Shown piece after piece: positions 1 through 64,000 of a stretch of 64,000 nt of DNA (positions are counted from its first letter, which is position 1; each line of letters starts with the position of its first letter). A model generated the notes under the pieces. It was not told where the DNA came from and made no database searches. It saw only the letters and a list, made by a program, of their open reading frames with translations. This DNA comes from an uncultured Ruminococcus sp. (lineage in GTDB: Bacteria; Bacillota; Clostridia; Oscillospirales; Ruminococcaceae), in the NCBI GenBank assembly GCA_945868475.1, contig CAMBLM010000002.1, positions 124,001 to 188,000 on the forward strand. The letters are read 5' to 3'. Both the position numbers and the translations under genes were made by a program.

Positions 1-36
1 AAAACGGTGAAAAACGCGCTGGTTTTTCACCGTTGA
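1..36 (-). terminator. Hairpin downstream of zinc-ribbon gene
   Basis: The arms AACGGTGAAAAAC and GTTTTTCACCGTT pair perfectly around a short loop. On the minus strand the hairpin lies just after the zinc-ribbon gene and its last bases are T-rich, fitting an intrinsic terminator. The window edge cuts off the rest of the T-tract. Confidence 0.6.
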
Positions 37-55
37 AAGCATTGTGGATAAGGAC

Positions 56-334
56 TTAGCCCTGTTCCTTCATCTTTGCGAAGCACTCGCTGCAGTATAC
101 AGGACGGTCTTCTCTCGGTCTGAAAGGAACCTTTGCAACGCCGCCGCAGGAAGCGCATGTTGCTTCAAACATTTCTCTTTCTGTTCTTGTGCTGTTCTTT
201 CTTGCATCACGGCAAGCCTTGCATCTCTGTGGTTCGTTTACAAAACCCTTTTCAGCATAGAATTCCTGCTCTCCGGCTGTGAATACGAACTCATTTCCAC
301 ATTCCTTGCAAACTAATGTCTTGTCTTCGTACAT
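56..334 (-). CDS. Small zinc-ribbon protein (92 aa)
   Basis: This is a 92-residue soluble protein with four CxxC pairs: CKEC near residue 9, CKAC near 38, CASC near 60 and CSEC near 81. They are spaced as two treble-clef or zinc-ribbon units. Similar proteins in Clostridia are annotated only as zinc-ribbon domain proteins, and their substrate is unknown. The start is an ATG preceded by GAGGGAAA. The gene follows a sigma factor and a tRNA-like element on the same strand and ends before a strong hairpin, so it may be the last gene of that transcript. Zinc binding is inferred from the cysteines. Nucleic-acid binding is possible but cannot be shown from the sequence. Confidence 0.75.
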   Translation of the reverse strand: MYEDKTLVCKECGNEFVFTAGEQEFYAEKGFVNEPQRCKACRDARKNSTRTEREMFEATCASCGGVAKVPFRPREDRPVYCSECFAKMKEQG

Positions 335-370
335 TTTGATTTCCCTCGCTTAAAAATAATTAATAGATTT

Positions 371-449
371 TAGACCTGAGGACGGACTTGCACCGACACC
401 TTTGCCTTTTGTGGAAAGAACAACGCTCTGAACTTTAAGCTACTTGGCC
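371..449 (-). ncRNA. tRNA-like element (degenerate tRNA or pseudo-tRNA)
   Basis: Read on the minus strand, the segment folds partly like a tRNA. It has TA at positions 8-9, a D-stem GCTT/GAGC with an 8-nt loop, an anticodon-arm-like TTGT/ACAA with a 7-nt loop, and a T-arm GTCGG-TGCAAGT-CCGTC whose loop resembles TTCRANN. The acceptor GGCC/GGTC pairs for four bases and then fails, the T-stem has one mismatch, the base 5' of the apparent anticodon is C rather than U, and no CCA is encoded. It is probably a degenerate tRNA or tRNA mimic between the sigma-factor gene and the zinc-ribbon gene. A covariance-model scan would be needed to settle it. Confidence 0.4.
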
Positions 450-464
450 ATATATGAAAGCTTC

Positions 465-1052
465 TCATTTTCCGAGGAGCATTTTCAGCTTTTTTCTTAT
501 TCTGAAAACAGCATTATCTGCCGATTTTTCCGGGATGCCGAGCATCTCCGCGATCTCACGGTAGCTTCTTCCGTCCAGATAAAGCCCGAAAACCTTTGCT
601 TCGAGCGGCGAAAGCACCGATCCTATCATCTTTTTTATCCTTATGCCGCTTTCTTTTTCGAGGCAGATATTCTCGGGTGAGGAATCCGCGTCTGCGATGT
701 CGTTTTCATCGGTGATAACGGTCATATCGTTCCGCTTATGCTTTGCGATGGTCTGAGCCGCTGTTTTTATGCGGTTTGTGATACAGACATCGGCAAAGGA
801 AGAAAACCATGCGCCGTTTTCGCAGTCGAAGCTTTCTATAGCATTGCAAAGCGCGAGCAGACCCTCCTGCGTGAGGTCTTCAAGGTCGGAGCAGTTATCC
901 GAATAAGTGTGCGCTCTTTTCAGCACGAGCTTCATATAGCGCGAGATCATCACGGAAACCGCGTCCTTGCTTTCCCTGCTCTGCTGTCCTCTGTCATTGT
1001 GAATGACTTCTATAAGCTCTTTATCGGAGAGATCTTCAGTATTCCGGATCAA
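465..1052 (-). CDS. RNA polymerase sigma factor, sigma-70 family (SigH-like)
   Basis: This 195-residue protein directs RNA polymerase to a promoter class. Region 2 is recognisable around residues 55-95 (DLEDLTQEGLLAL, then an IESFD/FSSFADVCITNRI-type core). Region 4 is a helix-turn-helix around residues 145-190 (LSPLEAKVFGLYLDG, SYREIAEMLGI). The arrangement, with a short N-terminal stretch and no region 1, resembles SigH/SigK-type Firmicutes factors more than ECF factors, but the regulon cannot be told from sequence. The start is a TTG ten bases after GGAGG; no in-frame ATG is better placed. A near-consensus promoter (TTGACA-17-TAGAAT) lies about 90 bp upstream. In many Firmicutes sigH precedes rpmG-secE-nusG, which are absent here, so orthology to SigH is uncertain. 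Confidence 0.8.
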   Translation of the reverse strand: MIRNTEDLSDKELIEVIHNDRGQQSRESKDAVSVMISRYMKLVLKRAHTYSDNCSDLEDLTQEGLLALCNAIESFDCENGAWFSSFADVCITNRIKTAAQTIAKHKRNDMTVITDENDIADADSSPENICLEKESGIRIKKMIGSVLSPLEAKVFGLYLDGRSYREIAEMLGIPEKSADNAVFRIRKKLKMLLGK

Positions 1053-1139
1053 TTCAATTCAACCTCCGAAAAGCCTGCATTGGGATAAACTTAGACATTA
1101 GGAAAATATAGTTCAAAAATATTTCACCTAACTATCATA

Positions 1140-1168
1140 ATTCTAAACATTTTAATTCACTTTGTCAA
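1140..1168 (-). promoter_or_regulatory. Sigma-A promoter of the sigma-factor gene
   Basis: On the minus strand TTGACA (1168-1163) is separated by 17 bp from TAGAAT (1145-1140), about 90 bp upstream of the TTG start. The rest of the 560-bp intergenic region holds the yajC promoter and otherwise AT-rich sequence with no gene I can recognise. Confidence 0.65.
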
Positions 1169-1507
1169 GTAAAATTCCGCTTTTTATTGCTTTCGTTGAT
1201 TTTTTTGGTAAAGTTGGCTTAATCGTTTAAGACTTTTTAGCTATTTTTACCCTCTTTTTCAATGATATATGACAAAATAAACAAGAGTTGACAATTGAGG
1301 CTCAACGGACGTTCAAAAATAAGGTCTTCCGCAATTATCCTATATAAATAGTATAGTCAGCATCTTTGCTTTTCCGTAACTTTCTGTTTCGGGATTTAAC
1401 AGCTTATACAAAATTTTGGTTTACAATGAAAACGTTTGCTTATGCTTCACTCAAACGCTATTAAATATTAACTATTCATTATAAATTATCAATTTTCTAT
1501 AAAACGC

Positions 1508-1536
1508 TTGCAATTGGGTTTAAAAAATGTTATAAT
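1508..1536 (+). promoter_or_regulatory. Sigma-A promoter of yajC
   Basis: TTGCAA, a 17-bp spacer and a perfect TATAAT preceded by TGT (extended -10). It lies about 75 bp upstream of the yajC start and would make a leader with GGAGG near 1600. Confidence 0.8.
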
Positions 1537-1612
1537 GGTAAATATTGAATTTATATCGATAATTCAGGGACGAAATGATGTCCCCTTATCAATTTTGGAG
1601 GTTTAAAGACTT

Positions 1613-2044
1613 ATGTTTACAAATTCACTTATTGCTTTTGCGACAGAAACCGCTGCCACCACAGCAACAATGGACACAAAGGCAAGCACTATCTCGATGC
1701 TTTTCTCGTTCGGTCTTCTTATCATCGTTTTCTACTTCTTCCTTATCAGACCTCAGAAGAAAAAAGAAAAGGAAGCAAAGCAGCTTCGTGATAATCTTCA
1801 GATCGGTGACGAAGTTACGACTATCGGCGGCATTGTCGGCATCATCGTTCGCAAAAACGAAGACACCTGCGTTATCGAAACAGGCGGCGACCGCAGCAAG
1901 ATCCGTGTAAAGCTCTGGGCAATTTCCGAAAACAACACCGTTCATGATGTTGCCGAAGAAAGCGCAAAGGAATCCTTCAAGCCCAAGAAGGAAAAGAAGG
2001 ACAAGGAAGCTGAAAAGGCAGAAAAGTCCGACAAGGCTGAATAA
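1613..2044 (+). CDS. yajC: Preprotein translocase subunit YajC
   Basis: YajC is a small single-span membrane protein that associates with SecDF and SecYEG. The 143-residue product has a short N-terminal segment, one membrane helix (about residues 28-45, SMLFSFGLLIIVFYFF) followed by the family signature RPQKKKEKE, then a conserved domain LQIGDEVTTIGGIVGII, and a long Lys/Glu-rich C-terminal tail. GGAGG lies eight bases before the ATG. It is followed by the TIGR04086 membrane protein gene, SCIFF and scfB, an order seen widely in Clostridia. The highly charged tail (about residues 115-143) is longer than in E. coli and is probably disordered. Confidence 0.92.
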   Translation: MFTNSLIAFATETAATTATMDTKASTISMLFSFGLLIIVFYFFLIRPQKKKEKEAKQLRDNLQIGDEVTTIGGIVGIIVRKNEDTCVIETGGDRSKIRVKLWAISENNTVHDVAEESAKESFKPKKEKKDKEAEKAEKSDKAE

Positions 2045-2057
2045 TCACGAATATTAT

Positions 2058-2107
2058 CTCCGCCCTGCACATATATTTTACAAATATGCGCAGGGCGGAG
2101 GTTTTTC
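2058..2107 (+). terminator. Terminator or attenuator after yajC that includes the next Shine-Dalgarno
   Basis: CTCCGCCCTGC (2058-2068) pairs with GCAGGGCGGAG (2090-2100) across a weakly self-pairing AT loop and is followed by GTTTTTCTT. The 3' arm contains GGCGGAGG, which is also the Shine-Dalgarno of the next gene (ATG 2110). The hairpin could therefore both reduce read-through and hide that ribosome site. Confidence 0.7.
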
Positions 2108-2109
2108 TT

Positions 2110-2511
2110 ATGCGGAAAAGTGCGGAGCAGAAACACAAGGACGAGGTCATACGAACGGTAGTGACGGCGGTGCTTTCGGGCATCGGTGTGCTTTCGGTGT
2201 GTCTTTTCGTTTTTGGTGAAATTGCAGTAAAGGTCGATATTTCAGACGGGATAATGTCCGTAATGGCGCAGATATCGCTTGCGGCAGGCTGTTTCGCGGC
2301 TGCTTTTACTGCTGCGAAACAGCGCGGCAGAAAGGGACTGCTTTCGGGACTTTGCTGCGGAGGCATTGCTTTCGCGGTGATATTTCTGCTCGGTATCATC
2401 TTCGCCGGAAGTTTCTCCGCAGGCGGCTTTATATCGAAGATACTTGCAATAGCTGCCTGTTCGGCGGCAGGCGGCATGCTTGGAGTAAATTCAAAGAAAA
2501 AATTTCGTTAA
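2110..2511 (+). CDS. TIGR04086 family membrane protein
   Basis: This 133-residue integral membrane protein is of unknown function. After a short charged N-terminus (RKSAEQKHKDEV) there are four likely membrane helices, near residues 15-37, 47-67, 73-101 and 109-127, with Gly/Ala-rich sequence. The family is typically found beside the SCIFF peptide and its maturase in Clostridia, which is exactly the position here, so a link to export or handling of the modified peptide is often suspected but unproven. The track start at 2086 is rejected because ATG 2110 has a well-spaced GGCGGAGG, which sits in the 3' arm of the preceding hairpin. Confidence 0.75.
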   Translation: MRKSAEQKHKDEVIRTVVTAVLSGIGVLSVCLFVFGEIAVKVDISDGIMSVMAQISLAAGCFAAAFTAAKQRGRKGLLSGLCCGGIAFAVIFLLGIIFAGSFSAGGFISKILAIAACSAAGGMLGVNSKKKFR

Positions 2512-2519
2512 ACTGCCTA

Positions 2520-2548
2520 TTGAAATTTGAAAAGATATGTGTTATAAT
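2520..2548 (+). promoter_or_regulatory. Sigma-A promoter of the SCIFF gene
   Basis: TTGAAA, 17 bp, TATAAT with an upstream TGT extended -10. The start of transcription would fall about 25-30 bp before the SCIFF ATG, giving the peptide its own strong promoter separate from yajC. Confidence 0.8.
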
Positions 2549-2581
2549 GTAATAAATAATTATTTAGTGGAGGATTTTGTT

Positions 2582-2719
2582 ATGAAGCACATCAAGACCA
2601 TCAATGCGGCTAACCTCAAGAAAACAGCTGAAAAGGGCGGCTGCGGCAAGTGCCAGGCTTCCTGTCAGTCTGCTTGCAAGACTTCTTGCACAGTTGCTAA
2701 CCAGAAGTGCGAAAAGTGA
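2582..2719 (+). CDS. scfA: SCIFF ribosomal peptide precursor (six cysteines in forty-five residues)
   Basis: SCIFF is the precursor of a ribosomally made, post-translationally modified peptide almost universal in Clostridia; a radical SAM enzyme installs thioether links on it. This one is exactly 45 residues with six cysteines at positions 21, 24, 28, 32, 36 and 43, following a conserved leader (MKHIKTINAANLKK) and a Gly-Gly before the first Cys. The track start at 2537 is wrong: the ATG at 2582 has GGAGG upstream and gives the canonical N-terminus. Its maturase gene scfB follows, separated by an intrinsic terminator that should favour many copies of peptide per maturase. The final biological role of the mature peptide is unknown. 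Confidence 0.95.
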   Translation: MKHIKTINAANLKKTAEKGGCGKCQASCQSACKTSCTVANQKCEK

Positions 2720-2776
2720 TCCGGTGATCGGCTGAATTGCTGCGGGGCGGCTCACTTTTGCCGTCCTCGCATAAAT

Positions 2777-2804
2777 CCGGCTGTCTGCCGGGTTTTATTT
2801 TTTA
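2777..2804 (+). terminator. Intrinsic terminator between SCIFF and scfB
   Basis: CCGGC-TGTCT-GCCGG followed by GTTTTATTTTTTAT. It is placed to make a short abundant SCIFF transcript with partial read-through into scfB, for which I see no separate consensus promoter. Confidence 0.8.
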
Positions 2805-2846
2805 TAAAAAAACTTCCCACTGTTTTTGTTTGAAAGGTAAGATCTT

Positions 2847-4229
2847 ATGATTCATAAATACAAGCTTAACGGATATAATATAGTTCTCGACGTAAACAGC
2901 GGCGGCGTTCACCTCGTGGACGAGCTTACTTATGATATGCTCGACAATGTTGAGCCTCCGTTCGAGGACAAGTGTCCCGAAAGAGTCAAGGAAAAGCTTT
3001 CGCGCTTCTACTCCCCCGAAGATATCGAATCCTGCTATCAGGAAGTCGTTGAGCTTTACAGGAATGAAGTTCTTTTCTCCGAGGATACATATGAAAAGTT
3101 CGCTAAGTATTCCGTTCCTGCTCCGATAAAGGCAATGTGCCTGCTCGTTGAACAGGACTGCAACCTCCGCTGTGAATACTGCTTCGCATCACAGGGCGAC
3201 TACGGCACGGGCTGCAGAATGCACATGGATTTTGAAACGGGCAAAAAGGCACTCGACTTCCTGCTTGAAAAGTCGGTCGGCAGAGAGAACCTCGAAGTTG
3301 ACTTCTTCGGCGGTGAACCGCTCATGAACTGGAACGTTGTAAAGCAGCTCGTTGAATACGGCCGTTCCAAGGAAAAGGAATACAACAAGAACTTCCGCTT
3401 CACAGTTACAACGAACGGTATGCTCCTCGATGCGGACAAGATCGACTTTATCAACAAGGAAATGAGCAACGTTGTTCTCTCCGTTGACGGACGCAAGGAA
3501 GTCAATGACCGCATGAGAAAGCGTATCGACGGCACGGGCAGCTATGACCGCTTTATGCCGAAGTACAAAGAGCTTGTTGAAAAGAGAAACCACCGGAACT
3601 ACTATGTTCGCGGCACCTTCACAAAGTATAACCTCGACTTCTCGAATGACGTTTACAGCCTTTTCAACGAGGGCTTCGATCAGATCTCCGTTGAGCCGTG
3701 CGTAAGCGACCCGAAAGAGCCTTACTCCATCACGCAGAGCGACCTCCCGAGAGTTTTCTCCGAGTATGAAAAGCTTGCGCAGATGCTTCTTATCAACGAC
3801 AAGCAGGGCAAGCACTTCAACTTCTTCCACTTTATGCTCGACCTTGACCAAGGACCTTGCGCTATCAAGCGTCTGAGAGGCTGCAGCAGCGGCAACGAAT
3901 ATGTAGCTATCACTCCCGAGGGTGACATCTACCCCTGCCACCAGTTCGTCGGCGTTGAGGATATGAAGATGGGCAACATTAACGAGGGTACATTCAACGA
4001 AGAGCTGAAAAAAGAATTTGCAGGTGCGCACATTTACTCCAAGGAAGACTGCAAGAAGTGCTGGGCAAGATTCTACTGCAGCGGCGGCTGTAATGCGAAC
4101 AACTTCATTTACAACGGCGACATTCATCAGGCGCACAAGATCTCCTGCGAGATCGAAAAGAAGCGTCTTGAATGTGCTATCATGATGAAAGCTGCAAAGG
4201 CTGCGGAAGAACAGGGCATTGAATTATAA
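2847..4229 (+). CDS. scfB: SCIFF thioether-forming radical SAM/SPASM maturase
   Basis: This 460-residue enzyme cleaves S-adenosylmethionine reductively and joins SCIFF cysteines to neighbouring alpha-carbons. The N-terminal 90 residues form a peptide-recognition region. The radical SAM cluster motif is C105-x3-C109-x2-C112 (CNLRCEYC), with GGEPL at 155-159. The C-terminal SPASM domain provides ligands for auxiliary Fe-S clusters: C338, C346, C364, C402, C405, C411, C415 and C434. The length is as expected for the family. An AAAGG ribosome site precedes the ATG. It pairs with the SCIFF gene 127 bp upstream. The stop codon lies directly against an AT-rich palindromic repeat. Confidence 0.95.
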   Translation: MIHKYKLNGYNIVLDVNSGGVHLVDELTYDMLDNVEPPFEDKCPERVKEKLSRFYSPEDIESCYQEVVELYRNEVLFSEDTYEKFAKYSVPAPIKAMCLLVEQDCNLRCEYCFASQGDYGTGCRMHMDFETGKKALDFLLEKSVGRENLEVDFFGGEPLMNWNVVKQLVEYGRSKEKEYNKNFRFTVTTNGMLLDADKIDFINKEMSNVVLSVDGRKEVNDRMRKRIDGTGSYDRFMPKYKELVEKRNHRNYYVRGTFTKYNLDFSNDVYSLFNEGFDQISVEPCVSDPKEPYSITQSDLPRVFSEYEKLAQMLLINDKQGKHFNFFHFMLDLDQGPCAIKRLRGCSSGNEYVAITPEGDIYPCHQFVGVEDMKMGNINEGTFNEELKKEFAGAHIYSKEDCKKCWARFYCSGGCNANNFIYNGDIHQAHKISCEIEKKRLECAIMMKAAKAAEEQGIEL

Positions 4230-4413
4230 TTTGGAATTAGGAATTCGGAATGCGGAATTATCTAATGCGTAATTCGTAATTAAGCTTCGCTATTTTGATA
4301 GATATTTATAAAAAGGTGCTGTCACGTTTTTTGTGACAGCACCTTTTTTATTTATGCTATTATTGTGTATTGCAATCTATTTGCAAAATACAATAATTAC
4401 GCATTACGAATTG
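4228..4413. repeat. Nested palindromic gene-end element R1
   Basis: The left AT arms (GGAATTAGGAATTCGG and AATGCGTAATTCGTAATT types) begin at the scfB stop. The centre is a perfect terminator hairpin and the right arm AATAATTACGCATTACGAATT runs into the 3' end of the convergent tfoX-like gene. Left and right arms are reverse complements of one another. Confidence 0.8.
4311..4350. terminator. Bidirectional terminator between scfB and tfoX-like gene
   Basis: AAAAGGTGCTGTCAC and GTGACAGCACCTTTT form a 15-bp perfect stem around GTTTTTT, with A-run and T-run on the two flanks, so it should stop transcripts arriving from either side. Confidence 0.9.
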
Positions 4414-4732
4414 AATTTTTCGGTTCGGGGTAGATTTCCTCAAAAAGCTTTTGCAAGAAAGCCTTATCGTCAATTTTTTCGCAAAGTATCATATTCTTTG
4501 CGCCGTCATAAGGCGGCTCGTGCGGCGAATCGGGCATAAGTTTTTCTGCGCTCGGGGTAGGCTTTATCAGCAGACGGTCATCGCAGACATAAGCGGTTAT
4601 CTTTCCTTTATAATAGATGATATACTCCCCCATCATCTGCTTATAATTTATATTTTCAAGGTTTGAGAGCTGTTCGAGGACATATTCGAGAAATTCTTTT
4701 CGTGACGGCACTGCATACTCCCCCTTTTTCAT
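4397..4732 (-). CDS. TfoX/Sxy N-terminal domain protein
   Basis: This 111-residue protein consists of just the N-terminal domain of the TfoX/Sxy family (the pattern MMGEYIIYYKGKITAYVCDDRLLIK). In gamma-proteobacteria full-length TfoX co-activates competence genes. Firmicutes versions with only this domain have no established role, so I do not assign competence. The C-terminal residues SIRNA and the stop codon are coded by the right arm of palindromic element R1 (AATTCGTAATGCGTAA), so the natural end of the protein may have been altered by the repeat. It is convergent to scfB and divergent from purB. Confidence 0.8.
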   Translation of the reverse strand: MKKGEYAVPSRKEFLEYVLEQLSNLENINYKQMMGEYIIYYKGKITAYVCDDRLLIKPTPSAEKLMPDSPHEPPYDGAKNMILCEKIDDKAFLQKLFEEIYPEPKNSIRNA

Positions 4733-4802
4733 TGTTTATTTGTATTGTATCACAGATTCACGGAAAATTCAAGCTTTTTCTCGGGCAAATGCGCTAAACC
4801 GC

Positions 4803-4831
4803 TTGCAATATGCACTTTAGTATGGTATAAT
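4803..4831 (+). promoter_or_regulatory. Sigma-A promoter of purB
   Basis: TTGCAA, 17 bp, TATAAT with extended TGG. It lies 45 bp before the purB ATG. No purine riboswitch fits in this short leader. Confidence 0.8.
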
Positions 4832-4876
4832 GAAAATATAATTTTCGTTTATATTATGAATTAGGAGTTGTTTTTG

Positions 4877-6310
4877 ATGTCTTTTGATAGCTATGAATCC
4901 CCTTTCTGCACCCGATATGCGAGCAAGGAAATGCAGTATATCTTCTCCGCAGACAAAAAATTCACCACCTGGAGAAAGCTTTGGGTCGCTCTTGCAAGAG
5001 CTGAAATGAAGCTCGGACTTCCTGTTACTCAGGAACAGGTGGACGAGCTTGAAGCAAACGTTGACAACATTGACTATGCTGTTGCCGCTGAGAGAGAAAA
5101 GCTCGTTCGTCACGATGTTATGGCTCACGTTTACACCTATGGTCTTGCTTGTCCCAAGGCCAAGGGTATCATTCACCTCGGTGCTACTTCCTGCTACGTT
5201 GGCGACAACACCGACATTATCATTATGCGTGATGCGCTCAAAGTCGTAAAGAGAAAGCTTATCAACGTTCTCGGTCAGCTTTCCGAATTTGCAATGGAAT
5301 ACAAGGATATGCCTTGTCTTGCTTACACACATCTCCAGCCTGCACAGCTCACGACTGTCGGCAAGCGCGCTACTCTTTGGATGAATGAGCTTCTTATGGA
5401 TCTCAACGAAATTGATTATCGTATCGAGAACCTTGCGCTCCTCGGCTCAAAGGGTACAACGGGCACACAGGCTTCGTTTATGGAGCTTTTCGAGGGCGAC
5501 ACGGACAAGGTAAAGAAGCTTGAAGAGCTTATTGCAGAAGAGATGGGCTTCGACAAGGTAGTTCCCGTATCGGGTCAGACCTATTCGAGAAAGATAGATT
5601 CACAGATCGTTGCAACACTCAGCGGAATCGCACAGTCGGCAATGAAGTTCGCAAACGATATGAGAATCCTCCAGAACTTCAAGGAAATGGAAGAACCGTT
5701 TGAGAAGAACCAGATTGGCTCGTCCGCAATGCCTTACAAGAGAAATCCTATGCGCTGTGAGCGTATCACTGCTCTTGCGCGTTATGTTATGATTGACTCG
5801 CTCAACCCTGCATTCACCGCAGGTACACAGTGGTTTGAGAGAACGCTCGATGACTCGGCTAACAAGAGAATTTCCGTTGCCGAGGGCTTCCTTGCTATCG
5901 ACGCTATCCTCAATATCCTTATCAATGTAACATCGGGAATCGTTGTATATCCAAAGGTTATCCGCGCAAGGATCATGAAGGAGCTTCCGTTTATGGCTTC
6001 CGAGAACATTATGATGGACGCTGTAAAGAGAGGCGGCGACAGACAGGCTCTCCACGAAAAGATCCGTACCTACGCAATGGAGGCCGGCAAGCAGGTCAAG
6101 GAATTCGGTCTTGAAAATGACCTTATTGAGAGAATTCTCGCTGACCCCGATTTCAAGACCTCGAGAGAAGAGATCGAAGCTATTCTTCAGCCTGAGCATT
6201 TCACGGGCAGAAGCGCACAGCAGACCGAAGAGTTCGTAAACGGACTTATCAAGCCTATCCTTGAAGCAAACAAGGACATTATGGGTGAAAAGGCAGAACT
6301 TACAGTTTAA
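4877..6310 (+). CDS. purB: Adenylosuccinate lyase
   Basis: PurB releases fumarate from SAICAR and from adenylosuccinate, two steps of purine and AMP synthesis. The 477-residue product belongs to the fumarase/aspartase superfamily and carries its signature loop GSSAMPYKRNP around residue 285, plus the conserved GATS segment (about 96-100) and the THLQPAQ segment (about 150). The length fits the longer, eukaryote-like branch of the family. AGGAG lies nine bases before ATG 4877, so the in-frame TTG at 4868 is rejected. No other pur gene is adjacent, so it is a stand-alone transcription unit from its own promoter. Palindromic element R2 begins at the stop codon. Confidence 0.95.
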   Translation: MSFDSYESPFCTRYASKEMQYIFSADKKFTTWRKLWVALARAEMKLGLPVTQEQVDELEANVDNIDYAVAAEREKLVRHDVMAHVYTYGLACPKAKGIIHLGATSCYVGDNTDIIIMRDALKVVKRKLINVLGQLSEFAMEYKDMPCLAYTHLQPAQLTTVGKRATLWMNELLMDLNEIDYRIENLALLGSKGTTGTQASFMELFEGDTDKVKKLEELIAEEMGFDKVVPVSGQTYSRKIDSQIVATLSGIAQSAMKFANDMRILQNFKEMEEPFEKNQIGSSAMPYKRNPMRCERITALARYVMIDSLNPAFTAGTQWFERTLDDSANKRISVAEGFLAIDAILNILINVTSGIVVYPKVIRARIMKELPFMASENIMMDAVKRGGDRQALHEKIRTYAMEAGKQVKEFGLENDLIERILADPDFKTSREEIEAILQPEHFTGRSAQQTEEFVNGLIKPILEANKDIMGEKAELTV

Positions 6311-6655
6311 TGCGTAATGCGTAATGCGTAATTATTTTGTTCAGTGAGTTCATATTGAACACCATAGGGGGACGGTTTTCCCGTCCCATGCCGCAAGGCG
6401 TTTATGAAATAAACGAACAAGCCTGTTTTCAAGGTAAAACCTTTGAAAACAGGCTTGTATTTTTATTATTAACGGTATTGGTACGTCAAAATCGCTGACG
6501 CGATTCGTGACGTGAAACCCGTCCACTACAATTTTTCATGCGTTTTGCATAACAGATTGGTACATTAAACGGGCGGATATAGGATCCGCCCGTACGGAAT
6601 TCAGGTTTTCACAACAAATATGCGAAACAAAATAATTACGCATTACGAATTAGTC
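6308..6655. repeat. Nested palindromic gene-end element R2
   Basis: In order there are: an AT arm (TAATGCGTAATGCGTAATGCG) starting at the purB stop; a GGGGACGG..CCGTCCC..GCCGCAAGGCG block; a hairpin CAAGCCTGTTTTCAA../..TTGAAAACAGGCTTG at about 6418-6460; a second nested hairpin ACGTCA..ATCGC..GCGAT..TGACGT; a GGGCGGATAT..ATCCGCCC block near 6570-6598; and a closing AT arm ATTACGCATTACGAATT that supplies the stop of the convergent DUF1934 gene. Confidence 0.8.
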
Positions 6656-7071
6656 ATTATCTCAATGTAAACTTCATTGTCCGAAACATAGCTTGAATTT
6701 ATATCGACCGTATATTTTAAATAAAGGTCGCCGCCGTCTGCGGTGAGGTTGTTTACTATCGACTGCGTGTAAATGCCGATAGTCATATCGCCGTATGGTG
6801 TACCGTAATGGCAATGATGCTTTTTATCCTTTTCGATGATAAGGTTCGTGCCTGCTTCGCCGCTTCGTACTATTGAGGCGCTTTCGTTGCCGAACGCGGT
6901 TATTTCCGTGCGCGCGCCCTCAAAGCCTGTTGCTTCGGTTTCGTCATAGGCGATTTTAAATCCGCCGCCCTTCACGGTCGAAAAAGTTGCGCCCGTTATA
7001 AGCTCGGTTTCGTTTCTTTCCCTATCTACCTGCTGAACGCCTTTCAGCGTTATTGTAACGTCTTTTTTCAT
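6643..7071 (-). CDS. DUF1934 domain protein
   Basis: This is a 142-residue soluble protein of the DUF1934 (YwiB-like) family, predicted as a small lipocalin-like beta-barrel of unknown ligand. Features visible here are alternating beta-strand sequence, the opening VTITLKGVQQVD, and the stretch HYGTPYGDMTIGIYTQSI near residue 90. It lies just downstream of ddl and murI on the same strand, separated from murI by a strong terminator, and may be expressed by read-through. The last codons (TNS, stop) are made by the arm of palindromic element R2. Confidence 0.8.
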   Translation of the reverse strand: MKKDVTITLKGVQQVDRERNETELITGATFSTVKGGGFKIAYDETEATGFEGARTEITAFGNESASIVRSGEAGTNLIIEKDKKHHCHYGTPYGDMTIGIYTQSIVNNLTADGGDLYLKYTVDINSSYVSDNEVYIEIMTNS

Positions 7072-7085
7072 ATTTGACCTCTTAG

Positions 7086-7124
7086 AAAAAGCCGCCGATC
7101 GTTGCTTTGAGCATCGGCGGTTTC
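7086..7124 (-). terminator. Intrinsic terminator after murI
   Basis: On the minus strand CCGCCGATG...ATCGGCGGC is followed by TTTTTC. It lies a few bases past the murI stop codon and ahead of the DUF1934 gene. Confidence 0.8.
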
Positions 7125-7128
7125 TTTT

Positions 7129-7956
7129 TTATGCGAGCGAGATAAGTTCTTCTGTTTCGACTTTCTCGACACTTCCTTTTATTTTTTCGCCAAGGAAACA
7201 TTCGGCGTTATCCTTGAACATTTCGGTGCTGTCCGATGAATAGAACACCGTTTCGCCCTCGGCTTCACGCTCTGCGAGCATATCGTGTCTTGTGAGATAT
7301 GCGCAGGCGAACTTTGCGGCTTCGCTTCCTGCGGAGATAAGCTCTACATTTTCGCCCATAAAGTCGGCGATAACGTCCTGCATTATCGGATAATGAGTAC
7401 AGCCGAGGATAAGCGTATCAACACCCTCGCGTTTGAGCGGTTCGAGATACTGCTCTGCGACGAGCTGAGCTACCTTGTTGTTTCTGTCCGCAAAGCCGTT
7501 TTCGACAAGCGGCACGAACAGCGGACAAGCCGCACCAACGACTGTGAGTGATGGTTTTATCGTGCGAATAGCCTTTGCATAAGCGCCCGATCTTATCGTT
7601 GCGGCTGTTCCGATAACGCCGATCTTTCCGTTCCTTGTTTTGGCGCAGGCGGTCTGGACCGTCGGCAGAAGGACTCCCGTGAAAGGTATGCCGTCGGCGT
7701 CCTTTTTATCCATTCCCACGACAGATGAAACTGTACCGCAGGCGGCGATTATCATTTTGACATCGTGCTTTTTCATAAAAGCGATATCCTGCATCGCGTA
7801 TTCCATTATGGCTTCGCGGCTTCGTGAACCGTATGGCAGGCGCGCCGTATCGCCGAAGTAGATGATGTTCTCATTCGGCATAAGGCTGTGCAGTTCCTTA
7901 TAACAGGTCAGGCCGCCCATTCCCGAATCGAAAACTCCGATCGCTGAATTATTCAT
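7129..7956 (-). CDS. murI: Glutamate racemase
   Basis: MurI converts L- to D-glutamate for peptidoglycan stem peptides. The 275-residue product has the family start VFDSGMGG (8-15), the FGDTARLPYG segment (34-43), and the two catalytic cysteines in AACGTVS (C73) and LGCTHYP (C186). Most homologues read ACNT at the first site; here it is ACGT, a small departure next to the catalytic residue. It sits 22 bp behind ddl, so both steps that supply D-amino acids or their dipeptide to the wall are co-transcribed. A terminator follows directly. Confidence 0.93.
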   Translation of the reverse strand: MNNSAIGVFDSGMGGLTCYKELHSLMPNENIIYFGDTARLPYGSRSREAIMEYAMQDIAFMKKHDVKMIIAACGTVSSVVGMDKKDADGIPFTGVLLPTVQTACAKTRNGKIGVIGTAATIRSGAYAKAIRTIKPSLTVVGAACPLFVPLVENGFADRNNKVAQLVAEQYLEPLKREGVDTLILGCTHYPIMQDVIADFMGENVELISAGSEAAKFACAYLTRHDMLAEREAEGETVFYSSDSTEMFKDNAECFLGEKIKGSVEKVETEELISLA

Positions 7957-7978
7957 TTAAAGCAACTCTCTTTGCAAA

Positions 7979-9037
7979 TTAGTTATCCATAGCCGACTCG
8001 ATAAGTCTGTCGAGAAGTTCAGGCTGTGAGATACCCATATTTTCCATAAGCTTCGGATACATACTGATAGGTGTGAATCCCGGGAGGGTGTTTATCTCAT
8101 TGAGAATGACAGTTCCGTCCTTTTTGAGGAAGAAGTCTATTCTTGAAAGTCCCGAACAGCCGATAGTCTTAAACGCTTTGAGAGCGGTTTCGCGGATCTC
8201 ATTTTCGGACTCGGCAGGGATATCCGCAGGAATGTTGATCCCCGATGTGCCTAAGATATATTTTGCGTCATAATCGTAGAAATCATTGCAGGAAATAATT
8301 TCGCCAACTCTTGAAGCGAACGGCTTATCTGTACCGAAAACAGCACATTCAAGTTCTCTGCCCTCGATGAATTCTTCAACGATGACCTTTTTATCGTGCG
8401 AAAATGCGAGTTTTATCGCATCTTTGAGCTGCTCAAAAGAGCCTGCTTTGTTTACGCCGACCGAAGAACCGCTGTTGCATGGCTTGACGAAGAGCGGAAA
8501 ATCAAGTTCGTTGATGATATTTTCGCAGATCTCATCGAGCTGACCGAGGTCGGACTGACGGACAACTGCGTGTCTTGCCATGTGGATGCCTGCGGCTTCG
8601 AGGATAGTGTGCGTAACGGCTTTATCCATGCAGTCTGCGGAGGCAACGACCTTACAGCCGACATAAGGTATTCCCGAAAGCTCGAGAAGTCCCTGAATAC
8701 AGCCGTCCTCGCCGTGCTGACCGTGGAGTGCGGGGAAAACAACGTCTATTTTCGTTATCGAATATGTACCGTCAACGATCTTGACGATGCCTTTATACAT
8801 CGGGTCGGGAAGAATCACCGCAGGAACGCAGTCGGGGTTGGATTCCCAGTTGCCCGAGGTTATCATATTAACATCGCCCGGATAGTAGAGCCAGCGTCCT
8901 TTTTTCGTAATGCCGATAGGAATGACCTCGTATTTATCGGCAGGGATAGCATTTATAATGTTAGTCGCAGAGATCAGCGAAATATCGTGTTCATTTGAAA
9001 CTCCGCCGAAGAGTACGGCAACTTTGATTCTGGACAT
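7979..9037 (-). CDS. ddl: D-alanine--D-alanine ligase
   Basis: Ddl joins two D-alanines with ATP for use by MurF. The 352-residue protein shows the N-terminal VLFGGVSNEHDISL motif, the HGQHGEDG loop near residue 109, and the ATP-grasp core with KPCNSGSSVGV (about 185-195) and the metal-binding LNEINTLPGF near the C-terminus. It is the first gene of a ddl-murI operon with a near-consensus promoter 60 bp upstream. A short perfect hairpin (GCAAAAAG..CTTTTTGC) sits in the leader between promoter and start. Vancomycin-type D-lactate specificity is not suggested, and the substrate is inferred as D-Ala. Confidence 0.95.
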   Translation of the reverse strand: MSRIKVAVLFGGVSNEHDISLISATNIINAIPADKYEVIPIGITKKGRWLYYPGDVNMITSGNWESNPDCVPAVILPDPMYKGIVKIVDGTYSITKIDVVFPALHGQHGEDGCIQGLLELSGIPYVGCKVVASADCMDKAVTHTILEAAGIHMARHAVVRQSDLGQLDEICENIINELDFPLFVKPCNSGSSVGVNKAGSFEQLKDAIKLAFSHDKKVIVEEFIEGRELECAVFGTDKPFASRVGEIISCNDFYDYDAKYILGTSGINIPADIPAESENEIRETALKAFKTIGCSGLSRIDFFLKKDGTVILNEINTLPGFTPISMYPKLMENMGISQPELLDRLIESAMDN

Positions 9038-9097
9038 TTTTTACCACTCCTATGGTTATTGTCACAAAGACGGCAAAAAGCCGCTTTTTGCACAAAT

Positions 9098-9127
9098 ATT
9101 ATATCACATTTTTGGTGCTAAAGTCAA
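9098..9127 (-). promoter_or_regulatory. Promoter of ddl-murI
   Basis: On the minus strand TTGACT, 18 bp, TATAAT with extended TGA. It precedes ddl by about 60 bp. Confidence 0.7.
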
Positions 9128-9179
9128 GCATTTTTCAAACTTTGCGCTGATGTTTGGACATAATTTCTCTGCCAAAAAT

Positions 9180-9917
9180 TCAAACGGAAATATAATCCGC
9201 AGCAGCATAGCCCGTCATACCGCCGTAGCTGACAACATACCAGTTGCCCGTCTGACCGAGGACAGTGACCTCCGCACGGTTGGGAATAACACCAACAACC
9301 CGTGCATTAGTGTTCGGCAGGCTTCGTATATTGAGATTTGAACCGTCCGTTGTAACTGTTCCCGTCCGTGCAGGTACGGCTTCGACAAAAGGTATGCCGA
9401 AATAGTCGCAAAGTGCTTGGACGAGGTTTCGTGCGATAGACTGCGTGTTGGATTTTATCCACTCCGCGTCCTCGGGGTTGTCGTGATAGCCAAGCTCGCA
9501 AAGCACCGCAACTGCGCGCGTCTGCGTGACTTCGCCGAGTGATGTCGTAGGGAGCGTATTGACCTTTGAGGGGTTCGGGTAGATGTTTTTGAGGTTATTG
9601 ACGATGATATCGGCGAGCCTTTCACTCTGCGCCGAATAGGGTGAATAATAGATATCGATGCCCGAAAGTATGCCTGCGAAGCGACCTCCGCCTGCGTTTG
9701 AGTGAAGAGCGAGATGGACGTCATAATACCGTGAATTTGAGTCTGCGATAGCACCGCGGACATCACGGTCGGGGTCGTTTCGGCTGTAGGTTATGCCCGA
9801 AGAGCGCAGGTAGGGTTCCATAGCATCGGCGATGAGATTCATCTGCTGCTCCTCGTTTCCGCCGTTTACATATCGGTTCCACTGCTGCGTTGACGGGCTC
9901 AAAAATACACTTGGCAT
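9180..9917 (-). CDS. N-acetylmuramoyl-L-alanine amidase with C-terminal SH3b domain
   Basis: This is a 245-residue peptidoglycan hydrolase. Residues 1-175 resemble the zinc amidase (Amidase_3) fold: a HLALHSNAGGG segment near residue 70 and a LCELGYHDNPEDAEWI segment near 140. The usual N-terminal DPGHGG zinc motif is replaced by SPSTQQWN, as in a Firmicutes subfamily. Residues 185-245 form a bacterial SH3 domain that binds wall peptides (LNIRSLPNTNARVVG, WYVVSYGG). No signal peptide is seen, so export, if any, is by another route such as lysis or a leaderless mechanism. It is a single gene among unrelated neighbours. Confidence 0.8.
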   Translation of the reverse strand: MPSVFLSPSTQQWNRYVNGGNEEQQMNLIADAMEPYLRSSGITYSRNDPDRDVRGAIADSNSRYYDVHLALHSNAGGGRFAGILSGIDIYYSPYSAQSERLADIIVNNLKNIYPNPSKVNTLPTTSLGEVTQTRAVAVLCELGYHDNPEDAEWIKSNTQSIARNLVQALCDYFGIPFVEAVPARTGTVTTDGSNLNIRSLPNTNARVVGVIPNRAEVTVLGQTGNWYVVSYGGMTGYAAADYISV

Positions 9918-9994
9918 AAAAATATCTCCTTACATAGACTTGATAGCTTTGTTCAAGTTTATGCAGGGAGATGATTTTTTATGTTAAAAAAGAG

Positions 9995-10513
9995 TTAAAG
10001 CCTCGTCCAAAACCTCCGCAAAAAGCTTTCGAGCGGAAGAGTGCTTCCCGAGTGTCTGCCGTTCGGGACGACCTCGAAGCGGCTGTTTTTCAGCAGGTTT
10101 CGTGTCATATCGTGAGTATCTATTACCTCATCACTATCGCCAACGATGACGGAAATTTTCTCGCTGTCAATATCCGCAAGCTCGCCGAACAGCTTAATGA
10201 ACGGGCGTATTTCGCCGACATATCCGAGTCTTGGAAGATGCAGAAACGGCATAAGGCACGGATTCACAAGCACGGCAGGAAGTCCGAGCCGCACCGACAT
10301 CACGGCGGCATAAAATCCGCCGAGGCTTGAACCGACAAGCATTTCCGCGCCGCACTCCCCTGCTTCGCGCAAAAGTATTTCAAGCGTTTCATCGGGCAAA
10401 AGCATATCATAATCAAGCTCGGGCGAAGCGGCTTCGTGACCGAGCGCGGTCAATGCTTCGTATGCGCTGTTTTTCGCGCTGCCTTTATAGCCGTGGATAT
10501 TGAGTATTTTCAT
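9995..10513 (-). CDS. YqiA/UPF0227-like alpha/beta hydrolase
   Basis: This 172-residue small alpha/beta hydrolase begins with NIHGYKGSAKNSAY and carries the nucleophile elbow GSSLGG (about 61-66) with the likely catalytic Ser. A GDSDEVID segment provides the acid and NGRHSG near the C-terminus the His. This matches the YqiA/YcfP type of esterase-like proteins, whose natural substrate is unknown. Its neighbours (an amidase and a flavin reductase) give no functional hint. Confidence 0.75.
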   Translation of the reverse strand: MKILNIHGYKGSAKNSAYEALTALGHEAASPELDYDMLLPDETLEILLREAGECGAEMLVGSSLGGFYAAVMSVRLGLPAVLVNPCLMPFLHLPRLGYVGEIRPFIKLFGELADIDSEKISVIVGDSDEVIDTHDMTRNLLKNSRFEVVPNGRHSGSTLPLESFLRRFWTRL

Positions 10514-10549
10514 TTTGGAACTTCTTTCTTATCACATATTTATCTGAGA

Positions 10550-11206
10550 TCAGTATTCTATCCCAAGTTCGGGATAATCTTTGAATTTTTGTATGATGCC
10601 GACAGATGCGTCGGATATTTTTCCGCTGTCAGGGTCGGCTGGCGAATGGATATTGTACAGATATCCGCTTCCGCTGTATCGTCCGCCGTTTTTATCGGTA
10701 TAAATATCACTGTCGAACCAGACATTCACTATTTTCACGCACATCACAACGTGGTTGCTGCCCGGGAAAAGCTCCTTTTCCCACACATACTCACATTCGA
10801 GGTTGAGGAAGCACTCCCCGACAAGCGGTGCGCTGACCTTTCGTGCAGAAAACACTGTAAGTCCGGATGCTTTCAGCTCATCTTCGTCAAGGCTGTTGTT
10901 TTTTATGGTAGAATAACATTTTGCGTAGCTTTCCGCTGACATAAAGTTTATGGCAAGCTGTTTTGTTTTCTGCACAGTTTGATAAAGATGTGTACTTTTA
11001 TGCACACTTGAAAAAATACAATAGAAGCCGCCCTCGCTTGAAAAAGAGAACCACGACTGCATTGAGCCGTTTGCTTTTCCGTTGGCTTTGTAGCTCGTGA
11101 CGAGCGTAAGCGGCGATGGTATAGCTGTGAGGAATTCAAGCCAGTCAAAGCCGTAAAAATTATGGTCTTTGAACACCTCGGGACACTCAAAAAATTCTTT
11201 TTTCAT
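10550..11206 (-). CDS. Flavin reductase-like domain protein
   Basis: The 218-residue protein resembles the flavin reductase/FMN-binding split-barrel family, which reduces or binds FMN using NAD(P)H or partner proteins. Visible signs are the N-terminal strand TAIPSPLTLVTS, the loop SMQSWFSFSSEGG, and HKSTHLYQTVQKTKQLAINF, which correspond to the flavin-contacting part. Several family members are linked with oxidoreductases, but none is adjacent here. It lies upstream of the hydrolase gene and downstream of an AraC regulator gene on the same strand, each with its own gap. Confidence 0.75.
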   Translation of the reverse strand: MKKEFFECPEVFKDHNFYGFDWLEFLTAIPSPLTLVTSYKANGKANGSMQSWFSFSSEGGFYCIFSSVHKSTHLYQTVQKTKQLAINFMSAESYAKCYSTIKNNSLDEDELKASGLTVFSARKVSAPLVGECFLNLECEYVWEKELFPGSNHVVMCVKIVNVWFDSDIYTDKNGGRYSGSGYLYNIHSPADPDSGKISDASVGIIQKFKDYPELGIEY

Positions 11207-11295
11207 ACTTTTATCCTGCCTTTCGTTGTTGGCGTTTTGCCGTTATGGATTTATTGTATCATACCAAAAAGCAAAAGTATTGAAAAAAAGCGACA

Positions 11296-12078
11296 TTATT
11301 TTTCAAGCTTGGTCATGGCTTCGGACGGGAGCATTGAATGAAAACGCCTGAAGTCCCTCAGCAGGTGGGATTGGTCGGAATAGCCGAATTTTTCCGTAAT
11401 ATCGAGCGGCGAATATTTTCCCGAGCGAAGCTCCTGCCAAACAAGCTGGTATCTTATCAGTGATGAAAAAAGCTTCGGGGATACGCCGATCAATTCGCTG
11501 AACGACCTTTCGAGCTGTCGCACCGATACTGTGGTTTCGCGCGCCAGTTCGGCAGTTTTTATCGTACCCCCTGAAGAAATTATACTGTATATCCCGTTCA
11601 TAACATTGGGGTTCATCCGACCGAGGTCAAGGCGGCTGTAAAGATATTCTTCGCAGATATCAACGCGTTTTTCGGTCGAATTTTCGCCAATTATCCGCGG
11701 CAAAAGATCACTGTATATATCTGGAAAGAAATTTCGGGCATCGAAGCCTGAGCCTTTCGTCCCCGAGAAGCTTTCGGGCGTAAAAAGGCAGGCTGACCAA
11801 GCGTAAAACCTTATGCCGAACTGTGTTATATTCACTTTATTCAGGACATTCGTACTGTCATCGACGGCACAGAAGCCGCAGTTCAGAAATTCTTCGCCCC
11901 GAAAGCTGAACACAATATCCATACAGGTATCGGGGATTATCATCACGGGACGGCTGTATTCTGTCATCTCCCAGAAGCATCGAATGAACGGTGACAGTGC
12001 TTTTGAGGGCATATATTCCCGGTAGCCGTCTTTTGGCATCGCAGTTTCGGGGCGGTATATTAAAGAGAGGTCAAACAT
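11296..12078 (-). CDS. AraC family transcriptional regulator
   Basis: This 260-residue regulator has an N-terminal DUF6597-like sensing domain (residues 1-140, with YMPSKALSPFIRCFWEM and VMIIPDTCMDIVF) and a C-terminal pair of helix-turn-helix motifs (TAELARETTVSVRQLERSF; DITEKFGYSDQSHLLRDF). The ORF track extends it to 12339, but the extra 87 residues read through MITE copy A and have no homology I recognise. ATG 12078 gives the expected N-terminus. The MITE right behind this start may supply or disturb its promoter. Its target could be the flavin reductase downstream, which is an inference from adjacency only. Confidence 0.8.
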   Translation of the reverse strand: MFDLSLIYRPETAMPKDGYREYMPSKALSPFIRCFWEMTEYSRPVMIIPDTCMDIVFSFRGEEFLNCGFCAVDDSTNVLNKVNITQFGIRFYAWSACLFTPESFSGTKGSGFDARNFFPDIYSDLLPRIIGENSTEKRVDICEEYLYSRLDLGRMNPNVMNGIYSIISSGGTIKTAELARETTVSVRQLERSFSELIGVSPKLFSSLIRYQLVWQELRSGKYSPLDITEKFGYSDQSHLLRDFRRFHSMLPSEAMTKLEK

Positions 12079-12120
12079 TTTTACTGCTTTCTTTTGGTAT
12101 TGGATAAAATAAATGAATGA

Positions 12121-12226
12121 TAATACTAAACACCAATAAAATAAAGGAAAAAATCTGCGCCGAAATCCTATATATCCAAGATTGTCGGCTTGATTTTTTC
12201 TAAATTTTAAATGGTGTTTAGTATAA
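12121..12226. mobile_element. MITE copy A (102 bp between terminal inverted repeats)
   Basis: ATACTAAACACCA (12123-12135) and its exact reverse complement TGGTGTTTAGTAT (12212-12224) bound a non-coding core with further pairing (GGAAAAAATC/GATTTTTTC and GCCGA/TCGGC), so the whole element can fold as one hairpin. TA at both ends fits a TA target duplication. It matches copy B at 16037 almost base for base. The remainder of 12079-12397 shows no gene. Confidence 0.8.
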
Positions 12227-12397
12227 AATGAAAGCATTTGCTCCTGCTTCATTTCTAAAGGCGTCGAATTCGATCCATTTAAAGTTTGGGTCGCTAAGCT
12301 GTTCCCACTATCCCAAAAATCCGATCTTATTTTTGGCAAGAATAACGCTTTTTACACTGCCGGTCATTTTGCACTGCCTTTTGATCCGATCATTGTT

Positions 12398-12961
12398 TTA
12401 TCTGTTCATTAAATAAGACTTTAAAAGTTTCAGCCATTCTGGAACGTAATCACCGCTGAAAATAATATTGCCGTTCCTATACTCTCCCACATCAACAAAG
12501 CCATTCTCGTTATCATAGAAATGCACCTCATCACAATAAGGAAGTATGTTTATAAGATCTTCAAAGCGTTTCTCATAACGCCGTCTTACGTCCTCGGTCG
12601 GAATATTGTGACCGCCTTTTCTTACACGGTTGCTTATGCGGCTGATACTTTCTTCCGCAGAACTGATGCCTACATAGTACAGACGAATATAATAATCTTT
12701 TTCACGGGCGGAATTGATCGTATGCAGTGTTTTTTTGCCTGACAGTGTTGTTTCCTGCGTGAAGTTCACACCTTTTTCAAGACAATCGCTTATTATCCGT
12801 ATAGCTTTCTTGCCGCCCCTGAGCTTATTACCGCCCTGCTTTGCCGTCAGGCTGTCTGTATCTACAACAATACCCAAATCGTTATGTTCGCCGACCAGCA
12901 CACCGGTCAAGCTGCTTTTACCTACACCGTTCACACCACCGATAATTGTATATTTCTTCAT
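12398..12961 (-). CDS. Zeta-toxin-like P-loop ATPase/kinase
   Basis: The 187-residue protein has a P-loop GGVNGVGKSSL at residues 8-18, a DTDSL segment (about 34) and FTQETTLSG near residue 68. This pattern resembles zeta-toxin-type kinases, which phosphorylate UDP-N-acetylglucosamine. Later motifs (YYVGISSAEESISRISNRVRKGGH) also match. Many stand-alone chromosomal members are not proven toxins, and no epsilon antitoxin gene is visible beside it, so toxicity is not claimed. AGGAGA lies eight bases before the ATG. Confidence 0.7.
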   Translation of the reverse strand: MKKYTIIGGVNGVGKSSLTGVLVGEHNDLGIVVDTDSLTAKQGGNKLRGGKKAIRIISDCLEKGVNFTQETTLSGKKTLHTINSAREKDYYIRLYYVGISSAEESISRISNRVRKGGHNIPTEDVRRRYEKRFEDLINILPYCDEVHFYDNENGFVDVGEYRNGNIIFSGDYVPEWLKLLKSYLMNR

Positions 12962-13065
12962 AAGATCATTCTCCTAACATAACAAAATTCAGTCTGCCTT
13001 TATAAATATCATTATACCTCAGATCCGCATCAAACACAATAGTTTTCCCATTTCAGGCAAAAAAA

Positions 13066-13099
13066 ATAAAAAGCCGCTTGAAAAACAAACGGCTTTTTA
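13066..13099 (-). terminator. Terminator after tRNA-Thr
   Basis: AAAAAGCCG and CGGCTTTTT enclose an A-rich loop and are followed on the minus strand by ATTTTTTTT, starting directly after the tRNA CCA end. Confidence 0.85.
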
Positions 13100-13175
13100 T
13101 GGAGCTGGAAACGTGACTTGAACACGCGACCTGCGCATTACGAATGCGCTGCTCTACCAACTGAGCTATTCCAGC
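13100..13175 (-). tRNA. tRNA-Thr (anticodon CGT)
   Basis: A complete cloverleaf: acceptor GCTGGAA/TTCCAGC, D-arm AGCTCAGTTGGTAGAGC, anticodon stem GCGCA/TGCGC with loop TTCGTAA, T-arm with TTCAAGT, and an encoded CCA. Anticodon CGT reads ACG threonine codons. Confidence 0.95.
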
Positions 13176-13349
13176 ATTGCTATAATATTATACTATAAAA
13201 TCTGCCTGCTGTCAAGCCTTTGCTCAAAAAATATTAAATTTTTCTCGGAGAATTATCTTGGGCGGCATTATTTTCACGAAAGTATGCCTTCCGTTTTTGC
13301 AAAAATGTAAACTTTAATCGAACTTTCTCCTCTCACGGCCCGGGTTCTA

Positions 13350-13378
13350 TTTACACAAAAGTTTTTTTACGGTATAAT
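13350..13378 (+). promoter_or_regulatory. Promoter of histidine phosphatase gene
   Basis: TTTACA, 17 bp, TATAAT, placed 35 bp ahead of the ATG at 13414. Confidence 0.7.
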
Positions 13379-13413
13379 TAAAATAAGTTTATTCTTTGAA
13401 AGGAAATTTTAAA

Positions 13414-13956
13414 ATGAAGATTTATGCGGCACGGCACGGTCAGACCGAATGGAATTTAAACGACAGGATATGCGGCAGGACAGACGTTGAACTCACCGAA
13501 ACAGGCAGGGAGCAGGCGGCTTTGCTTGCGGAAAAGGCGTATGAAAAGGGTGACATCGACCTTATCGTCTGCTCACCGATGAAGCGCGCCCGTGCTACTG
13601 CAAAGGCTGTTGCGGACAGGATCGGCTGTGAGATCACGATAGATGAGCGTCTTATTGAATGGGATTACGGCGATTTTGAGGGCAAGGACCGCATGACCGA
13701 GGGCTTCGCTCAGAACAAGATCGAATTCGGTGTGAAGATGCACGGCGGCGGTGAGTCGGTTTTACAGCTTGCACACAGGGTTTACAGCGTTATTGATGAT
13801 GTTATTGCGAAATATCCCGACAAAAACGTGCTTCTCGTTTGTCACGGCGGCGTTTGCAGAATAATCGAAACCTATTTTAACGATCTTTCGACTTATGATT
13901 ACTCGCATTTCTTTATGGGCAACTGCGAATTAAGGGAATATTTCGTCAAAAAATAA
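13414..13956 (+). CDS. Histidine phosphatase family protein (phosphoglycerate mutase-like)
   Basis: This 180-residue enzyme belongs to the branch-2-like small histidine phosphatases. The catalytic RHGQTEWN motif is at residues 8-15, followed by the second-site EWDYGDFEG (about 82-90) and the second catalytic His in VCHGG near 150. Such proteins range from phosphoglycerate mutases to alpha-ribazole phosphatases (CobC) and broad phosphatases; sequence alone does not settle which. No cobalamin genes are nearby. GAAAGGAAA precedes ATG 13414, and the upstream TTG in the track is rejected. The gene has its own promoter and ends about 30 bp before the promoter of the symporter gene. Confidence 0.85.
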   Translation: MKIYAARHGQTEWNLNDRICGRTDVELTETGREQAALLAEKAYEKGDIDLIVCSPMKRARATAKAVADRIGCEITIDERLIEWDYGDFEGKDRMTEGFAQNKIEFGVKMHGGGESVLQLAHRVYSVIDDVIAKYPDKNVLLVCHGGVCRIIETYFNDLSTYDYSHFFMGNCELREYFVKK

Positions 13957-13986
13957 GAAAATTCGGGACTTTTCGTATTTTTGCCC

Positions 13987-14015
13987 TTGAAAAAAAGTGC
14001 GTTTTATGGTATAAT
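13987..14015 (+). promoter_or_regulatory. Promoter of the AGCS symporter gene
   Basis: TTGAAA, 17 bp, TATAAT with extended TGG, 36 bp before the symporter ATG. Confidence 0.8.
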
Positions 14016-14051
14016 TAAAGTTAATTATTTTGTTTGAAATGAGGTAGATCA

Positions 14052-15887
14052 ATGCAGTCATTTATTGATACCGTTGCAAAGATCAACGGTGCGGTCAATG
14101 GTGTAGTCTGGGGAATACCGATGCTCGTGCTTATTATCGGAACGGGCATTTATATGTCGGTAAGGACGGGATTTTTCCAGATAACAAGAATAAAAACCTG
14201 GGCGAATGAAACTTTTCTCGCCATTTTCAAGAAAAAATCGGTCACAAAGACCGACGAAAAGAAAGCAATCACGCAGTTTCAGGCGCTTTCGACCGCTCTT
14301 GCCGCGACTATCGGCACGGGTAACATTGCAGGCGTTGCGACGGCTGTATGCATCGGCGGACCGGGTGCGGTTTTCTGGATGTGGATATCCGCTTTGTTCG
14401 GAATGATGACGAGCTTCTCCGAAAATGTTCTCGGCATCTACTTCCGCAAGAAAAACGAACACGGCGAATGGTCGGGCGGTGCGATGTACTATCTTGAAGA
14501 GGGTCTGAAAGAGAAAAAGGGACTTCGCCACATTGCAAAGCCGCTGTCGGTGCTGTTTGCAATATTCTGCGTTTTAGCGTCATTCGGCATAGGCAACATG
14601 GCGCAGTCCAACTCGATATCGAGCGCGATGCAGTCCAACTTTAACATTCCCACGGTCGTAACGGGCGTTGTACTTGCGATAATCGCTGCACTTGTTGTAC
14701 TCGGCGGCATCAAGAGAATTGCAAAGGTAACGGAAAAGCTTGTGCCTTTTATGGCAATTTTCTACATAGTCGGCTGTCTTATCATTTTCGTGATGAACTT
14801 CCGCCACATTCCTTACGTTTTCTCATCCATTTTCAAGAGCGCATTCAGCTTTTCCGCTGTTGCGGGCGGCGTTGGCGGCTACATTATAAAGCGCGCTGTC
14901 ACAATGGGCTTCAAGAGAGGCGTTTTCTCCAACGAAGCAGGACTTGGCTCATCTGTCATGGTAAACTGCGCATCTGACGTAAAAGAACCAGTTATCCAGG
15001 GCATGTGGGGAATTTTTGAGGTATTCTTTGATACGATAATCGTTTGCACACTCACGGCTTTCGTTATTCTTTCCAGCCCTGCGAACTCGGTATCGTTTGA
15101 AGAAGCACTCAATAACGTTTCAACACAGCCGCAGTATTTCACGATAAATTACACCGACGGCGAAACGAACCTCATCGACTCGGACATCAATCCTAAGTAC
15201 ATTGTTGCATCGGACGATGCGGCAGAGGGTACTTACACAGAATATTTTGCAAAGACTGTTTACGGTCAGGAATTCCCCGTAAAAATTCTTAACAGCGACA
15301 ATGTGAACGACGAGAACAACTTCACGTTTGCAAACGTTATGGAGCTTAAAGGCGTTCAGGCGAAGGACGCTAACGGAAATCACCTTACGGATGAAAACGG
15401 TGACCCTATTATTGATTCGATAGACATAAACGAGGTAAACGGTGTTCCGCTCGTAACTTATGCGTTCAGCCAGCGTCTTGGCTCTGTTTCGGGCAAGATC
15501 CTTGCTATTGCGATACTTCTTTTTGCGTTCTCGACAACGCTCGGCTGGTCTTTCTACGGCACAAAGGCACTTGAATATCTTCTCGGAACAAAGGCTACCA
15601 TCGTTTACAAGATCATTTTTGTTCTTTTCATAATAGTAGGCTGTACGATGAAGCTTGGACTTGCGTGGGATATTTCCGATACATTCAACGGACTTATGGC
15701 ACTCCCGAACCTTATCGGTGTGCTTTCGCTTTCGGGCATTGTTGTTGCGATAACAAAGAATTACATTCACCGCCGCATAAAGAAAGACGATGTGAATGCG
15801 CTCCCGATGATATCGGCATACTCAGATATCCACGAAGAACAGCATGAAAAGCTCAAAGCAGAATACAGCAAGGAGAAAAATGCGTAA
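14052..15887 (+). CDS. Alanine/glycine:cation symporter (AGCS family) with extra extracytoplasmic loop
   Basis: This is a membrane symporter that brings in alanine or glycine with sodium. Family motifs are clear: TALAATIGTGNIAGVATAV (about 81-99), GGPGAVFWMW (102-111) and SNEAGLGS (293-300). Usual members are about 450-490 residues; this one has 611, because about 120 hydrophilic residues (345-470, with NGNHLTDENGDP and many Asp/Asn) sit between two membrane helices, where others have a short loop. The insertion follows helix VCTLTAFVILSS and is therefore probably outside the cell. The C-terminal tail (about 575-611) is charged. Its last residues and stop come from the arm of palindromic element R3. 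Confidence 0.88.
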   Translation: MQSFIDTVAKINGAVNGVVWGIPMLVLIIGTGIYMSVRTGFFQITRIKTWANETFLAIFKKKSVTKTDEKKAITQFQALSTALAATIGTGNIAGVATAVCIGGPGAVFWMWISALFGMMTSFSENVLGIYFRKKNEHGEWSGGAMYYLEEGLKEKKGLRHIAKPLSVLFAIFCVLASFGIGNMAQSNSISSAMQSNFNIPTVVTGVVLAIIAALVVLGGIKRIAKVTEKLVPFMAIFYIVGCLIIFVMNFRHIPYVFSSIFKSAFSFSAVAGGVGGYIIKRAVTMGFKRGVFSNEAGLGSSVMVNCASDVKEPVIQGMWGIFEVFFDTIIVCTLTAFVILSSPANSVSFEEALNNVSTQPQYFTINYTDGETNLIDSDINPKYIVASDDAAEGTYTEYFAKTVYGQEFPVKILNSDNVNDENNFTFANVMELKGVQAKDANGNHLTDENGDPIIDSIDINEVNGVPLVTYAFSQRLGSVSGKILAIAILLFAFSTTLGWSFYGTKALEYLLGTKATIVYKIIFVLFIIVGCTMKLGLAWDISDTFNGLMALPNLIGVLSLSGIVVAITKNYIHRRIKKDDVNALPMISAYSDIHEEQHEKLKAEYSKEKNA

Positions 15888-16342
15888 TTCGTAATTGTTT
15901 TGCTTCGCAAAATTGACGCAAAGCCTTAAATATGTAGGGGCGGATTCCATATCCGCCCGTTAGAATACAACAAAACACCCCTGTTTTCATCGGATAAACC
16001 GTTGAAAACAGGGGTGTTCGTTTTTATGAAACACTTTAATACTAAACACCAATAAAATAAAGGAAAAAATCTGCACCGAAATCGCATATATTCAAGATTG
16101 TCGGCTTGATTTTTTCTATATTTTAAATGGTGTTTAGTATAAATTCAGGTTTGCATTGGGCGGATATAGAATCCGCCCCTACGGAATTTGGTGTTTTGCA
16201 AATAATTTACGGAGCATAAATAATCCCGAATTCCGAATTCATCAGAAAACGCCTTGCGGCGAGGGACGGGCAACCCGTCCCCAACAGAAATTCGGATAAA
16301 TTTTCGGTGCAAATTAATTACGCATTACGAATTACGCATTGA
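15878..16342. repeat. Nested palindromic gene-end element R3, interrupted by MITE B
   Basis: The order is: AT arm AATGCGTAATTCGTAATT at the symporter stop; GGGGCGGATTCC..ATCCGCCCG block (15937-15960); hairpin ACACCCCTGTTTTCA../..TGAAAACAGGGGTGT (15975-16018); MITE B; GGGCGGATATAGAATCCGCCCC block (16158-16180); an AATTCCGAATTC arm; a GCCTTGCGGCGAGGGACGGGC..CCGTCCCC block; and AT arm AATTACGCATTACGAATTACGCATT, which enters clpB. It has the same parts as R2 and R4. Confidence 0.8.
16037..16142. mobile_element. MITE copy B
   Basis: ATACTAAACACCA (16039-16051) and TGGTGTTTAGTAT (16128-16140) bound the same 102-bp length as copy A with only a few base differences in the core. TA flanks are present. 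It is inserted inside palindromic element R3, between its central hairpin and the next GC block, so it arrived after the repeat or travelled with it. Confidence 0.82.
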
Positions 16343-18929
16343 TCAAGAGTTCATTGTCAACGCAGTCGATCTTGACCGTGCTGTACGGTTCGATCTCGTC
16401 GGCGATGATCTTCTTTGCGAGCATTGTTTCGAGCGTACTCTGGATATATCTCTTGAGCGGTCTTGCGCCGTATACGGGGTCATAGCCGTTATCTGCGATA
16501 TAGGTCTTGGCGGCGTCGGTGACATCGAGCGTGATCTGCTTATCCTTTAAGCGGTTCTGGAGGCTCTTGAGCATAAGGTCGATGATCGGGAATATCTCTT
16601 TCTTGGTGAGCGGCTTATAGAACACGATCTCATCAAGACGGTTGAGGAACTCGGGACGGAAGTGGCTCTTGAGCAGATTGCTTACGTTCGCTCTTGCTTC
16701 GTCCGAAATCTCGCCGTTCTCGTTGATGCCGTCGAGGATAAAGTCCGAACCCAGGTTAGAGGTAAGGATTATGATAGTATTCTTGAAGTCTACCGTTCTG
16801 CCCTGCGAGTCGGTGACACGGCCGTCATCAAGGATCTGGAGCAGGATATTGAACACATCGGGGTGAGCCTTTTCGACCTCATCAAAGAGGACTACGGAAT
16901 AAGGCTTTCTGCGGACTGCCTCGGTGAGCTGACCGCCCTCCTCATAGCCGACATATCCCGGAGGTGCGCCGATAAGACGGCTTACGCTGAACTTCTCCAT
17001 ATACTCGGTCATATCGATACGGACGAGGTTGTTTTCATCGTCAAAGAGGCACTGTGCAAGAGTTTTTGCAAGCTCTGTCTTACCAACGCCCGTAGGTCCC
17101 ATGAACATAAACGAACCGATAGGTCTGTTCGGATCCTGGATACCTGCTCTTGAACGGAGGATAGCTTCGCTGACCTTTTTAACTGCTTCGTCCTGACCGA
17201 TAACACGGCGGTGAAGAATTTCCTCGAGGTGGAGGAGTTTTTCACGCTCGCCCTCCATAAGCTTTGAAACGGGGATTCCAGTCCAACGGGCAACGACCCT
17301 TGCGATCTCTTCATCGGTAACTTTATCGTGAAGAAGCGTATCAGCCTTGTTCTTTTCGGCTGTTTCCTCAGCAGCTTCGAGCTTTTTTTTCAATTCGGGG
17401 ATCCTGCCGTAGGTGAGTTCTGCGGCTTTATTGAGGTCGCCGCTGCGCTGTGCGGAAGCAAGCTCGCCGTTAGCGGCTTCGATCTGCTCACGGAGCGACT
17501 GGAGGTTCTTGATATTCGCTTTTTCGTTTTCCCAACGTGCTTTCATCTCGTTGAATTCGGCACGCATTTCGGAAAGCTCCTTGCGGATATTTTCAAGTTC
17601 TTCCTTGGAAAGCTTGTCGTCCTCTTTTTTGAGGGCGGTTTCGGCTATCTCCTGCTGCATTATCTTACGGGCGAGGTCGTCCATTTCGGCAGGCATTGAA
17701 TCCATTTCCGTTCTTATCAGAGCGCAGGCTTCATCAACGAGGTCTATAGCCTTATCGGGGAGAAATCTGTCGGTGATATAACGGTTGGAAAGCGTTGCGG
17801 CTGTGATAAGTGCGGAGTCCTGGATTTTTACGCCGTGAAAGACTTCGTAACGCTCTTTAAGACCTCTCAGAATGGAGATAGTGTCCTCAACGGTCGGTTC
17901 GTCTGCCATTACAGGCTGGAAACGACGTTCGAGTGCAGGGTCTTTTTCGATATACTTACGGTACTCATCAAGCGTTGTTGCGCCGATGCAGTGGAGTTCG
18001 CCCCTTGCGAGCATAGGCTTTAAGAGGTTGCCTGCGTCCATTGCGCCGTCGGTCTTGCCTGCGCCGACGATAGTGTGAAGCTCATCGATGAAGAGGATGA
18101 TCTTTCCCTCGGACTTCTTGACTTCGTTAAGAACGGCTTTCAGACGCTCCTCGAACTCTCCTCTGAACTTTGCGCCCGAAATAAGGCTGCCCATATCGAG
18201 GGAGAAGATAGTTCTGTCACGAAGATTTACAGGAACATCTCCACGGACGATACGCTGTGCAAGGCCCTCAACGATAGCGGTCTTACCAACGCCCGGCTCA
18301 CCGATGATAACAGGGTTGTTCTTGGTCTTACGGGAAAGGATACGGATAACGTTTCTTATTTCGGCATCTCTGCCGATAACAGGGTCAAGCTTGTTTCTCT
18401 TTGCGAGTTCAACGAGGTCCTGACCGTATTTTTTCAGTACATCGTAGGTGTCCTCGGGGTTGTCGCTCTGGACACGCTGGTTTCCTCTGATCTTGGAAAG
18501 GGCATCGAGGAATTTATCCTTTGTGATGCCGAATGTTTTGAAGATCTCGTTGATGCTGCTGTTTGCAGTATTGAAAAGCGCAAGGACGATATGCTCAACG
18601 GAAACATAGTCATCATGCATATTCTTTGCGATCTGTTCAGCCTGATTGAGGCAGCTGTCTACATCGGAAGAAACATAAACCGTGTTCATCTCTCTGCCGC
18701 TGCCCGTTACCTTCGGGAAAGATGCGATCTTCTGCAAGAGTGCGTTCTTTACGCCCTCATTGTCAGCGCCCATTGAGTTCCAGAGCTGTGAGATAAGTCC
18801 GTTCTCCTGCTCGGTCAGAGCATAGAGAAGATGTTCCTGCTCAATGCGCTGGTTCTGGTATTCAACAGCGGTGCTTTGAGCAGCATTGATAGCGTCAAGT
18901 GATTTTTTAGTGAATTTGTTTGCGTCCAT
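16332..18929 (-). CDS. clpB: ATP-dependent disaggregase ClpB
   Basis: ClpB (Hsp100) pulls aggregated proteins apart together with DnaK. The 865-residue protein has the N-terminal Clp repeat domain (1-145), nucleotide domain 1 with GEPGVGKT (about 205), a coiled-coil middle domain around 400-525 ([16 protein letters not shown]), and nucleotide domain 2 with GPTGVGKT (about 605) and the [11 protein letters not shown] pore loop. There is no zinc finger, and the full middle domain marks it as ClpB rather than ClpC. GGAGG precedes the ATG. The final residues INA and the stop come from the R3 arm. The 400-bp upstream region has no clear CtsR box; a TGCACA-GTAT-TGTGCA palindrome is present. Confidence 0.95.
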
Positions 18930-19022
18930 AAAAATCGACCTCCTTTGATGTTATCAAAAACAATGGCTAATGCCATGGATTTTGTCGTTTAAATTGATTT
19001 TTATACAATAGGTGTAACAATT

Positions 19023-19038
19023 TGCACAGTATTGTGCA
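19023..19038. promoter_or_regulatory. Palindrome upstream of clpB (possible operator)
   Basis: TGCACA-GTAT-TGTGCA is a perfect 6-4-6 dyad in the 400-bp intergenic region 18930-19329, about 95 bp before clpB. It overlaps where a -35 could lie for a TATAAA-like -10. No regulator can be named. The rest of the region is AT-rich with no other gene seen. Confidence 0.3.
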
Positions 19039-19253
19039 GAACGCACAAGCTCAGCTTCATTTCGACATTTTATTTCGTAATCGCGCGAGATTGTGCATTT
19101 TTTACAATACTCTGTTAATATTATTGTAAAAATATTTGCTGTTTTGGTTTGAATTTATGTAAACGGGAAGAAAAATGTCCTTGTTTGGCGCATTTAACTC
19201 CCCTCGATCGGCATAATCAGTCGGGTTTTGTCGTTTTATGCGATATAAAAAGC

Positions 19254-19282
19254 TTGAAATAAATTGTGAACAGATTTATAAT
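19254..19282 (+). promoter_or_regulatory. Promoter of the small DUF6514-like gene
   Basis: TTGAAA, 17 bp, perfect TATAAT, 48 bp before the ATG at 19330. Confidence 0.75.
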
Positions 19283-19329
19283 AAATTTTAAGAAGAGGTG
19301 TTATTAAATTTTTTGAAAGAGGGATAATA

Positions 19330-19596
19330 ATGAATACACTTAAAACCATTGCCACCGCACAAAACCGATTATGCTACAGCCTTACCGAAAGCATCCGTGA
19401 GGACGGAAGCGTTTCTTATGGGGTAAAGGCGGTGACGACATTGTTCGGTACTTCCGAGGAAGCGGCTGTTGAGGATATCTCATCCGACAGGCAGGTCGTT
19501 GAAAATTTTGTGGATCTGCTCGCGGACAACCTTGTTCTGCCGTCCACTTTAACAGAAGTTGCGGAGGAATTCGTTGCGTCTTTTTTCACAGTTTGA
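19330..19596 (+). CDS. Small conserved protein, DUF6514-like
   Basis: This is an 88-residue acidic, soluble protein with no membrane segment or known catalytic motif. The pattern (an early CYSLTES strand, YGVKAV, then EEAAVEDISSDRQVVENFVDLLADNLVLPSTLTEVAEEF) agrees with a small family of Clostridia proteins labelled DUF6514. I recognise this only from general resemblance. GAGGGAT lies six bases before the ATG, and it has its own strong promoter. It precedes smpB, which also has a separate promoter, so no functional link is implied. Confidence 0.65.
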   Translation: MNTLKTIATAQNRLCYSLTESIREDGSVSYGVKAVTTLFGTSEEAAVEDISSDRQVVENFVDLLADNLVLPSTLTEVAEEFVASFFTV

Positions 19597-19605
19597 CGAA
19601 AACGC

Positions 19606-19634
19606 TTGACATGATCCCATCTTTGTGGTATAAT
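19606..19634 (+). promoter_or_regulatory. Consensus promoter of smpB-ssrA
   Basis: Perfect TTGACA, 17 bp, perfect TATAAT with extended TGG. It probably drives both smpB and tmRNA, since only 17 bp separate them. Confidence 0.85.
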
Positions 19635-19677
19635 ATCTAATTACGAAATCATCTTGCTGTAAAAAGGGACAAACACT

Positions 19678-20142
19678 ATGGAAAAGGAAGCTTTTAAGAC
19701 AATTGCCGAAAACCGAAAGGCACGGCATGAATACTTTATCCTCGAAAGCTTTGAAGCAGGCATTGAGCTTGTCGGAACTGAGGTAAAATCTATCCGCAGC
19801 GGCGGAGTCAACCTCAAGGACAGTTGGTGCATCATTGAGGACGGCGAACTTTTCGTGAACGGTATGCACATTTCGCCCTATGACCACGGCAATGTTTTCA
19901 ACAAAGACCCTCTGAGAGTCCGCAGACTGCTCATGCACAAGAAGCAGATAATGCAGCTTCTCGGAAAGATCAAGCAGGACGGGCTTACGCTCATTCCGAT
20001 CTCGATCTATTTCAAGGGTTCGCGCGTTAAAGTTCAGGTCGGACTTTGCAAAGGTAAAAAGCTTCACGATAAGCGTGATGATATGGCAGCGAGGGCTGCA
20101 AAACGTGATATTGAAAGAGCTGTCAAATCCCGGAACCGTTAA
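19678..20142 (+). CDS. smpB: SsrA-binding protein SmpB
   Basis: SmpB binds tmRNA and places it in the empty A site of stalled ribosomes. The 154-residue product shows the family start [23 protein letters not shown], the [18 protein letters not shown] segment (about 33-50), the LLMHKKQI region (about 86) and a basic C-terminal tail ([18 protein letters not shown]) that mimics the anticodon arm. The length is standard. tmRNA follows 17 bp downstream, a common pairing, and one consensus promoter can serve both. Confidence 0.95.
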
Positions 20143-20159
20143 AAAAGTTCTGCATCTTT

Positions 20160-20508
20160 GGGGATGTAAAGGTTTCGACGGGGACTTTGAATCACGATAA
20201 GCGGGTAGAGGAGCGCACACTCTCAAAACGGCGCACGTTTTAAAATTAGACGACAACAATAATTTTGAATTAGCAGCTGCTTAATTGCTGCTCGTCTTGC
20301 CGTTGAGTACCACGGCTTCGGTTAAGGCGTCGACTAGTGGTGAACGCCGCAGGAAAGTGCCTGCGTTCTTGCGGTGTATTGCAGGCTACCGAGCATCATT
20401 GTGTGTTTGTTCACGATGATGCGAGGGAACGTTAATAACAAACTACACCCGTAGAAAGTTGTGTGGATAGGTTTTCGGACACGGGTTCGATTCCCGTCAT
20501 CTCCACCA
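20160..20508 (+). ncRNA. ssrA: Transfer-messenger RNA (tmRNA)
   Basis: The tRNA-like ends pair as GGGGATG/CATCTCC with an encoded CCA, and the 3' half carries the T-arm ACGGGTTCGATTCCCGT. The 5' end has the usual GTAAAGGTTTCGACGGGGA. The tag reading frame ends DDNNNFELAAA with TAA at 20282-20284. Reading back in frame, GCG at 20231 is the most likely resume codon, giving a 17-residue tag. The reading of the resume codon is inferred. Confidence 0.95.
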
Positions 20509-20531
20509 GAAGACCCACATATATGTGGTAA

Positions 20532-20566
20532 AGAGTCTATGTTTTTCATAGGCTCTTTTTCTTTTG
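20532..20566 (+). terminator. Terminator after tmRNA
   Basis: AGAGTCTATG-TTTTT-CATAGGCTCT followed by TTTTCTTTTG. A separate perfect palindrome CCACATATATGTGG (20515-20528) lies between it and the CCA end. Confidence 0.85.
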
Positions 20567-20664
20567 TCTTCTTTGTGCCTATGTCCTTTATCCTTTTCTA
20601 CGATTTATAGTATAACTGCACATTGTGTATATTTTATGATAATATTGTGAATATAGAGTAAAAA

Positions 20665-20691
20665 TTAGCACTCGCTGGGTAGGAGTGCTAA
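20665..20691. promoter_or_regulatory. Orphan CIRCE element (HrcA operator)
   Basis: TTAGCACTC, exactly nine bases, then GAGTGCTAA: a perfect match to the CIRCE consensus recognised by the heat-shock repressor HrcA. No groES, groEL, hrcA, grpE or dnaK gene follows. The next gene, tcdA, has its own promoter 66 bp further on. The dyad is followed by TTTGTTTTTT, so as RNA it would also resemble a terminator. A possible upstream promoter (TGCACA-17-TAATAT, extended TGA) ends 19 bp before it. Confidence 0.85.
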
Positions 20692-20756
20692 TTTGTTTTT
20701 TGGGGGGACAGCACATATCGAAATTATTTCTCCCACAAAAATCTAAGTTAGGCTTC

Positions 20757-20785
20757 TTGACTTTTTTGAAAAAATGTGATAATAT
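20757..20785 (+). promoter_or_regulatory. Promoter of tcdA
   Basis: TTGACT, 17 bp, TAATAT, downstream of the CIRCE and about 70 bp before tcdA. Confidence 0.6.
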
Positions 20786-20855
20786 ATTCAATGCTTACTA
20801 TGACGATATACTTTATAGACATTGAAACAAAATAGTTATCTAAGGGGATAAGTTT

Positions 20856-21611
20856 ATGCTTGATCAGTTTTCAAGAACCGAGCTTTTGTTCGGAAAAGAA
20901 GCAATGGATAAGCTGAAAGGCAGCAGGGTCGCTGTTTTCGGCATCGGCGGCGTAGGCGGATACGCTGTCGAGGCACTCGTACGAAGCGGTGTAGGTACGC
21001 TTGACCTTATTGACGATGACAAAATATGCATTACAAATCTGAACAGGCAGATCTTTGCCACACGAAGCACTGTCGGAAAATACAAGGTCGATGTTGCGGA
21101 AACGAGGGTACACGATATTTGCCCCGATATAAAGGTAAACACATACAAGTGCTTTTATATGCCGGACACGGCTGATGCGTTCGATTTCTCGGAATATGAC
21201 TACATAATCGATGCGATAGACACTGTGACGGGCAAGCTTGAGATAATAAAACGTGCAAAGGCTTTGGATATCCCCGTGATATCCTCAATGGGCGCAGGAA
21301 ACAAGCTTGATCCGACCGCTTTCCGTGTTGCGGATATTTATCAGACAAAGGTTTGTCCGCTGGCAAAGGTAATGAGATATGAACTCAGAAAGCTCGGGAT
21401 AAAAAACCTTAAAGTGGTCTATTCCGAGGAAAAGCCGATCCGTCCGATCGAAGATATGGAAATATCCTGCCGAAATCACTGCGTATGCCCTCCGGGAACT
21501 GTAAGAAAATGCACCGTGCGCCGGGATATACCGGGTTCAAATGCTTTTGTTCCGTCGGTGGTGGGACTCATTATTGCAGGAGAAGTTATAAAGGATCTTG
21601 CGAAGAACTAA
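20856..21611 (+). CDS. tcdA: tRNA threonylcarbamoyladenosine dehydratase
   Basis: TcdA (also CsdL) cyclises the t6A37 modification on ANN-reading tRNAs with ATP. The 251-residue product is an E1-like ThiF/MoeB fold enzyme: nucleotide loop VFGIGGVGGYAVEAL (about 28-42), DDDKICITNLNRQIFA (54-69), and the IDAID segment (about 117). Two late cysteines (CRNHCVCPPGT, near 210) are also present. The length and motifs favour TcdA over MoeB or ThiF, and no molybdopterin or thiamine genes are near. An AAGGGGAT ribosome site precedes the ATG. Confidence 0.88.
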   Translation: MLDQFSRTELLFGKEAMDKLKGSRVAVFGIGGVGGYAVEALVRSGVGTLDLIDDDKICITNLNRQIFATRSTVGKYKVDVAETRVHDICPDIKVNTYKCFYMPDTADAFDFSEYDYIIDAIDTVTGKLEIIKRAKALDIPVISSMGAGNKLDPTAFRVADIYQTKVCPLAKVMRYELRKLGIKNLKVVYSEEKPIRPIEDMEISCRNHCVCPPGTVRKCTVRRDIPGSNAFVPSVVGLIIAGEVIKDLAKN

Positions 21612-21620
21612 TACAAATAA

Positions 21621-21653
21621 AACAGTCCACATGGGATATCCGTGTGGACTGTT
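21621..21653. terminator. Convergent terminator between tcdA and CPBP protease
   Basis: AACAGTCCACA..TGTGGACTGTT is a perfect stem. On the minus strand it is followed by TTTATTTG, a good terminator for the protease gene. On the plus side the T-tract is weaker. Confidence 0.75.
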
Positions 21654-21681
21654 ACTATTATAACACCAATAATACAAAATA

Positions 21682-22515
21682 TCAGCACGTTTCGGCTGGT
21701 TCCAAAGCAGGAATTTCCTTGTGATTTCTCTCTTTTGCAGCCTTTACGCCGATAATGGCTGTGATAACTGCGATGATGCCTCCGACTATCGAGCCTACGA
21801 TAAGCACAGTCATGCCCGTTTCTTCATCGGGGACAAGGACAGAGAAAAGGCAGCTCATAAGGTTTCCTATAAAGTGGAACACAACGCAGAGCTTCCAGTC
21901 GCCCGTTACAAATCTTATTCCCATAAGTACAAGTCCGAAAACAAGCGCATAGATCATCATATTCTGCGAATGGATAAGTCCGAAGACGAGCGTTATCACC
22001 GCGATAGTGAACCAATTCGAGAAGCCGCGCTTTTTAAAGAATGTAACGAGCAGACCTCTGAAAATAAGTTCCTCGACAAACGGTGCAAAAAGTGCTGTAA
22101 AGAACATAAACGGCACTGACTGCGCAAGAAGATCCTGCGTGGAGTCGGTTTCGGTGATGCCCCTTAACGAGAGCGAGAGCGAATTTATAAGCTGAAGCAC
22201 GAAGAATGAGCCTATTGTGAACAGAACTGTAAGGCCATAGGTTTTTCCGCTCTGCCGGACGGGTGACATATCGGACATTTTCGTTTTCGAGATGAGCATT
22301 GTTAAAATTCCGCCGATAAGTGCTGCTATCTGGCTGACAACAGATATTATCATAAGCGAATCTGCGCTCGTTATATCGAATGTTTCGCCTGCGGCGGCAC
22401 TTTTTATTGCAAGCACGATACCGAGAACCATACCTGCCAAGAGCTGAACTGCGTAATACACCCAGAAGGGTACCATTGCGACAAAGAAGCTGCCGATCTT
22501 TCTTAAAACTTTCAT
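21682..22515 (-). CDS. CPBP family intramembrane glutamic endopeptidase
   Basis: This is a 277-residue polytopic membrane protein of the CPBP (Abi/CAAX protease-like) family. The catalytic motifs are all present: EELIFRG near residue 145 (EExxxR), FGLIHSQN near 175 (FxxxH) and HFIGN near 213 (HxxxN). About eight hydrophobic segments are seen. Family members process prenylated proteins or secreted peptides and can protect producers of bacteriocins; no peptide gene is adjacent, so the role here is open. AAAGGAG lies seven bases before the ATG. Confidence 0.85.
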   Translation of the reverse strand: MKVLRKIGSFFVAMVPFWVYYAVQLLAGMVLGIVLAIKSAAAGETFDITSADSLMIISVVSQIAALIGGILTMLISKTKMSDMSPVRQSGKTYGLTVLFTIGSFFVLQLINSLSLSLRGITETDSTQDLLAQSVPFMFFTALFAPFVEELIFRGLLVTFFKKRGFSNWFTIAVITLVFGLIHSQNMMIYALVFGLVLMGIRFVTGDWKLCVVFHFIGNLMSCLFSVLVPDEETGMTVLIVGSIVGGIIAVITAIIGVKAAKERNHKEIPALEPAETC

Positions 22516-22634
22516 AGCTGTTTCTCCTTTTGATGTTTTATTTGCGCTGTATTAATCAACTAATACAATAATACCATCATAAGTTACGTTTGTCAATAGT
22601 TTTTCTTAATTCTTTTTAAATTTTTTTTATTCTA

Positions 22635-22663
22635 TTGAAATAACGGCGGTGATGTGATATAAT
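22635..22663 (+). promoter_or_regulatory. Promoter of carboxynorspermidine dehydrogenase gene
   Basis: TTGAAA, 17 bp, TATAAT with TGA in the extended -10 position, 46 bp before the ATG. Confidence 0.75.
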
Positions 22664-22709
22664 TTTCTTGCAAATATTTTTGAAAATAATTTGAGAGGAA
22701 GTTGAATAA

Positions 22710-23918
22710 ATGGGAAGAGCTTTAATTATCGGCTGCGGCGGCGTTGCAAGCGTTGCTATCCACAAGTGCTGTCAGAACTCCGAGGTTTTCACGGATATTA
22801 TGATCGCATCGAGAACAAAGGAAAAGTGTGACGCTCTCAAAGCCAAGCTTGACAATATGTACGGCGGAAAGACGAACATCTCGACTGCAAAGGTGAATGC
22901 TGACAGCGTTCCCGAACTTGTTGCGCTCATGAAGGAATACAAGCCCGATGTCTGCCTTAACCTTGCGCTCCCTTATCAGGATCTTACGATAATGGACGCC
23001 TGCCTTGAATGTAAAGTTCACTACATCGACACTGCAAACTATGAGCCTGAGGACACAGCAAAGTTTGAATACAAGTGGCAGTGGGCATACCGCGAAAAAT
23101 TCGAGAAAGCAGGCATCACTGCGCTCCTCGGAAGCGGTTTTGACCCGGGTGTAACGGGTGTTTTCTGCGCTTATGCGATGAAGCATTACTTTGACGAGAT
23201 CAATTACATCGATATCCTTGACTGCAACGCAGGCGACCACGGTTATCCGTTCGCAACCAACTTCAACCCTGAGATAAACATTCGCGAGGTTTCCGCAAAC
23301 GGTTCTTACATTGAGGACGGCAAGTGGGTCGAAACCAAGCCTATGGAGATCAAGCGTGTTTACAACTTCCCCGAGGTCGGCGAAAAGGATATGTACCTCC
23401 TCCACCACGAAGAGCTTGAATCGCTTGCACTCAACATCAAGGGCATCAAGCGCATCCGTTTCTTTATGACGTTCGGACAGAGCTATCTCAACCACCTCAA
23501 GTGTCTTGAAGATGTCGGAATGACTTCTATCGTGCCTATCAATTACAATGGCATGGAGATAGTTCCGCTCCAGTTCCTTAAAGCGGTTCTCCCCGACCCT
23601 GCTTCGCTCGGTCCGAGAACAAAGGGCAAGACCAACATCGGCTGCATCATGCAGGGCAAAAAGGACGGCAAGCCTGTTAATTACTATGTTTACAACGTAT
23701 GTGTACATGAAGAATGTTATGCCGAAGTCGGCTCGCAGGCAATTTCCTATACAACGGGCGTTCCTGCGATGATCGGCGCAATGATGGTCATGACGGGCAA
23801 GTGGCAGAAGCCGGGCGTTTACAACATTGAAGAATTCGACCCAGACCCGTTTATGGACGCACTCAACAAATGGGGACTTCCTTGGAAGGAATCATTTGAT
23901 CCGGAACTTGTTGATTAA
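22710..23918 (+). CDS. Saccharopine dehydrogenase family protein, probably carboxynorspermidine dehydrogenase
   Basis: This 402-residue oxidoreductase has an N-terminal Rossmann loop IIGCGGVASVAIHKC (about 6-20) and the saccharopine dehydrogenase C-terminal catalytic fold (GSGFDPGVTGVF near 143, DCNAGDHGYPFATNF near 172). Its length and the motif set match carboxynorspermidine (carboxyspermidine) dehydrogenase, which condenses aspartate semialdehyde with a diamine using NADPH in the alternative spermidine pathway. The matching decarboxylase and other polyamine genes are not in this window, so the role is inferred from family. It has its own promoter and ends against element R4. Confidence 0.85.
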   Translation: MGRALIIGCGGVASVAIHKCCQNSEVFTDIMIASRTKEKCDALKAKLDNMYGGKTNISTAKVNADSVPELVALMKEYKPDVCLNLALPYQDLTIMDACLECKVHYIDTANYEPEDTAKFEYKWQWAYREKFEKAGITALLGSGFDPGVTGVFCAYAMKHYFDEINYIDILDCNAGDHGYPFATNFNPEINIREVSANGSYIEDGKWVETKPMEIKRVYNFPEVGEKDMYLLHHEELESLALNIKGIKRIRFFMTFGQSYLNHLKCLEDVGMTSIVPINYNGMEIVPLQFLKAVLPDPASLGPRTKGKTNIGCIMQGKKDGKPVNYYVYNVCVHEECYAEVGSQAISYTTGVPAMIGAMMVMTGKWQKPGVYNIEEFDPDPFMDALNKWGLPWKESFDPELVD

Positions 23919-24226
23919 TTCGGAATTATTTTTGCTACGTAAATTTGTCGAAAATACCAATTTGTAGGGGCGGATTCCATATCCGCCCGACATCGGTGTG
24001 TGAAAACTCGAGAATAATAACAAAAACAGACCTGTTTTCAAAGGAAAGTTCCAATGAAAACAGGTCTTATTCGTTTATATTATAATGTCTTGCGGCGCAA
24101 AACGAAAAATTGTTCCAACGAAAAATCGCCTAAAAACCAAGGTTTGCAACGGGCGGATATAGAATCCGCCCCTACGATTTTCGTTACAAACTAACGGAAC
24201 ACAACTAATTCCGAATTCCGAATTTT
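23916..24226. repeat. Nested palindromic gene-end element R4
   Basis: TTAATTCGGAATTA starts at the stop codon. There follow a GTAGGGGCGGATTCCATATCCGCCCG block (23966-23990), a hairpin AGACCTGTTTTCA../..TGAAAACAGGTCT (24028-24066), a GGGCGGATATAGAATCCGCCCC block (24151-24173), and a closing arm AATTCCGAATTCCGAATT. Here it lies between two genes in the same direction, unlike R1-R3 and R6. Confidence 0.8.
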
Positions 24227-24239
24227 TTCTTCTCCCCTC

Positions 24240-24267
24240 TTGTAAAAAAAACAAAAATATGTATAAT
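24240..24267 (+). promoter_or_regulatory. Promoter of yfhO
   Basis: TTGTAA, 16 bp, TATAAT. The first ATG of the track ORF (24259) lies inside this -10, so it cannot be the translation start. Confidence 0.65.
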
Positions 24268-24309
24268 AGTATATGTATGCCAACTTTTTTACGGAAAGGA
24301 AAATCGATC

Positions 24310-27027
24310 TTGAAAGAAAATAAAGCTCCGATCACTTTAAAATTCAATTTATGGACGTTTTTATACAGCAAGAGAATTTATATCTTCGCTTTTCTTATCC
24401 CTGCGGTGGCTCTCTTTATTGCTTACGCTTTTTTCGGGATATATCCGTTCGGGCAGGAATCAGTTCTTGTTCTTGACCTAAACGGGCAATATGTTTACTA
24501 CTATGAGAATCTGCGCGATGCTTTGCACGGAAACGGAAGCCTTGTAAACTCGTGGAGCAGAAACCTTTCGGGCGAAACGATAGGCATTTTCGCTTACTAT
24601 CTCGCCAGTCCGTTCATGCTCATCGTTATGCTGCTGCCGAGGTCGATAATGACGGCTTCGATACTCATTATGCAGCTTTGCAAGGTCGGCACGGCGAGCG
24701 TTACGATGTGCCATTTTCTCGGCAATCACAAGAAAATGAGCGGCAGCACTTCGCTCATTTTCAGTGTTATATACTCGCTTATGGCGTATATGATAGTACA
24801 GCTCATGGATCCGATGTGGCTGGACGGACTTATCTACCTGCCGCTGATATGCAAGGGCATCGACAAGCTCGTTGATGAGAAAAAATGGCTTTATCTCGTT
24901 ATTCCGCTGACTCTGATGTTCATTGCGAACTTCTACATCGGCTGGATGATCGCGATCTTCTGCATAATTTATTTTCTGGCGTATTTTTTCTTCATTTCCG
25001 ATTCGGCTGCACCGTTCAAGTTCACGAACTTTATTTACAGCGGCTCGCTTTTCGCCTGCTCGGGACTTCTTTCGGCGATATGCTCGGCATGGCTGCTCAT
25101 TCCGCTTTACTACTCGTTAAAGCTTGGCAAGTTTGAATTCTCAACGCCTAATTTTGAGATGAAAACGCAGTTCGACTTCGCTGATTTCTTCGTTGACCTG
25201 CTCCCGAATGTTTATGACACCTGCCGACCCGAGGGTTCGCCCGTTGTTTACTGCGGCGTTCTGACGATACTTCTTGTGCCGCTTTTCTTCCTCAACACGA
25301 ATATCAAGCTTCGCAAAAAGATAGGCTGCGGCTTGCTCACGCTTGTGCTTATCCTTTCGATGTATATGTCAACGATAGATATCGTCTGGCACGGATTTCA
25401 GGTTCCGAACTGGCTGCCCTACCGATATTCGTTTATGTGCAGCTTTATGTTCATCTTTATGGCTGCGCAGGCTTTCGAGCGCATTGAGGGCATCACCGCA
25501 AAAGAGATCGGCGGAATGTTCTTCGTGCTTGCGGCGTATGTTCTTTACGTTGACAAGCAGGGCCTGGAAAAAGTCACGCTCCTTGCGACGGTATGGTTCA
25601 CGATCGGCTTCGGTGCGCTTTACGCTCTGCTCGTATACCTTTACAAAAAGCACTACAATATAAAACCTGTGCCTGTCGTGATGCTCATTTTTGTCATCGG
25701 CGAGCTTATCACAAGCACGGCTTACACGCTCTTTAAAATTGACGATGACGTTGTTTACTCCAAAAATTCTTCGTATAACCGCTATATCACCCTCGGACGA
25801 AATACCGTCAGCAAGATCTACGATATGGACGAAGACCACGTTTACCGCATTGAATCGAACTACCACAGGACCGTAAATGACGCAATGGCGTTCGGATCGT
25901 TCGGCGTTTCGCACTCAAGCTCGACCCTTAATTCCGGTCCTATCGAGATGCTCCACAAGCTTGGCTTCTCCTACGGCGGACATTATATAAAGTACAAAGG
26001 CTCGACTTACCTCACAGATTCGCTCCTCGGCATAAGATACGTTATGGAAAAAGGCTCTGCAAAGCCTGATGAGGACGGCAATATCACCGTTGCCGAGAAC
26101 AAGCATTATGACAAAATGGTGCTTGCAAACGGCGACAACACCGATATTTTCTATGTTTACGAGAATCCTAACGCGCTTCCGATAGCTTTTATGGCAAGCA
26201 ATGATATCCTTGACGTATCATTGGAGGGCGATAACCCGTTTATCTGCCAGAATGCGCTTTTCTCCTCGCTTTGCACCGACACAAAGGCAGAGTATTTCAA
26301 GCAGGTCGATATTGACCGTGTTGTCCCCGAAAATGCAAAGCCGTCCACATACGGCACGCACACGAAGTATGTTCCGCGCATTGAGGGTGAAAATTCACAC
26401 ATCGAGTTTATCCTCACTGCTCCGACCGAGGATATGATGTACCTCTACTTCCCGTCGAGCTATGAGCGAAAGATAAACCTTTGGCTCAACGGTGATTTCG
26501 TTGACTATTATTTTGAGGGCGGAAACGAAGTTATACAGCCGCTCGGACGCTTCTCCGAGGGCGAAGAGCTTTCCGTCATTGCGACTATAACCGAGGAAAA
26601 GAACGAGGTATTTTTCGCAGACGAGTATTTCTATTACCTTGACGAAGAAGCATTCCAACGCTCGGTCGAGGAGCTTAAACAGCATCCGCTCGAGATAGAA
26701 AGCTTCAAGGAAAATCACATCAAGGGAACTGTAAATGCCGACAAGGACGGAATTCTTTTCACGACAATTTCGTATGAACCCGGCTGGACGATAAAGGTAG
26801 ACGGCGTAAAGACCGAGCCTGTCGAGCTTGTGGACGCACTGATAGGAATTCCCGTTTCCGCAGGCGAGCATACCATTGAAATGAGCTTCTTCCCCAAGGG
26901 AATGACAATAGGAATCATAATCAGCATGGGTGGCGTTCTTATCGTTATAACTGCTGTTGTTCTCACAAAGCGAAGCAAAAAGGAAAAAACGCTCCTCGAC
27001 AGACTTTATGAAGAGGGCAATGACTAA
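24310..27027 (+). CDS. yfhO: YfhO family membrane glycosyltransferase-like protein
   Basis: This 905-residue protein is of the YfhO family, which in Gram-positive bacteria helps attach sugars to lipoteichoic acid or other wall polymers. The N-terminal half is polytopic, starting with FAFLIPAVALFIAYAFFG, followed by the family loop VLVLDLNGQYVYYYENLRD (about 50-70), with a dozen or so hydrophobic segments to about residue 520. Then comes a large extracytoplasmic domain and one C-terminal membrane helix (near 870-892). The start is revised to TTG 24310, nine bases after AAAGGA; the track start overlaps the promoter. A flippase gene follows after element R5, consistent with surface-polymer work. 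Confidence 0.85.
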   Translation: MKENKAPITLKFNLWTFLYSKRIYIFAFLIPAVALFIAYAFFGIYPFGQESVLVLDLNGQYVYYYENLRDALHGNGSLVNSWSRNLSGETIGIFAYYLASPFMLIVMLLPRSIMTASILIMQLCKVGTASVTMCHFLGNHKKMSGSTSLIFSVIYSLMAYMIVQLMDPMWLDGLIYLPLICKGIDKLVDEKKWLYLVIPLTLMFIANFYIGWMIAIFCIIYFLAYFFFISDSAAPFKFTNFIYSGSLFACSGLLSAICSAWLLIPLYYSLKLGKFEFSTPNFEMKTQFDFADFFVDLLPNVYDTCRPEGSPVVYCGVLTILLVPLFFLNTNIKLRKKIGCGLLTLVLILSMYMSTIDIVWHGFQVPNWLPYRYSFMCSFMFIFMAAQAFERIEGITAKEIGGMFFVLAAYVLYVDKQGLEKVTLLATVWFTIGFGALYALLVYLYKKHYNIKPVPVVMLIFVIGELITSTAYTLFKIDDDVVYSKNSSYNRYITLGRNTVSKIYDMDEDHVYRIESNYHRTVNDAMAFGSFGVSHSSSTLNSGPIEMLHKLGFSYGGHYIKYKGSTYLTDSLLGIRYVMEKGSAKPDEDGNITVAENKHYDKMVLANGDNTDIFYVYENPNALPIAFMASNDILDVSLEGDNPFICQNALFSSLCTDTKAEYFKQVDIDRVVPENAKPSTYGTHTKYVPRIEGENSHIEFILTAPTEDMMYLYFPSSYERKINLWLNGDFVDYYFEGGNEVIQPLGRFSEGEELSVIATITEEKNEVFFADEYFYYLDEEAFQRSVEELKQHPLEIESFKENHIKGTVNADKDGILFTTISYEPGWTIKVDGVKTEPVELVDALIGIPVSAGEHTIEMSFFPKGMTIGIIISMGGVLIVITAVVLTKRSKKEKTLLDRLYEEGND

Positions 27028-27254
27028 TAATAATGCGTAATTCGTAATTTTTAGTTGACGCAGACCTGTTTTCATTGAAAACAGGTCTGCGTTTTTATTT
27101 TATAACACTTTACAGCGTTGGACGGGTGACTGACCTCTTCAGATAATTGGATAACGGTCGAATATAGAACTCGCCCCTACGAGATGCAGGACTTTCACAA
27201 CAAATGATCGGAACAAAAATAATTCCGAATTCCTAATTCCGAATTCCGCATTAA
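27028..27254. repeat. Nested palindromic gene-end element R5
   Basis: AT arm AATGCGTAATTCGTAATT lies just after the yfhO stop. There follow a hairpin GACGCAGACCTGTTTTCA/TGAAAACAGGTCTGCGTTTTT, a decayed GC block (GTCGAATATAGAACTCGCCCCTACG), and arm AATTCCGAATTCCTAATTCCGAATTCCGCATT. The left GC block is missing. It lies between codirectional genes. Confidence 0.75.
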
Positions 27255-27299
27255 TTTCCTGCATATATTTATACAAAAAACGGACGAAAGGGACTTGCT

Positions 27300-28976
27300 A
27301 TGAAAAAATCACACAAACAGGACTTTTTGGGCGGTTCGCTTATCCTCATAGCTTCGGCGGCGGTTTCAAAGGTCATCGGTGCAATATTCCGCATACCGCT
27401 TGCAAATCTCCTCGGCGGCGAGGGTATGGGGTATTTCTCGGCGGCTTACGGCATTTTTATGACGGTCTATGCCGTTTCGGTAACCGGTCTGCCGATCGCG
27501 GCGGCGAAGCTTACCGCCGAGCGGCTCGCAAACTCGGACAAGGACGGTTCTGCAAACGTCCGAAGCACGGCTCTTGCGCTTTGTGCTTTATGCGGAGCGG
27601 TGTTTACTTTGCTCACGCTCCTGCTTGCATATCCTTTTTGCGCGTATCTGAGTAAAAGTTCCCTATCTGTAATCGCTGTTGCGGCTATTGCGCCGTCCAT
27701 TCTTTTCAGCTGTATTACGGCGGTTTTCCGCGGATGTGCGGAGGGGCGGCGGAATATGTACCCCACCGCCGTTTCGCAGGTCATAGAGGCGGCTGTGAAG
27801 CTTTTATCGGGGCTTGCGCTTTGCTATGCTGTGCTGAATATGCCGCGCTCGTTTTTTGTTTTGGCAGAGGTTTTAATCAAGCGCGTTCTGCCTTTTGAAG
27901 ATATACAAAGTGCTTCTGCCGATGATCTTGTGATGCCTTTGGCGGCAGCGGCGGCTGTTCTCGGTGTAACGCTTTCTTCGGCGGCGGGACTTTTATATAT
28001 GATACTGCGCGATGCTTTCTGCAAGGAGGAAAAGCTTCGCTCTGCACCGACTCTCTCGACTGCGCGTGAACTTGCGGTGATAATGATACCCGTTGCTTTG
28101 GGTTCGCTGATAACGAATCTGACTTCGCTCATCGACCTTGCGACGATAATTTCCTGCTTAAAAAAGGCTGTCGAAGCAAAGCCGCAGCTTTTTTTGTCGA
28201 TGCTGGATGGAATTTCGCCCGAAGCGATGCCGAATTTCATTTTCGGCTGCTTTTCGGGACTTGCGGTAACGGTTTTCAACCTTATCCCGTCGTTCACGAA
28301 TATGTTCGGAAAGGGTGCAGTGCCGTTCGTAGCGGAGGGTTTTGCCAAAAAGGACAAAACGCTGATAGAGCAGGCTGTGATGCGTGTTTTTTTCACGGCA
28401 GGTTTTATTGCTGTCCCTGCAGGGCTTGGCATCTCGGCACTTGCACCGCAGATACTGACGCTGCTGTTCCCCTCGCGGAGGCTTGAAGCGTTCATGGCTG
28501 CGCCCTCGCTTCGTCTGCTCGGGTTCGGAGTGATATTTCTGTCGGTTTCGTCTGTGCTTTTCGCAGTGTTCCAGGCGGCAGGGAAAGGCGATGTTCCCGT
28601 CAAGATAATGAGTGTCGGAGTTGCGGTAAAGCTTATCCTTAACCTCGCGCTGATACCTATACCCGAAATAAACGCTTCGGGTGCGGCGATATCGACCGAT
28701 ATCTGCTATCTGCTGATAATGATCTTATCCGTTAAAGCGGTATCAAGGCTTGCGGAGATACCCCTCAGGAAGTTTTTTTCACTGCTTGCAAAGCTTGCTT
28801 TCTGCGGAGTTTTATGCGCTTCGGCGGCGGTCTTATCGCAGAATTTTTTGCAGAATTTATGGGATCCTCCGCTAACGCTGTTTATTTCAGTGCCGATCGG
28901 GGTAATATTTTACATAATAAGCACACATTTAACGGGGATTTTGACCAAAACTACGTTAAAAATGCTGATTTGCTGA
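27300..28976 (+). CDS. MOP-superfamily flippase (SpoVB/MurJ-like)
   Basis: This 558-residue polytopic protein has about 14 membrane helices, beginning GGSLILIASAAVSKVIGAIFRIPLANLLGGEGMGYFSAAYGI, the characteristic start of the Firmicutes SpoVB/oligosaccharide flippase group. These proteins move undecaprenyl-linked precursors across the membrane. Whether this one serves lipid II (MurJ role), the spore cortex or another polymer is not decidable. The AAAGGGA ribosome site gives ATG 27300. It follows yfhO on the same strand. Confidence 0.82.
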   Translation: MKKSHKQDFLGGSLILIASAAVSKVIGAIFRIPLANLLGGEGMGYFSAAYGIFMTVYAVSVTGLPIAAAKLTAERLANSDKDGSANVRSTALALCALCGAVFTLLTLLLAYPFCAYLSKSSLSVIAVAAIAPSILFSCITAVFRGCAEGRRNMYPTAVSQVIEAAVKLLSGLALCYAVLNMPRSFFVLAEVLIKRVLPFEDIQSASADDLVMPLAAAAAVLGVTLSSAAGLLYMILRDAFCKEEKLRSAPTLSTARELAVIMIPVALGSLITNLTSLIDLATIISCLKKAVEAKPQLFLSMLDGISPEAMPNFIFGCFSGLAVTVFNLIPSFTNMFGKGAVPFVAEGFAKKDKTLIEQAVMRVFFTAGFIAVPAGLGISALAPQILTLLFPSRRLEAFMAAPSLRLLGFGVIFLSVSSVLFAVFQAAGKGDVPVKIMSVGVAVKLILNLALIPIPEINASGAAISTDICYLLIMILSVKAVSRLAEIPLRKFFSLLAKLAFCGVLCASAAVLSQNFLQNLWDPPLTLFISVPIGVIFYIISTHLTGILTKTTLKMLIC

Positions 28977-28994
28977 AGAAATTTAAAAAAACTC

Positions 28995-29023
28995 TTGAAA
29001 AAATCATAATAATAGGTTAATAT
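28995..29023 (+). promoter_or_regulatory. Promoter of mazG-hup-rqcP
   Basis: TTGAAA, 17 bp, TAATAT, about 50 bp before mazG. Confidence 0.6.
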
Positions 29024-29075
29024 ATTATATGTAACTGAATGCGGCTATACCTTGATCGAAAGGATATCGAACGAT

Positions 29076-29861
29076 ATGGATTTTGAATTCAAAAAAAGAT
29101 ATGATATCAATGATATGCTAAAAATTATGGCGATCCTCCGTTCCGAAAACGGCTGCCCTTGGGATAAGGAGCAGGATCACCATTCGATACGCAAGGACTT
29201 CATCGAAGAAGTATATGAAGCCGTTGAAGCTATCGACCTTGAAGATACGGAACTGCTCCGCGAAGAGCTTGGCGATGTTCTTTTGCAGGTCGTTTTCCAT
29301 TCGAGAATAGAAGAGGAAAAAGGCAGCTTTGATTTCGGCGACGTTGTGAACGAGGTCTGTCAGAAGCTCGTTATCCGTCACCCACACGTTTTCGGCACTG
29401 TTACCGTCAAGGACAGCACAGAGGTGCTTTCCAACTGGAATGATATAAAGCAGGAAACAAAGGGTCAGGAAACCTACACAGACACGCTCAGAAGCGTTTG
29501 CAGCACACTTCCTGCTCTTATGAGGGCGCAGAAGCTCGGAACAAGGGCAAAGCGCGCAGGTATGGACTTCGCAGGCGTGAACGAAGCGATCAAAGCTCTT
29601 GAAAGCGAGATCGCAGAGCTTAAAGCTGCGATCGCAGATGGAACTAACATCGAAGAAGAAATGGGCGACGTCCTTTTCTCGGCGGTGAATGTTTCAAGGC
29701 TCCTTAAAGTCGATGCGGAAGAGGCACTCACAAGATCTTCGGATAAATTCGTTGACCGATTTGCAAAAACCGAGGAATTAACAAGATGTGACGGGGCAGA
29801 TATGCGCTCCCTGAACATAGATCAGCTTGACGCTTATTGGCAGAAAGCAAAAAAACAATAA
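29076..29861 (+). CDS. mazG: Nucleoside triphosphate pyrophosphohydrolase MazG
   Basis: MazG removes pyrophosphate from (often damaged) nucleoside triphosphates. The 261-residue protein has two tandem MazG domains. The first has CPWDKEQDHHSIRKDFIEEVYEAVEAI and the metal-binding ELGDVLLQVVFH (about 70-81). The second has IEEEMGDVLFSAVNVSRLLKVDAEEAL (about 193-219). ATG 29076 is chosen over the upstream TTG; AAAGGA lies 11 bases away. hup and rqcP follow, an arrangement common in Firmicutes. Confidence 0.93.
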   Translation: MDFEFKKRYDINDMLKIMAILRSENGCPWDKEQDHHSIRKDFIEEVYEAVEAIDLEDTELLREELGDVLLQVVFHSRIEEEKGSFDFGDVVNEVCQKLVIRHPHVFGTVTVKDSTEVLSNWNDIKQETKGQETYTDTLRSVCSTLPALMRAQKLGTRAKRAGMDFAGVNEAIKALESEIAELKAAIADGTNIEEEMGDVLFSAVNVSRLLKVDAEEALTRSSDKFVDRFAKTEELTRCDGADMRSLNIDQLDAYWQKAKKQ

Positions 29862-29903
29862 TAATGGCGATCTCGCCACAAAAATTTATGGAGGTATAAT
29901 GTT

Positions 29904-30179
29904 ATGACAAAGGCAGATTTAATCAATGCTATTGCTGAAAAGGCAGAATTTTCTAAGAAGGATTCCGAGAAGGCTCTTAACGCAGTGATCTCTTCTATCA
30001 CAGACGCACTCGTTTCCGGCGACAAGGTTCAGATCGTTGGCTTCGGTACATTTGAAGTTCGTCAGAGAGATGCTAAGGAAGCAATCAACCCAAGAACAAA
30101 GGAAAAGATCCAGATCCCTGCAAAGAAAGCTCCTGCATTCAAGGCAGGCAAGGCTCTCAAGGACGTTGTAAACAAGTAA
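29904..30179 (+). CDS. hup: HU family DNA-binding protein
   Basis: HU is an abundant histone-like dimer that bends DNA. The 91-residue product matches throughout: MTKADLINAIAEKAEFSKKDSEKALNA at the N-terminus, the VGFGTFEVRQR beta-arm start (about 46-56), NPRTKEKIQIPAKKAPAFKAG, and a short C-terminal helix. GGAGG lies eight bases before the ATG. It sits between mazG and rqcP, and a terminator hairpin follows. Confidence 0.96.
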   Translation: MTKADLINAIAEKAEFSKKDSEKALNAVISSITDALVSGDKVQIVGFGTFEVRQRDAKEAINPRTKEKIQIPAKKAPAFKAGKALKDVVNK

Positions 30180-30202
30180 TTATTTGTTTATCTGTACTTT
30201 TC

Positions 30203-30237
30203 GGCAGCTGCTCAAGGGGGCGGCTGCCTTTTGCTTT
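30203..30237 (+). terminator. Terminator after hup
   Basis: GGCAGCTG..CGGCTGCC followed by TTTTGCTTT. It should give extra short hup transcripts relative to the downstream rqcP gene. Confidence 0.7.
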
Positions 30238-30254
30238 AAAAAGGAGGAAAAATT

Positions 30255-30500
30255 ATGAGGCTTGACAAATATCTTAAAGTAACAAGACTTATAAAGCGCA
30301 GAACGGTGGCAAACGAAGCCTGCGATGCCGATAAGATCGTTGTAAACGGAAAGGCAGCCCGTGCCTCCTACGACGTAAAGGTCGGCGATATAATCGAGAT
30401 AAATATGGGACAGAAGCCTCTCAAGGTAAAAGTCCTGAACGTTACCGAATATGCAACAAAGGAAAACGCAGCTGATAACTACGTTGTTGTGGAGGGCTGA
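30255..30500 (+). CDS. rqcP: S4-domain RNA-binding protein RqcP (YabO)
   Basis: RqcP is an S4-domain protein that works with RqcH on the 50S subunit in ribosome-associated quality control (C-terminal alanine tailing). The 81-residue product is little more than one S4 domain: MRLDKYLKVTRLIKRRTVANEACDADKIVVNGKAARASYDVKVGDIIEI. AAGGAGG precedes the ATG. It shares the window with smpB-ssrA, the other main ribosome rescue path, though they are 10 kb apart. A small gene follows three bases after its stop. Confidence 0.9.
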   Translation: MRLDKYLKVTRLIKRRTVANEACDADKIVVNGKAARASYDVKVGDIIEINMGQKPLKVKVLNVTEYATKENAADNYVVVEG

Positions 30501-30503
30501 TAA

Positions 30504-30671
30504 ATGGAGTACCGCTACAAGGTCGGCATGATCGACGGCGACTATGCACATCTCTACCGTATTGATGACGGCAGCAATGATGAAATAACAGTTGCAATGG
30601 CACTCCTGCCCGAAGAGATAACAGAGGGCTGTGAGCTGCTTTGGAAAGATTTACAATACAGCATTATGTAA
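30504..30671 (+). CDS. Small protein of 55 aa (DUF3006-like)
   Basis: This is below the length cut of the ORF track. The ATG lies three bases after the rqcP stop, with GGAGGG overlapping the end of rqcP. The product is acidic with an opening VGMIDGDYAHLYRIDDG and a later LPEEITEGCELLW. That layout, a GDYA strand pair then LPxxxxEG, resembles the DUF3006 small beta-barrel. The function is unknown. Translational coupling to rqcP is likely. The stop merges with element R6. Confidence 0.65.
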   Translation: MEYRYKVGMIDGDYAHLYRIDDGSNDEITVAMALLPEEITEGCELLWKDLQYSIM

Positions 30672-30838
30672 AATTCGGAATTCGGAATGCGGAATTCGGA
30701 ATTAGCTTCGCTGTTCCATTAGAAATAAGATATTATAGAAAAAGGTGCAGTCATGTTTATTCATGATTGCACCTTTTTTCTGATATCAAATGGAATTATA
30801 ATAATTCCGCATTCCGAATTCCTAATTCCGAATTTATC
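30669..30838. repeat. Nested palindromic gene-end element R6
   Basis: Left arm AATTCGGAATTCGGAATGCGGAATTCGGAATTAG follows the small gene's stop. The centre AAAAAGGTGCAGTCATG../..CATGATTGCACCTTTTTT is a bidirectional terminator. Right arm AATTCCGCATTCCGAATTCCTAATTCCGAATTTATC ends at the citrate synthase stop. The GC blocks are missing, as in R1. Confidence 0.8.
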
Positions 30839-32209
30839 TTATTCTCTGTCCTCAAACTCAACGTATTCCTGCTTTTCGTGAACAGCCTTATATGCAGGAC
30901 GGATTATCTTGTTCGCGTTGACAAGCTCTTCCATACGGTGAGCTGACCAGCCTGCTATTCTTGCGATAGCAAAGAGCGGTGTGTAGAGTTCGCGCGGAAG
31001 GTCGAGCATTGTATATGCAAAACCGCTGTAGAAGTCAACGTTCGCCGAAACGCCCTTATAGATCTTTCGCTCGTCTGCGATGACCTGCGGAGCAAGACGT
31101 TCGATTGAGTTATAGAGTTTGAATTCTTTCTCTCTGCCCTTGGCTTTGGAGAGCTTTTCCACTGCCTGACGGAGGAGGTTCGCTCTCGGGTCGGAGATGG
31201 AATAAACTGCGTGACCCATACCGTAGATAAGTCCCGAGCGGTCGAAGCCCTCTTTATGAAGAAGCTTAACGAGGTAGTTCTTTATTTCGTCCTCGTCTTC
31301 CCAGTCGCTGATATGGTTCTTCATATCGTCGAACATCATTGAAACCTTGATATTCGCACCGCCGTGCTTAGGTCCTTTAAGTGAAGCGAGTGCTGCGGAG
31401 ATAGCGGAATAGGTATCTGTTCCCGATGAAGTTACGACGTGAGTTGTAAATGTAGAGTTATTACCGCCGCCGTGTTCAGCGTGGAGGACAAGTGCAAGGT
31501 CGAGGATAGACGCTTCAAGCTCGGTGAAGCTGCTGTCGGGACGGAGCATATGGAGGATATTTTCCGCGGTCGAATACTCTGCGACAGGCTGGTGGATAAA
31601 GAAGCTTCCGCCGTCGATATAGTAATTCTTTGCGTGGTAGCTGTAAACAGTGATGAGCGGCAGGAGCGAGATGAGTTCCATCGACTGGCGCATAACGTTT
31701 GGCAGCGAGAGGTCGTTCGGCGAGTCATCATAAGAATAAAGTGTGAGTATCCCTCTCGAAATGCCGTTCATGATATCTTCGCTCGGAGATTTCATAATGA
31801 TATCGCGGACGAAAGTAGTCGGAAGTCTGCGGTAATCCGCAAGGATACGCTTAAATTTTTCAAGCTGCTGCTCGTTCGGAAGCTCGCCGAGGAGAAGCAG
31901 GTAAGTTATTTCTTCAAAACCGAAGCGGCGTTTGCCGATAAAGCCGTTTACGAGGTCATTTATGTTATAGCCGCGGTAGTAAAGCTCGCCCTCACAGGGA
32001 ACGCTTTTGCCGTCAACGATCTTGGAAGAGATTATCTCGGAGATCTCGGTCAGTCCTGCGAGTACGCCCTTGCCGTTGATGTCGCGTAGTCCGCGCTTAA
32101 CGTCATATTTCGTATAAAGCTCGGGGTCAATGTTTCCGTTCTTTTTGCAGATCTCTGTAAGCTCGATAATTTCAGGAGTGACCTTTGCGAAGTTGTAGTT
32201 TGAAGCCAT
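30839..32209 (-). CDS. gltA: Citrate synthase
   Basis: This enzyme joins acetyl-CoA and oxaloacetate to citrate, providing 2-oxoglutarate for glutamate synthesis in anaerobes with a partial TCA cycle. The 456-residue product has the catalytic histidines in HAEHGGGNNST (about 246) and GPKHGGAN (about 282), and the GMGHAVYSISDPRA substrate loop (about 335). It is a long, type-I-like variant with an extended N-terminus (IIELTEICKKNGNIDPELY), as in many Clostridia. No aconitase or isocitrate dehydrogenase gene is adjacent. Confidence 0.92.
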   Translation of the reverse strand: MASNYNFAKVTPEIIELTEICKKNGNIDPELYTKYDVKRGLRDINGKGVLAGLTEISEIISSKIVDGKSVPCEGELYYRGYNINDLVNGFIGKRRFGFEEITYLLLLGELPNEQQLEKFKRILADYRRLPTTFVRDIIMKSPSEDIMNGISRGILTLYSYDDSPNDLSLPNVMRQSMELISLLPLITVYSYHAKNYYIDGGSFFIHQPVAEYSTAENILHMLRPDSSFTELEASILDLALVLHAEHGGGNNSTFTTHVVTSSGTDTYSAISAALASLKGPKHGGANIKVSMMFDDMKNHISDWEDEDEIKNYLVKLLHKEGFDRSGLIYGMGHAVYSISDPRANLLRQAVEKLSKAKGREKEFKLYNSIERLAPQVIADERKIYKGVSANVDFYSGFAYTMLDLPRELYTPLFAIARIAGWSAHRMEELVNANKIIRPAYKAVHEKQEYVEFEDRE

Positions 32210-32355
32210 TTAAGCATCTTTCCTTTCATAAAAAATTCGTTCATTCAAATCTATGATAAAATTTTAACATACTTTTTGAATATTTTCAAGTACAGCAGCG
32301 AAATTTTCATCATATTATCAGAAAAGTATTTACAAAAACAATAAACTGCAAAATA

Positions 32356-32658
32356 TTATGCAAAAAGCAAATAACCGACAATGACCACCGCGAGAGCAAG
32401 CTGGCAGGCGATGATAAGCGGGATACCGACCATAAAACGCTTCTGCTTGGTTTTATGGCGGAACTTTTTCATTGAGATGTACATTCCTACCGAGCCGCCT
32501 ATGAGGGAAACAAAAAACAGCGTTGGCTCGGAGATGCGGCGTTTACCGTTTTCAGCTTTTCTTTTATCAGAAAAAGCCATTGCAAAGCCGATGATGTTTA
32601 TTATAACAAAATATGCTGCAATGCTCGCTGCGATAGGGTGTTGCTTTAAAATATCCAT
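32356..32658 (-). CDS. DUF1294 membrane protein
   Basis: A 100-residue protein with three hydrophobic segments (about 10-30, 45-62 and 76-98) and the DUF1294 pattern: AFSDKRKAENGKRRISEPTLFFVSLIGGSVGMYISMKKFRHKTKQKRF. In other bacteria the domain is found alone or fused to cold-shock domains; its function is unknown. It is a single gene downstream of the chemoreceptor on the same strand. Confidence 0.85.
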   Translation of the reverse strand: MDILKQHPIAASIAAYFVIINIIGFAMAFSDKRKAENGKRRISEPTLFFVSLIGGSVGMYISMKKFRHKTKQKRFMVGIPLIIACQLALAVVIVGYLLFA

Positions 32659-32735
32659 AGATTCTCCTGTAAAAAAATCTTCGCAAAGGCGTTTTTCGTC
32701 TTTGCGAAGATATATAAGTTTACTGAAAACGCGGC

Positions 32736-35069
32736 TTATTCCTTGTTTTCATCATCATTCGAGGGTTCAAAGATAACATCATCGTCCGTTTCGGGAGCGG
32801 CGGGTTCGGCTTCGGCCGTAACGGTTTCATCTGCTTCTGAAGCCTCTTCGGTGTTCCCGTCAAGGCTGCCGATGTTATCGAAATCAAGCTCGCTGTCAAC
32901 AGCGGTCGTTTCGTCCGAATCGAAAACAGGGATATCAAGCTCGGGCGAAGCAGTCGGATCGTCTTCCGAAGCTGTTTCAACGGTTTCCTCGGGGACTTCG
33001 CTTTCGTCAAAATCGATCTTGAAGAAGTCGATCATATCGCGGAGGACTTCAGCCTGCTCGGACATATCGTTCGCAGCAGCGGAGCTTTGCTCAGCGGTCG
33101 AAGTCGTATTGTCAATTACGGCATTTACGCTGTTTACGCTGTTATAAATTTCTGAGATAAGGCTGTTCTGATGTTCTGCGCTTTCCGCAATGCTCTTGAC
33201 CTTTTCGTTGATCTCGGAAGCACCGAGGACGATCCTGTCGAGAGATTCGGCGGTGGTTTTCGCGATGGTAGTTCCGCGCTTGACATTTCGGAGCGAATCT
33301 TCGATAAGCTCGGAGGTCTGTTTTGCGGCATCTGCGCTCATATTTGCAAGGTTGCGGACTTCATCGGCCACAACTGCGAAGCCAAGTCCTGCATCGCCCG
33401 CTCTTGCGGCTTCGACAGCGGCATTGAGAGCGAGGATATTCGTCTGGAACGCGATATCATCAATAACGCGGATAATATCGGAGATCTGTGCGGACGACTT
33501 GGAGATATCCTCCATTGAGCTAAGCATCTTCGTCATTTCGTGGTTGCAGGAGTTGATCTGCTCCTCAATATTTGCGGCGAGGACTTCGGTATCCGAAGCG
33601 GATTTAACGGAATCGGAAATATGTCCTACGATGTTTTCCATACGGTTCGATACTTCGCTGACAGCCTCGGACTGACGTGCTGCGCCATCGCTCAAAAGCT
33701 GCGAACCCGATGCGACCTGCGAAGCACACATTGTAACGGTATTCGCGGATTCGCTGATCTTGCCGAATGTTTTTCTGAGCTGCGAAAGGATAGCGTTGAA
33801 GCTTTCCTTTATCTTGACGAAATCTCCGCGGAACTCTCCGTCCATTTCAAAGGCAAGGTTTCCCTCGGCGATCATGCCAAGTACTTCGGATATCTGTTCG
33901 ATATATGTACGAAGTGAAGCAACAGTTTGTGCGAGTGACTCGGAAAGGACGCCGACTTCGTTCTTCTGCCTGATAACAGGTGTATCGGCGGAAAGGTCGC
34001 CGTCCGAAAGTGCTTTAAGTCTTGCTGTAACGCCGATTATCGGGTTTACAACGCCGTTCATGATAATGAATGTGCAGATGAAAGCTGCAACTATAAGCAC
34101 AACGGAGAACACAATGATTACCGTTGTAGTTGTTTTGAGTGTGCCGTTGAAGTCGGCTTCAGGTCCGACAAGGATAAGCGACCAGTCGCTGCCCTCGATA
34201 GGAGCATACGCAACTCGGCTCTTTACACCGTTGACAACAATGCTTTCGCTGCCCGACTCGCCGCTCATTGCGAGTGACTGTATCTCTGCGATAGCTGCAT
34301 AGCTGCTGTCGGATTCCGCAAGGGTGTTATAGTTCACTGCGTTGACAACATTGTTGATGTCGTTTGAAGCGATCATCGTACCCTCGGAATTGATTATGTA
34401 AGCTGTGGAATTTTCGCTGAACTGAACGGAATTTACGATATCGGAAAGTATCTGTGCATCGTAGTAGGCAACGAGAACATAGCTTGTGATGCTTGATGTT
34501 CCCGAAACTGCAATGATAAATTCCGAGCCGCTGCCGTCCTCATACGGGATAGGTTCTGTGATAGCAATGCCCTTTGACTTTGCCGTCTGATAAACCTCAA
34601 GGTCTTTGAGTGCTTCTGCGCTTTTAGCGTCAAATCTGTCCGAGCCGATGAAGAAATCACCCATTTTGAACATCGCGAAATCCTTTACATCGAGCTTATA
34701 CTCATTAAACATATATTTGAGATAAGACGAAGCTCCCTTTGAAGCGCCGATATTGTCGCTGCAAAGTGTTTTCTGAAAAGCGGTATCGGTCTTGGTTTTG
34801 AGCATGGAAATTTTAACGCTTACGTCAGATGACGCCTCTGTTGTGATAGGCGTTATCATCTGATTAACGGTCGATTTTACACCTCTCGAAAGTGAAAAAT
34901 AGTTGACGAAAGCAAGCAGCAGAACGACAATGAGCGACATTACGCATACGAAGATAATGAGCTTTGTCTTGATGCTGTTGCGGTTCAGCTTAAAATAACT
35001 GAGGTCAAACTTCTTTTTAACCTTTATATCTGACATTTTCTTGTTTTTTTGTAATTTTGACTTTGCCAT
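32736..35069 (-). CDS. Methyl-accepting chemotaxis protein
   Basis: This 777-residue chemoreceptor has a short cytoplasmic N-terminus, membrane helix 1 (about 32-52, [18 protein letters not shown]), an extracytoplasmic double-Cache-like ligand domain, membrane helix 2 near 310-335 and a HAMP domain (about 335-390, [19 protein letters not shown]). The cytoplasmic signalling hairpin has the CheA/CheW contact tip [23 protein letters not shown] near 585. The last 80 residues are an acidic low-complexity tail with no CheR pentapeptide. ATG 35069 follows GGGAGGG; the track's longer start is rejected. No che or flagellar genes are in the window. Confidence 0.9.
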
Positions 35070-35217
35070 ACCAAAACCCTCCCCATAGGGTGTACATTCT
35101 TTGTTTTTATTGTACCACTTTATAACACTCAATATATCAAATTTCTGTGAATTTTTACAATAAACAGTGCAATAAAAAAGGATTTTTATGTATTTCGCTT
35201 TACTGCAACAAAGCAAA

Positions 35218-35262
35218 AGAGCCGGACAGCTTTGAAAATAACTGTCCGGCTCTTAGTTTTTT
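35218..35262. terminator. Strong hairpin downstream of folT-type gene
   Basis: AGAGCCGGACAG..CTGTCCGGCTCT with TTTTGCTTT on the minus side and TAGTTTTTTT on the plus side. It lies about 125 bp past the folT stop in a 317-bp non-coding stretch. Confidence 0.7.
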
Positions 35263-35386
35263 TAGCAGAAATCCGTAAAATTTGTTATGCTTATCTCTTA
35301 TCGGAATGTGCACAAAAAATCAAGCGAAAGGTTAAATATATGACTTTTGCGACGATTTTTGTCTGCACATTAATTAGAGATCAGCA

Positions 35387-35959
35387 TTAAGCTGCGGTCT
35401 TGTGTATCTTACCTGCAACTCGTTTGTATATTACCTGTACAGCAGGGAGAACAGCCGCACAGAGTATGCAGTAAACAACAGCCTGAAGCGATATCGCACT
35501 GAGTCTGATGAAGAACTGCTCTTTCGTGTTCGACATAAAGCCTGCCGACATAAGTATTGCCGTGTTGAGCAGAAGATTTATCACGAATGAATCGATGAGT
35601 CTTGCGACAACAGCCATAATGGCGAGTTTCTTGCCCTCTTTTTTGTAAAGACAAATACCGAATACAAGTCCCTCGAGTGCCGCTGTTACGGTGAGAAGCG
35701 GAAACGGTGCCTGACCGCTGACAAGACAGCCGATAAGGTCGCCTGCGACAGCTGCAAGCGTTGCAGGGATCGGTCCGAAGAACATTCCTACGACTGCGAG
35801 TGCGAAGAACGCAACGTTTATTTTGAGGAACGCGCCGACCTTGAACGAAAACATATCGAGAATGATGAAAAGTGCAGTCATAAGTCCTGCCATAGCAAGA
35901 CACTTAGCGCTTTTCAGCTCCTTTGCGGAGCTTGTGAAGACAGAAAAAAAGCCTTTCAT
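35387..35959 (-). CDS. folT: Folate ECF transporter S component
   Basis: This 190-residue membrane protein is the substrate-binding S subunit of an energy-coupling factor importer. It has about six hydrophobic segments: AMAGLMTALFIILDMF (about 22-37), then NVAFFALAVVGMFFGPIPATLAAVAGDLIGCLVSG with the Gly/Pro-rich ECF pattern. Folate specificity is supported by the tetrahydrofolate riboswitch directly upstream. ATG 35959 follows AAGGAGG, and the longer track start is rejected. The shared EcfA/T energising module is encoded elsewhere. Confidence 0.88.
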   Translation of the reverse strand: MKGFFSVFTSSAKELKSAKCLAMAGLMTALFIILDMFSFKVGAFLKINVAFFALAVVGMFFGPIPATLAAVAGDLIGCLVSGQAPFPLLTVTAALEGLVFGICLYKKEGKKLAIMAVVARLIDSFVINLLLNTAILMSAGFMSNTKEQFFIRLSAISLQAVVYCILCAAVLPAVQVIYKRVAGKIHKTAA

Positions 35960-36023
35960 TTTTACCTCCTTAAAATATTGCTGTTTGTGCATATCGGGAG
36001 GAATGAAAAGCTCCTGTTATGCA

Positions 36024-36129
36024 TTTCAGCGGGATGCAAGAACTGAACCGCAAGCCTTGAAAGCTTTTCGTTCCGCCGGCAACTCCCCGTCCGTCGGACA
36101 CTTGTACGCTCAGTTCTCTACTCTGTAAA
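36024..36129 (-). promoter_or_regulatory. Tetrahydrofolate (THF) riboswitch
   Basis: On the minus strand the region reads CAGAGTAGAGAACTGAGCG...GGTTCAGTTCTTGCATCCCGCTG. These are the conserved parts of the THF aptamer: GAGTAGA at the 5' side, a paired GAACTGA/TCAGTTC helix, and TTGCATCC at the 3' side, closed by CAG/CTG. It precedes the folT-type gene by 65 bp. A downstream TTCCTCC could pair with the gene's AAGGAGG, suggesting control of translation. Confidence 0.88.
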
Positions 36130-36363
36130 TGCGTATTTCTGCTATAAAAAGTTGATATATTTCATCAACAGCTATTATTGTATCACTTTTATGTGAAAAA
36201 GTCAAGGATTTTTTTACCGTAATACACGGTATTTCAACGATTAAATGTGAACTTTTGATGTGAATGTATTATGAATTGCTGTATTTACCGCAGGTGACGG
36301 GTCACTATCCCTTTTTTTGAACGGCATTGGTGACTGTGGGACGAGCGACACGTTCCTGCAATT

Positions 36364-36852
36364 TCACGCAATAAACTTTCTCGGTCGGAACGGCGTTTCG
36401 AGCGTTCTCTTTACCTTGAACCAGAAGCTTGTTTCAAATTCTATCGGCTGAACGAATATCGACCTTATTCCCGAAAGGTTCGCGCCGAGAATATCCGTAA
36501 ATATCTGGTCGCCGACAGCGCAGGTTTCTTTTCTTTTTACGCCAAGCCGTTTCATTGCCTCTTTCATTCCCTTTGGGAGCGGTTTTCTGCCCTCGGGAAC
36601 AAAGTCAAGCCCCAATCTTTCGGCAAACGGTGCTACCCTCGGAGGGTGATTGTTCGACACAATGATGAGCTTTATCCCCTCGCCTTTTACGGCGGCAAGC
36701 CACTCGTCTATGCCCTCTATCGGCGTGGGGTTATTATGCGTTGTGAGCGTATTGTCAACGTCGAGTATCACCGCTTTGACGCCCATTTCCGCCAGCGTTT
36801 GCGGCGGTATATTCAGTATGCTTTTATATGCTTTGGTCGGTCTGAACAGCAT
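36364..36852 (-). CDS. yqeG: YqeG family HAD-IIIA phosphatase
   Basis: The 162-residue phosphatase shows the HAD motif I DVDNTLTTH (residues 31-39), motif II IIVSNNH (about 63-69) and motif III with GDQIFTDILGANLSG (about 118-132). In Firmicutes yqeG heads a conserved set including yqeH, yqeK, nadD and rsfS; here yqeK, nadD and rsfS lie upstream beyond leuS. The exact substrate is unsettled. AGGAGAGG precedes the ATG, and MITE copy C abuts this ribosome site. Confidence 0.88.
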   Translation of the reverse strand: MLFRPTKAYKSILNIPPQTLAEMGVKAVILDVDNTLTTHNNPTPIEGIDEWLAAVKGEGIKLIIVSNNHPPRVAPFAERLGLDFVPEGRKPLPKGMKEAMKRLGVKRKETCAVGDQIFTDILGANLSGIRSIFVQPIEFETSFWFKVKRTLETPFRPRKFIA

Positions 36853-36866
36853 TTTTTCCTCTCCTG

Positions 36867-37022
36867 ATACTAAACACCAATAAAACTATAGACAAAAAAT
36901 CTGCGTCAAAACTATATAAAACAGTTTTCAACATCAAGCTGTTTTCAACATCAAGCTGTTTTCAACAGCTGCGGGATTTTGCTTGATTTTTTGTACACAT
37001 TCCAATTAGATATTAGCATAAA
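36867..37022. mobile_element. Decayed MITE copy C with internal 17-bp tandem repeat
   Basis: The left end ATACTAAACACCAATAAAA is identical to copies A and B. The core keeps ACAAAAAATCTGCG and GCTTGATTTTTT, but the right terminal repeat is degenerate (ATTAGATATTAGCATA). An extra stretch holds CTGTTTTCAACATCAAG repeated about 2.5 times. The element lies between rpsU and yqeG. Confidence 0.65.
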
Positions 37023-37024
37023 AT

Positions 37025-37059
37025 AAGAACGGCGACAGTTTGACCCTGCCGCCGTTCTT
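37025..37059 (-). terminator. Terminator after rpsU
   Basis: AAGAACGGCG..CGCCGTTCTT followed by ATTTTATG on the minus strand, 19 bp past the rpsU stop. Confidence 0.8.
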
Positions 37060-37077
37060 GACTAAAGCGATAAATTA

Positions 37078-37251
37078 TTAATATTTACGCTTACGAGCAG
37101 CTTCGGACTTCTTCTTACGCTTTACCGAAGGCTTCTCATAGTGTTCTCTTTTACGAACTTCAGCGATAACGCCGTCCTTTGCGCAACTTCTCTTAAAACG
37201 CTTAAGAGCAGTTTCCAAAGATTCGTTCTTACCAACACGAATTTCTGCCAA
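37078..37251 (-). CDS. rpsU: 30S ribosomal protein bS21
   Basis: Too short for the ORF track (57 residues). The sequence begins [20 protein letters not shown] and ends in a basic [14 protein letters not shown] tail, matching bS21 end to end. The start is TTG, seven bases after GGGAGGG; no in-frame ATG is available. bS21 helps mRNA binding during initiation on the 30S subunit. A terminator follows directly. Confidence 0.93.
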
Positions 37252-37399
37252 TTTTATTCCCTCCCTTTGCCGCTCAGGCAGAGGATGATATAAGATATAA
37301 CTACATTATTATACAATATAAATCCCGAATTGTCAAGGGTTATCCGAAAAATCCTGCACAAATTTGACGAGATTTTTTGTAAACAATGAGCTAAAATGC

Positions 37400-39808
37400 T
37401 TACTTTGCAACGATATTTACAAGTCTGCCCTTAACGTAGATCTCCTTGACGATATTCTTGCCGTCAATTGCAGCCTTAACATCGGCATTTTCCTTTGCGA
37501 GCGCAAGAACTTCGTCCTGCTCTGCATTTGTCGGGATCATGAGTTTTGCCTTTACCTTGCCGTTGATCTGGACTGCGATCTCGATCTCATCGTCAACGCA
37601 GAGAGCATCGTCATATTCTGCCCACTTCTGTTCGCTCAAAATTTCACCAAAGAGCTTCTGATACATTTCCTCGGTCATGTGGGGAGCGAACGGATTGAGA
37701 ATGATAAGGAACGATTTGAGTTCAGCCTTGTTGATGCTGCCGATCTCGTATATCTTGTTTACGAAGCTCATCATTGCCGCAACAGCGGTGTTGAACTTCA
37801 TCTTTTCGATATCCTCGGATACCTTTTTAATGGTCTTGTGCATGATCGAAACCATTTCGGGACGGTATTCATCGCCGTCAACGACCATATCCTGAAGATT
37901 CCAGATCCTGTCGAGGAATCTCTTGCAGCCCATCATGCTCTTCTCGCTCCAGGGAGCAGCCTGCTCATAGTCACCCATAAAGAGGACATAGGTACGGAGA
38001 ACATCTGCACCGAGCTTATCGATAACGTCGTTAGGGTCAACTGTATTTCCTCTCGACTTGCTCATCTTTTCGCCGTCTTCACCGAGGATAAGACCCTGAG
38101 CGGTTCTCTTTGCGTAAGGCTCATCGCAGGGAACTTCGCCGATGTCATAGAGGAATCTGTGCCAGAAACGGGAGTAGATCATGTGACGTGTAACATGTTC
38201 CATACCGCCGTTGTACCAGTCAACAGGCATCCAGTATTCAAGCGCTTCCTTTGAGGCGAACGCATTGTCATTGTTCGGGTCGCAGTAGCGGAGGAAGTAC
38301 CATGAAGAACCTGCCCACTGAGGCATTGTATCGGTTTCACGCTTTGCATCGCCGCCGCACTTAGGACACTTGCAGTTTACGAAAGAATCGATCTTCGCAA
38401 GAGGAGATTCGCCGTCCGTTCCCGGTGCGAAATTCTCTACCGGAGGGAGCTTTAACGGAAGCTCGTCATAAGGAACGGCAACATCGCCGCACTTAGGACA
38501 ATGTACTATCGGGATAGGTTCGCCCCAGTAACGCTGACGGTTGAATGCCCAGTCCTTCATCTTGTACTGAACGCCCTTTTCGCCGACGCCCTTTTCTGCG
38601 AGGATCTCGAGCATCTTTGCGATAGTGTCTTTCTTGTTTGTAAGGCCGTTAAGTACGCCCGAATTTATCATTTCGCCCTCGCCTGTATAGGCTTCCTTTT
38701 CAACATCGCCGCCCTTGATAACAGGGATAATGTCGATGCCGAACTTCTTTGCGAAATCGTAGTCACGGGTATCATGTGCAGGAACAGCCATAATTGCGCC
38801 TGTGCCGTAGCCCATCATTACATAGTCGGAAATATATACGGGAATTTCCTTTTCCGTGATAGGATTGATCGCTGTAAGTCCCTCGATCTTAACGCCCGTC
38901 TTGTCCTTTACAAGCTGTGTACGCTCGAATTCGGACTTCTTTGCGCACTCTGCCTTGTAAGCGTCGAGGTCGGCAATATTGCTTATCTCGTCACGATACT
39001 TTTCGATGATCGGGTGTTCGGGGGCAATTACCATAAAGGTTACGCCGTAAAGGGTGTCGGGACGTGTTGTATAAATGCGGAGAGTTTCGTCCTTGCCCTT
39101 GATCCTGAAGTTTACGAATGCGCCCGTTGACTTGCCTATCCAGTTTTCCTGCTGGAGTCTGATGTTAGGGAGATAGTCAACCTCGTCAAGGCCCTGAAGG
39201 AGCTTGTCTGCGTATTCGGTAATACGGAGATACCAGACTTCCTTTTTCTTCTGAACAACGTCGCTGTGGCAGATATCGCACTTGCCGCCCTGCGAATCTT
39301 CATTGGAGAGGACTACCTTACAGCTTGGGCAGTAGTTTACAAGGGTAGTATCTCTGAAAACAAGACCCTTTTCAAACATTTTAAGGAATATCCACTGCGT
39401 CCACTTGTAGTAGTTTTCGTCTGTGGTATCGATAACTCTTGACCAGTCGAACGAGAATCCGACCTTTTTGAGCTGATTTGTGAACTTCTTTATATTGTTG
39501 TCGGTAATGATACGGGGGTGAACTCCGTCCTTGATAGCGGTGTTCTCGGTAGGAAGTCCATATGCGTCAAAACCGATCGGGAAGAGTACGTTGTAGCCCT
39601 GAAGGCGGCGTTTTCTCGAAACGACTTCAAGTCCCGAATAAGCCTTGATATGACCAACATGCATACCGTGACCCGATGGATACGGGAACTCAACAAGTCC
39701 GTAGAACTTTGGCTTTTTGCTGCCCGTTTCAGCCTTGAAGCAGTCATGCTCCTCCCAGTATTTCTGCCACTTCTGTTCGGAAGCGGCGAAGTCATAGCGT
39801 TCTGCCAT
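37400..39808 (-). CDS. leuS: Leucyl-tRNA synthetase
   Basis: LeuRS charges tRNA-Leu. The 802-residue class I enzyme has the HIGH-like motif PYPSGHGMHVGH (about 42-53), an editing CP1 domain with TTRPDTLYGVTF (about 233), two zinc-ribbon-like segments (CPSCKVVLS, CPKCGG) and KMSKSRGNT (about 580). The length is standard for bacteria. It is 24 bp downstream of rsfS, so it probably belongs to the yhbY-nadD-yqeK-rsfS transcript. No T-box fits the gap. A long plus-strand ORF opposite its C-terminal third is a shadow. Confidence 0.96.
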   Translation of the reverse strand: MAERYDFAASEQKWQKYWEEHDCFKAETGSKKPKFYGLVEFPYPSGHGMHVGHIKAYSGLEVVSRKRRLQGYNVLFPIGFDAYGLPTENTAIKDGVHPRIITDNNIKKFTNQLKKVGFSFDWSRVIDTTDENYYKWTQWIFLKMFEKGLVFRDTTLVNYCPSCKVVLSNEDSQGGKCDICHSDVVQKKKEVWYLRITEYADKLLQGLDEVDYLPNIRLQQENWIGKSTGAFVNFRIKGKDETLRIYTTRPDTLYGVTFMVIAPEHPIIEKYRDEISNIADLDAYKAECAKKSEFERTQLVKDKTGVKIEGLTAINPITEKEIPVYISDYVMMGYGTGAIMAVPAHDTRDYDFAKKFGIDIIPVIKGGDVEKEAYTGEGEMINSGVLNGLTNKKDTIAKMLEILAEKGVGEKGVQYKMKDWAFNRQRYWGEPIPIVHCPKCGDVAVPYDELPLKLPPVENFAPGTDGESPLAKIDSFVNCKCPKCGGDAKRETDTMPQWAGSSWYFLRYCDPNNDNAFASKEALEYWMPVDWYNGGMEHVTRHMIYSRFWHRFLYDIGEVPCDEPYAKRTAQGLILGEDGEKMSKSRGNTVDPNDVIDKLGADVLRTYVLFMGDYEQAAPWSEKSMMGCKRFLDRIWNLQDMVVDGDEYRPEMVSIMHKTIKKVSEDIEKMKFNTAVAAMMSFVNKIYEIGSINKAELKSFLIILNPFAPHMTEEMYQKLFGEILSEQKWAEYDDALCVDDEIEIAVQINGKVKAKLMIPTNAEQDEVLALAKENADVKAAIDGKNIVKEIYVKGRLVNIVAK

Positions 39809-39832
39809 TTATATCAATCCTTTTCATAAAAA

Positions 39833-40195
39833 TTACTTTATCCAAGCGGAAATGTCAACTTCTTCGCCGTCTGCCCAAAGTCTTTCAAGGTTGTAGAATT
39901 CTCTCTGATCCCTTGAAAAAACATGGATGATGATATCCGAGTAATCGAGGACGATCCAGTTTGAACCATTGTTGCCCTGAACGCTGTGCGGCTGAACGCC
40001 CTGCTCGCTGAGTCTGAAGTCAACTTCGTCGGCAAGTGCCCTCGTCTGAGTGGAGCTTGTGCCGTCCGCGATAACGAAATAGTCGGCAAGAATGGAAATA
40101 TCCTTTATTTTTATTACCTTTATATCTTCGGCCTTTTTGCTGTCAAGCGCCTTAACGGCGATCTCAAGTATCTGCTGCTGTGTAAGCTCTGCCAT
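39833..40195 (-). CDS. rsfS: Ribosomal silencing factor RsfS
   Basis: RsfS binds uL14 and blocks subunit joining when nutrients are scarce. The 120-residue product has the typical VKALDSKKAEDIKVIKIKDISILADYFVI start and the ending DIIIHVFSRDQREFYNLERLWADG. ATG 40195 follows GGAGG; the longer track start overlaps yqeK and is rejected. Its ATG is one base from the yqeK stop, indicating translational coupling. Confidence 0.95.
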   Translation of the reverse strand: MAELTQQQILEIAVKALDSKKAEDIKVIKIKDISILADYFVIADGTSSTQTRALADEVDFRLSEQGVQPHSVQGNNGSNWIVLDYSDIIIHVFSRDQREFYNLERLWADGEEVDISAWIK

Positions 40196-40196
40196 C

Positions 40197-40781
40197 TTAT
40201 TCCTCCGTTTTTTTGCAAATTTCCGTATAGTAATTGTAAGCTTCAAGCGTTTGTGTCGGGATAAGCGAACCCTTTTCCATGACCTCGCTTATCGAGTGCT
40301 TTACAGCTTCGAGTATTGACTTTTTGATATCGGCGAAAGCAAGCTTTCGGAACTTTTCAACGTCCTTGAAGCTTCGTTCGACCGAAACAAGGTCAGCCAT
40401 ATAGACTATCTCTTCAAGCTCGCTCATTGCCGCTCTGCCCGTTGTGTGGTAGCGTATGGAATTGAGAAAATCCTCGCTCGTGAAGCCGAACACTGTTTCG
40501 GCGTAGTATGCTCCTGCGACTGCATGGTAGAGTGCAGGCGTTTTCAGCTCCGCTTCGCAGACATTTCGGCGGGATTTCTTAACCATTGCAAGCTGTTCTG
40601 CCTGCGGAAGCTCCTTGCAGCAGTCGTGAACAAGACCTGCTGTGTAAGCTTCGTTCGGGTCTTTGTAGCCATGCGCCTCGGCAAGCTTTTTTGCCATATC
40701 GGCAACATTCATACTGTGCGTAAAGCGTTTTTTTGAAAGTCTAATGCTTAAAATATCGGTAAGCTCCGCATCGGAATACAT
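40197..40781 (-). CDS. yqeK: YqeK HD-domain diadenosine tetraphosphatase
   Basis: YqeK is an HD-domain, metal-dependent enzyme that splits Ap4A symmetrically. The 194-residue product shows KKRFTHSMNVADMAKKLAE (first His) and the HD pair in AGLVHDCCKEL (about 49-52). The C-terminal part contains IRYHTTG and EEIVYMADLVS (fourth-ligand region). It lies four bases after nadD and one base before rsfS, the usual Firmicutes cluster. Confidence 0.92.
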   Translation of the reverse strand: MYSDAELTDILSIRLSKKRFTHSMNVADMAKKLAEAHGYKDPNEAYTAGLVHDCCKELPQAEQLAMVKKSRRNVCEAELKTPALYHAVAGAYYAETVFGFTSEDFLNSIRYHTTGRAAMSELEEIVYMADLVSVERSFKDVEKFRKLAFADIKKSILEAVKHSISEVMEKGSLIPTQTLEAYNYYTEICKKTEE

Positions 40782-40785
40782 TTTA

Positions 40786-41406
40786 TCAGTCCTTTATTCG
40801 TTCGTAAACACGATTTTCCTCTATATATTCTACTACATTTTTATCCATATAGCAAGATAAATCGCAATTTTTTATAATTTTTTCACGAATTTCCGATGAA
40901 GAAAGCTCGAAAGCCGAAATTTCCGTGACTATGACCTTTCCGAATCGTGAAAGCTGCGCGGCTTTTTCCCGAAGCCGTTCGATATCACTTCCGCCGTCCT
41001 CACGCGAAGCCGCAATGACCGTACACATTTTCAGAATGTCCTGCCATTGATGCCATTTATCGAACGAGAGCAGCATATCGCTCCCCATTATGAAGAAAAG
41101 CTCATCTTCGGGAAATTCTTCGCGGAAATGCTCGACCGTGTTCACGGAATAGCTCACCTCAGACTGCGACAGCTCCCAATCGCTGACCGTCACATACGGC
41201 AGCTTTGCAAATGCGAGCCTGCACATTCGGAGTCGGTCTTTTCCGTCCGCAACAAAGCCTGCGCTGTCCTTTTTGAACGGCGAAATGAATGTCGGAACGA
41301 CGTAAACACGGTCAAAGCCGTTCTTTTCCGCCGTTTCCTTAACAAGATTGACGTGACCGTTGTGGACCGGGTTAAAGCTGCCGCCGAATAACGCAATTCT
41401 GCTCAT
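40786..41406 (-). CDS. nadD: Nicotinate-nucleotide adenylyltransferase
   Basis: NadD makes deamido-NAD from nicotinate mononucleotide and ATP. The 206-residue protein has the nucleotidyltransferase motif GGSFNPVHNGHVNL (8-21) and the C-terminal ISAFELSSSEIREKI (IS-x4-SSSxIR type). The length is typical. The gene starts one base after yhbY stops and is coupled to yqeK. Confidence 0.94.
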   Translation of the reverse strand: MSRIALFGGSFNPVHNGHVNLVKETAEKNGFDRVYVVPTFISPFKKDSAGFVADGKDRLRMCRLAFAKLPYVTVSDWELSQSEVSYSVNTVEHFREEFPEDELFFIMGSDMLLSFDKWHQWQDILKMCTVIAASREDGGSDIERLREKAAQLSRFGKVIVTEISAFELSSSEIREKIIKNCDLSCYMDKNVVEYIEENRVYERIKD

Positions 41407-41407
41407 A

Positions 41408-41695
41408 TCAGAACTTTATCTTAGGGTTCTGCGGATTGCGCTTGAAAAGAACTATCTTGTTTCCGATGACCTGAACGACCTCGGACTTGGTCTTTTCGGC
41501 AAGCTCCGCAGCTGCCTCCGCAGGGGAAAGCATTGCGCCCTCGAGGACTTTCATCTTTATTATTTCTCTTGCTTTGAGTGCATCACTGACCTGAATAACG
41601 AGTGTGTCAACGATGCCGTTTTTGCCGACCTGCAAGATCGTATCTTCTGTGCTTGCGATACTTTTAAGTGCCGCTCTCTGTTTGCTTGTAAGCAT
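41408..41695 (-). CDS. yhbY: YhbY-type CRM-domain RNA-binding protein
   Basis: A 95-residue single CRM (YhbY) domain protein that associates with pre-50S particles. The sequence has LTSKQRAALKSIASTEDTILQVGKNGI, followed by VIQVSDALKAREIIKMKVLEG and the ending QVIGNKIVLFKRNPQNPKI. Strong agreement throughout. It is the first gene of the compact yhbY-nadD-yqeK-rsfS set in transcription order. Confidence 0.92.
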   Translation of the reverse strand: MLTSKQRAALKSIASTEDTILQVGKNGIVDTLVIQVSDALKAREIIKMKVLEGAMLSPAEAAAELAEKTKSEVVQVIGNKIVLFKRNPQNPKIKF

Positions 41696-41725
41696 ATTAA
41701 AAATTCCTTTCGTTTGATCAATGAA

Positions 41726-41974
41726 TTACATATTATAAGTTATCGTTGCGGAGATCAGCAATGTCATTGCGATTGAAGAAAACACATAAGTCCCGCCGAT
41801 AACACCGAATATTATACCGCAGTTTTTCAGCAGCTTTTTCTTTTCCGTTTCTTCGGGACTGCACTTTTTTGCTTTCACAAGGAACACGATACAGCATACT
41901 ATTGTGGCGGCAGGAACACCGTACAAAACAATTATGCTGAAAATATTTATCAATACTCCCATCAATGTCATCAT
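41726..41974 (-). CDS. Small two-helix membrane protein
   Basis: A protein of about 82 residues with two hydrophobic segments: a first one (ILINIFSIIVLYGVPAATIVCCIVFLVK) followed by a charged cytoplasmic-type loop (AKKCSPEETEKKKLLKN), and a second (IIFGVIGGTYVFSSIAMTLLISATI). I recognise no family. ATG 41974 is seven bases from AAAAGGAG; the earlier ATG touches it and is unlikely. A frameshifted relative lies immediately upstream (42005-42266), so this is one half of a tandem duplication placed between rdgB and yhbY. Confidence 0.6.
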   Translation of the reverse strand: MMTLMGVLINIFSIIVLYGVPAATIVCCIVFLVKAKKCSPEETEKKKLLKNCGIIFGVIGGTYVFSSIAMTLLISATITYNM

Positions 41975-42004
41975 AGTCATTCTCCTTTTATTAATTTCTA
42001 TATT

Positions 42005-42266
42005 TCAAGGAGTTATATAGACTATCGTTTTTGAACTGAGCCAGATAAGCACGATCCCCAAAACAATAAAGCCGCCCGTCATTGCTCCGAAAATAACGGT
42101 ATTCGTTTTAAGAAGCTTTTTTCCTATCCGATCTGTCTGCGCCGCATTTTATATATTTTACCAGAAACACGATAAAACACACCGCCGCTGTCAGCGGAAC
42201 GCCGAATATTGCCAGAATACTTGCAATGCAGAACAGTATCTCATAGATCCCACTTACATACTGCAT
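42005..42266 (-). pseudogene. Frameshifted paralogue of the neighbouring small membrane gene
   Basis: From ATG 42266 (seven bases from AAAGGAGA) the frame reads 52 residues, including FGVPLTAAVCFIVFLVKYIKC, which matches the neighbour's YGVPAATIVCCIVFLVKAKKC. It then stops at 42108. In another frame the similarity continues: KKLLKTNTVIFGAMTGGFIVLG against KKLLKNCGIIFGVIGGTYVFSS, ending at 42005. The break falls at a run of six A (minus strand), so a one-base indel, a sequencing error or slippage are all possible. Confidence 0.65.
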
Positions 42267-42268
42267 GA

Positions 42269-42838
42269 TCATTCTCCTTTTATCCGTGCTTCAAACTTGC
42301 GGAGCGCATCTGCACGGTGGCTTACCTTGTCCTTTTCCTCTGCGGAAATTTCCGCAAACGAGCGGTCGCCGTACATAAATATCGGGTCATAGCCGAAGCC
42401 GTTCGTGCCTTTCTTTTCATAGCCGATCCTGCCCTCGCAAGTGCCCTTTACGGTGAAGCTTTCGCCGTTTTCATCGATGTAGCATACGGCGCATACAAAT
42501 CTTGCCGTGCGCTTTTCATCGGGAACGCCCTCCATTTTGGAAAGCACCTTTGCACAGCGCTTACCCTCCTCGGCATAACGTGCGGAGTAAATTCCCGGTT
42601 CGCCGCCGAGTGCGTCGACCTCCAGTCCGCTGTCGTCCGCGATAACGGGGAGATGTGTTATATCGTAAGCCGCTTTTGCCTTTATATAAGCATTTTCCTC
42701 GAAAGTTGTTCCCGTTTCGTCCGCTTCGATATCTGCGCCGGCTTCGGACTGGGTGATGACCTCATAGCCGAGCGGTTCGAGTATCTCACGGAACTCACGG
42801 AGCTTATTCTTGTTGTTCGATGCAAGTATTATTTTCAT
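42269..42838 (-). CDS. rdgB: XTP/dITP diphosphatase (RdgB/HAM1)
   Basis: RdgB removes non-canonical purine triphosphates from the nucleotide pool. The 189-residue product has ILASNNKNKLREFREIL at the start, ADDSGLEVDALGGEPGIYSARY (about 66-87), and the late motif GTNGFGYDPIF (about 144) with SHRADALRKF. The length is standard. Its ATG overlaps the ftsY stop by one base, and its stop overlaps the first ATG of the small membrane pseudogene. Confidence 0.95.
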   Translation of the reverse strand: MKIILASNNKNKLREFREILEPLGYEVITQSEAGADIEADETGTTFEENAYIKAKAAYDITHLPVIADDSGLEVDALGGEPGIYSARYAEEGKRCAKVLSKMEGVPDEKRTARFVCAVCYIDENGESFTVKGTCEGRIGYEKKGTNGFGYDPIFMYGDRSFAEISAEEKDKVSHRADALRKFEARIKGE

Positions 42839-44187
42839 TATTCTTTATCCTCGCTGTCTTTTTTCTTTTTGCCGAATGTGATCTCTTTGAAAAGGAAACC
42901 GAACTTGCCGTCCTTGAGGCTCTTTTTCTGCTCGGGGATTTCCTCGGAATGTTCTTCGCTTTCGGAAGCTTCTGCGGTTATTTCTTCATCGTCCTCCTCG
43001 GCTGTTTCTTCGTGTTCTTCAACAGCTTCGGGTGCTTCGTTTTCCTCTGCTTCTTCGGTGTTTTCTTCGGCTGTTTCTTCAAGCTCCTCCGCAACATCGT
43101 CAACGTTTATCTCATCGGAGATATTTTCGGAAAGAACAGGTTCATTCTCGGGTTCTTCCGCAGTTTCGGAAACTTCGGTATTTTCAGCCTTTTCAGCGAT
43201 TTCAGCAGTTTCGTCAGCTTCATTTTCTTCCGATGTTTCTTCATCGGTCAGACGTTCATAGTTATAGTCGAAGTCGGTCTCATTATCGAACAGAGCCTCG
43301 ACGAAGTCGTGAGCATTGAACTCCTGCAGGTCGTCAAGCTTTTCACCGACGCCGACAAGCTTTACGGGGATACCAAGCTCGTTGTGTATCGAAATGATGA
43401 TGCCGCCCTTTGCGGTTCCGTCAAGCTTTGTGAGTACAATACCCGTGATATCGGCAACTTCGCTGAAAAGCTTTGCCTGATTTACGGCGTTCTGTCCCGT
43501 TGTTGCATCAAGAACGAGGAGCGTTTCGAGCGAACAGCCTTCACCCTGCTCGTGAATGATACGGCTGATCTTTTTCAGCTCGTCCATAAGATTTTTCTTG
43601 TTGTGAAGTCTGCCTGCAGTGTCGCAGATAAGAATGTCAGTACCTCTTGCTTTTGCGGCTGTAACGGCGTCAAAAACTACTGCGGCAGGGTCTGAACCCT
43701 CGGCATGTTTTACGATGTCAACGCCTGCGCGCTCCGTCCATATCTGCAGCTGCTCGATAGCGGCTGCGCGGAACGTATCTGCTGCGGCAACGAGGACTTT
43801 TTTGCCATCGTTCCTGTACTTCGCCGCAAGCTTTCCTATAGTGGTGGTCTTGCCTGCACCGTTTACGCCGATAACAAGGATAACGGACGGCGTTGTGGAG
43901 GTGTCGATCTTCTTATCCTCGCCGAGCATTTCTTCGATGATATTTTTAAGCTCCGCTTTTGTTTCATCGGGTGTGGTAAGCTTTTTCGCCTTTACCGATG
44001 CACGGAGCTTTTCAACTATCGAAAGCGAAGTTTCAACACCGATATCGCAGGTGATGAGAACTTCTTCAAGTTCGTCGAAAAAGTCATCATCGAGCTGCTT
44101 GTGCGCGCCAAAAAGTACACCTATCTTGCTCATCATCGAGTCTTTGGTTTTTCTTACGCCCTCGGCGATCTTACTGAAAATGTTCAT
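42838..44187 (-). CDS. ftsY: SRP receptor FtsY with a C-terminal acidic tail
   Basis: FtsY docks the signal recognition particle at the membrane. The 449-residue product (ATG 44187, eight bases after GAGG; the upstream TTG is rejected) begins directly with the NG GTPase: [26 protein letters not shown] (107-116), [12 protein letters not shown] (189-200), [10 protein letters not shown] (253-262), ending near residue 300. Residues 301-420 are a Glu/Ala-rich acidic region, and the last 30 are basic and aromatic ([19 protein letters not shown]). In E. coli the acidic A domain is N-terminal; here a similar acidic segment lies at the other end. It follows smc and overlaps rdgB. Confidence 0.92.
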
Positions 44188-44224
44188 ATTCAAGACCTCA
44201 CTTTAACTTTGGTTTTGTATGCCG

Positions 44225-47200
44225 TCAGTTCGCTTCTATGTTCTGCGGCGGCTGCTCAAGGCGGAGTATTTTCGAGATACCCTTTTCCTGCATTGTTACA
44301 CCGTACATTACGTCTGCTTCGTCCATTGAACCTCGTCTGTGCGTTACGAGGATAAACTGCGTTGTATCGGTAAATTTGCGGAGATACTGAGCATACTTCG
44401 TAACGTTTATGTCATCGAGTGCCGCTTCGATCTCGTCAAGGATACAGAACGGCGCAGGCTTGATTTTAAGTATTGAGAAATAAATGCATATCGCAACGAA
44501 CGCCTGCTCACCACCCGAAAGGAGCGAAAGGTTGTTGATGACCTTTCCCGGAGGTGCGACCTTTATTTCAATGCCCGATTCAAGAACATCCTCGGGGTCG
44601 GTGAGGGTAAGCTCCGCACGTCCGCCGCCGAAAAGCTCGACAAAAATCTGCTTGAAGTTTTCATTTATTTGGTTAAAGCTGTCGGAGAACTGTCTGCGCA
44701 TCGTTTCGGTGAGTTCTTCAATGAGCTTTTCAAGTTCACGCTTTGAGCTTTCAACGTCATTGAGCTGTCCCGACATGAATTCGTAACGTTCCGATACCTC
44801 TTTGTATTCTTCGATAGCGGCAACGTTGACATTTCCGAGCGCACGAATTTTCTGCTTTATCTCCGCGAGGTCACGCTGAATGACGAGCAGATTTTCCACC
44901 GGCTTTGCAAGCTTCACCGCTTCGGAAAGATAGAGTTCATACTGCTCCGCCATATCTGCGATTATCTTGTCATAAGCGCCCTGAACGGAAGTTTTGCGCT
45001 CTTCGAGCCTTGTCACTTCACGGCTGAACTTTTCCTTGCTGTCGTTCAGTTCGCGGACCTGTCTGCGCTTTTCGTTCGACTTCTGCTCCATTGTGTGGCT
45101 TTCGGAGCGGAGCTGTGCGATGCGGTCGTTTATTCCTGCGGCTTCGTCCTTTGCGCCCGAAAGCTTTGCGTTAAGTGCTTCGATCTCAGCCTGTTTTTCT
45201 TCGATAAAACGGTTCTTTTCGTCGAGTTCGACAACGAGCCTTGCACTGCTGCTGCCGATCTCCTGCGACTGTGCTTCAAGGCGCGCGATCTCGGCTTTTA
45301 TCGCCTCGATATCCTTAACTATCTCGGTTTCACGAAGCTTTAATCCGGACATTTTTTCGGAAAGTGCTTCGCGCTTTTCCTGCATCTGTCTGCGCTGTTC
45401 TTCGTTCTCGGAAACGCTCTTTTCCTTTTCGGAAATGTCGTTTTCGACCGCCTTCAAAGCTTCTTCGGCTGCCTTTACAGCGGCTTCGCTCTCGGAGATT
45501 CGGTTTTTGAGTGCATTTTTTGCATCTTCCGAACCGGAAAGCTGTTCTTCGTTCTGCGCGGTCATTACATCTATTCGTTTCAACTCCGATTCAAAGCGAA
45601 TTTTATCCGCAGCAACAACGGAAAGCTCTTCCTTTGCGCCCTCGATATCGAAACTGAGCTTATCCGTTTCGCTTTTAAGCTTTTCGGCCGATGCACGAAG
45701 TTCGCTGAGCTTTGTCTGGAGCGCATTTTTCTCATTGGTGAGCTTTTCGATGTCGTTCTTTCGGGTAAGAACGCCGCTCGACTTTGAAACAGAACCGCCC
45801 GTGAATGAACCGCCTGCGTTTATGACCTGACCGTCAAGCGTTACGATACGGAATTTGTAGCCATACTTCTTTGCAATGAGCGTTCCGAGGTCGATATCCT
45901 CCGCAATGACTATTCTTCCGAGTAGCGAGTTGTAAACGCCCTCAAATCTCGGATCAAACTGCACGAGATCAACTGCGAGTGCAACAAAGCCATCGCATCG
46001 GTCAAGGCCGTTTTCGTTAAGGCGGTTTCCCTTGACGGAAGTTAGCGGCAGGAATGTTGCTCGGCCTGCTTTGGTTTCCTGCAAAAGTCTGATACCGCGC
46101 TTTGCGATGTCTTCATTTTCTACAACTATATTCTGGAGTGCACCGCCCATCGCGGTTTCGACAGCAACGCTGTACTTCGATTCGACCTTGATAAGCTGTG
46201 CGGCAGAGCCGTAAACTCCGCTAAGCTGTCCCGACTTTGAAGCTTTGAGTATCTGCTTTACCGAGTGCGCAAAGCCCTCCATGCTGTTTTCCAGGTCGGC
46301 AAGCATACGGATACGCTGGTCTTTGTCACGGATAGAGAAGTTCATCTCTTCAAGCTGCTTTTTTGCCGCTTCGAGCTTCTCTTTTCTCGCAGCATAAAGC
46401 TTTGAAATGCCGCCGATACGGTTGTTGAGTTCCTCGGTCTTTTCCTCAATAAGAGCAAGTCCGTCCGTACATTCGCCCTTTTCGCGCTTCAGATCTTCGA
46501 GTGCGGAGCGGAGCGTTTCTTCCCTGCCGTCGGCGGATTTAAGCTGCGCCCTCATATCTTCGGCGTTCTGCTTGCCCGTTGAGATAGAAACACCGTACTC
46601 GGACTGCTTTATATATAATTTATTGAGTTCGTTCCGGACTTGTGCCGACTTGCTGTCGAAGCTGTCCTTTTCGGACGATGCCTTGGAAAGCTCCTCGCTG
46701 ACGGTTACATAATCGGTGCGTGTCTGTTCAAGTTCGGCTTCGGCATTTTTTATTGCGGCAAGCTTTTCTTCGGTAGCCTTGCGGTTTTCCTCACCCGTGT
46801 TTTCGGAGAGTGCCTGCTGCTTTTTTATTTCGTCGATATCGTCATTTGCGTGGCGAATTTCATTCTCGCAAACGGCGATATCGGAATGTATCTGTGTGTT
46901 CGCACGTTCCGATTCAAGTATGCGGTTTCGCAGTTCTTCCGTGCGGAGAGTGTTTTCCTGCATATTTTCGGAAAGCTGTGTAAGCTCCTCTTCAAGCCTT
47001 GAAATATCGGCTTCAACGCCGTTGTATTCGTTCGTGCTGATAAGAAGCTTGTCGGAAATTTCGTCAAGGTTCTTTTTCAGCTCGTCAAGCTGACGAACCC
47101 AGACGGTGATCTCGAGCGACTTTTTCGTTTCGGAATACTCGATGAATTTTTCCGCCTTTTCCGACTGTATGCGGAGCGGTTCAACTCTGCTTTCGAGTTC

Positions 47201-47788
47201 GCCGATGATATCACGCAGACGCAGAATGTTTTCCTGTGCGGCGGCAAGCTTTCTCTCAGCTTCGGCTTTTTTATAGCGGAATTTCGATATTCCTGCAGCT
47301 TCCTCAAAGATCTCACGGCGTTCGCCCGACTTTGCGGAAACTATCTCGGCAACACGACCCTGACCGATTATCGAATAACCGTCACGGCCAAGACCCGTGT
47401 CCATAAAAAGCTCGCAGATATCCTTTAAACGCACCTGCGCGCCGTTTATCATATATTCGCTTTCACCGCTGCGGTAAAGCTTTCTCGTTACCGAGACCTG
47501 CTCGGACGGTATCTGCAAAATTCCCCTGTTGTTGATGATGTTGAGCGTTACCGAAGCGAAGCCCATAGGCTTGCGGAACTGTGTACCAGAGAAGATAACG
47601 TCCTCCATTTTTCCGCCTCGGAGCGTCTTGGAGGACTGCTCGCCGAGTACCCAGCGCACAGCATCACCGATATTCGATTTTCCGCTTCCGTTAGGGCCGA
47701 CTACCGCCGTTATTCCCTTGTCAAAGGTAAGCTTTATCTTATCGGGAAAGGACTTGAAACCCTGTAATTCCAATGATTCGAGATACAT
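44225..47788 (-). CDS. smc: Chromosome segregation protein SMC
   Basis: SMC forms the condensin ring that organises the origin region and chromosome arms. The 1187-residue protein has the N-terminal ATP site GPNGSGKSNI (about 32-41), a long coiled coil (170-500), a hinge with GVYGSAAQLIKVESKYSVAVETAMGGALQNIVVE (about 520-560), a second coiled coil (680-1030), and the C-terminal LLSGGEQAF signature with CILDEIEAALDD Walker B. The order rnc-smc-ftsY is conserved in Firmicutes. ScpA and ScpB are not in the window. Confidence 0.96.
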   Translation of the reverse strand: MYLESLELQGFKSFPDKIKLTFDKGITAVVGPNGSGKSNIGDAVRWVLGEQSSKTLRGGKMEDVIFSGTQFRKPMGFASVTLNIINNRGILQIPSEQVSVTRKLYRSGESEYMINGAQVRLKDICELFMDTGLGRDGYSIIGQGRVAEIVSAKSGERREIFEEAAGISKFRYKKAEAERKLAAAQENILRLRDIIGELESRVEPLRIQSEKAEKFIEYSETKKSLEITVWVRQLDELKKNLDEISDKLLISTNEYNGVEADISRLEEELTQLSENMQENTLRTEELRNRILESERANTQIHSDIAVCENEIRHANDDIDEIKKQQALSENTGEENRKATEEKLAAIKNAEAELEQTRTDYVTVSEELSKASSEKDSFDSKSAQVRNELNKLYIKQSEYGVSISTGKQNAEDMRAQLKSADGREETLRSALEDLKREKGECTDGLALIEEKTEELNNRIGGISKLYAARKEKLEAAKKQLEEMNFSIRDKDQRIRMLADLENSMEGFAHSVKQILKASKSGQLSGVYGSAAQLIKVESKYSVAVETAMGGALQNIVVENEDIAKRGIRLLQETKAGRATFLPLTSVKGNRLNENGLDRCDGFVALAVDLVQFDPRFEGVYNSLLGRIVIAEDIDLGTLIAKKYGYKFRIVTLDGQVINAGGSFTGGSVSKSSGVLTRKNDIEKLTNEKNALQTKLSELRASAEKLKSETDKLSFDIEGAKEELSVVAADKIRFESELKRIDVMTAQNEEQLSGSEDAKNALKNRISESEAAVKAAEEALKAVENDISEKEKSVSENEEQRRQMQEKREALSEKMSGLKLRETEIVKDIEAIKAEIARLEAQSQEIGSSSARLVVELDEKNRFIEEKQAEIEALNAKLSGAKDEAAGINDRIAQLRSESHTMEQKSNEKRRQVRELNDSKEKFSREVTRLEERKTSVQGAYDKIIADMAEQYELYLSEAVKLAKPVENLLVIQRDLAEIKQKIRALGNVNVAAIEEYKEVSERYEFMSGQLNDVESSKRELEKLIEELTETMRRQFSDSFNQINENFKQIFVELFGGGRAELTLTDPEDVLESGIEIKVAPPGKVINNLSLLSGGEQAFVAICIYFSILKIKPAPFCILDEIEAALDDINVTKYAQYLRKFTDTTQFILVTHRRGSMDEADVMYGVTMQEKGISKILRLEQPPQNIEAN

Positions 47789-47806
47789 TTATATGCTCCG
47801 TTTCAT

Positions 47807-48799
47807 TTAAATTTGCTTTATGCGGATATCGAAAAGTGAAGTAATGCTTTTATCCGCAGTTATCTTTATATCAAAACCTTGCTTTTTAAAATATTCAGTA
47901 TTACATTTTTTCTGACCGACAGCCATGCTGACAGCTTTCGGCGAAACCAAAACTTCGTATCTGCCCTTTTCGCCGAGCTGCTTTTCGATAGTCTTGCGAA
48001 AGCGTATGCCAAGGCAGATCTCACGCATCGCAGGGTGATAATATCCCCCGACAGCCTGACCCTCGACATTTTCCGAAGCGTGAAGTCCGAGCCGTATTAT
48101 CCTTATGCCGCTCTGCTCGAACATTTCCATCAGCTTCGCGCAAAGCTCGGCTTCTTCATCGAACGGGACGGGGGCATATACCCCACTCTGATATAAGTCG
48201 GCAAGCTTAGTTCCGCCAAGTATCACAGTCGGGTATATCCGCACCGTTGCAGGCGAGAGCTTTATCAGTTCTTCTGCGGTGTAGATATCGTCCTCGGGAG
48301 ATGCGCCGTAAAGTCCCGTCATCATCTGCAAGCCGAGTTCAAAGCCGTACTCTTTTATAAGAGCCGAGGCTTTCCGAACATCGTCCGCAGTGTGTCCGCG
48401 GTCATTCATTGCAAGGATACTGTCATGCATCGACTGCGCACCGAGTTCTATCGCAGTGACGTTGTATTTCTTCAATACGTCAAGCACTTCGCAGTCGATC
48501 CTATCGGGCCGTGTCGAAACTCTTATCCCGATAAGACCGTATTCCTTTATAAAAGGCTGTGCGGCTTCGAGCAGGGAGATCATATATCCCCTTTCGACCG
48601 CAGTGAAGCTTCCGCCGAAGAAAGCTATTTCCGTTTCGTACGGTGCTTTCAGCTTAGGGCAGGCTTCTTCGAGAATTTTTGTTACAGCGTCCGCATCGGG
48701 CGGTTCTTCCGTGCTGCTTATCGTGCGCTGATTGCAGAATGAGCAGCAGTTCGGGCAGCCTTTATGCGGAATAAAAATTGAGATGTTGCTGTGCGTCAT
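47807..48799 (-). CDS. Elp3-like radical SAM protein
   Basis: A 330-residue radical SAM enzyme with cluster motif CPNCCSFC (C15-x3-C19-x2-C22), the FFGGSFTAV SAM segment (about 66) and a C-terminal part without an acetyltransferase domain. The fold pattern (ELGAQSMHDSILAMNDRGHTADDV; MTGLYGASPEDD) is of the Elp3/YhcC group. Such genes lie between rnc and smc in many Clostridia, but the substrate is not known to me; tRNA modification is a reasonable guess from the family. It overlaps the rnc stop by four bases (ATGA). Confidence 0.82.
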   Translation of the reverse strand: MTHSNISIFIPHKGCPNCCSFCNQRTISSTEEPPDADAVTKILEEACPKLKAPYETEIAFFGGSFTAVERGYMISLLEAAQPFIKEYGLIGIRVSTRPDRIDCEVLDVLKKYNVTAIELGAQSMHDSILAMNDRGHTADDVRKASALIKEYGFELGLQMMTGLYGASPEDDIYTAEELIKLSPATVRIYPTVILGGTKLADLYQSGVYAPVPFDEEAELCAKLMEMFEQSGIRIIRLGLHASENVEGQAVGGYYHPAMREICLGIRFRKTIEKQLGEKGRYEVLVSPKAVSMAVGQKKCNTEYFKKQGFDIKITADKSITSLFDIRIKQI

Positions 48800-49482
48800 A
48801 CCTTATAGCCCATAAGTTCGAGAGCTTCTTTCGCAGCCATCTGTTCAGCCTGCTTTTTGCTGTGACCCTCGCCCGTTCCGATGACGTTTGAGTTGAGCAT
48901 TACCTGAATAACGAACACACGGTTGTGGTCAGGGCCTGTCTGCGATTTGAGGAAGTATTCGACCTTTTCCTCGCGGTTGCGCTGGATAACTTCCTGCAGT
49001 ATCGTCTTATAGTCACCGTTGGAACGGTTTCTGTACTTGTCGATATCCTCGGGCATAAAACCGAGGACGTACTTTCTCGCTTCATCAAGACCGCCGTCAA
49101 GGAAAACTGCCGCAATGACAGCTTCAAACGCGTCTGAAACGATGGACGGACGCTCTCTGCCGCCGCTGTTTTCCTCGCCCTTGCCGAGAAGAATATGCTG
49201 ACCGAGGTCTATTTTCTTCGAGAATTCAAAGAGTGCGGTTTCACAGACGAGCGATGCTCTTATCTTCGTAAGGTCGCCCTCGGGGAGATGCTTGAAGTGC
49301 TTGAAAAGATACTCCGAAACTACTATCGAAAGCACACTGTCGCCGAGGAATTCAAGGCGTTCATTTGAGTTGCGCGAGTTTTTGAACTCGTTTGCATAGC
49401 TTGAATGGGAAAGTGCTTCATGAAGAAGCTCCTTATCCTTGAATGTATATCCTATCTTTTTTTCAAACTCTGAAAAATCCAT
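48796..49482 (-). CDS. rnc: Ribonuclease III
   Basis: RNase III cuts double-stranded RNA in rRNA processing and in regulatory RNAs. The 228-residue product has the catalytic signature NERLEFLGDSVL (about 39-50), the second acidic site around DAFEAVIAAVFLDGG (about 117), and a C-terminal dsRNA-binding domain (QVMLNSNVIGTGEGHSKKQAEQMAAKEALE). ATG 49482 is chosen after AAAGGAAT; the longer track start reads through a small GGTTGGA/TCCAACC hairpin. acpP, often found between plsX and rnc, is absent here. Confidence 0.95.
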   Translation of the reverse strand: MDFSEFEKKIGYTFKDKELLHEALSHSSYANEFKNSRNSNERLEFLGDSVLSIVVSEYLFKHFKHLPEGDLTKIRASLVCETALFEFSKKIDLGQHILLGKGEENSGGRERPSIVSDAFEAVIAAVFLDGGLDEARKYVLGFMPEDIDKYRNRSNGDYKTILQEVIQRNREEKVEYFLKSQTGPDHNRVFVIQVMLNSNVIGTGEGHSKKQAEQMAAKEALELMGYKV

Positions 49483-49555
49483 TTTTGTGTATTCCTTTCC
49501 GGTTGGACTTTGCATAAAAATCCAACCTTTAGTTTGAAAATAAATATGTAAAAAC

Positions 49556-50563
49556 TTATTCAGCCGAATCTGTTTTCAGCTTTTCTATCGAGCGTGAAAT
49601 TTCGCCGATAACGTCACCGTCAACACAGTTCTTCGCCTGACGGATCGCGTTGTAGAAAGCGTTCGCGTCCGAGCTGCCGTGGGCCTTTATAACGGGCTTT
49701 GAAATGCCCATAAGAACTGCACCGCCTACTTCGGAATAGTCCATCTTTTTACGGAATGCTGCTACCTGCTTTTTCATGAGAAGATACGCTATCTTTGAAC
49801 CAAGGCTGCTCATGAACATACCCTTGAGCGTGTGCGCGAAATATGAACCCATACCCTCGTAAAGCTTCAGCGCAACATTGCCCGTAAATCCGTCCGAAAC
49901 GGCTACCTGACAAACGCCGAGCGGAATATCACGCGCTTCAAGATTTCCGTAGAAGTTTATCGGTGCTTTTTTAAGCATCGCATAAGCCTCTTTGTCCATT
50001 TCTCTGCCCTTTGTATCCTCCGCGCCTACGTTGATAAGACCCACTTTCGGCGACTTCACGCCGAGAACCTTTTCCATATAGCAGCTGCCCATGATGCCGA
50101 ACTGGACGAGTGCTTCGGGGCGGCACTCAACGTTTGCGCCTGCGTCAATGAGCATGATATAGCCGTTGTCGGCAGGCATTATCGGAGCAAGTGCGGCTCT
50201 CTTTATGCCTTTAAGACGCTTTGCGATGAACGTTGCGCCTACAACGAGCGCCCCCGTGCTTCCTGCGGAAACAAAAGCGTCACCCTCGCCGTCTGCAAGT
50301 GCTTTGAGTCCGACAGCCATTGAACAGCCTGCGTGTTCCTTTAAGATGGAAGTAGGCTCTTCGTGAATGTCGATGACCTCTTCCGTGTGCTTTATCGAAA
50401 TTCTGTCGAGCGAAATATTGTTTGCGGCAGCAAAGCTTTTTATCTTGCTTTCATCACCCGTGAGGACAATGTCAACACCGAGCTTTTCAACAGCCATAGC
50501 CGCGCCCTTGATGACTTCGTCGGGTGAATGATCTCCGCCGAATGCGTCAACGATTATCTTCAT
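49556..50563 (-). CDS. plsX: Phosphate acyltransferase PlsX
   Basis: PlsX turns acyl-ACP into acyl-phosphate, the first step toward phosphatidic acid in Gram-positives. The 335-residue protein matches from the start (IIVDAFGGDHSPDEVIKGA) and contains the SAGSTGALVVGATFIAKRLKGI segment (about 100-121) and VSDGFTGNVALKLYEG (about 227). AGGAG lies eight bases before the ATG. Its start overlaps the end of the upstream PH-like gene by 17 bases. rnc follows after about 70 bp. Confidence 0.95.
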   Translation of the reverse strand: MKIIVDAFGGDHSPDEVIKGAAMAVEKLGVDIVLTGDESKIKSFAAANNISLDRISIKHTEEVIDIHEEPTSILKEHAGCSMAVGLKALADGEGDAFVSAGSTGALVVGATFIAKRLKGIKRAALAPIMPADNGYIMLIDAGANVECRPEALVQFGIMGSCYMEKVLGVKSPKVGLINVGAEDTKGREMDKEAYAMLKKAPINFYGNLEARDIPLGVCQVAVSDGFTGNVALKLYEGMGSYFAHTLKGMFMSSLGSKIAYLLMKKQVAAFRKKMDYSEVGGAVLMGISKPVIKAHGSSDANAFYNAIRQAKNCVDGDVIGEISRSIEKLKTDSAE

Positions 50564-51056
50564 TATTTTTTCTCCTCTTGATCTTCTCGTTTAAAAATTT
50601 TATAAATCCGCTGTCGGTCTTTTCGCTTTTCGGAATAACATACTCCGTGCCGTTTTCGGCTTTTATGATAAAGTGACTTTTTGTGTCACGGTATCCGTTC
50701 AGCTTTTCATAAGGAAAATAAGCCGCAAAGCTTTCTTCGCATACAAGAAAACCGTCCGTGTAAAACTCATAGAGCCGTGTTTTTACGCCATTTTCGGAAA
50801 ACGCCTTTTCAGCCGAGCGTTTTATTCCCGAAAGCGAAAATATCCCCGACAAAAATGCAAGTCCCGATATTATCGTGATAAGAAAATATCCTGCGATCGC
50901 CGAAAGAACCGCTATAACAAACGCGACCGCTGTTACAACAGTTTCAAGCCGTGCCGCCGACTTTTTTTCGCATAATATCTCGTCAGATCCATACTCCGTT
51001 TCAAGGCTGTAGACAGCAGGTGCGGCACTTTTGAGCTTTATTTCAATTTTTCCCAT
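50547..51056 (-). CDS. YcxB-like membrane protein (second of a pair)
   Basis: A 169-residue protein with two close hydrophobic helices (about 39-75) and a C-terminal PH-like domain of YcxB type (LYEFYTDGFLVCEESFAAYFPYEKLNGYRDTKSHFIIKAENGTEYVIPKSE). YcxB-like proteins have no settled function. It shares layout and the ending motif YVIPKSE with its upstream neighbour (TYLIPKSELS), so the two look like diverged duplicates, placed between trmFO and plsX. It overlaps plsX by 17 bases, so expression is likely coupled. Confidence 0.7.
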   Translation of the reverse strand: MGKIEIKLKSAAPAVYSLETEYGSDEILCEKKSAARLETVVTAVAFVIAVLSAIAGYFLITIISGLAFLSGIFSLSGIKRSAEKAFSENGVKTRLYEFYTDGFLVCEESFAAYFPYEKLNGYRDTKSHFIIKAENGTEYVIPKSEKTDSGFIKFLNEKIKRRKNNEDNR

Positions 51057-51068
51057 AAGCCGCCCTCC

Positions 51069-51626
51069 TTATATGCTCTTGACGGTAAATTTTCCGCCGA
51101 GCTTGTTTTCCATTACCGCGCGCAGGAGCTTTTTCTGCTCATCGGAAAGCTCACTTTTCGGGATAAGGTAGGTCTTTCCGTCATCACGGAAAAGCATGAA
51201 TTCGAGCGTGTTCTCAACGCCCCTCACGATGCGTTCATAGCATTCATTAACGCCCTCATATTCGCTTGCAAACGTGAAATGGTGGCGGTAAAAGCTATAT
51301 GTGCGGCTTCCGCTGCCGTTGGGAGCTTTGCGCACCGATCTGCTGACCTTTCGTGCATTTATAAACATTTCAAGCGCGATAAGAAGTGCAAATGCGACAT
51401 ACGAAGCCGCAAGCATCGGCTGACCTGCCGCAGCCGCAACAAGAACTATCTGCAAAACGATAAGAACGGCAAGTATCGCGCCTATCACTGCGAAAATATA
51501 TGCGCCGCCGCTTTTGAAAAGCATCGTCTGTTCAAGCTGCTTGAAGTCCTTTTCGCCGCAGTTCACGGTGAAGCTGACGAGCGGCTCTTTGCCTTTATCA
51601 TCGGGAAATTCAAAGGAAACATTCAT
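51069..51626 (-). CDS. YcxB-like membrane protein (first of a pair)
   Basis: The 185-residue protein has an N-terminal strand region (VSFTVNCGEKDFKQLEQTML), two membrane helices (about 42-90, AVIGAILAVLIVLQIVLVAAAA and MLAASYVAFALLIALEMFI) and a PH-like C-terminal half (YSFYRHHFTFASEYEGVNECYERI, TYLIPKSEL). The function is unknown. Its ATG overlaps the trmFO stop by four bases, and it is 12 bp ahead of the related gene, so all are probably one transcript. Confidence 0.7.
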   Translation of the reverse strand: MNVSFEFPDDKGKEPLVSFTVNCGEKDFKQLEQTMLFKSGGAYIFAVIGAILAVLIVLQIVLVAAAAGQPMLAASYVAFALLIALEMFINARKVSRSVRKAPNGSGSRTYSFYRHHFTFASEYEGVNECYERIVRGVENTLEFMLFRDDGKTYLIPKSELSDEQKKLLRAVMENKLGGKFTVKSI

Positions 51627-52954
51627 CTCTGTTCCTCCATAGCCGCATCCAATGCGCTCAGCGCTCTGTCGGCAATGACCTGATAACGCTGCTGCTTGTC
51701 CTTTATGCGCTCGCCGATGTCGGGAAGGATTCCCATATTTGCGCCCATCGGCTGAAAATTCTCAACGCTTTCATCGGAGATATAAGCCGAAAGCGCGCCG
51801 AGCATCGTTTCTCTCGGAAGCGAAAGCGATGGCTTTCCGAGCAGCTTTCGTGCCATATTCTTTCCTGCGATGATTCCGCTTGCGGCAGACTCCATATAAC
51901 CCTCAACGCCCGTTATCTGACCTGCGAAGAAGATCCTTTCATCGGAGCGGAGCGAGAAATCGCTGTTCAAAAGCTTTGGCGAGTTGAGGAATGAGTTTCT
52001 GTGCATTACGCCGTAGCGCAGGAACTCAGCATTTTCCAGTCCGGGAATAAGCGAGAACACGCGCTTCTGCTCGCCGAATTTAAGGTTAGTCTGGAAGCCG
52101 ACAATGTTGTACATCGTTCCCGAGCTGTTCTCTTTTCTGAGCTGAACAACTGCGTAGGGACGCTTTCCCGTTACGGGGTCGGTCAGTCCGACAGGCTTCA
52201 TTGCGCCGTATCGCATCGTTTCTTCGCCGCGCTTTGCAAGAACTTCTATCGGCATACAGCCCTCGTAAACGGTAAAGCTGTCGTTCTTGTTGTGAAGCTC
52301 CTGTGGGCGGTCGAACTCGTGGAGCGGAGCGGACTCTGCGTTTATTATTGCATTGTAAAATGCGAGATATTCTTCCTTTGTGAACGGGCAGTTGATGTAA
52401 TCATCGTCACCTCTGCCGTATCGGGCGGCGAAGAATGCTCTGTTCATATCGAGCGACTCAAAGGAAACTATCGGTGCGGCAGCATCGTAAAAGCTGAGAT
52501 ATCCGCCGCTCAATTCGCTTATGCTCTCGGCAAGTCCGTCTGAGGTGAGCGGTCCTGTTGCGATTATGACATTCCCCTCGGGTATCTCCGTGACCTCTTC
52601 ACTGTGGAGGGTGATATTTTCGTGCGACTTTATCTTCTCCGTCACAAGGTCGGAGAAAAGCTTTCTGTCCACCGCAAGCGCGCCGCCTGCAGGGACGGCT
52701 GTTTCTTCCGCGCAGGGAACGGTGAGCGAACCCAAGCGGCGCATCTCCTCTTTGAGCAGACCTGCCGCCGAATTGACCCTTGATGCTTTGAGCGAGTTTG
52801 AGCAGACAAGCTCGGCAAAGCCCTCATATTTATGCGCAGGAGAGAATTTTTTCGGCTTCATTTCGTAAAGGTCAACGTGTATGCCTGCCTGTGCAAGCTG
52901 CCACGCCGCCTCGCAGCCTGCAAGACCTGCGCCGATAACTTTAACGTTATTCAT
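51623..52954 (-). CDS. trmFO: Folate/FAD-dependent tRNA (uracil-54-C5)-methyltransferase
   Basis: TrmFO methylates U54 of tRNA using methylene-THF and FADH2, in place of the SAM-dependent TrmA. The 443-residue product has the FAD loop VIGAGLAGCEAAWQLAQAGI (5-24), the EMKPKKFSPAHK segment (about 32), a LVCSNSLKASR motif (about 48) and the late GQITGVEGYMESAASGI (about 350). It overlaps both neighbours by four bases. The use of a folate cofactor ties in loosely with the folate importer at 35 kb. Confidence 0.95.
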   Translation of the reverse strand: MNNVKVIGAGLAGCEAAWQLAQAGIHVDLYEMKPKKFSPAHKYEGFAELVCSNSLKASRVNSAAGLLKEEMRRLGSLTVPCAEETAVPAGGALAVDRKLFSDLVTEKIKSHENITLHSEEVTEIPEGNVIIATGPLTSDGLAESISELSGGYLSFYDAAAPIVSFESLDMNRAFFAARYGRGDDDYINCPFTKEEYLAFYNAIINAESAPLHEFDRPQELHNKNDSFTVYEGCMPIEVLAKRGEETMRYGAMKPVGLTDPVTGKRPYAVVQLRKENSSGTMYNIVGFQTNLKFGEQKRVFSLIPGLENAEFLRYGVMHRNSFLNSPKLLNSDFSLRSDERIFFAGQITGVEGYMESAASGIIAGKNMARKLLGKPSLSLPRETMLGALSAYISDESVENFQPMGANMGILPDIGERIKDKQQRYQVIADRALSALDAAMEEQR

Positions 52955-53154
52955 ATTGATTGATCCTTGAAAACCTTTGGATTTTGTGCGTATAATTCGA
53001 TATAGCCGCAGTTCGGACAGCCGAAGCAGTCAACGCCGGCGGTTTTGTTGCCGTCAAGCAGCTTTCTTTTTGGATTCGCAACGTTCAGAACTCCTCCGAC
53101 AGCAGCCGAAATAAGGGCTTCCTTCATCTCTGTTTTACACTTCGGACAATCCAT
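52951..53154 (-). CDS. Small zinc-ribbon protein (67 aa)
   Basis: A 67-residue protein with CPKC (residues 3-6) and CFGCPNCGY (about 43-51). The start is ATG 53154, eight bases after AAAAGGAG. It resembles the many short zinc-ribbon proteins of Clostridia with unknown function. Its stop overlaps the trmFO start by four bases, so it is probably translated in register with trmFO. It follows topA, whose tail also carries zinc ribbons, but I infer no direct relation. Confidence 0.7.
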   Translation of the reverse strand: MDCPKCKTEMKEALISAAVGGVLNVANPKRKLLDGNKTAGVDCFGCPNCGYIELYAQNPKVFKDQSI

Positions 53155-53209
53155 GCTCCAAACTCCTTTTCTCATCGGTATGACCGTTCAAATAAAGCTT
53201 GCTTTGGCT

Positions 53210-55288
53210 TTACTTTTCCTTTTTGATCGCAACCTCGTAGCCGCAGCCTTCCTTTAAGCAGAAGAGCTTGCCGCCCTTTTTGAAGAGCGTTGTGCCGTCG
53301 TTGCACTTCGGGCATTTATCGGAAACGGGTGTGTCCCATGTCATAAAGTCGCAGTTCGGATTATCCTCGCAGCCGAAATATTTCTTGCCCTTTTTGGACT
53401 TTTTCTGGAGTATCTTCTTGCCGCACTTAGGACAAACGCCGCCGGTCGGCTTGATGATCTTCTTCGTGTTTGTACATTCGGGGAATCCCGAGCAGGCAAG
53501 AAACTTTCCGAAACGGCCTATCTTTATTACCATAGGCTTGCCGCATACCTCGCAGACCTCGTCCGTTTCCTCGTCGGGGACTTTGATGCGCTTGCCGTCC
53601 ATATCGGTTTCAGCCTTTTTGAGCGTTGCATCGAAATCATCGTAGAAATCGTGCAGAGTCTGAACCCAGTCAGCCTCGCCCGTTTCGACCTTATCGAGGT
53701 TGCTTTCCATATTCGCCGTAAATTTTGTATCAACGATATGCTTGAAGTGGTCTTTCATGACCTGCGTCGTTACTATGCCGAGTCCCGTTGGTTTGAGCTG
53801 CTTGCCGTCTCGTTCAACATAGAAGCGGTTGGTGATAGTTGAGATAGTCGGAGCGTAGGTTGACGGTCTGCCGATGCCGTTTTCTTCGAGTGCTTTGATA
53901 AGCGTTGCTTCGGTATATCTTGCAGGCGGCTGTGTGAAGTGCTGGTTGCCCTCGATAGCTTTGAGCTTGAGCTTGTCGCCCTTTTCGATAACGGGGAGGA
54001 CTTTGTTTTCCTCGTCGTCCTTTGTTTCCTCATAGAGAACGGTAAAGCCGTCAAATTTTACCGAGAAGCCCGTTGCCTTGAATGTGCAGCCGTTTGCATC
54101 AATAGCGGCGGAAACCGTATCGAGCGAAGCACTTTCCATCTGGCTCGCGATGAAGCGCTCCCAGATAAGGCGGTAAAGCTTGAACTGCTCGGGGGTAAGG
54201 CTGTCTTTTATTTTTGCAGGAGTAAGCTCGGGCATAGACGGACGGATAGCTTCGTGGGCGTCCTGAGCGCCTGCCTTGGTCTTGTATATCTTCGGCGTGG
54301 AGGGGACGTATTTTTTGCCGTAGACCTCCTCGATGTATTTATAAGCCGCAGCGCGCGCTTCATCGGAGATTCTAAGGCTGTCGGTTCTCATATATGTGAT
54401 AAGACCGACTGCGCCCATATTTTCGATCTCAACGCCTTCGTAAAGTGTCTGCGCTGTTTTCATCGTCTTTGCAGCGGCAAAGCCAAGCTTTTTCGATGCT
54501 TCCTGCTGCATTGTCGAAGTCGTGAACGGAGGTGCGGGCGACTTTCTGCGAACGGATTTCCTGACCTCGGTGACGATATAGTCTGCGTCCTCAACACGGG
54601 CAAGTATCGCATCGGCTTCTTCCTTGGAGTGAAGCTCGGTCTTCTTTCCGTCAACACCGTAGAACGAAGCAGCGAACTGCTTTTTCGAGGACGGAGCGGT
54701 CATTTTCGTATCGATCGACCAATATTCCTCGGGCTTGAAGTTTTCGATCTGCTTTTCCCTGTCAACGACGAGCGAAACTGCGACCGACTGAACACGTCCT
54801 GCCGAAAGTCCGCGGCGGACTTTTTTCCAGAGGAACGGTGAAAGCTTATAACCAACGATACGGTCGAGGATACGGCGAGCCTGCTGCGCATTGACGAGAT
54901 CAAGGTCGATGCTGCGCGGATGCGCCATACCATTGGTAACGCCTGTTTTTGTGATCTCGTTGAAAGTTACTCGGTTGTTTGCGTCCATAGGCAGTCCGAG
55001 CATCTGCGCCAAGTGCCATGAAATGGCTTCTCCCTCGCGGTCAGGGTCCGTTGCGAGATATACGAAATCGGACTTCTTCGCTTCGTCCTTTAAGCTTGCG
55101 ATAAGCTCCTCTTTGCCTTTTATATCGGTATAAACGGGTTTGAAATCATTGTCAACATCAACGCTGAGCTTTGATTTTGGCAGGTCACGGACGTGACCCA
55201 TTGAAGCAACGACCTCATAGCCGCTGCCGAGATATTTTTTTATAGTTTTAGCCTTTGCGGGTGACTCCACAATTACAAGCTTTGACAT
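53210..55288 (-). CDS. topA: DNA topoisomerase I
   Basis: TopA relaxes negative supercoils by cutting one strand. The 692-residue enzyme has a Toprim domain (LVIVESPAKAKTI; DPDREGEAISWH), the catalytic Tyr at 299 in GLITYMRTDSLRIS, and three C-terminal zinc ribbons (CEVCGKPM; CPKCGKKILQ; CPKCNDGTTL). The length is typical of Firmicutes. The order dprA-topA-(trmFO) is well known in Gram-positives, and here a small zinc-ribbon gene lies between topA and trmFO. Confidence 0.96.
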   Translation of the reverse strand: MSKLVIVESPAKAKTIKKYLGSGYEVVASMGHVRDLPKSKLSVDVDNDFKPVYTDIKGKEELIASLKDEAKKSDFVYLATDPDREGEAISWHLAQMLGLPMDANNRVTFNEITKTGVTNGMAHPRSIDLDLVNAQQARRILDRIVGYKLSPFLWKKVRRGLSAGRVQSVAVSLVVDREKQIENFKPEEYWSIDTKMTAPSSKKQFAASFYGVDGKKTELHSKEEADAILARVEDADYIVTEVRKSVRRKSPAPPFTTSTMQQEASKKLGFAAAKTMKTAQTLYEGVEIENMGAVGLITYMRTDSLRISDEARAAAYKYIEEVYGKKYVPSTPKIYKTKAGAQDAHEAIRPSMPELTPAKIKDSLTPEQFKLYRLIWERFIASQMESASLDTVSAAIDANGCTFKATGFSVKFDGFTVLYEETKDDEENKVLPVIEKGDKLKLKAIEGNQHFTQPPARYTEATLIKALEENGIGRPSTYAPTISTITNRFYVERDGKQLKPTGLGIVTTQVMKDHFKHIVDTKFTANMESNLDKVETGEADWVQTLHDFYDDFDATLKKAETDMDGKRIKVPDEETDEVCEVCGKPMVIKIGRFGKFLACSGFPECTNTKKIIKPTGGVCPKCGKKILQKKSKKGKKYFGCEDNPNCDFMTWDTPVSDKCPKCNDGTTLFKKGGKLFCLKEGCGYEVAIKKEK

Positions 55289-55321
55289 TTATATCGTAAC
55301 TCCTTTCGGAAAATCATCAGT

Positions 55322-56578
55322 TCAAAGGGCAAAGTAATCCTGCCCTGTTTCGGAATAAACAGCACCGTCAATTTCAAGGTCTGTGATAAGCATAAGCACC
55401 TCGGAAATATCAAGACCGCTCTTTTCTGCGACCTCATCGGGTGAAATGCCGTTTTCGGCGCTTTTTATGATATCATAAATGATACCCGAACTGCCCTCGG
55501 GTCTGTATACTTCTTCGCTTTCCGTCTTTTCGCCCGAAAATTCAGGCTGCTTAGGCGGTTTTGACGTTTTGTGCTTCTTAGGCTGTTTGGGTTCATAGGT
55601 TTTAGCCTGTGGGATCGGCGGAGCAGCTTCGTGAGCAGCTTCACCGAGCTTTGCCGTATCGGAAATGCTGTCTTTTACAGGCTTATGACTGTAGTTCTCG
55701 AAATATTCGCACGGGATATCGTATTCATAGAGAAGCGGTATCGCGCCGTCGCGGATAAGCGACTTGTTGCCGTCATACCTCGGGTCGAAAATATCGTGCG
55801 GCGGTATCACCCAAAGGTCGCGCCCCTGTGAAACGGCGTTTGAAGCTGTACTGAGCGAGCCGCTTCGTTCCGATGCTTCGATAACAGCCGTTCCCATCGC
55901 GATGCCCGAAAGTATTCGGTTTCGCATAGGAAAATTAAAGCGGTTCGCGCTTGAATTCGGGAAGTATTCGGACAGAAACAGACCGTTTGCGGCTATCTCG
56001 TCAATATATTGGCTGTTCTCGGCAGGGTATTCATAGCCTATGCCTGCGCCGAGGACGGCTATGGTTTTACCGCCCGAACGGACAGCGGAAAGATGCGCGG
56101 TTATGTCCGTTCCGACAGCAAAGCCGCTCGCCACAACGATACCCGACTTTGCAAGAGCCGAGCATATCTTTTTGGCTGTATTTTTTGAATATTCAGAAGG
56201 GTTTCTTGCTCCGACGACCGCAACAATAACATCGGACGCGAGCAGATTGATCTCGCCCTTATAAAAAAGCAGAACGGGCGGATCGTATATTCCCCTCAGT
56301 TTTGGCGGATAGTCGGTGTCATTGAAACCGACTATTCCGATATTATGACCGAAGCAGTATGAAATTATTTCACGAAGCTGCTTGGCGGTCGTGTTTTCTG
56401 CGGCTCTCAGCTCCTGCGGAGTGAATACACCCTGCGGACGCTCGAAAGCAATGGCTTTGTAGAGCGCATTGAGCGAGCCGAAATGCTGTTCAAGCTCCCA
56501 TATCCTTGCTTTTCCCACGCCGAAGCAGGATACGATATACAGCAGCTTTATTATCTCATCACGAAAGATATCGCTCAT
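55322..56578 (-). CDS. dprA: DNA-processing protein DprA
   Basis: DprA loads RecA on incoming single-stranded DNA during transformation. The 418-residue protein has an N-terminal helix-hairpin-helix/SAM-like region (residues 1-80), the Rossmann core VGARNPSEYSKNTAKKICSALAKSGIVVASGFAVGTD (about 111-147) with PAENSQYI, NRILSGIAMGTAVIEASERSGSL (about 220), a low-complexity Pro/Lys linker (about 325-350) and a C-terminal winged helix. ATG 56578 overlaps the trmH-like stop as ATGA and follows GGGAG; the upstream GTG is rejected. Confidence 0.92.
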   Translation of the reverse strand: MSDIFRDEIIKLLYIVSCFGVGKARIWELEQHFGSLNALYKAIAFERPQGVFTPQELRAAENTTAKQLREIISYCFGHNIGIVGFNDTDYPPKLRGIYDPPVLLFYKGEINLLASDVIVAVVGARNPSEYSKNTAKKICSALAKSGIVVASGFAVGTDITAHLSAVRSGGKTIAVLGAGIGYEYPAENSQYIDEIAANGLFLSEYFPNSSANRFNFPMRNRILSGIAMGTAVIEASERSGSLSTASNAVSQGRDLWVIPPHDIFDPRYDGNKSLIRDGAIPLLYEYDIPCEYFENYSHKPVKDSISDTAKLGEAAHEAAPPIPQAKTYEPKQPKKHKTSKPPKQPEFSGEKTESEEVYRPEGSSGIIYDIIKSAENGISPDEVAEKSGLDISEVLMLITDLEIDGAVYSETGQDYFAL

Positions 56579-57360
56579 TTCGTCAGCTCCCACATTATGA
56601 TAGAAGCGGCAGTTGCGGCATTGAGCGAATTCACATTGCCGTTCATGTGTATAGTGAGCTTTTTACCGCATCGGCTGACGGTTTCGTGCGGAAGTCCGTT
56701 CCCCTCATTTCCGATAAGCACGGCTGCGCCGTTTTTGAACGAGCAGTCGGTAAGAGAAAGCGCATCTGTATCAATTACGGAAGCAAAGGTTTCGATCCTC
56801 TTGTTTTTGAGTGCGGCGAACATTCCGTCCTCGTCGGCGTTGGCTATCTTCATTCGGAAAAGGCTGCCCATAGTCGAGCGGACCGTTTTAGGGTTATAAA
56901 TATCACAGCAGTTCACGGCTATTATCCCGTCAACACCCATAGCGTCAGCTGTTCTGATAATTGTACCCATATTCCCGGGGTCCTGAAGCCGGAAAAGCAC
57001 GGCGTACTTCCCACGTTCTTTCACAAGCTCGTCCGCGGATATGCTTTTCGGCATTTTGCAGGCTGCAAAAATGCCCTGCGTACCCTGTGTCTGTGCAAGT
57101 GAGGCAGCAAGTTCATCGGGAACGATAATGATCTTTCCGCATTTTTCTTCAAGCTTTTCAAGCAGTTCGGGGAACTTCTCCGAAGTCGCTTCCGAGGCTA
57201 TGACAAAGCTCATTTCCGCATTTTCCATTGCCGCATCTTCGACAAGTCTTACGCCCTCAAGCGGAAACAGACCATACTCGCTGCGATATTTTTTGTTTAA
57301 AGCTATCTTCTTGAACAGCTTTATTTTATCGTTTTCCTTTGAAGCAATAAACTGTCGCAA
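56575..57360 (-). CDS. TrmH/SpoU family RNA methyltransferase
   Basis: A 261-residue SAM-dependent 2'-O-ribose methyltransferase of the SPOUT class. The N-terminal substrate-binding part begins KLFKKIALNKKYRSEYGLFPLEGVRLVEDA. The catalytic knot has LFRLQDPGNMGTIIRTADAMGVDGII (about 121-146), IGNEGNGLP (about 217) and MNGNVNSLNAATAASIIMWE. The start is TTG, nine bases after AAAGGAGG. The RNA target (rRNA or tRNA) is not decidable. It lies between rplT and dprA. Confidence 0.88.
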   Translation of the reverse strand: MRQFIASKENDKIKLFKKIALNKKYRSEYGLFPLEGVRLVEDAAMENAEMSFVIASEATSEKFPELLEKLEEKCGKIIIVPDELAASLAQTQGTQGIFAACKMPKSISADELVKERGKYAVLFRLQDPGNMGTIIRTADAMGVDGIIAVNCCDIYNPKTVRSTMGSLFRMKIANADEDGMFAALKNKRIETFASVIDTDALSLTDCSFKNGAAVLIGNEGNGLPHETVSRCGKKLTIHMNGNVNSLNAATAASIIMWELTK

Positions 57361-57414
57361 CGCTCTGTTCCTCCTTTAAAAATGCGGTTTGTTCACAGTT
57401 TTCTCAAAATCATA

Positions 57415-57454
57415 AAAATCGCAAAAAGTCAGAAGCAAAAAATTCACTTCTGAC
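57415..57454 (-). terminator. Terminator after rplT
   Basis: GTCAGAAG..CTTCTGAC followed by TTTTTGCGATTTTT on the minus strand; it closes infC-rpmI-rplT. Confidence 0.85.
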
Positions 57455-57472
57455 CTTGTAAGCGTTTTTTAA

Positions 57473-57826
57473 TTAAAGAGCAGCCTTTGCCTTTTCGGTA
57501 AGAGCTGTGAAACCTGCTGCATCGTTAACAGCGATCTCTGCGAGCATCTTTCTGTTAAGTGTGATGCCAGCCTTCTTAAGGCCGTTCATGAATGTTGAGT
57601 AGTTCATACCATTCATCTTGCAAGCTGCGGAAATTCTTGTGATCCAGAGCTTTCTGAAATCTCTCTTCTTAAGACGTCTGCCAACATAAGCATAGTTGCC
57701 GGACTTCATAACGGCTTCTTTAGCCATCTTGAAATGCTTGCTCTTTGCGCCCCAGTAGCCCTTAGCAAGCTTTAATGTTTTATTTCTTCTCTTTCGAGTA
57801 GCCATTGCGCCCTTAACACGAGCCAT
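57473..57826 (-). CDS. rplT: 50S ribosomal protein bL20
   Basis: The 117-residue basic protein begins [42 protein letters not shown] and matches bL20 throughout ([25 protein letters not shown]). It is an early assembly protein of the 50S subunit and, in Firmicutes, the usual repressor of its own operon through the infC leader. GGAGG precedes the ATG. Confidence 0.96.
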
Positions 57827-57858
57827 AATTCTTTACCTCCGTTTGTTTCGTATTTAGA

Positions 57859-58056
57859 TTACTTGTAAGGAATAAGAACCTTAACGGTTGAAGCGTTTGC
57901 AGAGCTTGCGTAGCCGGCTGCTCTTGCAATTCTCTTACGCTTTGTAGCCTTCTGAGTAAGTCTGTGTCTTTTGTTGGTCTTCTGATACTTTACAAGACCG
58001 TTCTTGGTTACTTTAAAACGCTTTTTTGCGCCAGAATGTGTTTTCTGCTTAGGCAT
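57859..58056 (-). CDS. rpmI: 50S ribosomal protein bL35
   Basis: A 65-residue basic protein, [19 protein letters not shown] at the start and [27 protein letters not shown] at the end, fully matching bL35. AAGGAGG lies eight bases before the ATG. It is the middle gene of infC-rpmI-rplT. Confidence 0.96.
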
Positions 58057-58104
58057 GATGTATCCTCCTTCAATTTTAGGCGAAGCTTTCGCCGTTGTAT
58101 TTTT

Positions 58105-58632
58105 TTATTTTGAAGCCTTCGGGGAAACGAACATAACGAGTGCGCGTCCCTCCATTTTTGATGGCTTTTCAACCGTACCGTATTCGGAAACAGCTTCCTT
58201 GAATCTGTCAAGAAGCTCTTCACCGAGCTGAGGATGTGCGATCGCACGTTTGCGGAAACGAATGGAAACCTTGAGCTTATCGCCACCTTTAAGGAACTTC
58301 GCAGCCTGATTTACCTTTGTGTTGAAATCGTTCGTGTCGATGGTGGAGAACATTCTGATCTCCTTAACGTCAACGACCTTCTGATTTTTCTTTGCTTCCT
58401 TCTCACGCTTGCCCTGTTCAAAAAGGTACTTTCCGTAGTCCATGATCTTACACACGGGCGGAGTTGCCTGCGGAGCAATTTTTACAAGATCAAGCTCTCT
58501 TTCTTCTGCAAGAGCCAACGCTTCCTTTGCCGAGATAACGCCGATGGCGGAACCGTCGGAATCAATCACACGGATCTCTTTGTCCTTGATTTCTTCATTA
58601 ATCTGTAATTCTTTAACGCTTATGTTAAGCAC
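58105..58632 (-). CDS. infC: Translation initiation factor IF-3
   Basis: IF-3 checks initiator tRNA and codon on the 30S subunit. The protein shows QINEEIKDKEIRVIDSDGSAIGVISAKEAL (N-domain), a Lys-rich linker (GKREKEAKKNQKVVDVKEIR) and the C-domain KVSIRFRKRAIAHPQLGEELLDRF. The track start is GTG 58632, but that codon overlaps the GGGGG ribosome site. An ATA codon at 58623 is eight bases from GGGGG and would give SVKELQINEE. AUU/AUA starts are known in infC and allow self-regulation, so the true start may be 58623. A terminator-like hairpin lies immediately upstream. Confidence 0.93.
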   Translation of the reverse strand: MLNISVKELQINEEIKDKEIRVIDSDGSAIGVISAKEALALAEERELDLVKIAPQATPPVCKIMDYGKYLFEQGKREKEAKKNQKVVDVKEIRMFSTIDTNDFNTKVNQAAKFLKGGDKLKVSIRFRKRAIAHPQLGEELLDRFKEAVSEYGTVEKPSKMEGRALVMFVSPKASK

Positions 58633-58822
58633 CCCCGAAATAAAATAAAAATGAGCGGAAAAGCATCTCTTCCGCTCATACTGTGTTTCATCTCAAAGCA
58701 GGCAGGCATAAAAGCCGCCGCTTGTAAATAAAAAAGAGTATCTATTGACCTCTGCGCACTCTTTGCGGCAGGGTGAGAACGGAAAGTTCTGCTTTATTTT
58801 AAATGGTTTTCTCAAACCAACG
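58633..58822 (-). promoter_or_regulatory. infC-rpmI-rplT leader (L20-leader type attenuator)
   Basis: A leader of about 190 nt between promoter and infC. Its last part is a perfect hairpin ATGAGCGGAA..TTCCGCTCAT (58651-58679) followed by TTTTTATTTTATTT directly before the ribosome site, so it can end transcription before infC. An earlier AGAGT..ACTCTTTTTTATTT stretch may act as a second stop or an alternative pairing. The position agrees with the Firmicutes L20 leader; I did not check its detailed fold. Confidence 0.65.
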
Positions 58823-58828
58823 CTATAT

Positions 58829-58856
58829 ATTATACCACAAAAAACGCATTTGTCAA
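58829..58856 (-). promoter_or_regulatory. Promoter of infC-rpmI-rplT
   Basis: On the minus strand a perfect TTGACA, 16 bp, perfect TATAAT with extended TGG. Confidence 0.85.
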
Positions 58857-58901
58857 GGGTTTTTGCAATTTTTTTTGAAATTTCTTCGTTCTCCGCAGAT
58901 A

Positions 58902-59072
58902 TTATGACTTCAAATTTCTAAAAAGCTCTTCCAAGTCCGTATAACCCTTTACATTCGGGTCAGCCGCAATCTTTTCAGCTTCAAGCACTGCTTGTTTTGT
59001 ATAAAAATTCGGAACGAACTCATCATCTTTTACGAATGATGCCTTTTCTTTGCAAACGTCTTGCTTTTTCAT
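58902..59072 (-). CDS. RelB/DinJ-like antitoxin fragment (56 aa)
   Basis: The last 30 or so residues (TKQAVLEAEKIAADPNVKGYTDLEELFRNLK) match the C-terminal half of RelB/DinJ-type antitoxins, the part that wraps its toxin. The usual N-terminal ribbon-helix-helix DNA-binding region is missing: from ATG 59072 only about 25 residues precede the match. The longer track start would overlap the previous gene in another frame. No RelE/YafQ toxin gene follows; the infC promoter comes next. It is probably a remnant, or a stand-alone antitoxin for a toxin elsewhere. The start is four bases after the stop of the preceding gene. Confidence 0.6.
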   Translation of the reverse strand: MKKQDVCKEKASFVKDDEFVPNFYTKQAVLEAEKIAADPNVKGYTDLEELFRNLKS

Positions 59073-59076
59073 AAAA

Positions 59077-59508
59077 TCACTGTCCGTCAGCCTGATCGGC
59101 ACTCTCGGAAACATTTCCCGCAAGCTTGTTCTGATAGGATTCATTGTCGAACCATTCGTCCAGCACCTTTACGGAGATGGAATAACCTGTGCCTGTCTTG
59201 ACATACTCGGTGATCTCGCCCGTGGTGAGGAGAGTTTCTATCTCCTGCGAGGTGAGGTTGAGATACTCGGCAGCTTCGTCCTCGGTGAGGTATTTTTTCT
59301 CGCTGAAGTTCATACTGTCGGGCGTTGTGACGTTGCTGATATTTGAGAAAGACTTATCGGTGACCGTCTTGTTCAGCTTGCGTATGCCGCCGCCTATTGA
59401 AAGTCCGCTTATAAGTACGCATATTCCGAGGAAGACTGCTCCGACGAATGTTCCGTTTATCATTCCCGAACGGGGTGCTCTGTTTCTGTTATCCTGATTT
59501 GAAGCCAT
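59077..59508 (-). CDS. Membrane-anchored protein with excisionase-type helix-turn-helix
   Basis: The 143-residue protein starts with a short polar, basic stretch (ASNQDNRNRAPRSG), then one membrane helix (about 16-44, GTFVGAVFLGICVLISGLSIGGGI). After a linker there is a domain that looks like a MerR/excisionase helix-turn-helix (KKYLTEDEAAEYLNLTSQEIETLLTTGEITEYVKTGTGYSISVKVLDEWF, about 71-120). The arrangement would place the HTH either outside the cell or in the cytoplasm depending on topology. Its function is unknown to me. It lies 15 bp after addA and four bases before the antitoxin fragment, likely in the same transcript. Confidence 0.7.
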   Translation of the reverse strand: MASNQDNRNRAPRSGMINGTFVGAVFLGICVLISGLSIGGGIRKLNKTVTDKSFSNISNVTTPDSMNFSEKKYLTEDEAAEYLNLTSQEIETLLTTGEITEYVKTGTGYSISVKVLDEWFDNESYQNKLAGNVSESADQADGQ

Positions 59509-59523
59509 TTTTTATCCAGCCTT

Positions 59524-62500
59524 TCATAACGAAATTTCTATCTCCCTATCAAGGCTGAAAGAATAAAGAAAAGCCTGACGCACCCTGATATGGAAAATTT
59601 TCTCCAGAGCGGCACTGTACAGAACGAGCTGTCGGCGGTAGCGGTCGGCAAGGACTTCACCGCTCTTCACGCGGTCGGTCTTGTAATCGACAAGCACTGT
59701 TTCGCCGTCCTCGAAGAAGATACAGTCGGCGATGCCCTGAAGCATACTGCTGCTATTATTATACTCCAAACCGTACATTCCGTCAAGACCCAGCTTTGAT
59801 ATTTCGACAAGAAATTTCTGCTCCCGGTGCACCTCGGGCGAGCGCTTCATTCGCTCGTAAAGCGGCGAACGGAAGAATGCTCTTATATGCTCAATATCAA
59901 GTGAACGGCGTTCTGCGGAGCTGATGATGCCGAGCGTTTCAAGGCGTTCGGCTTCGGCTTCGGGGTCTTTTTCCGCAGCGGCATAATCGGCGTACTGCAT
60001 AAAGGTATGCGTTGCCGTTCCTATCTCTGCGGCGGTAAGCTTTCCGTGATCTGCGGCGAATTCGGGGCGGCGCAGGAAAACCTCGGAACTCTCGCTTTTG
60101 GCTATCTCGGTTATGGTGAGCTTCGCAAGCGTTTCGGTAAGTCCGCTGTTATAATGGCAGTTGAAATTATCAAGCAGCTTTCGGACGCTCTCCTCTTCCG
60201 CAAGTGCTTTCGCTTCTTCGGGAGCTTTTTCATCGGCGGAAGTATCCTCGAACGAGGATATTTTTATCTTCGATCTGCCGGTTCGTGTCGGGACGTAGAT
60301 CTCATTCTGTATTCGGCAGGAGTCGGGGTGCGTGAGCAGTATCGCAAGCAGCCAGTCGAGCATTGACTGTGCCTTTACCGCCGACGGATTTCCGTTCTCT
60401 GCGGCAAGCTGGGCAGCACACTGAGCAATTCGGCGGCGGGTATTGTCGCTGTCGGGGACGGTTATGAAAAGCCGTTCCTTTGCTCTTGTGAGTGCAACAT
60501 AAAGCAGTCGCATCTCCTCGCTTATGCTCTCGCGTCGGTTCACGCAGGATATCGCATAGCGTGGGAACGAATCGTAAAGCTGACCCGTTTCGAGGTTCTG
60601 GATCTTGAAGCCGATGCCGAGGTCAAGATGTATCTGCATACGGTTCGTGCAGTCTGTAAGGTTGAATTTCCGCGAAGTTCCGCAGAGAAAAACGAACGGA
60701 TATTCAAGTCCCTTTGATTTGTGTATGGTCTTTACCGAAACTGCGTTGTCGGCAGGCGAAACGACCGAGGCACGGACAAAATCGCCGCCGTTTTCCGAAA
60801 CATCGTTAAGATAGCGTATAAATCCCGACAGGCCGCCCGAGGAATTCTGCTCATACGATTTTGCATATTCGAGGAGCAGGCGCAGGTTTGCTTTTTTCTG
60901 CTCGCCGTCCGAGTAAACGCTCATAGATGAAAGGAAATCCGTGCTGTCATAAACGGTCACGATGAGCCTTTCAAGGCTTTGCGAAGCGGCGCATATACGC
61001 AGGCTCCTGAAAATCTTACAGAAGCGTTCAAGCTTTGCTTTTGCGGAGTAGTTACTTTCCTCCCCGACCGCTTTCAGAACGGCTTTGTATAGCTTTTCGT
61101 CACGATTTTCCGAAAGCAGGCGAAGCTCCGCCATCTCGTCAGCATCGAGCATAAACATCGGCGACATCAGCACTGAAACGAGCGGTATATCCTGCATCGG
61201 GTCATCTATGACTTTAAGCAGATTGAGAAGCACCGATATTTCGCGTGACTGTAAATAGCTTACGGTTTCTTCGCAGACCGCTTTTATGCCCATTGCGTTG
61301 AGTTCATCGGCGTAAAGCTGTCCCCTCGCTCTGTCACGGAGCAGAACGCAGAAATCGCGCGGCTCGCAAGGGCGCATTTCACCCTTGTCAAAAACCTTTT
61401 CGATGCCGAGCATCGACTTTATCCTTGAAGCCGCCGCACGAGCCTCCGCCTGAGCCGCAGAGAGCGATTCTTCGCCGCTTTCATCGTCCGAAGATACTGT
61501 TATAACGCCCTTGTCGGGGGAGAAAATTATCTCGGTCGCGCGGTCGGCATCGGGATAATTTGCGCCGTATTCAAGCTTCTCATTATCGGTATAATCTATG
61601 CCGCCGTTATCCCTGTCCATAATGTTTTCAAACACATCGTTGACGAAATCGACAACATCGCGGCTGCTTCGGAAATTTCGGTTGAGAAGCACCGCAGCAT
61701 TCGTTCCCGTGAAGCCTTTTTCATAAGGTTCGGACGAGTCGAGGACTTCGAGGAAATTATTCGGGTTCGCGAGTCGGAAACGGTATATCGACTGCTTTAC
61801 ATCGCCCACGACAAAGAGGTTGTCGCCGCCCTTTTCGGCTGTGCCGTTGTGTGAGAGCATACGGAAAATGACGCTCTGCGTGTTGTTTGCGTCCTGAAAT
61901 TCGTCTATCATTATCAGCTTGTAATACTCGGAAAGCTCACGGGCAAGCGGCGTTCGGATGATGTTTCCGTTATCGTCCTTTCTGCACAGAAGCTTTACCG
62001 CAAGCTGTTCCGCATCGGAGAAGCCGAGCGCGTTTTTGTCGGTCTTGATGGCGTTTATCTCTTTGATAAGCTCCTTGACGAGAAGCGAAACGCCGTCGAT
62101 GATCTCGGCGTTCACTTTGTAGTCGTCCGTAATGTTTTTAAGTGAAAAGACATTGCCGCAGGCATCATTCGCAAGCTTTTTGTATCGGTCACGGAAGTCC
62201 TTTACCGCATCGATAACGGCGGCATCGTCCGAGTCTTTTTCCGTTTTCGGATAGCGGCAGGTATCAAACCTGATCGGCTTGGGCATTCTCTCGTCCCATG
62301 GCAAAGCCGTATCTTTCACACGCACGGCAAGCTGTTCAAAAAGCTGTGCTTCGCCCGTGATGATGCTCTGCGCCTTTGATTTTCCGTCGTCGGGAACTAT
62401 TTCAGCCGCATAGAAAGCCAGTGCCGCCGCACTTCTGAACTGCTGCGAGATATACTCCGAATACGCCGCCGCAAGAGGGTCTGTTCGTTCATCGAAAGGC

Positions 62501-63105
62501 TGTTCGTAACGCTTTTTCGCGCTGTCGAGGAAGTCGGTCGGGAACGGGAGCGACATTATGAAGCGGTATATTGCGAGCATCGTTTTTTCCAGCTCGGTAT
62601 CTCCCCTTGCGCCCGAACAGGTGAAGTCCGCAAGCTTTTTCATAAGCTCGGGCTTTTCGCCGTAAAGACGTTCAAAGACATTCTCGGAGGCTTTCGCAAC
62701 GATGAGCTTTTCCTCCGAATCATCAATAATGCGGAAGCCTGCCGAAACATCGAGCGACTGGACATTTTCCCTTATAAGATCAAAGCAGAATGAATGTATG
62801 GTCGAAATTTTCGCCGATGGGATAAGCGCCTGCTGGCTGAAAAGCCACTCGTTCGAGGGGTCGGCTTCGAGCTGTTTAGCTATCGCATCGGACAAACGCT
62901 GTTTCATCTGCGCCGCCGCATCGTTAGTGAATGTTACAACGATTATCTTATCGGCAGGAACGCGGTTCTCGTTATCGGAGAGGATACGGAGCAGCCTTTC
63001 GACCAGAACGGAAGTCTTGCCGCTTCCTGCCGCCGCCGAAACTATGACCGATGTGTTTCTCGCTTCAATAGCTTCAAGCTGTCGGTCTGTCCATTTATCA
63101 GCCAT
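59524..63105 (-). CDS. addA: ATP-dependent helicase/nuclease subunit AddA
   Basis: AddA pairs with AddB as the Gram-positive counterpart of RecBCD, processing double-strand ends for recombination. The 1193-residue protein has UvrD-type helicase motifs: VSAAAGSGKTSVLVERLL (about 19-36, Walker A), TFTNDAAAQMKQRL, IDEFQDANNTQSVIF (about 400) and VKTIHKSKGLEYPFVFL. A C-terminal RecB-type nuclease has LVDYKTDRV near 1150. Its ATG lies eight bases inside the addB stop region (ATGGCTGA overlap), so translation is coupled. Confidence 0.95.
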   Translation of the reverse strand: MADKWTDRQLEAIEARNTSVIVSAAAGSGKTSVLVERLLRILSDNENRVPADKIIVVTFTNDAAAQMKQRLSDAIAKQLEADPSNEWLFSQQALIPSAKISTIHSFCFDLIRENVQSLDVSAGFRIIDDSEEKLIVAKASENVFERLYGEKPELMKKLADFTCSGARGDTELEKTMLAIYRFIMSLPFPTDFLDSAKKRYEQPFDERTDPLAAAYSEYISQQFRSAAALAFYAAEIVPDDGKSKAQSIITGEAQLFEQLAVRVKDTALPWDERMPKPIRFDTCRYPKTEKDSDDAAVIDAVKDFRDRYKKLANDACGNVFSLKNITDDYKVNAEIIDGVSLLVKELIKEINAIKTDKNALGFSDAEQLAVKLLCRKDDNGNIIRTPLARELSEYYKLIMIDEFQDANNTQSVIFRMLSHNGTAEKGGDNLFVVGDVKQSIYRFRLANPNNFLEVLDSSEPYEKGFTGTNAAVLLNRNFRSSRDVVDFVNDVFENIMDRDNGGIDYTDNEKLEYGANYPDADRATEIIFSPDKGVITVSSDDESGEESLSAAQAEARAAASRIKSMLGIEKVFDKGEMRPCEPRDFCVLLRDRARGQLYADELNAMGIKAVCEETVSYLQSREISVLLNLLKVIDDPMQDIPLVSVLMSPMFMLDADEMAELRLLSENRDEKLYKAVLKAVGEESNYSAKAKLERFCKIFRSLRICAASQSLERLIVTVYDSTDFLSSMSVYSDGEQKKANLRLLLEYAKSYEQNSSGGLSGFIRYLNDVSENGGDFVRASVVSPADNAVSVKTIHKSKGLEYPFVFLCGTSRKFNLTDCTNRMQIHLDLGIGFKIQNLETGQLYDSFPRYAISCVNRRESISEEMRLLYVALTRAKERLFITVPDSDNTRRRIAQCAAQLAAENGNPSAVKAQSMLDWLLAILLTHPDSCRIQNEIYVPTRTGRSKIKISSFEDTSADEKAPEEAKALAEEESVRKLLDNFNCHYNSGLTETLAKLTITEIAKSESSEVFLRRPEFAADHGKLTAAEIGTATHTFMQYADYAAAEKDPEAEAERLETLGIISSAERRSLDIEHIRAFFRSPLYERMKRSPEVHREQKFLVEISKLGLDGMYGLEYNNSSSMLQGIADCIFFEDGETVLVDYKTDRVKSGEVLADRYRRQLVLYSAALEKIFHIRVRQAFLYSFSLDREIEISL

Positions 63106-64000
63106 TGTTCATCTCTCCTTTCCCGGTTTCTTCGCGGATAATGCCGTCAAGCTTTGCCCTCATTTTCTCGGCGGCTTCGGGGTCGTAATCACGGTGGATA
63201 ATATTCGGAAAATTGCCGCAGACGGAGCTGTAGTCGCAGTATGAGCATGGTGAAACACTGCCGTTCCGAAGCGGATCAGCCGCTATTTCGCCGTTCTTTA
63301 TGCTCAGAGCGGTTTCCGTCAGGATCTCAGCCGAATATTTTCGCAAAGCGGATATCTGATCTTCGGTGATAACGCTTGAATTGCTGTAAAAATCGCCGTC
63401 ATTCTTGATCTTTACGGGGATAAAAGTGCCGCTAAGACCGTTTTCCATTGCGCCTGCGATATCGACATCGGCAACGACTATGCCGTCCATTTTGCAGCCC
63501 TTTTTCTCATAGGAAAGCTTCTCGTCCTCGGTCGGCTCTCTGCCGAGGGAGGGAACGTTGTCCTTTGCATGCATATATAGGACGCCTGCAGGCAAAGCTT
63601 CGTGATATCTGCCCTCGTTGAGCGGCGCATCGGGGTCGGTAACGGCGAAGATATACAGAAGCATCTGCATATTTATACCATAATAAAGGTCGGCAAGTGA
63701 GAACACCTTTGAACCCGTTTTGTAGTCAACGACACGGACGTAGGTTATGCCGTCCTTTACGAATGTGTCTATTCGGTCAACTGCGCCTACAAAGCTTACC
63801 TTTGTTCTGTCGGGGAGCTGTATTGTGACGGGCTTTTCGTCACTGCCCTCGGCGTAGGAAAGCGTATATTCAAAGCTTGACGGCGAAAAATCGGACTGCG
63901 CAAATTCAAGCTTCAGGCGATAGATGATATCCGTCAGCGTTTCAGCCATTCGCACGAACGCCGCAACGAAGCGTTTTGTCTTGCCGTAGCTTCCGCCGAC
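63098..64000 (-). CDS. addB: ATP-dependent nuclease subunit AddB (C-terminal part, cut by window edge)
   Basis: The reading frame runs open from the window edge (VGGSYGKTKRFVAAFVRMAE) to the stop at 63098, so only about the last 300 residues are seen; the ATG or GTG in the track near 63955 is internal. The fragment holds the RecB-type nuclease domain (FVGAVDRIDTFV, VVDYKTGSK, MQMLLYIFAV) and the C-terminal cysteines CSYCDYSSVC that help bind the AddB iron-sulfur cluster. addA follows with an eight-base overlap. Confidence 0.93.
   Translation of the reverse strand, partial: VGGSYGKTKRFVAAFVRMAETLTDIIYRLKLEFAQSDFSPSSFEYTLSYAEGSDEKPVTIQLPDRTKVSFVGAVDRIDTFVKDGITYVRVVDYKTGSKVFSLADLYYGINMQMLLYIFAVTDPDAPLNEGRYHEALPAGVLYMHAKDNVPSLGREPTEDEKLSYEKKGCKMDGIVVADVDIAGAMENGLSGTFIPVKIKNDGDFYSNSSVITEDQISALRKYSAEILTETALSIKNGEIAADPLRNGSVSPCSYCDYSSVCGNFPNIIHRDYDPEAAEKMRAKLDGIIREETGKGEMNNG

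Follow-up and report, generated by a model that had tools for sequence, protein, structure and literature searches.

ORF1, encoded directly behind addA in an uncultured Ruminococcus sp., belongs, as judged from its sequence, to a conserved family of membrane proteins with a single transmembrane helix in Ruminococcaceae-type bacteria, and the short ORF2 that follows it appears to be its neighbor by accident, with a history unrelated to that of ORF1. For the locus as a whole, we consider it reasonably probable that ORF1 is a repurposed winged-helix membrane protein and ORF2 a leftover antitoxin tail of the DinJ type. Both reading frames are located in a window of 64,000 nucleotides, which represents the whole stretch of DNA analyzed. 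An earlier note on this DNA had placed them four bases apart, and their placement was confirmed: both are on the minus strand, with positions 59073-59076 between them (Table 1).

Table 1. Features of the region between addA and infC, and parts of the ORF1 protein.
Feature	Position	Strand	Description
addA	59524..63105	-	immediately precedes ORF1 with a gap of 15 bases; addB lies further upstream
ORF1	59077-59508	-	143 aa, one membrane helix and a C-terminal excisionase-type domain
ORF1 N-tail	residues 1-17		short, basic
ORF1 membrane helix	about residues 18-42		single, hydrophobic
ORF1 linker	about residues 50-70		S/T/N-rich
ORF1 winged-helix/excisionase-like domain	residues 72-122		acidic, followed by an acidic C-tail
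ORF2	58902-59072	-	56 aa, from an inner ATG of an 80-aa frame
Lineage-specific extra DNA	approx. 58876..59063	-	about 185 bp long with 38% GC, in the spacer separating ORF1 from the infC promoter
infC operon promoter (sigma-70-type)	58829..58856	-	TTGACA, 16 bases, TATAAT
L20-type leader RNA before infC	58641..58800	-	Rfam RF00558, E=8e-5

Conservation and Genomic Neighborhood of ORF1

Sequence and profile searches, followed by removal of duplicates by hand, yielded 37 distinct loci of the ORF1 family. In 33 of these, addA is found directly upstream of ORF1, while AddA was looked for upstream of ORF1 and not found in L051, L072, L073, and L074. Downstream of ORF1, at least 19 of the 33 addA-linked loci contain infC, and the others contain different genes or reach the end of the contig. 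Since the downstream side varies or is cut off in this way, addA has to be regarded as the stable neighbor of ORF1. The co-conservation behind addA that the earlier note suggested checking was therefore observed for ORF1, but not for ORF2, which is carried by the window's own locus only and is absent from the other 36 of the 37. Similarly, the link to AddAB proposed there holds as a neighborhood, but four relatives keep ORF1 elsewhere, so that the case for a role together with AddAB is weak.

When 299 genomes of the family were searched with the ORF1 profile, 22 gave strong matches (E below 1e-27) and the remaining 11 matches were weak. The dN/dS values of ORF1 were 0.16 against L002 as well as 0.09 and 0.13 against L003 and L004, the synonymous sites of the latter two comparisons being near saturation. 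ORF1 is under purifying selection. Its neighbors are addB, addA, and infC-rpmI-rplT, with neither a partner integrase nor a mobile element among them, and viral contigs contained no relative of ORF1 at the search depth used. Among the literature searched, there was no paper on an AddAB-linked membrane protein or on an extracytoplasmic excisionase-type domain.

In the sample of the wider order, a single protein from outside the family was convincing as a distant relative. This 129-aa protein with a membrane helix and a winged-helix-like domain comes from another family of the order (L110:1468-1854). Its profile matched that of ORF1 over linker and domain with a probability of 96.6% (hhalign). 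The protein shares with ORF1 the arrangement of membrane helix, linker, and winged-helix-like domain, but it is encoded near a GAPDH gene instead of addA. Longer membrane proteins (L077:1462-2172 and L113-L137) were present in 98 of 119 genomes sampled, and the region following their helix bears a weak resemblance to the ORF1 domain (hhalign 40%). A further candidate from Oceanobacillus (L052) was rejected, as it has only the membrane helix region in common with ORF1.

Domain Structure, Charge, and Orientation of ORF1

In accordance with the earlier note, ORF1 combines one hydrophobic membrane helix with a following domain of the MerR/excisionase type, for which TIGR01764 scores above its cut-off (30.0 versus 28.8 bits, E=5e-7). 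HTH_17 (PF12728) reached 24.3 bits on ORF1 and thus remained under the cut-off of 27, which was exceeded by the relatives L085, L090, and L091. TIGR01764 was matched by 19 of 20 diverse members of the family (E<=0.01). An AlphaFold2 model generated from an input of 24 sequences comprises a long helix (H19-51), a linker of low confidence, and then secondary structure elements in the order of a winged helix (E73-75, H76-83, H87-96, E102-105, E108-112, H113-121), with a pLDDT of about 80 for the domain, a mean of 63.7 for the whole model, and a pTM of 0.35. In Foldseek, the best structural match was the excisionase RdfS (E 4.7e-3, probability 1.00), BldC and Pukovnik Xis being next in rank, and none of the PDB matches reached an E of 0.001. 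A search of the PDB sequences with the ORF1 profile also returned 8vd6 ("CAP REPEAT"), a chain of helical repeats that was dropped as repetitive, no single stretch of it having passed.

ORF1 therefore has its predicted fold and core motif in common with excisionase/MerR-type winged-helix proteins (TIGR01764, PF12728; RdfS, Pukovnik Xis, BldC), but its domain is tethered to a membrane helix, and its recognition helix and wing are poor in basic residues, the net charge being strongly negative. Over the HTH_17 stretch, the mean net charge of six ORF1-family members of the genus was -8.4 per 50 aa, whereas the 19 other HTH_17 matches of the same genus had a mean of +3.0, the lowest of them being at -1.3. 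Members of the ORF1 family contain 1-3 lysines and arginines per 50 residues of this stretch (net -8 to -9), in comparison to 5-9 in most other full-length HTH_17 matches. A basic DNA-contact surface, used here as a proxy for DNA binding, is therefore lacking in ORF1 as far as net charge is concerned. The acidic charge supports, but does not prove, that ordinary DNA binding has been lost in this domain.

Around the membrane helix, mean net charges, computed over 40 rows with some duplicates, were +2.9 for the N-tail, +1.5 for the first 15 residues after the helix, and -9.8 for the remaining C-terminal part. Because the N-tail is the more basic side, the positive-inside rule mildly favors an orientation in which the N-tail faces inward and the domain lies outside the membrane. 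This orientation is less than certain, since the residues directly after the helix (RKLNK) are basic as well and the assignment rests on a modest charge difference.

ORF2 and the Extra DNA Between ORF1 and infC

Residues 20-56 of ORF2 correspond to the toxin-binding tail found at the C-terminus of RelB/DinJ antitoxins and are preceded by only 19 residues. In a search of 61 genomes (the own genome and 60 relatives), residues 21-55 aligned without gaps over 35 aa to full RelB/DinJ-type antitoxins of five relatives with identities of 66, 63, 57, 54, and 50% (best E 1.4e-8 per genome). The tail-matching antitoxins of L009, L010, L011, and L013 adjoin a YafQ-like toxin ORF, the one beside the L010 antitoxin being PF15738 YafQ by model. 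The three of these antitoxins that were tested (L009, L010, and L013) are PF04221 RelB, and that of L010 is also TIGR02384 RelB_DinJ. ORF2 thus resembles the RelB/DinJ antitoxins of dinJ-yafQ modules (PF04221, TIGR02384) in its tail, but it differs from them in having neither a ribbon-helix-helix head nor a toxin nor a family model match: searched alone against Pfam and NCBIfam, it matched no model, neither RelB nor any other, and the N-terminal ribbon-helix-helix is absent. The description of ORF2 in the earlier note as a C-terminal antitoxin fragment devoid of DNA-binding part and toxin was borne out by the aligned tail and by the absence of an adjoining toxin.

The earlier note had recommended searching the genome for a RelE/YafQ-family toxin without an antitoxin. 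Searches by family model of the own, 99.5%-complete genome yielded no match to a YafQ-family toxin at E<=10, and the sole strong ParE-type toxin has, as judged by eye, a Phd/YefM-like ORF directly upstream. The same genome encodes a solitary RelB/DinJ-family antitoxin (L023:1492-1731, C10; TIGR02384 E 9e-18), next to which no toxin gene is evident. In a different genome of the genus (L016:1217-1704), a YafQ toxin is preceded by a 68-aa antitoxin with a DinJ-like tail on a different head (MSTKELASIIFENLTEEQLKGF...). This 68-aa protein matched nothing in Pfam or NCBIfam and is possibly a non-RHH antitoxin for YafQ.

ORF2 largely coincides with the extra DNA listed in Table 1, the boundaries of which are uncertain by about 10 bases, as the flanks are A/T runs. 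In the sister locus L002 and three other aligned relatives, the spacer that leads from ORF1 to the infC promoter does not contain this stretch, and the 299 genomes of the family yielded only matches of ~20-40 bases to it, none being longer than about 40. The GC content of ORF2 is 37.5% with a GC3 of 0.375, compared with a GC3 of about 0.6 in addA and ORF1, and its ribosome-binding site appears weak by eye. By eye, the start region of ORF2 (TTTTATGAAAAA) resembles the spacer of L002 (TTTTTTGAAAAA), so that the start codon may derive from old spacer DNA; a scripted global alignment left this left edge unsettled. Inspection of the ends revealed only short A/T-rich matches; neither a target-site duplication nor terminal inverted repeats could be made out convincingly, and searches for ORF2 in plasmids and viral contigs found nothing.

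The sigma-70-type promoter of the infC operon is also present in the sister genome L002 and separates infC from the add operon. Because the infC operon has its own promoter, ORF2 is assigned to the end of the add operon and not to the infC operon. Co-transcription of addB, addA, and ORF1 is suggested by their spacing. The leader before infC is probably of the L20 type, its score of 36.4 bits being below the gathering score of 58.7; this divergent leader is partly conserved in relatives.

Alternative Explanations

The earlier note had left open whether a toxin-antitoxin locus decayed at this site or whether membrane protein and peptide belong together as a unit of their own. Decay is a fitting description for ORF2, a DinJ-type tail in DNA that the sister genome does not have, but not for ORF1. 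ORF2 is probably debris of a dinJ-yafQ module. A full relBE pair at the ORF1 site, which according to the note would indicate simple decay, was found in none of the relatives, and for this reason the decay would have concerned an inserted fragment and not an ancestral pair. The opposite polarity, in which the ORF2 stretch is ancestral and was lost many times, is unlikely. Apart from the shared strand and the four-base spacing, nothing in the comparison of loci speaks for a functional unit of ORF1 and ORF2: in 36 of the 37 loci, ORF1 has been retained in the absence of ORF2, and the sister genome has no extra DNA, which leaves this reading with hardly any credibility. A working solitary antitoxin tail directed against incoming YafQ toxins would be consistent with the intact 37 residues, which share up to 66% identity with the tails of antitoxins beside YafQ-type toxins, with the case of L016, where a comparable tail is attached to another head, and with published precedents: an anti-addiction role has been proposed for orphan antitoxins, and a CcdA encoded on a chromosome proved able to neutralise the CcdB of a plasmid (PMC7354431). 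Nevertheless, most orphan antitoxins of the Klebsiella survey in question were judged likely degraded systems (PMC7354431), and with its missing conservation, low GC3, and weak ribosome-binding site, ORF2 makes such a role quite improbable, although some residual antitoxin activity of the open tail is conceivable.

With regard to ORF1, its excisionase-type fold, its location next to a DNA-repair helicase-nuclease gene, and the basic residues after the helix, which make the orientation uncertain, would be compatible with a membrane-tethered DNA-binding protein whose cytoplasmic winged helix holds DNA or AddAB at the membrane or regulates transcription. The scarcity of lysine and arginine in comparison to most other matches and the strongly negative charge, the more basic N-tails, and the location of ORF1 away from addA in some relatives argue against this possibility, and we consider it unlikely. 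An origin of ORF1 as ordinary remains of a prophage or excisionase joined to a membrane segment would account for the type of its domain, but is extremely improbable for a gene that has held its position in 33 loci, is under strong purifying selection, and has no relative in viral contigs at the search depth used.

Possible Function of ORF1 and Implications

As a repurposed membrane protein, ORF1 would probably have arisen when a winged helix of the excisionase/MerR type was attached to a membrane anchor, with the fold being kept and the basic DNA-contact surface presumably lost. The domain would most likely serve as a protein-binding module, or else have a component of the envelope as its ligand; it would probably face outward from the membrane and be made together with AddAB from the addBA operon. 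A tentative proposal is that the winged helix was moved outside the cell membrane and there serves, as a conserved domain made along with AddAB, to bind proteins or the wall. A functional tie to AddAB via co-expression is possible, but such a tie would be separable or weak because four relatives carry ORF1 elsewhere. The closest functional analogy is offered by RodZ, a bitopic membrane protein whose helix-turn-helix domain binds MreB and RodZ itself and not DNA (PMC6946637). Both proteins have one membrane helix and a helix-turn-helix domain, which in RodZ binds proteins, and we infer that the ORF1 domain may work in a similar way, with no homology being claimed. ORF1 does not belong to the RodZ proteins, which consist of an N-terminal XRE-type domain, a membrane helix, and a periplasmic domain, as the order of its parts is reversed: the RodZ helix-turn-helix is N-terminal and cytoplasmic, whereas that of ORF1 is excisionase-type, C-terminal, and probably outside.

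The case of ORF2 illustrates that toxin-antitoxin debris can pass for a new operon partner. Automatic annotation would give ORF1 the name "excisionase family DNA-binding protein," probably a misnomer for a family of acidic membrane proteins that is under purifying selection and mostly encoded beside addA. If the ORF1 domain is indeed located outside the cell, it would provide a clear case of a DNA-binding fold in other use and call for caution when names are transferred by helix-turn-helix models, and the extracellular winged helix would represent an unusual use of such a fold at the cell surface.
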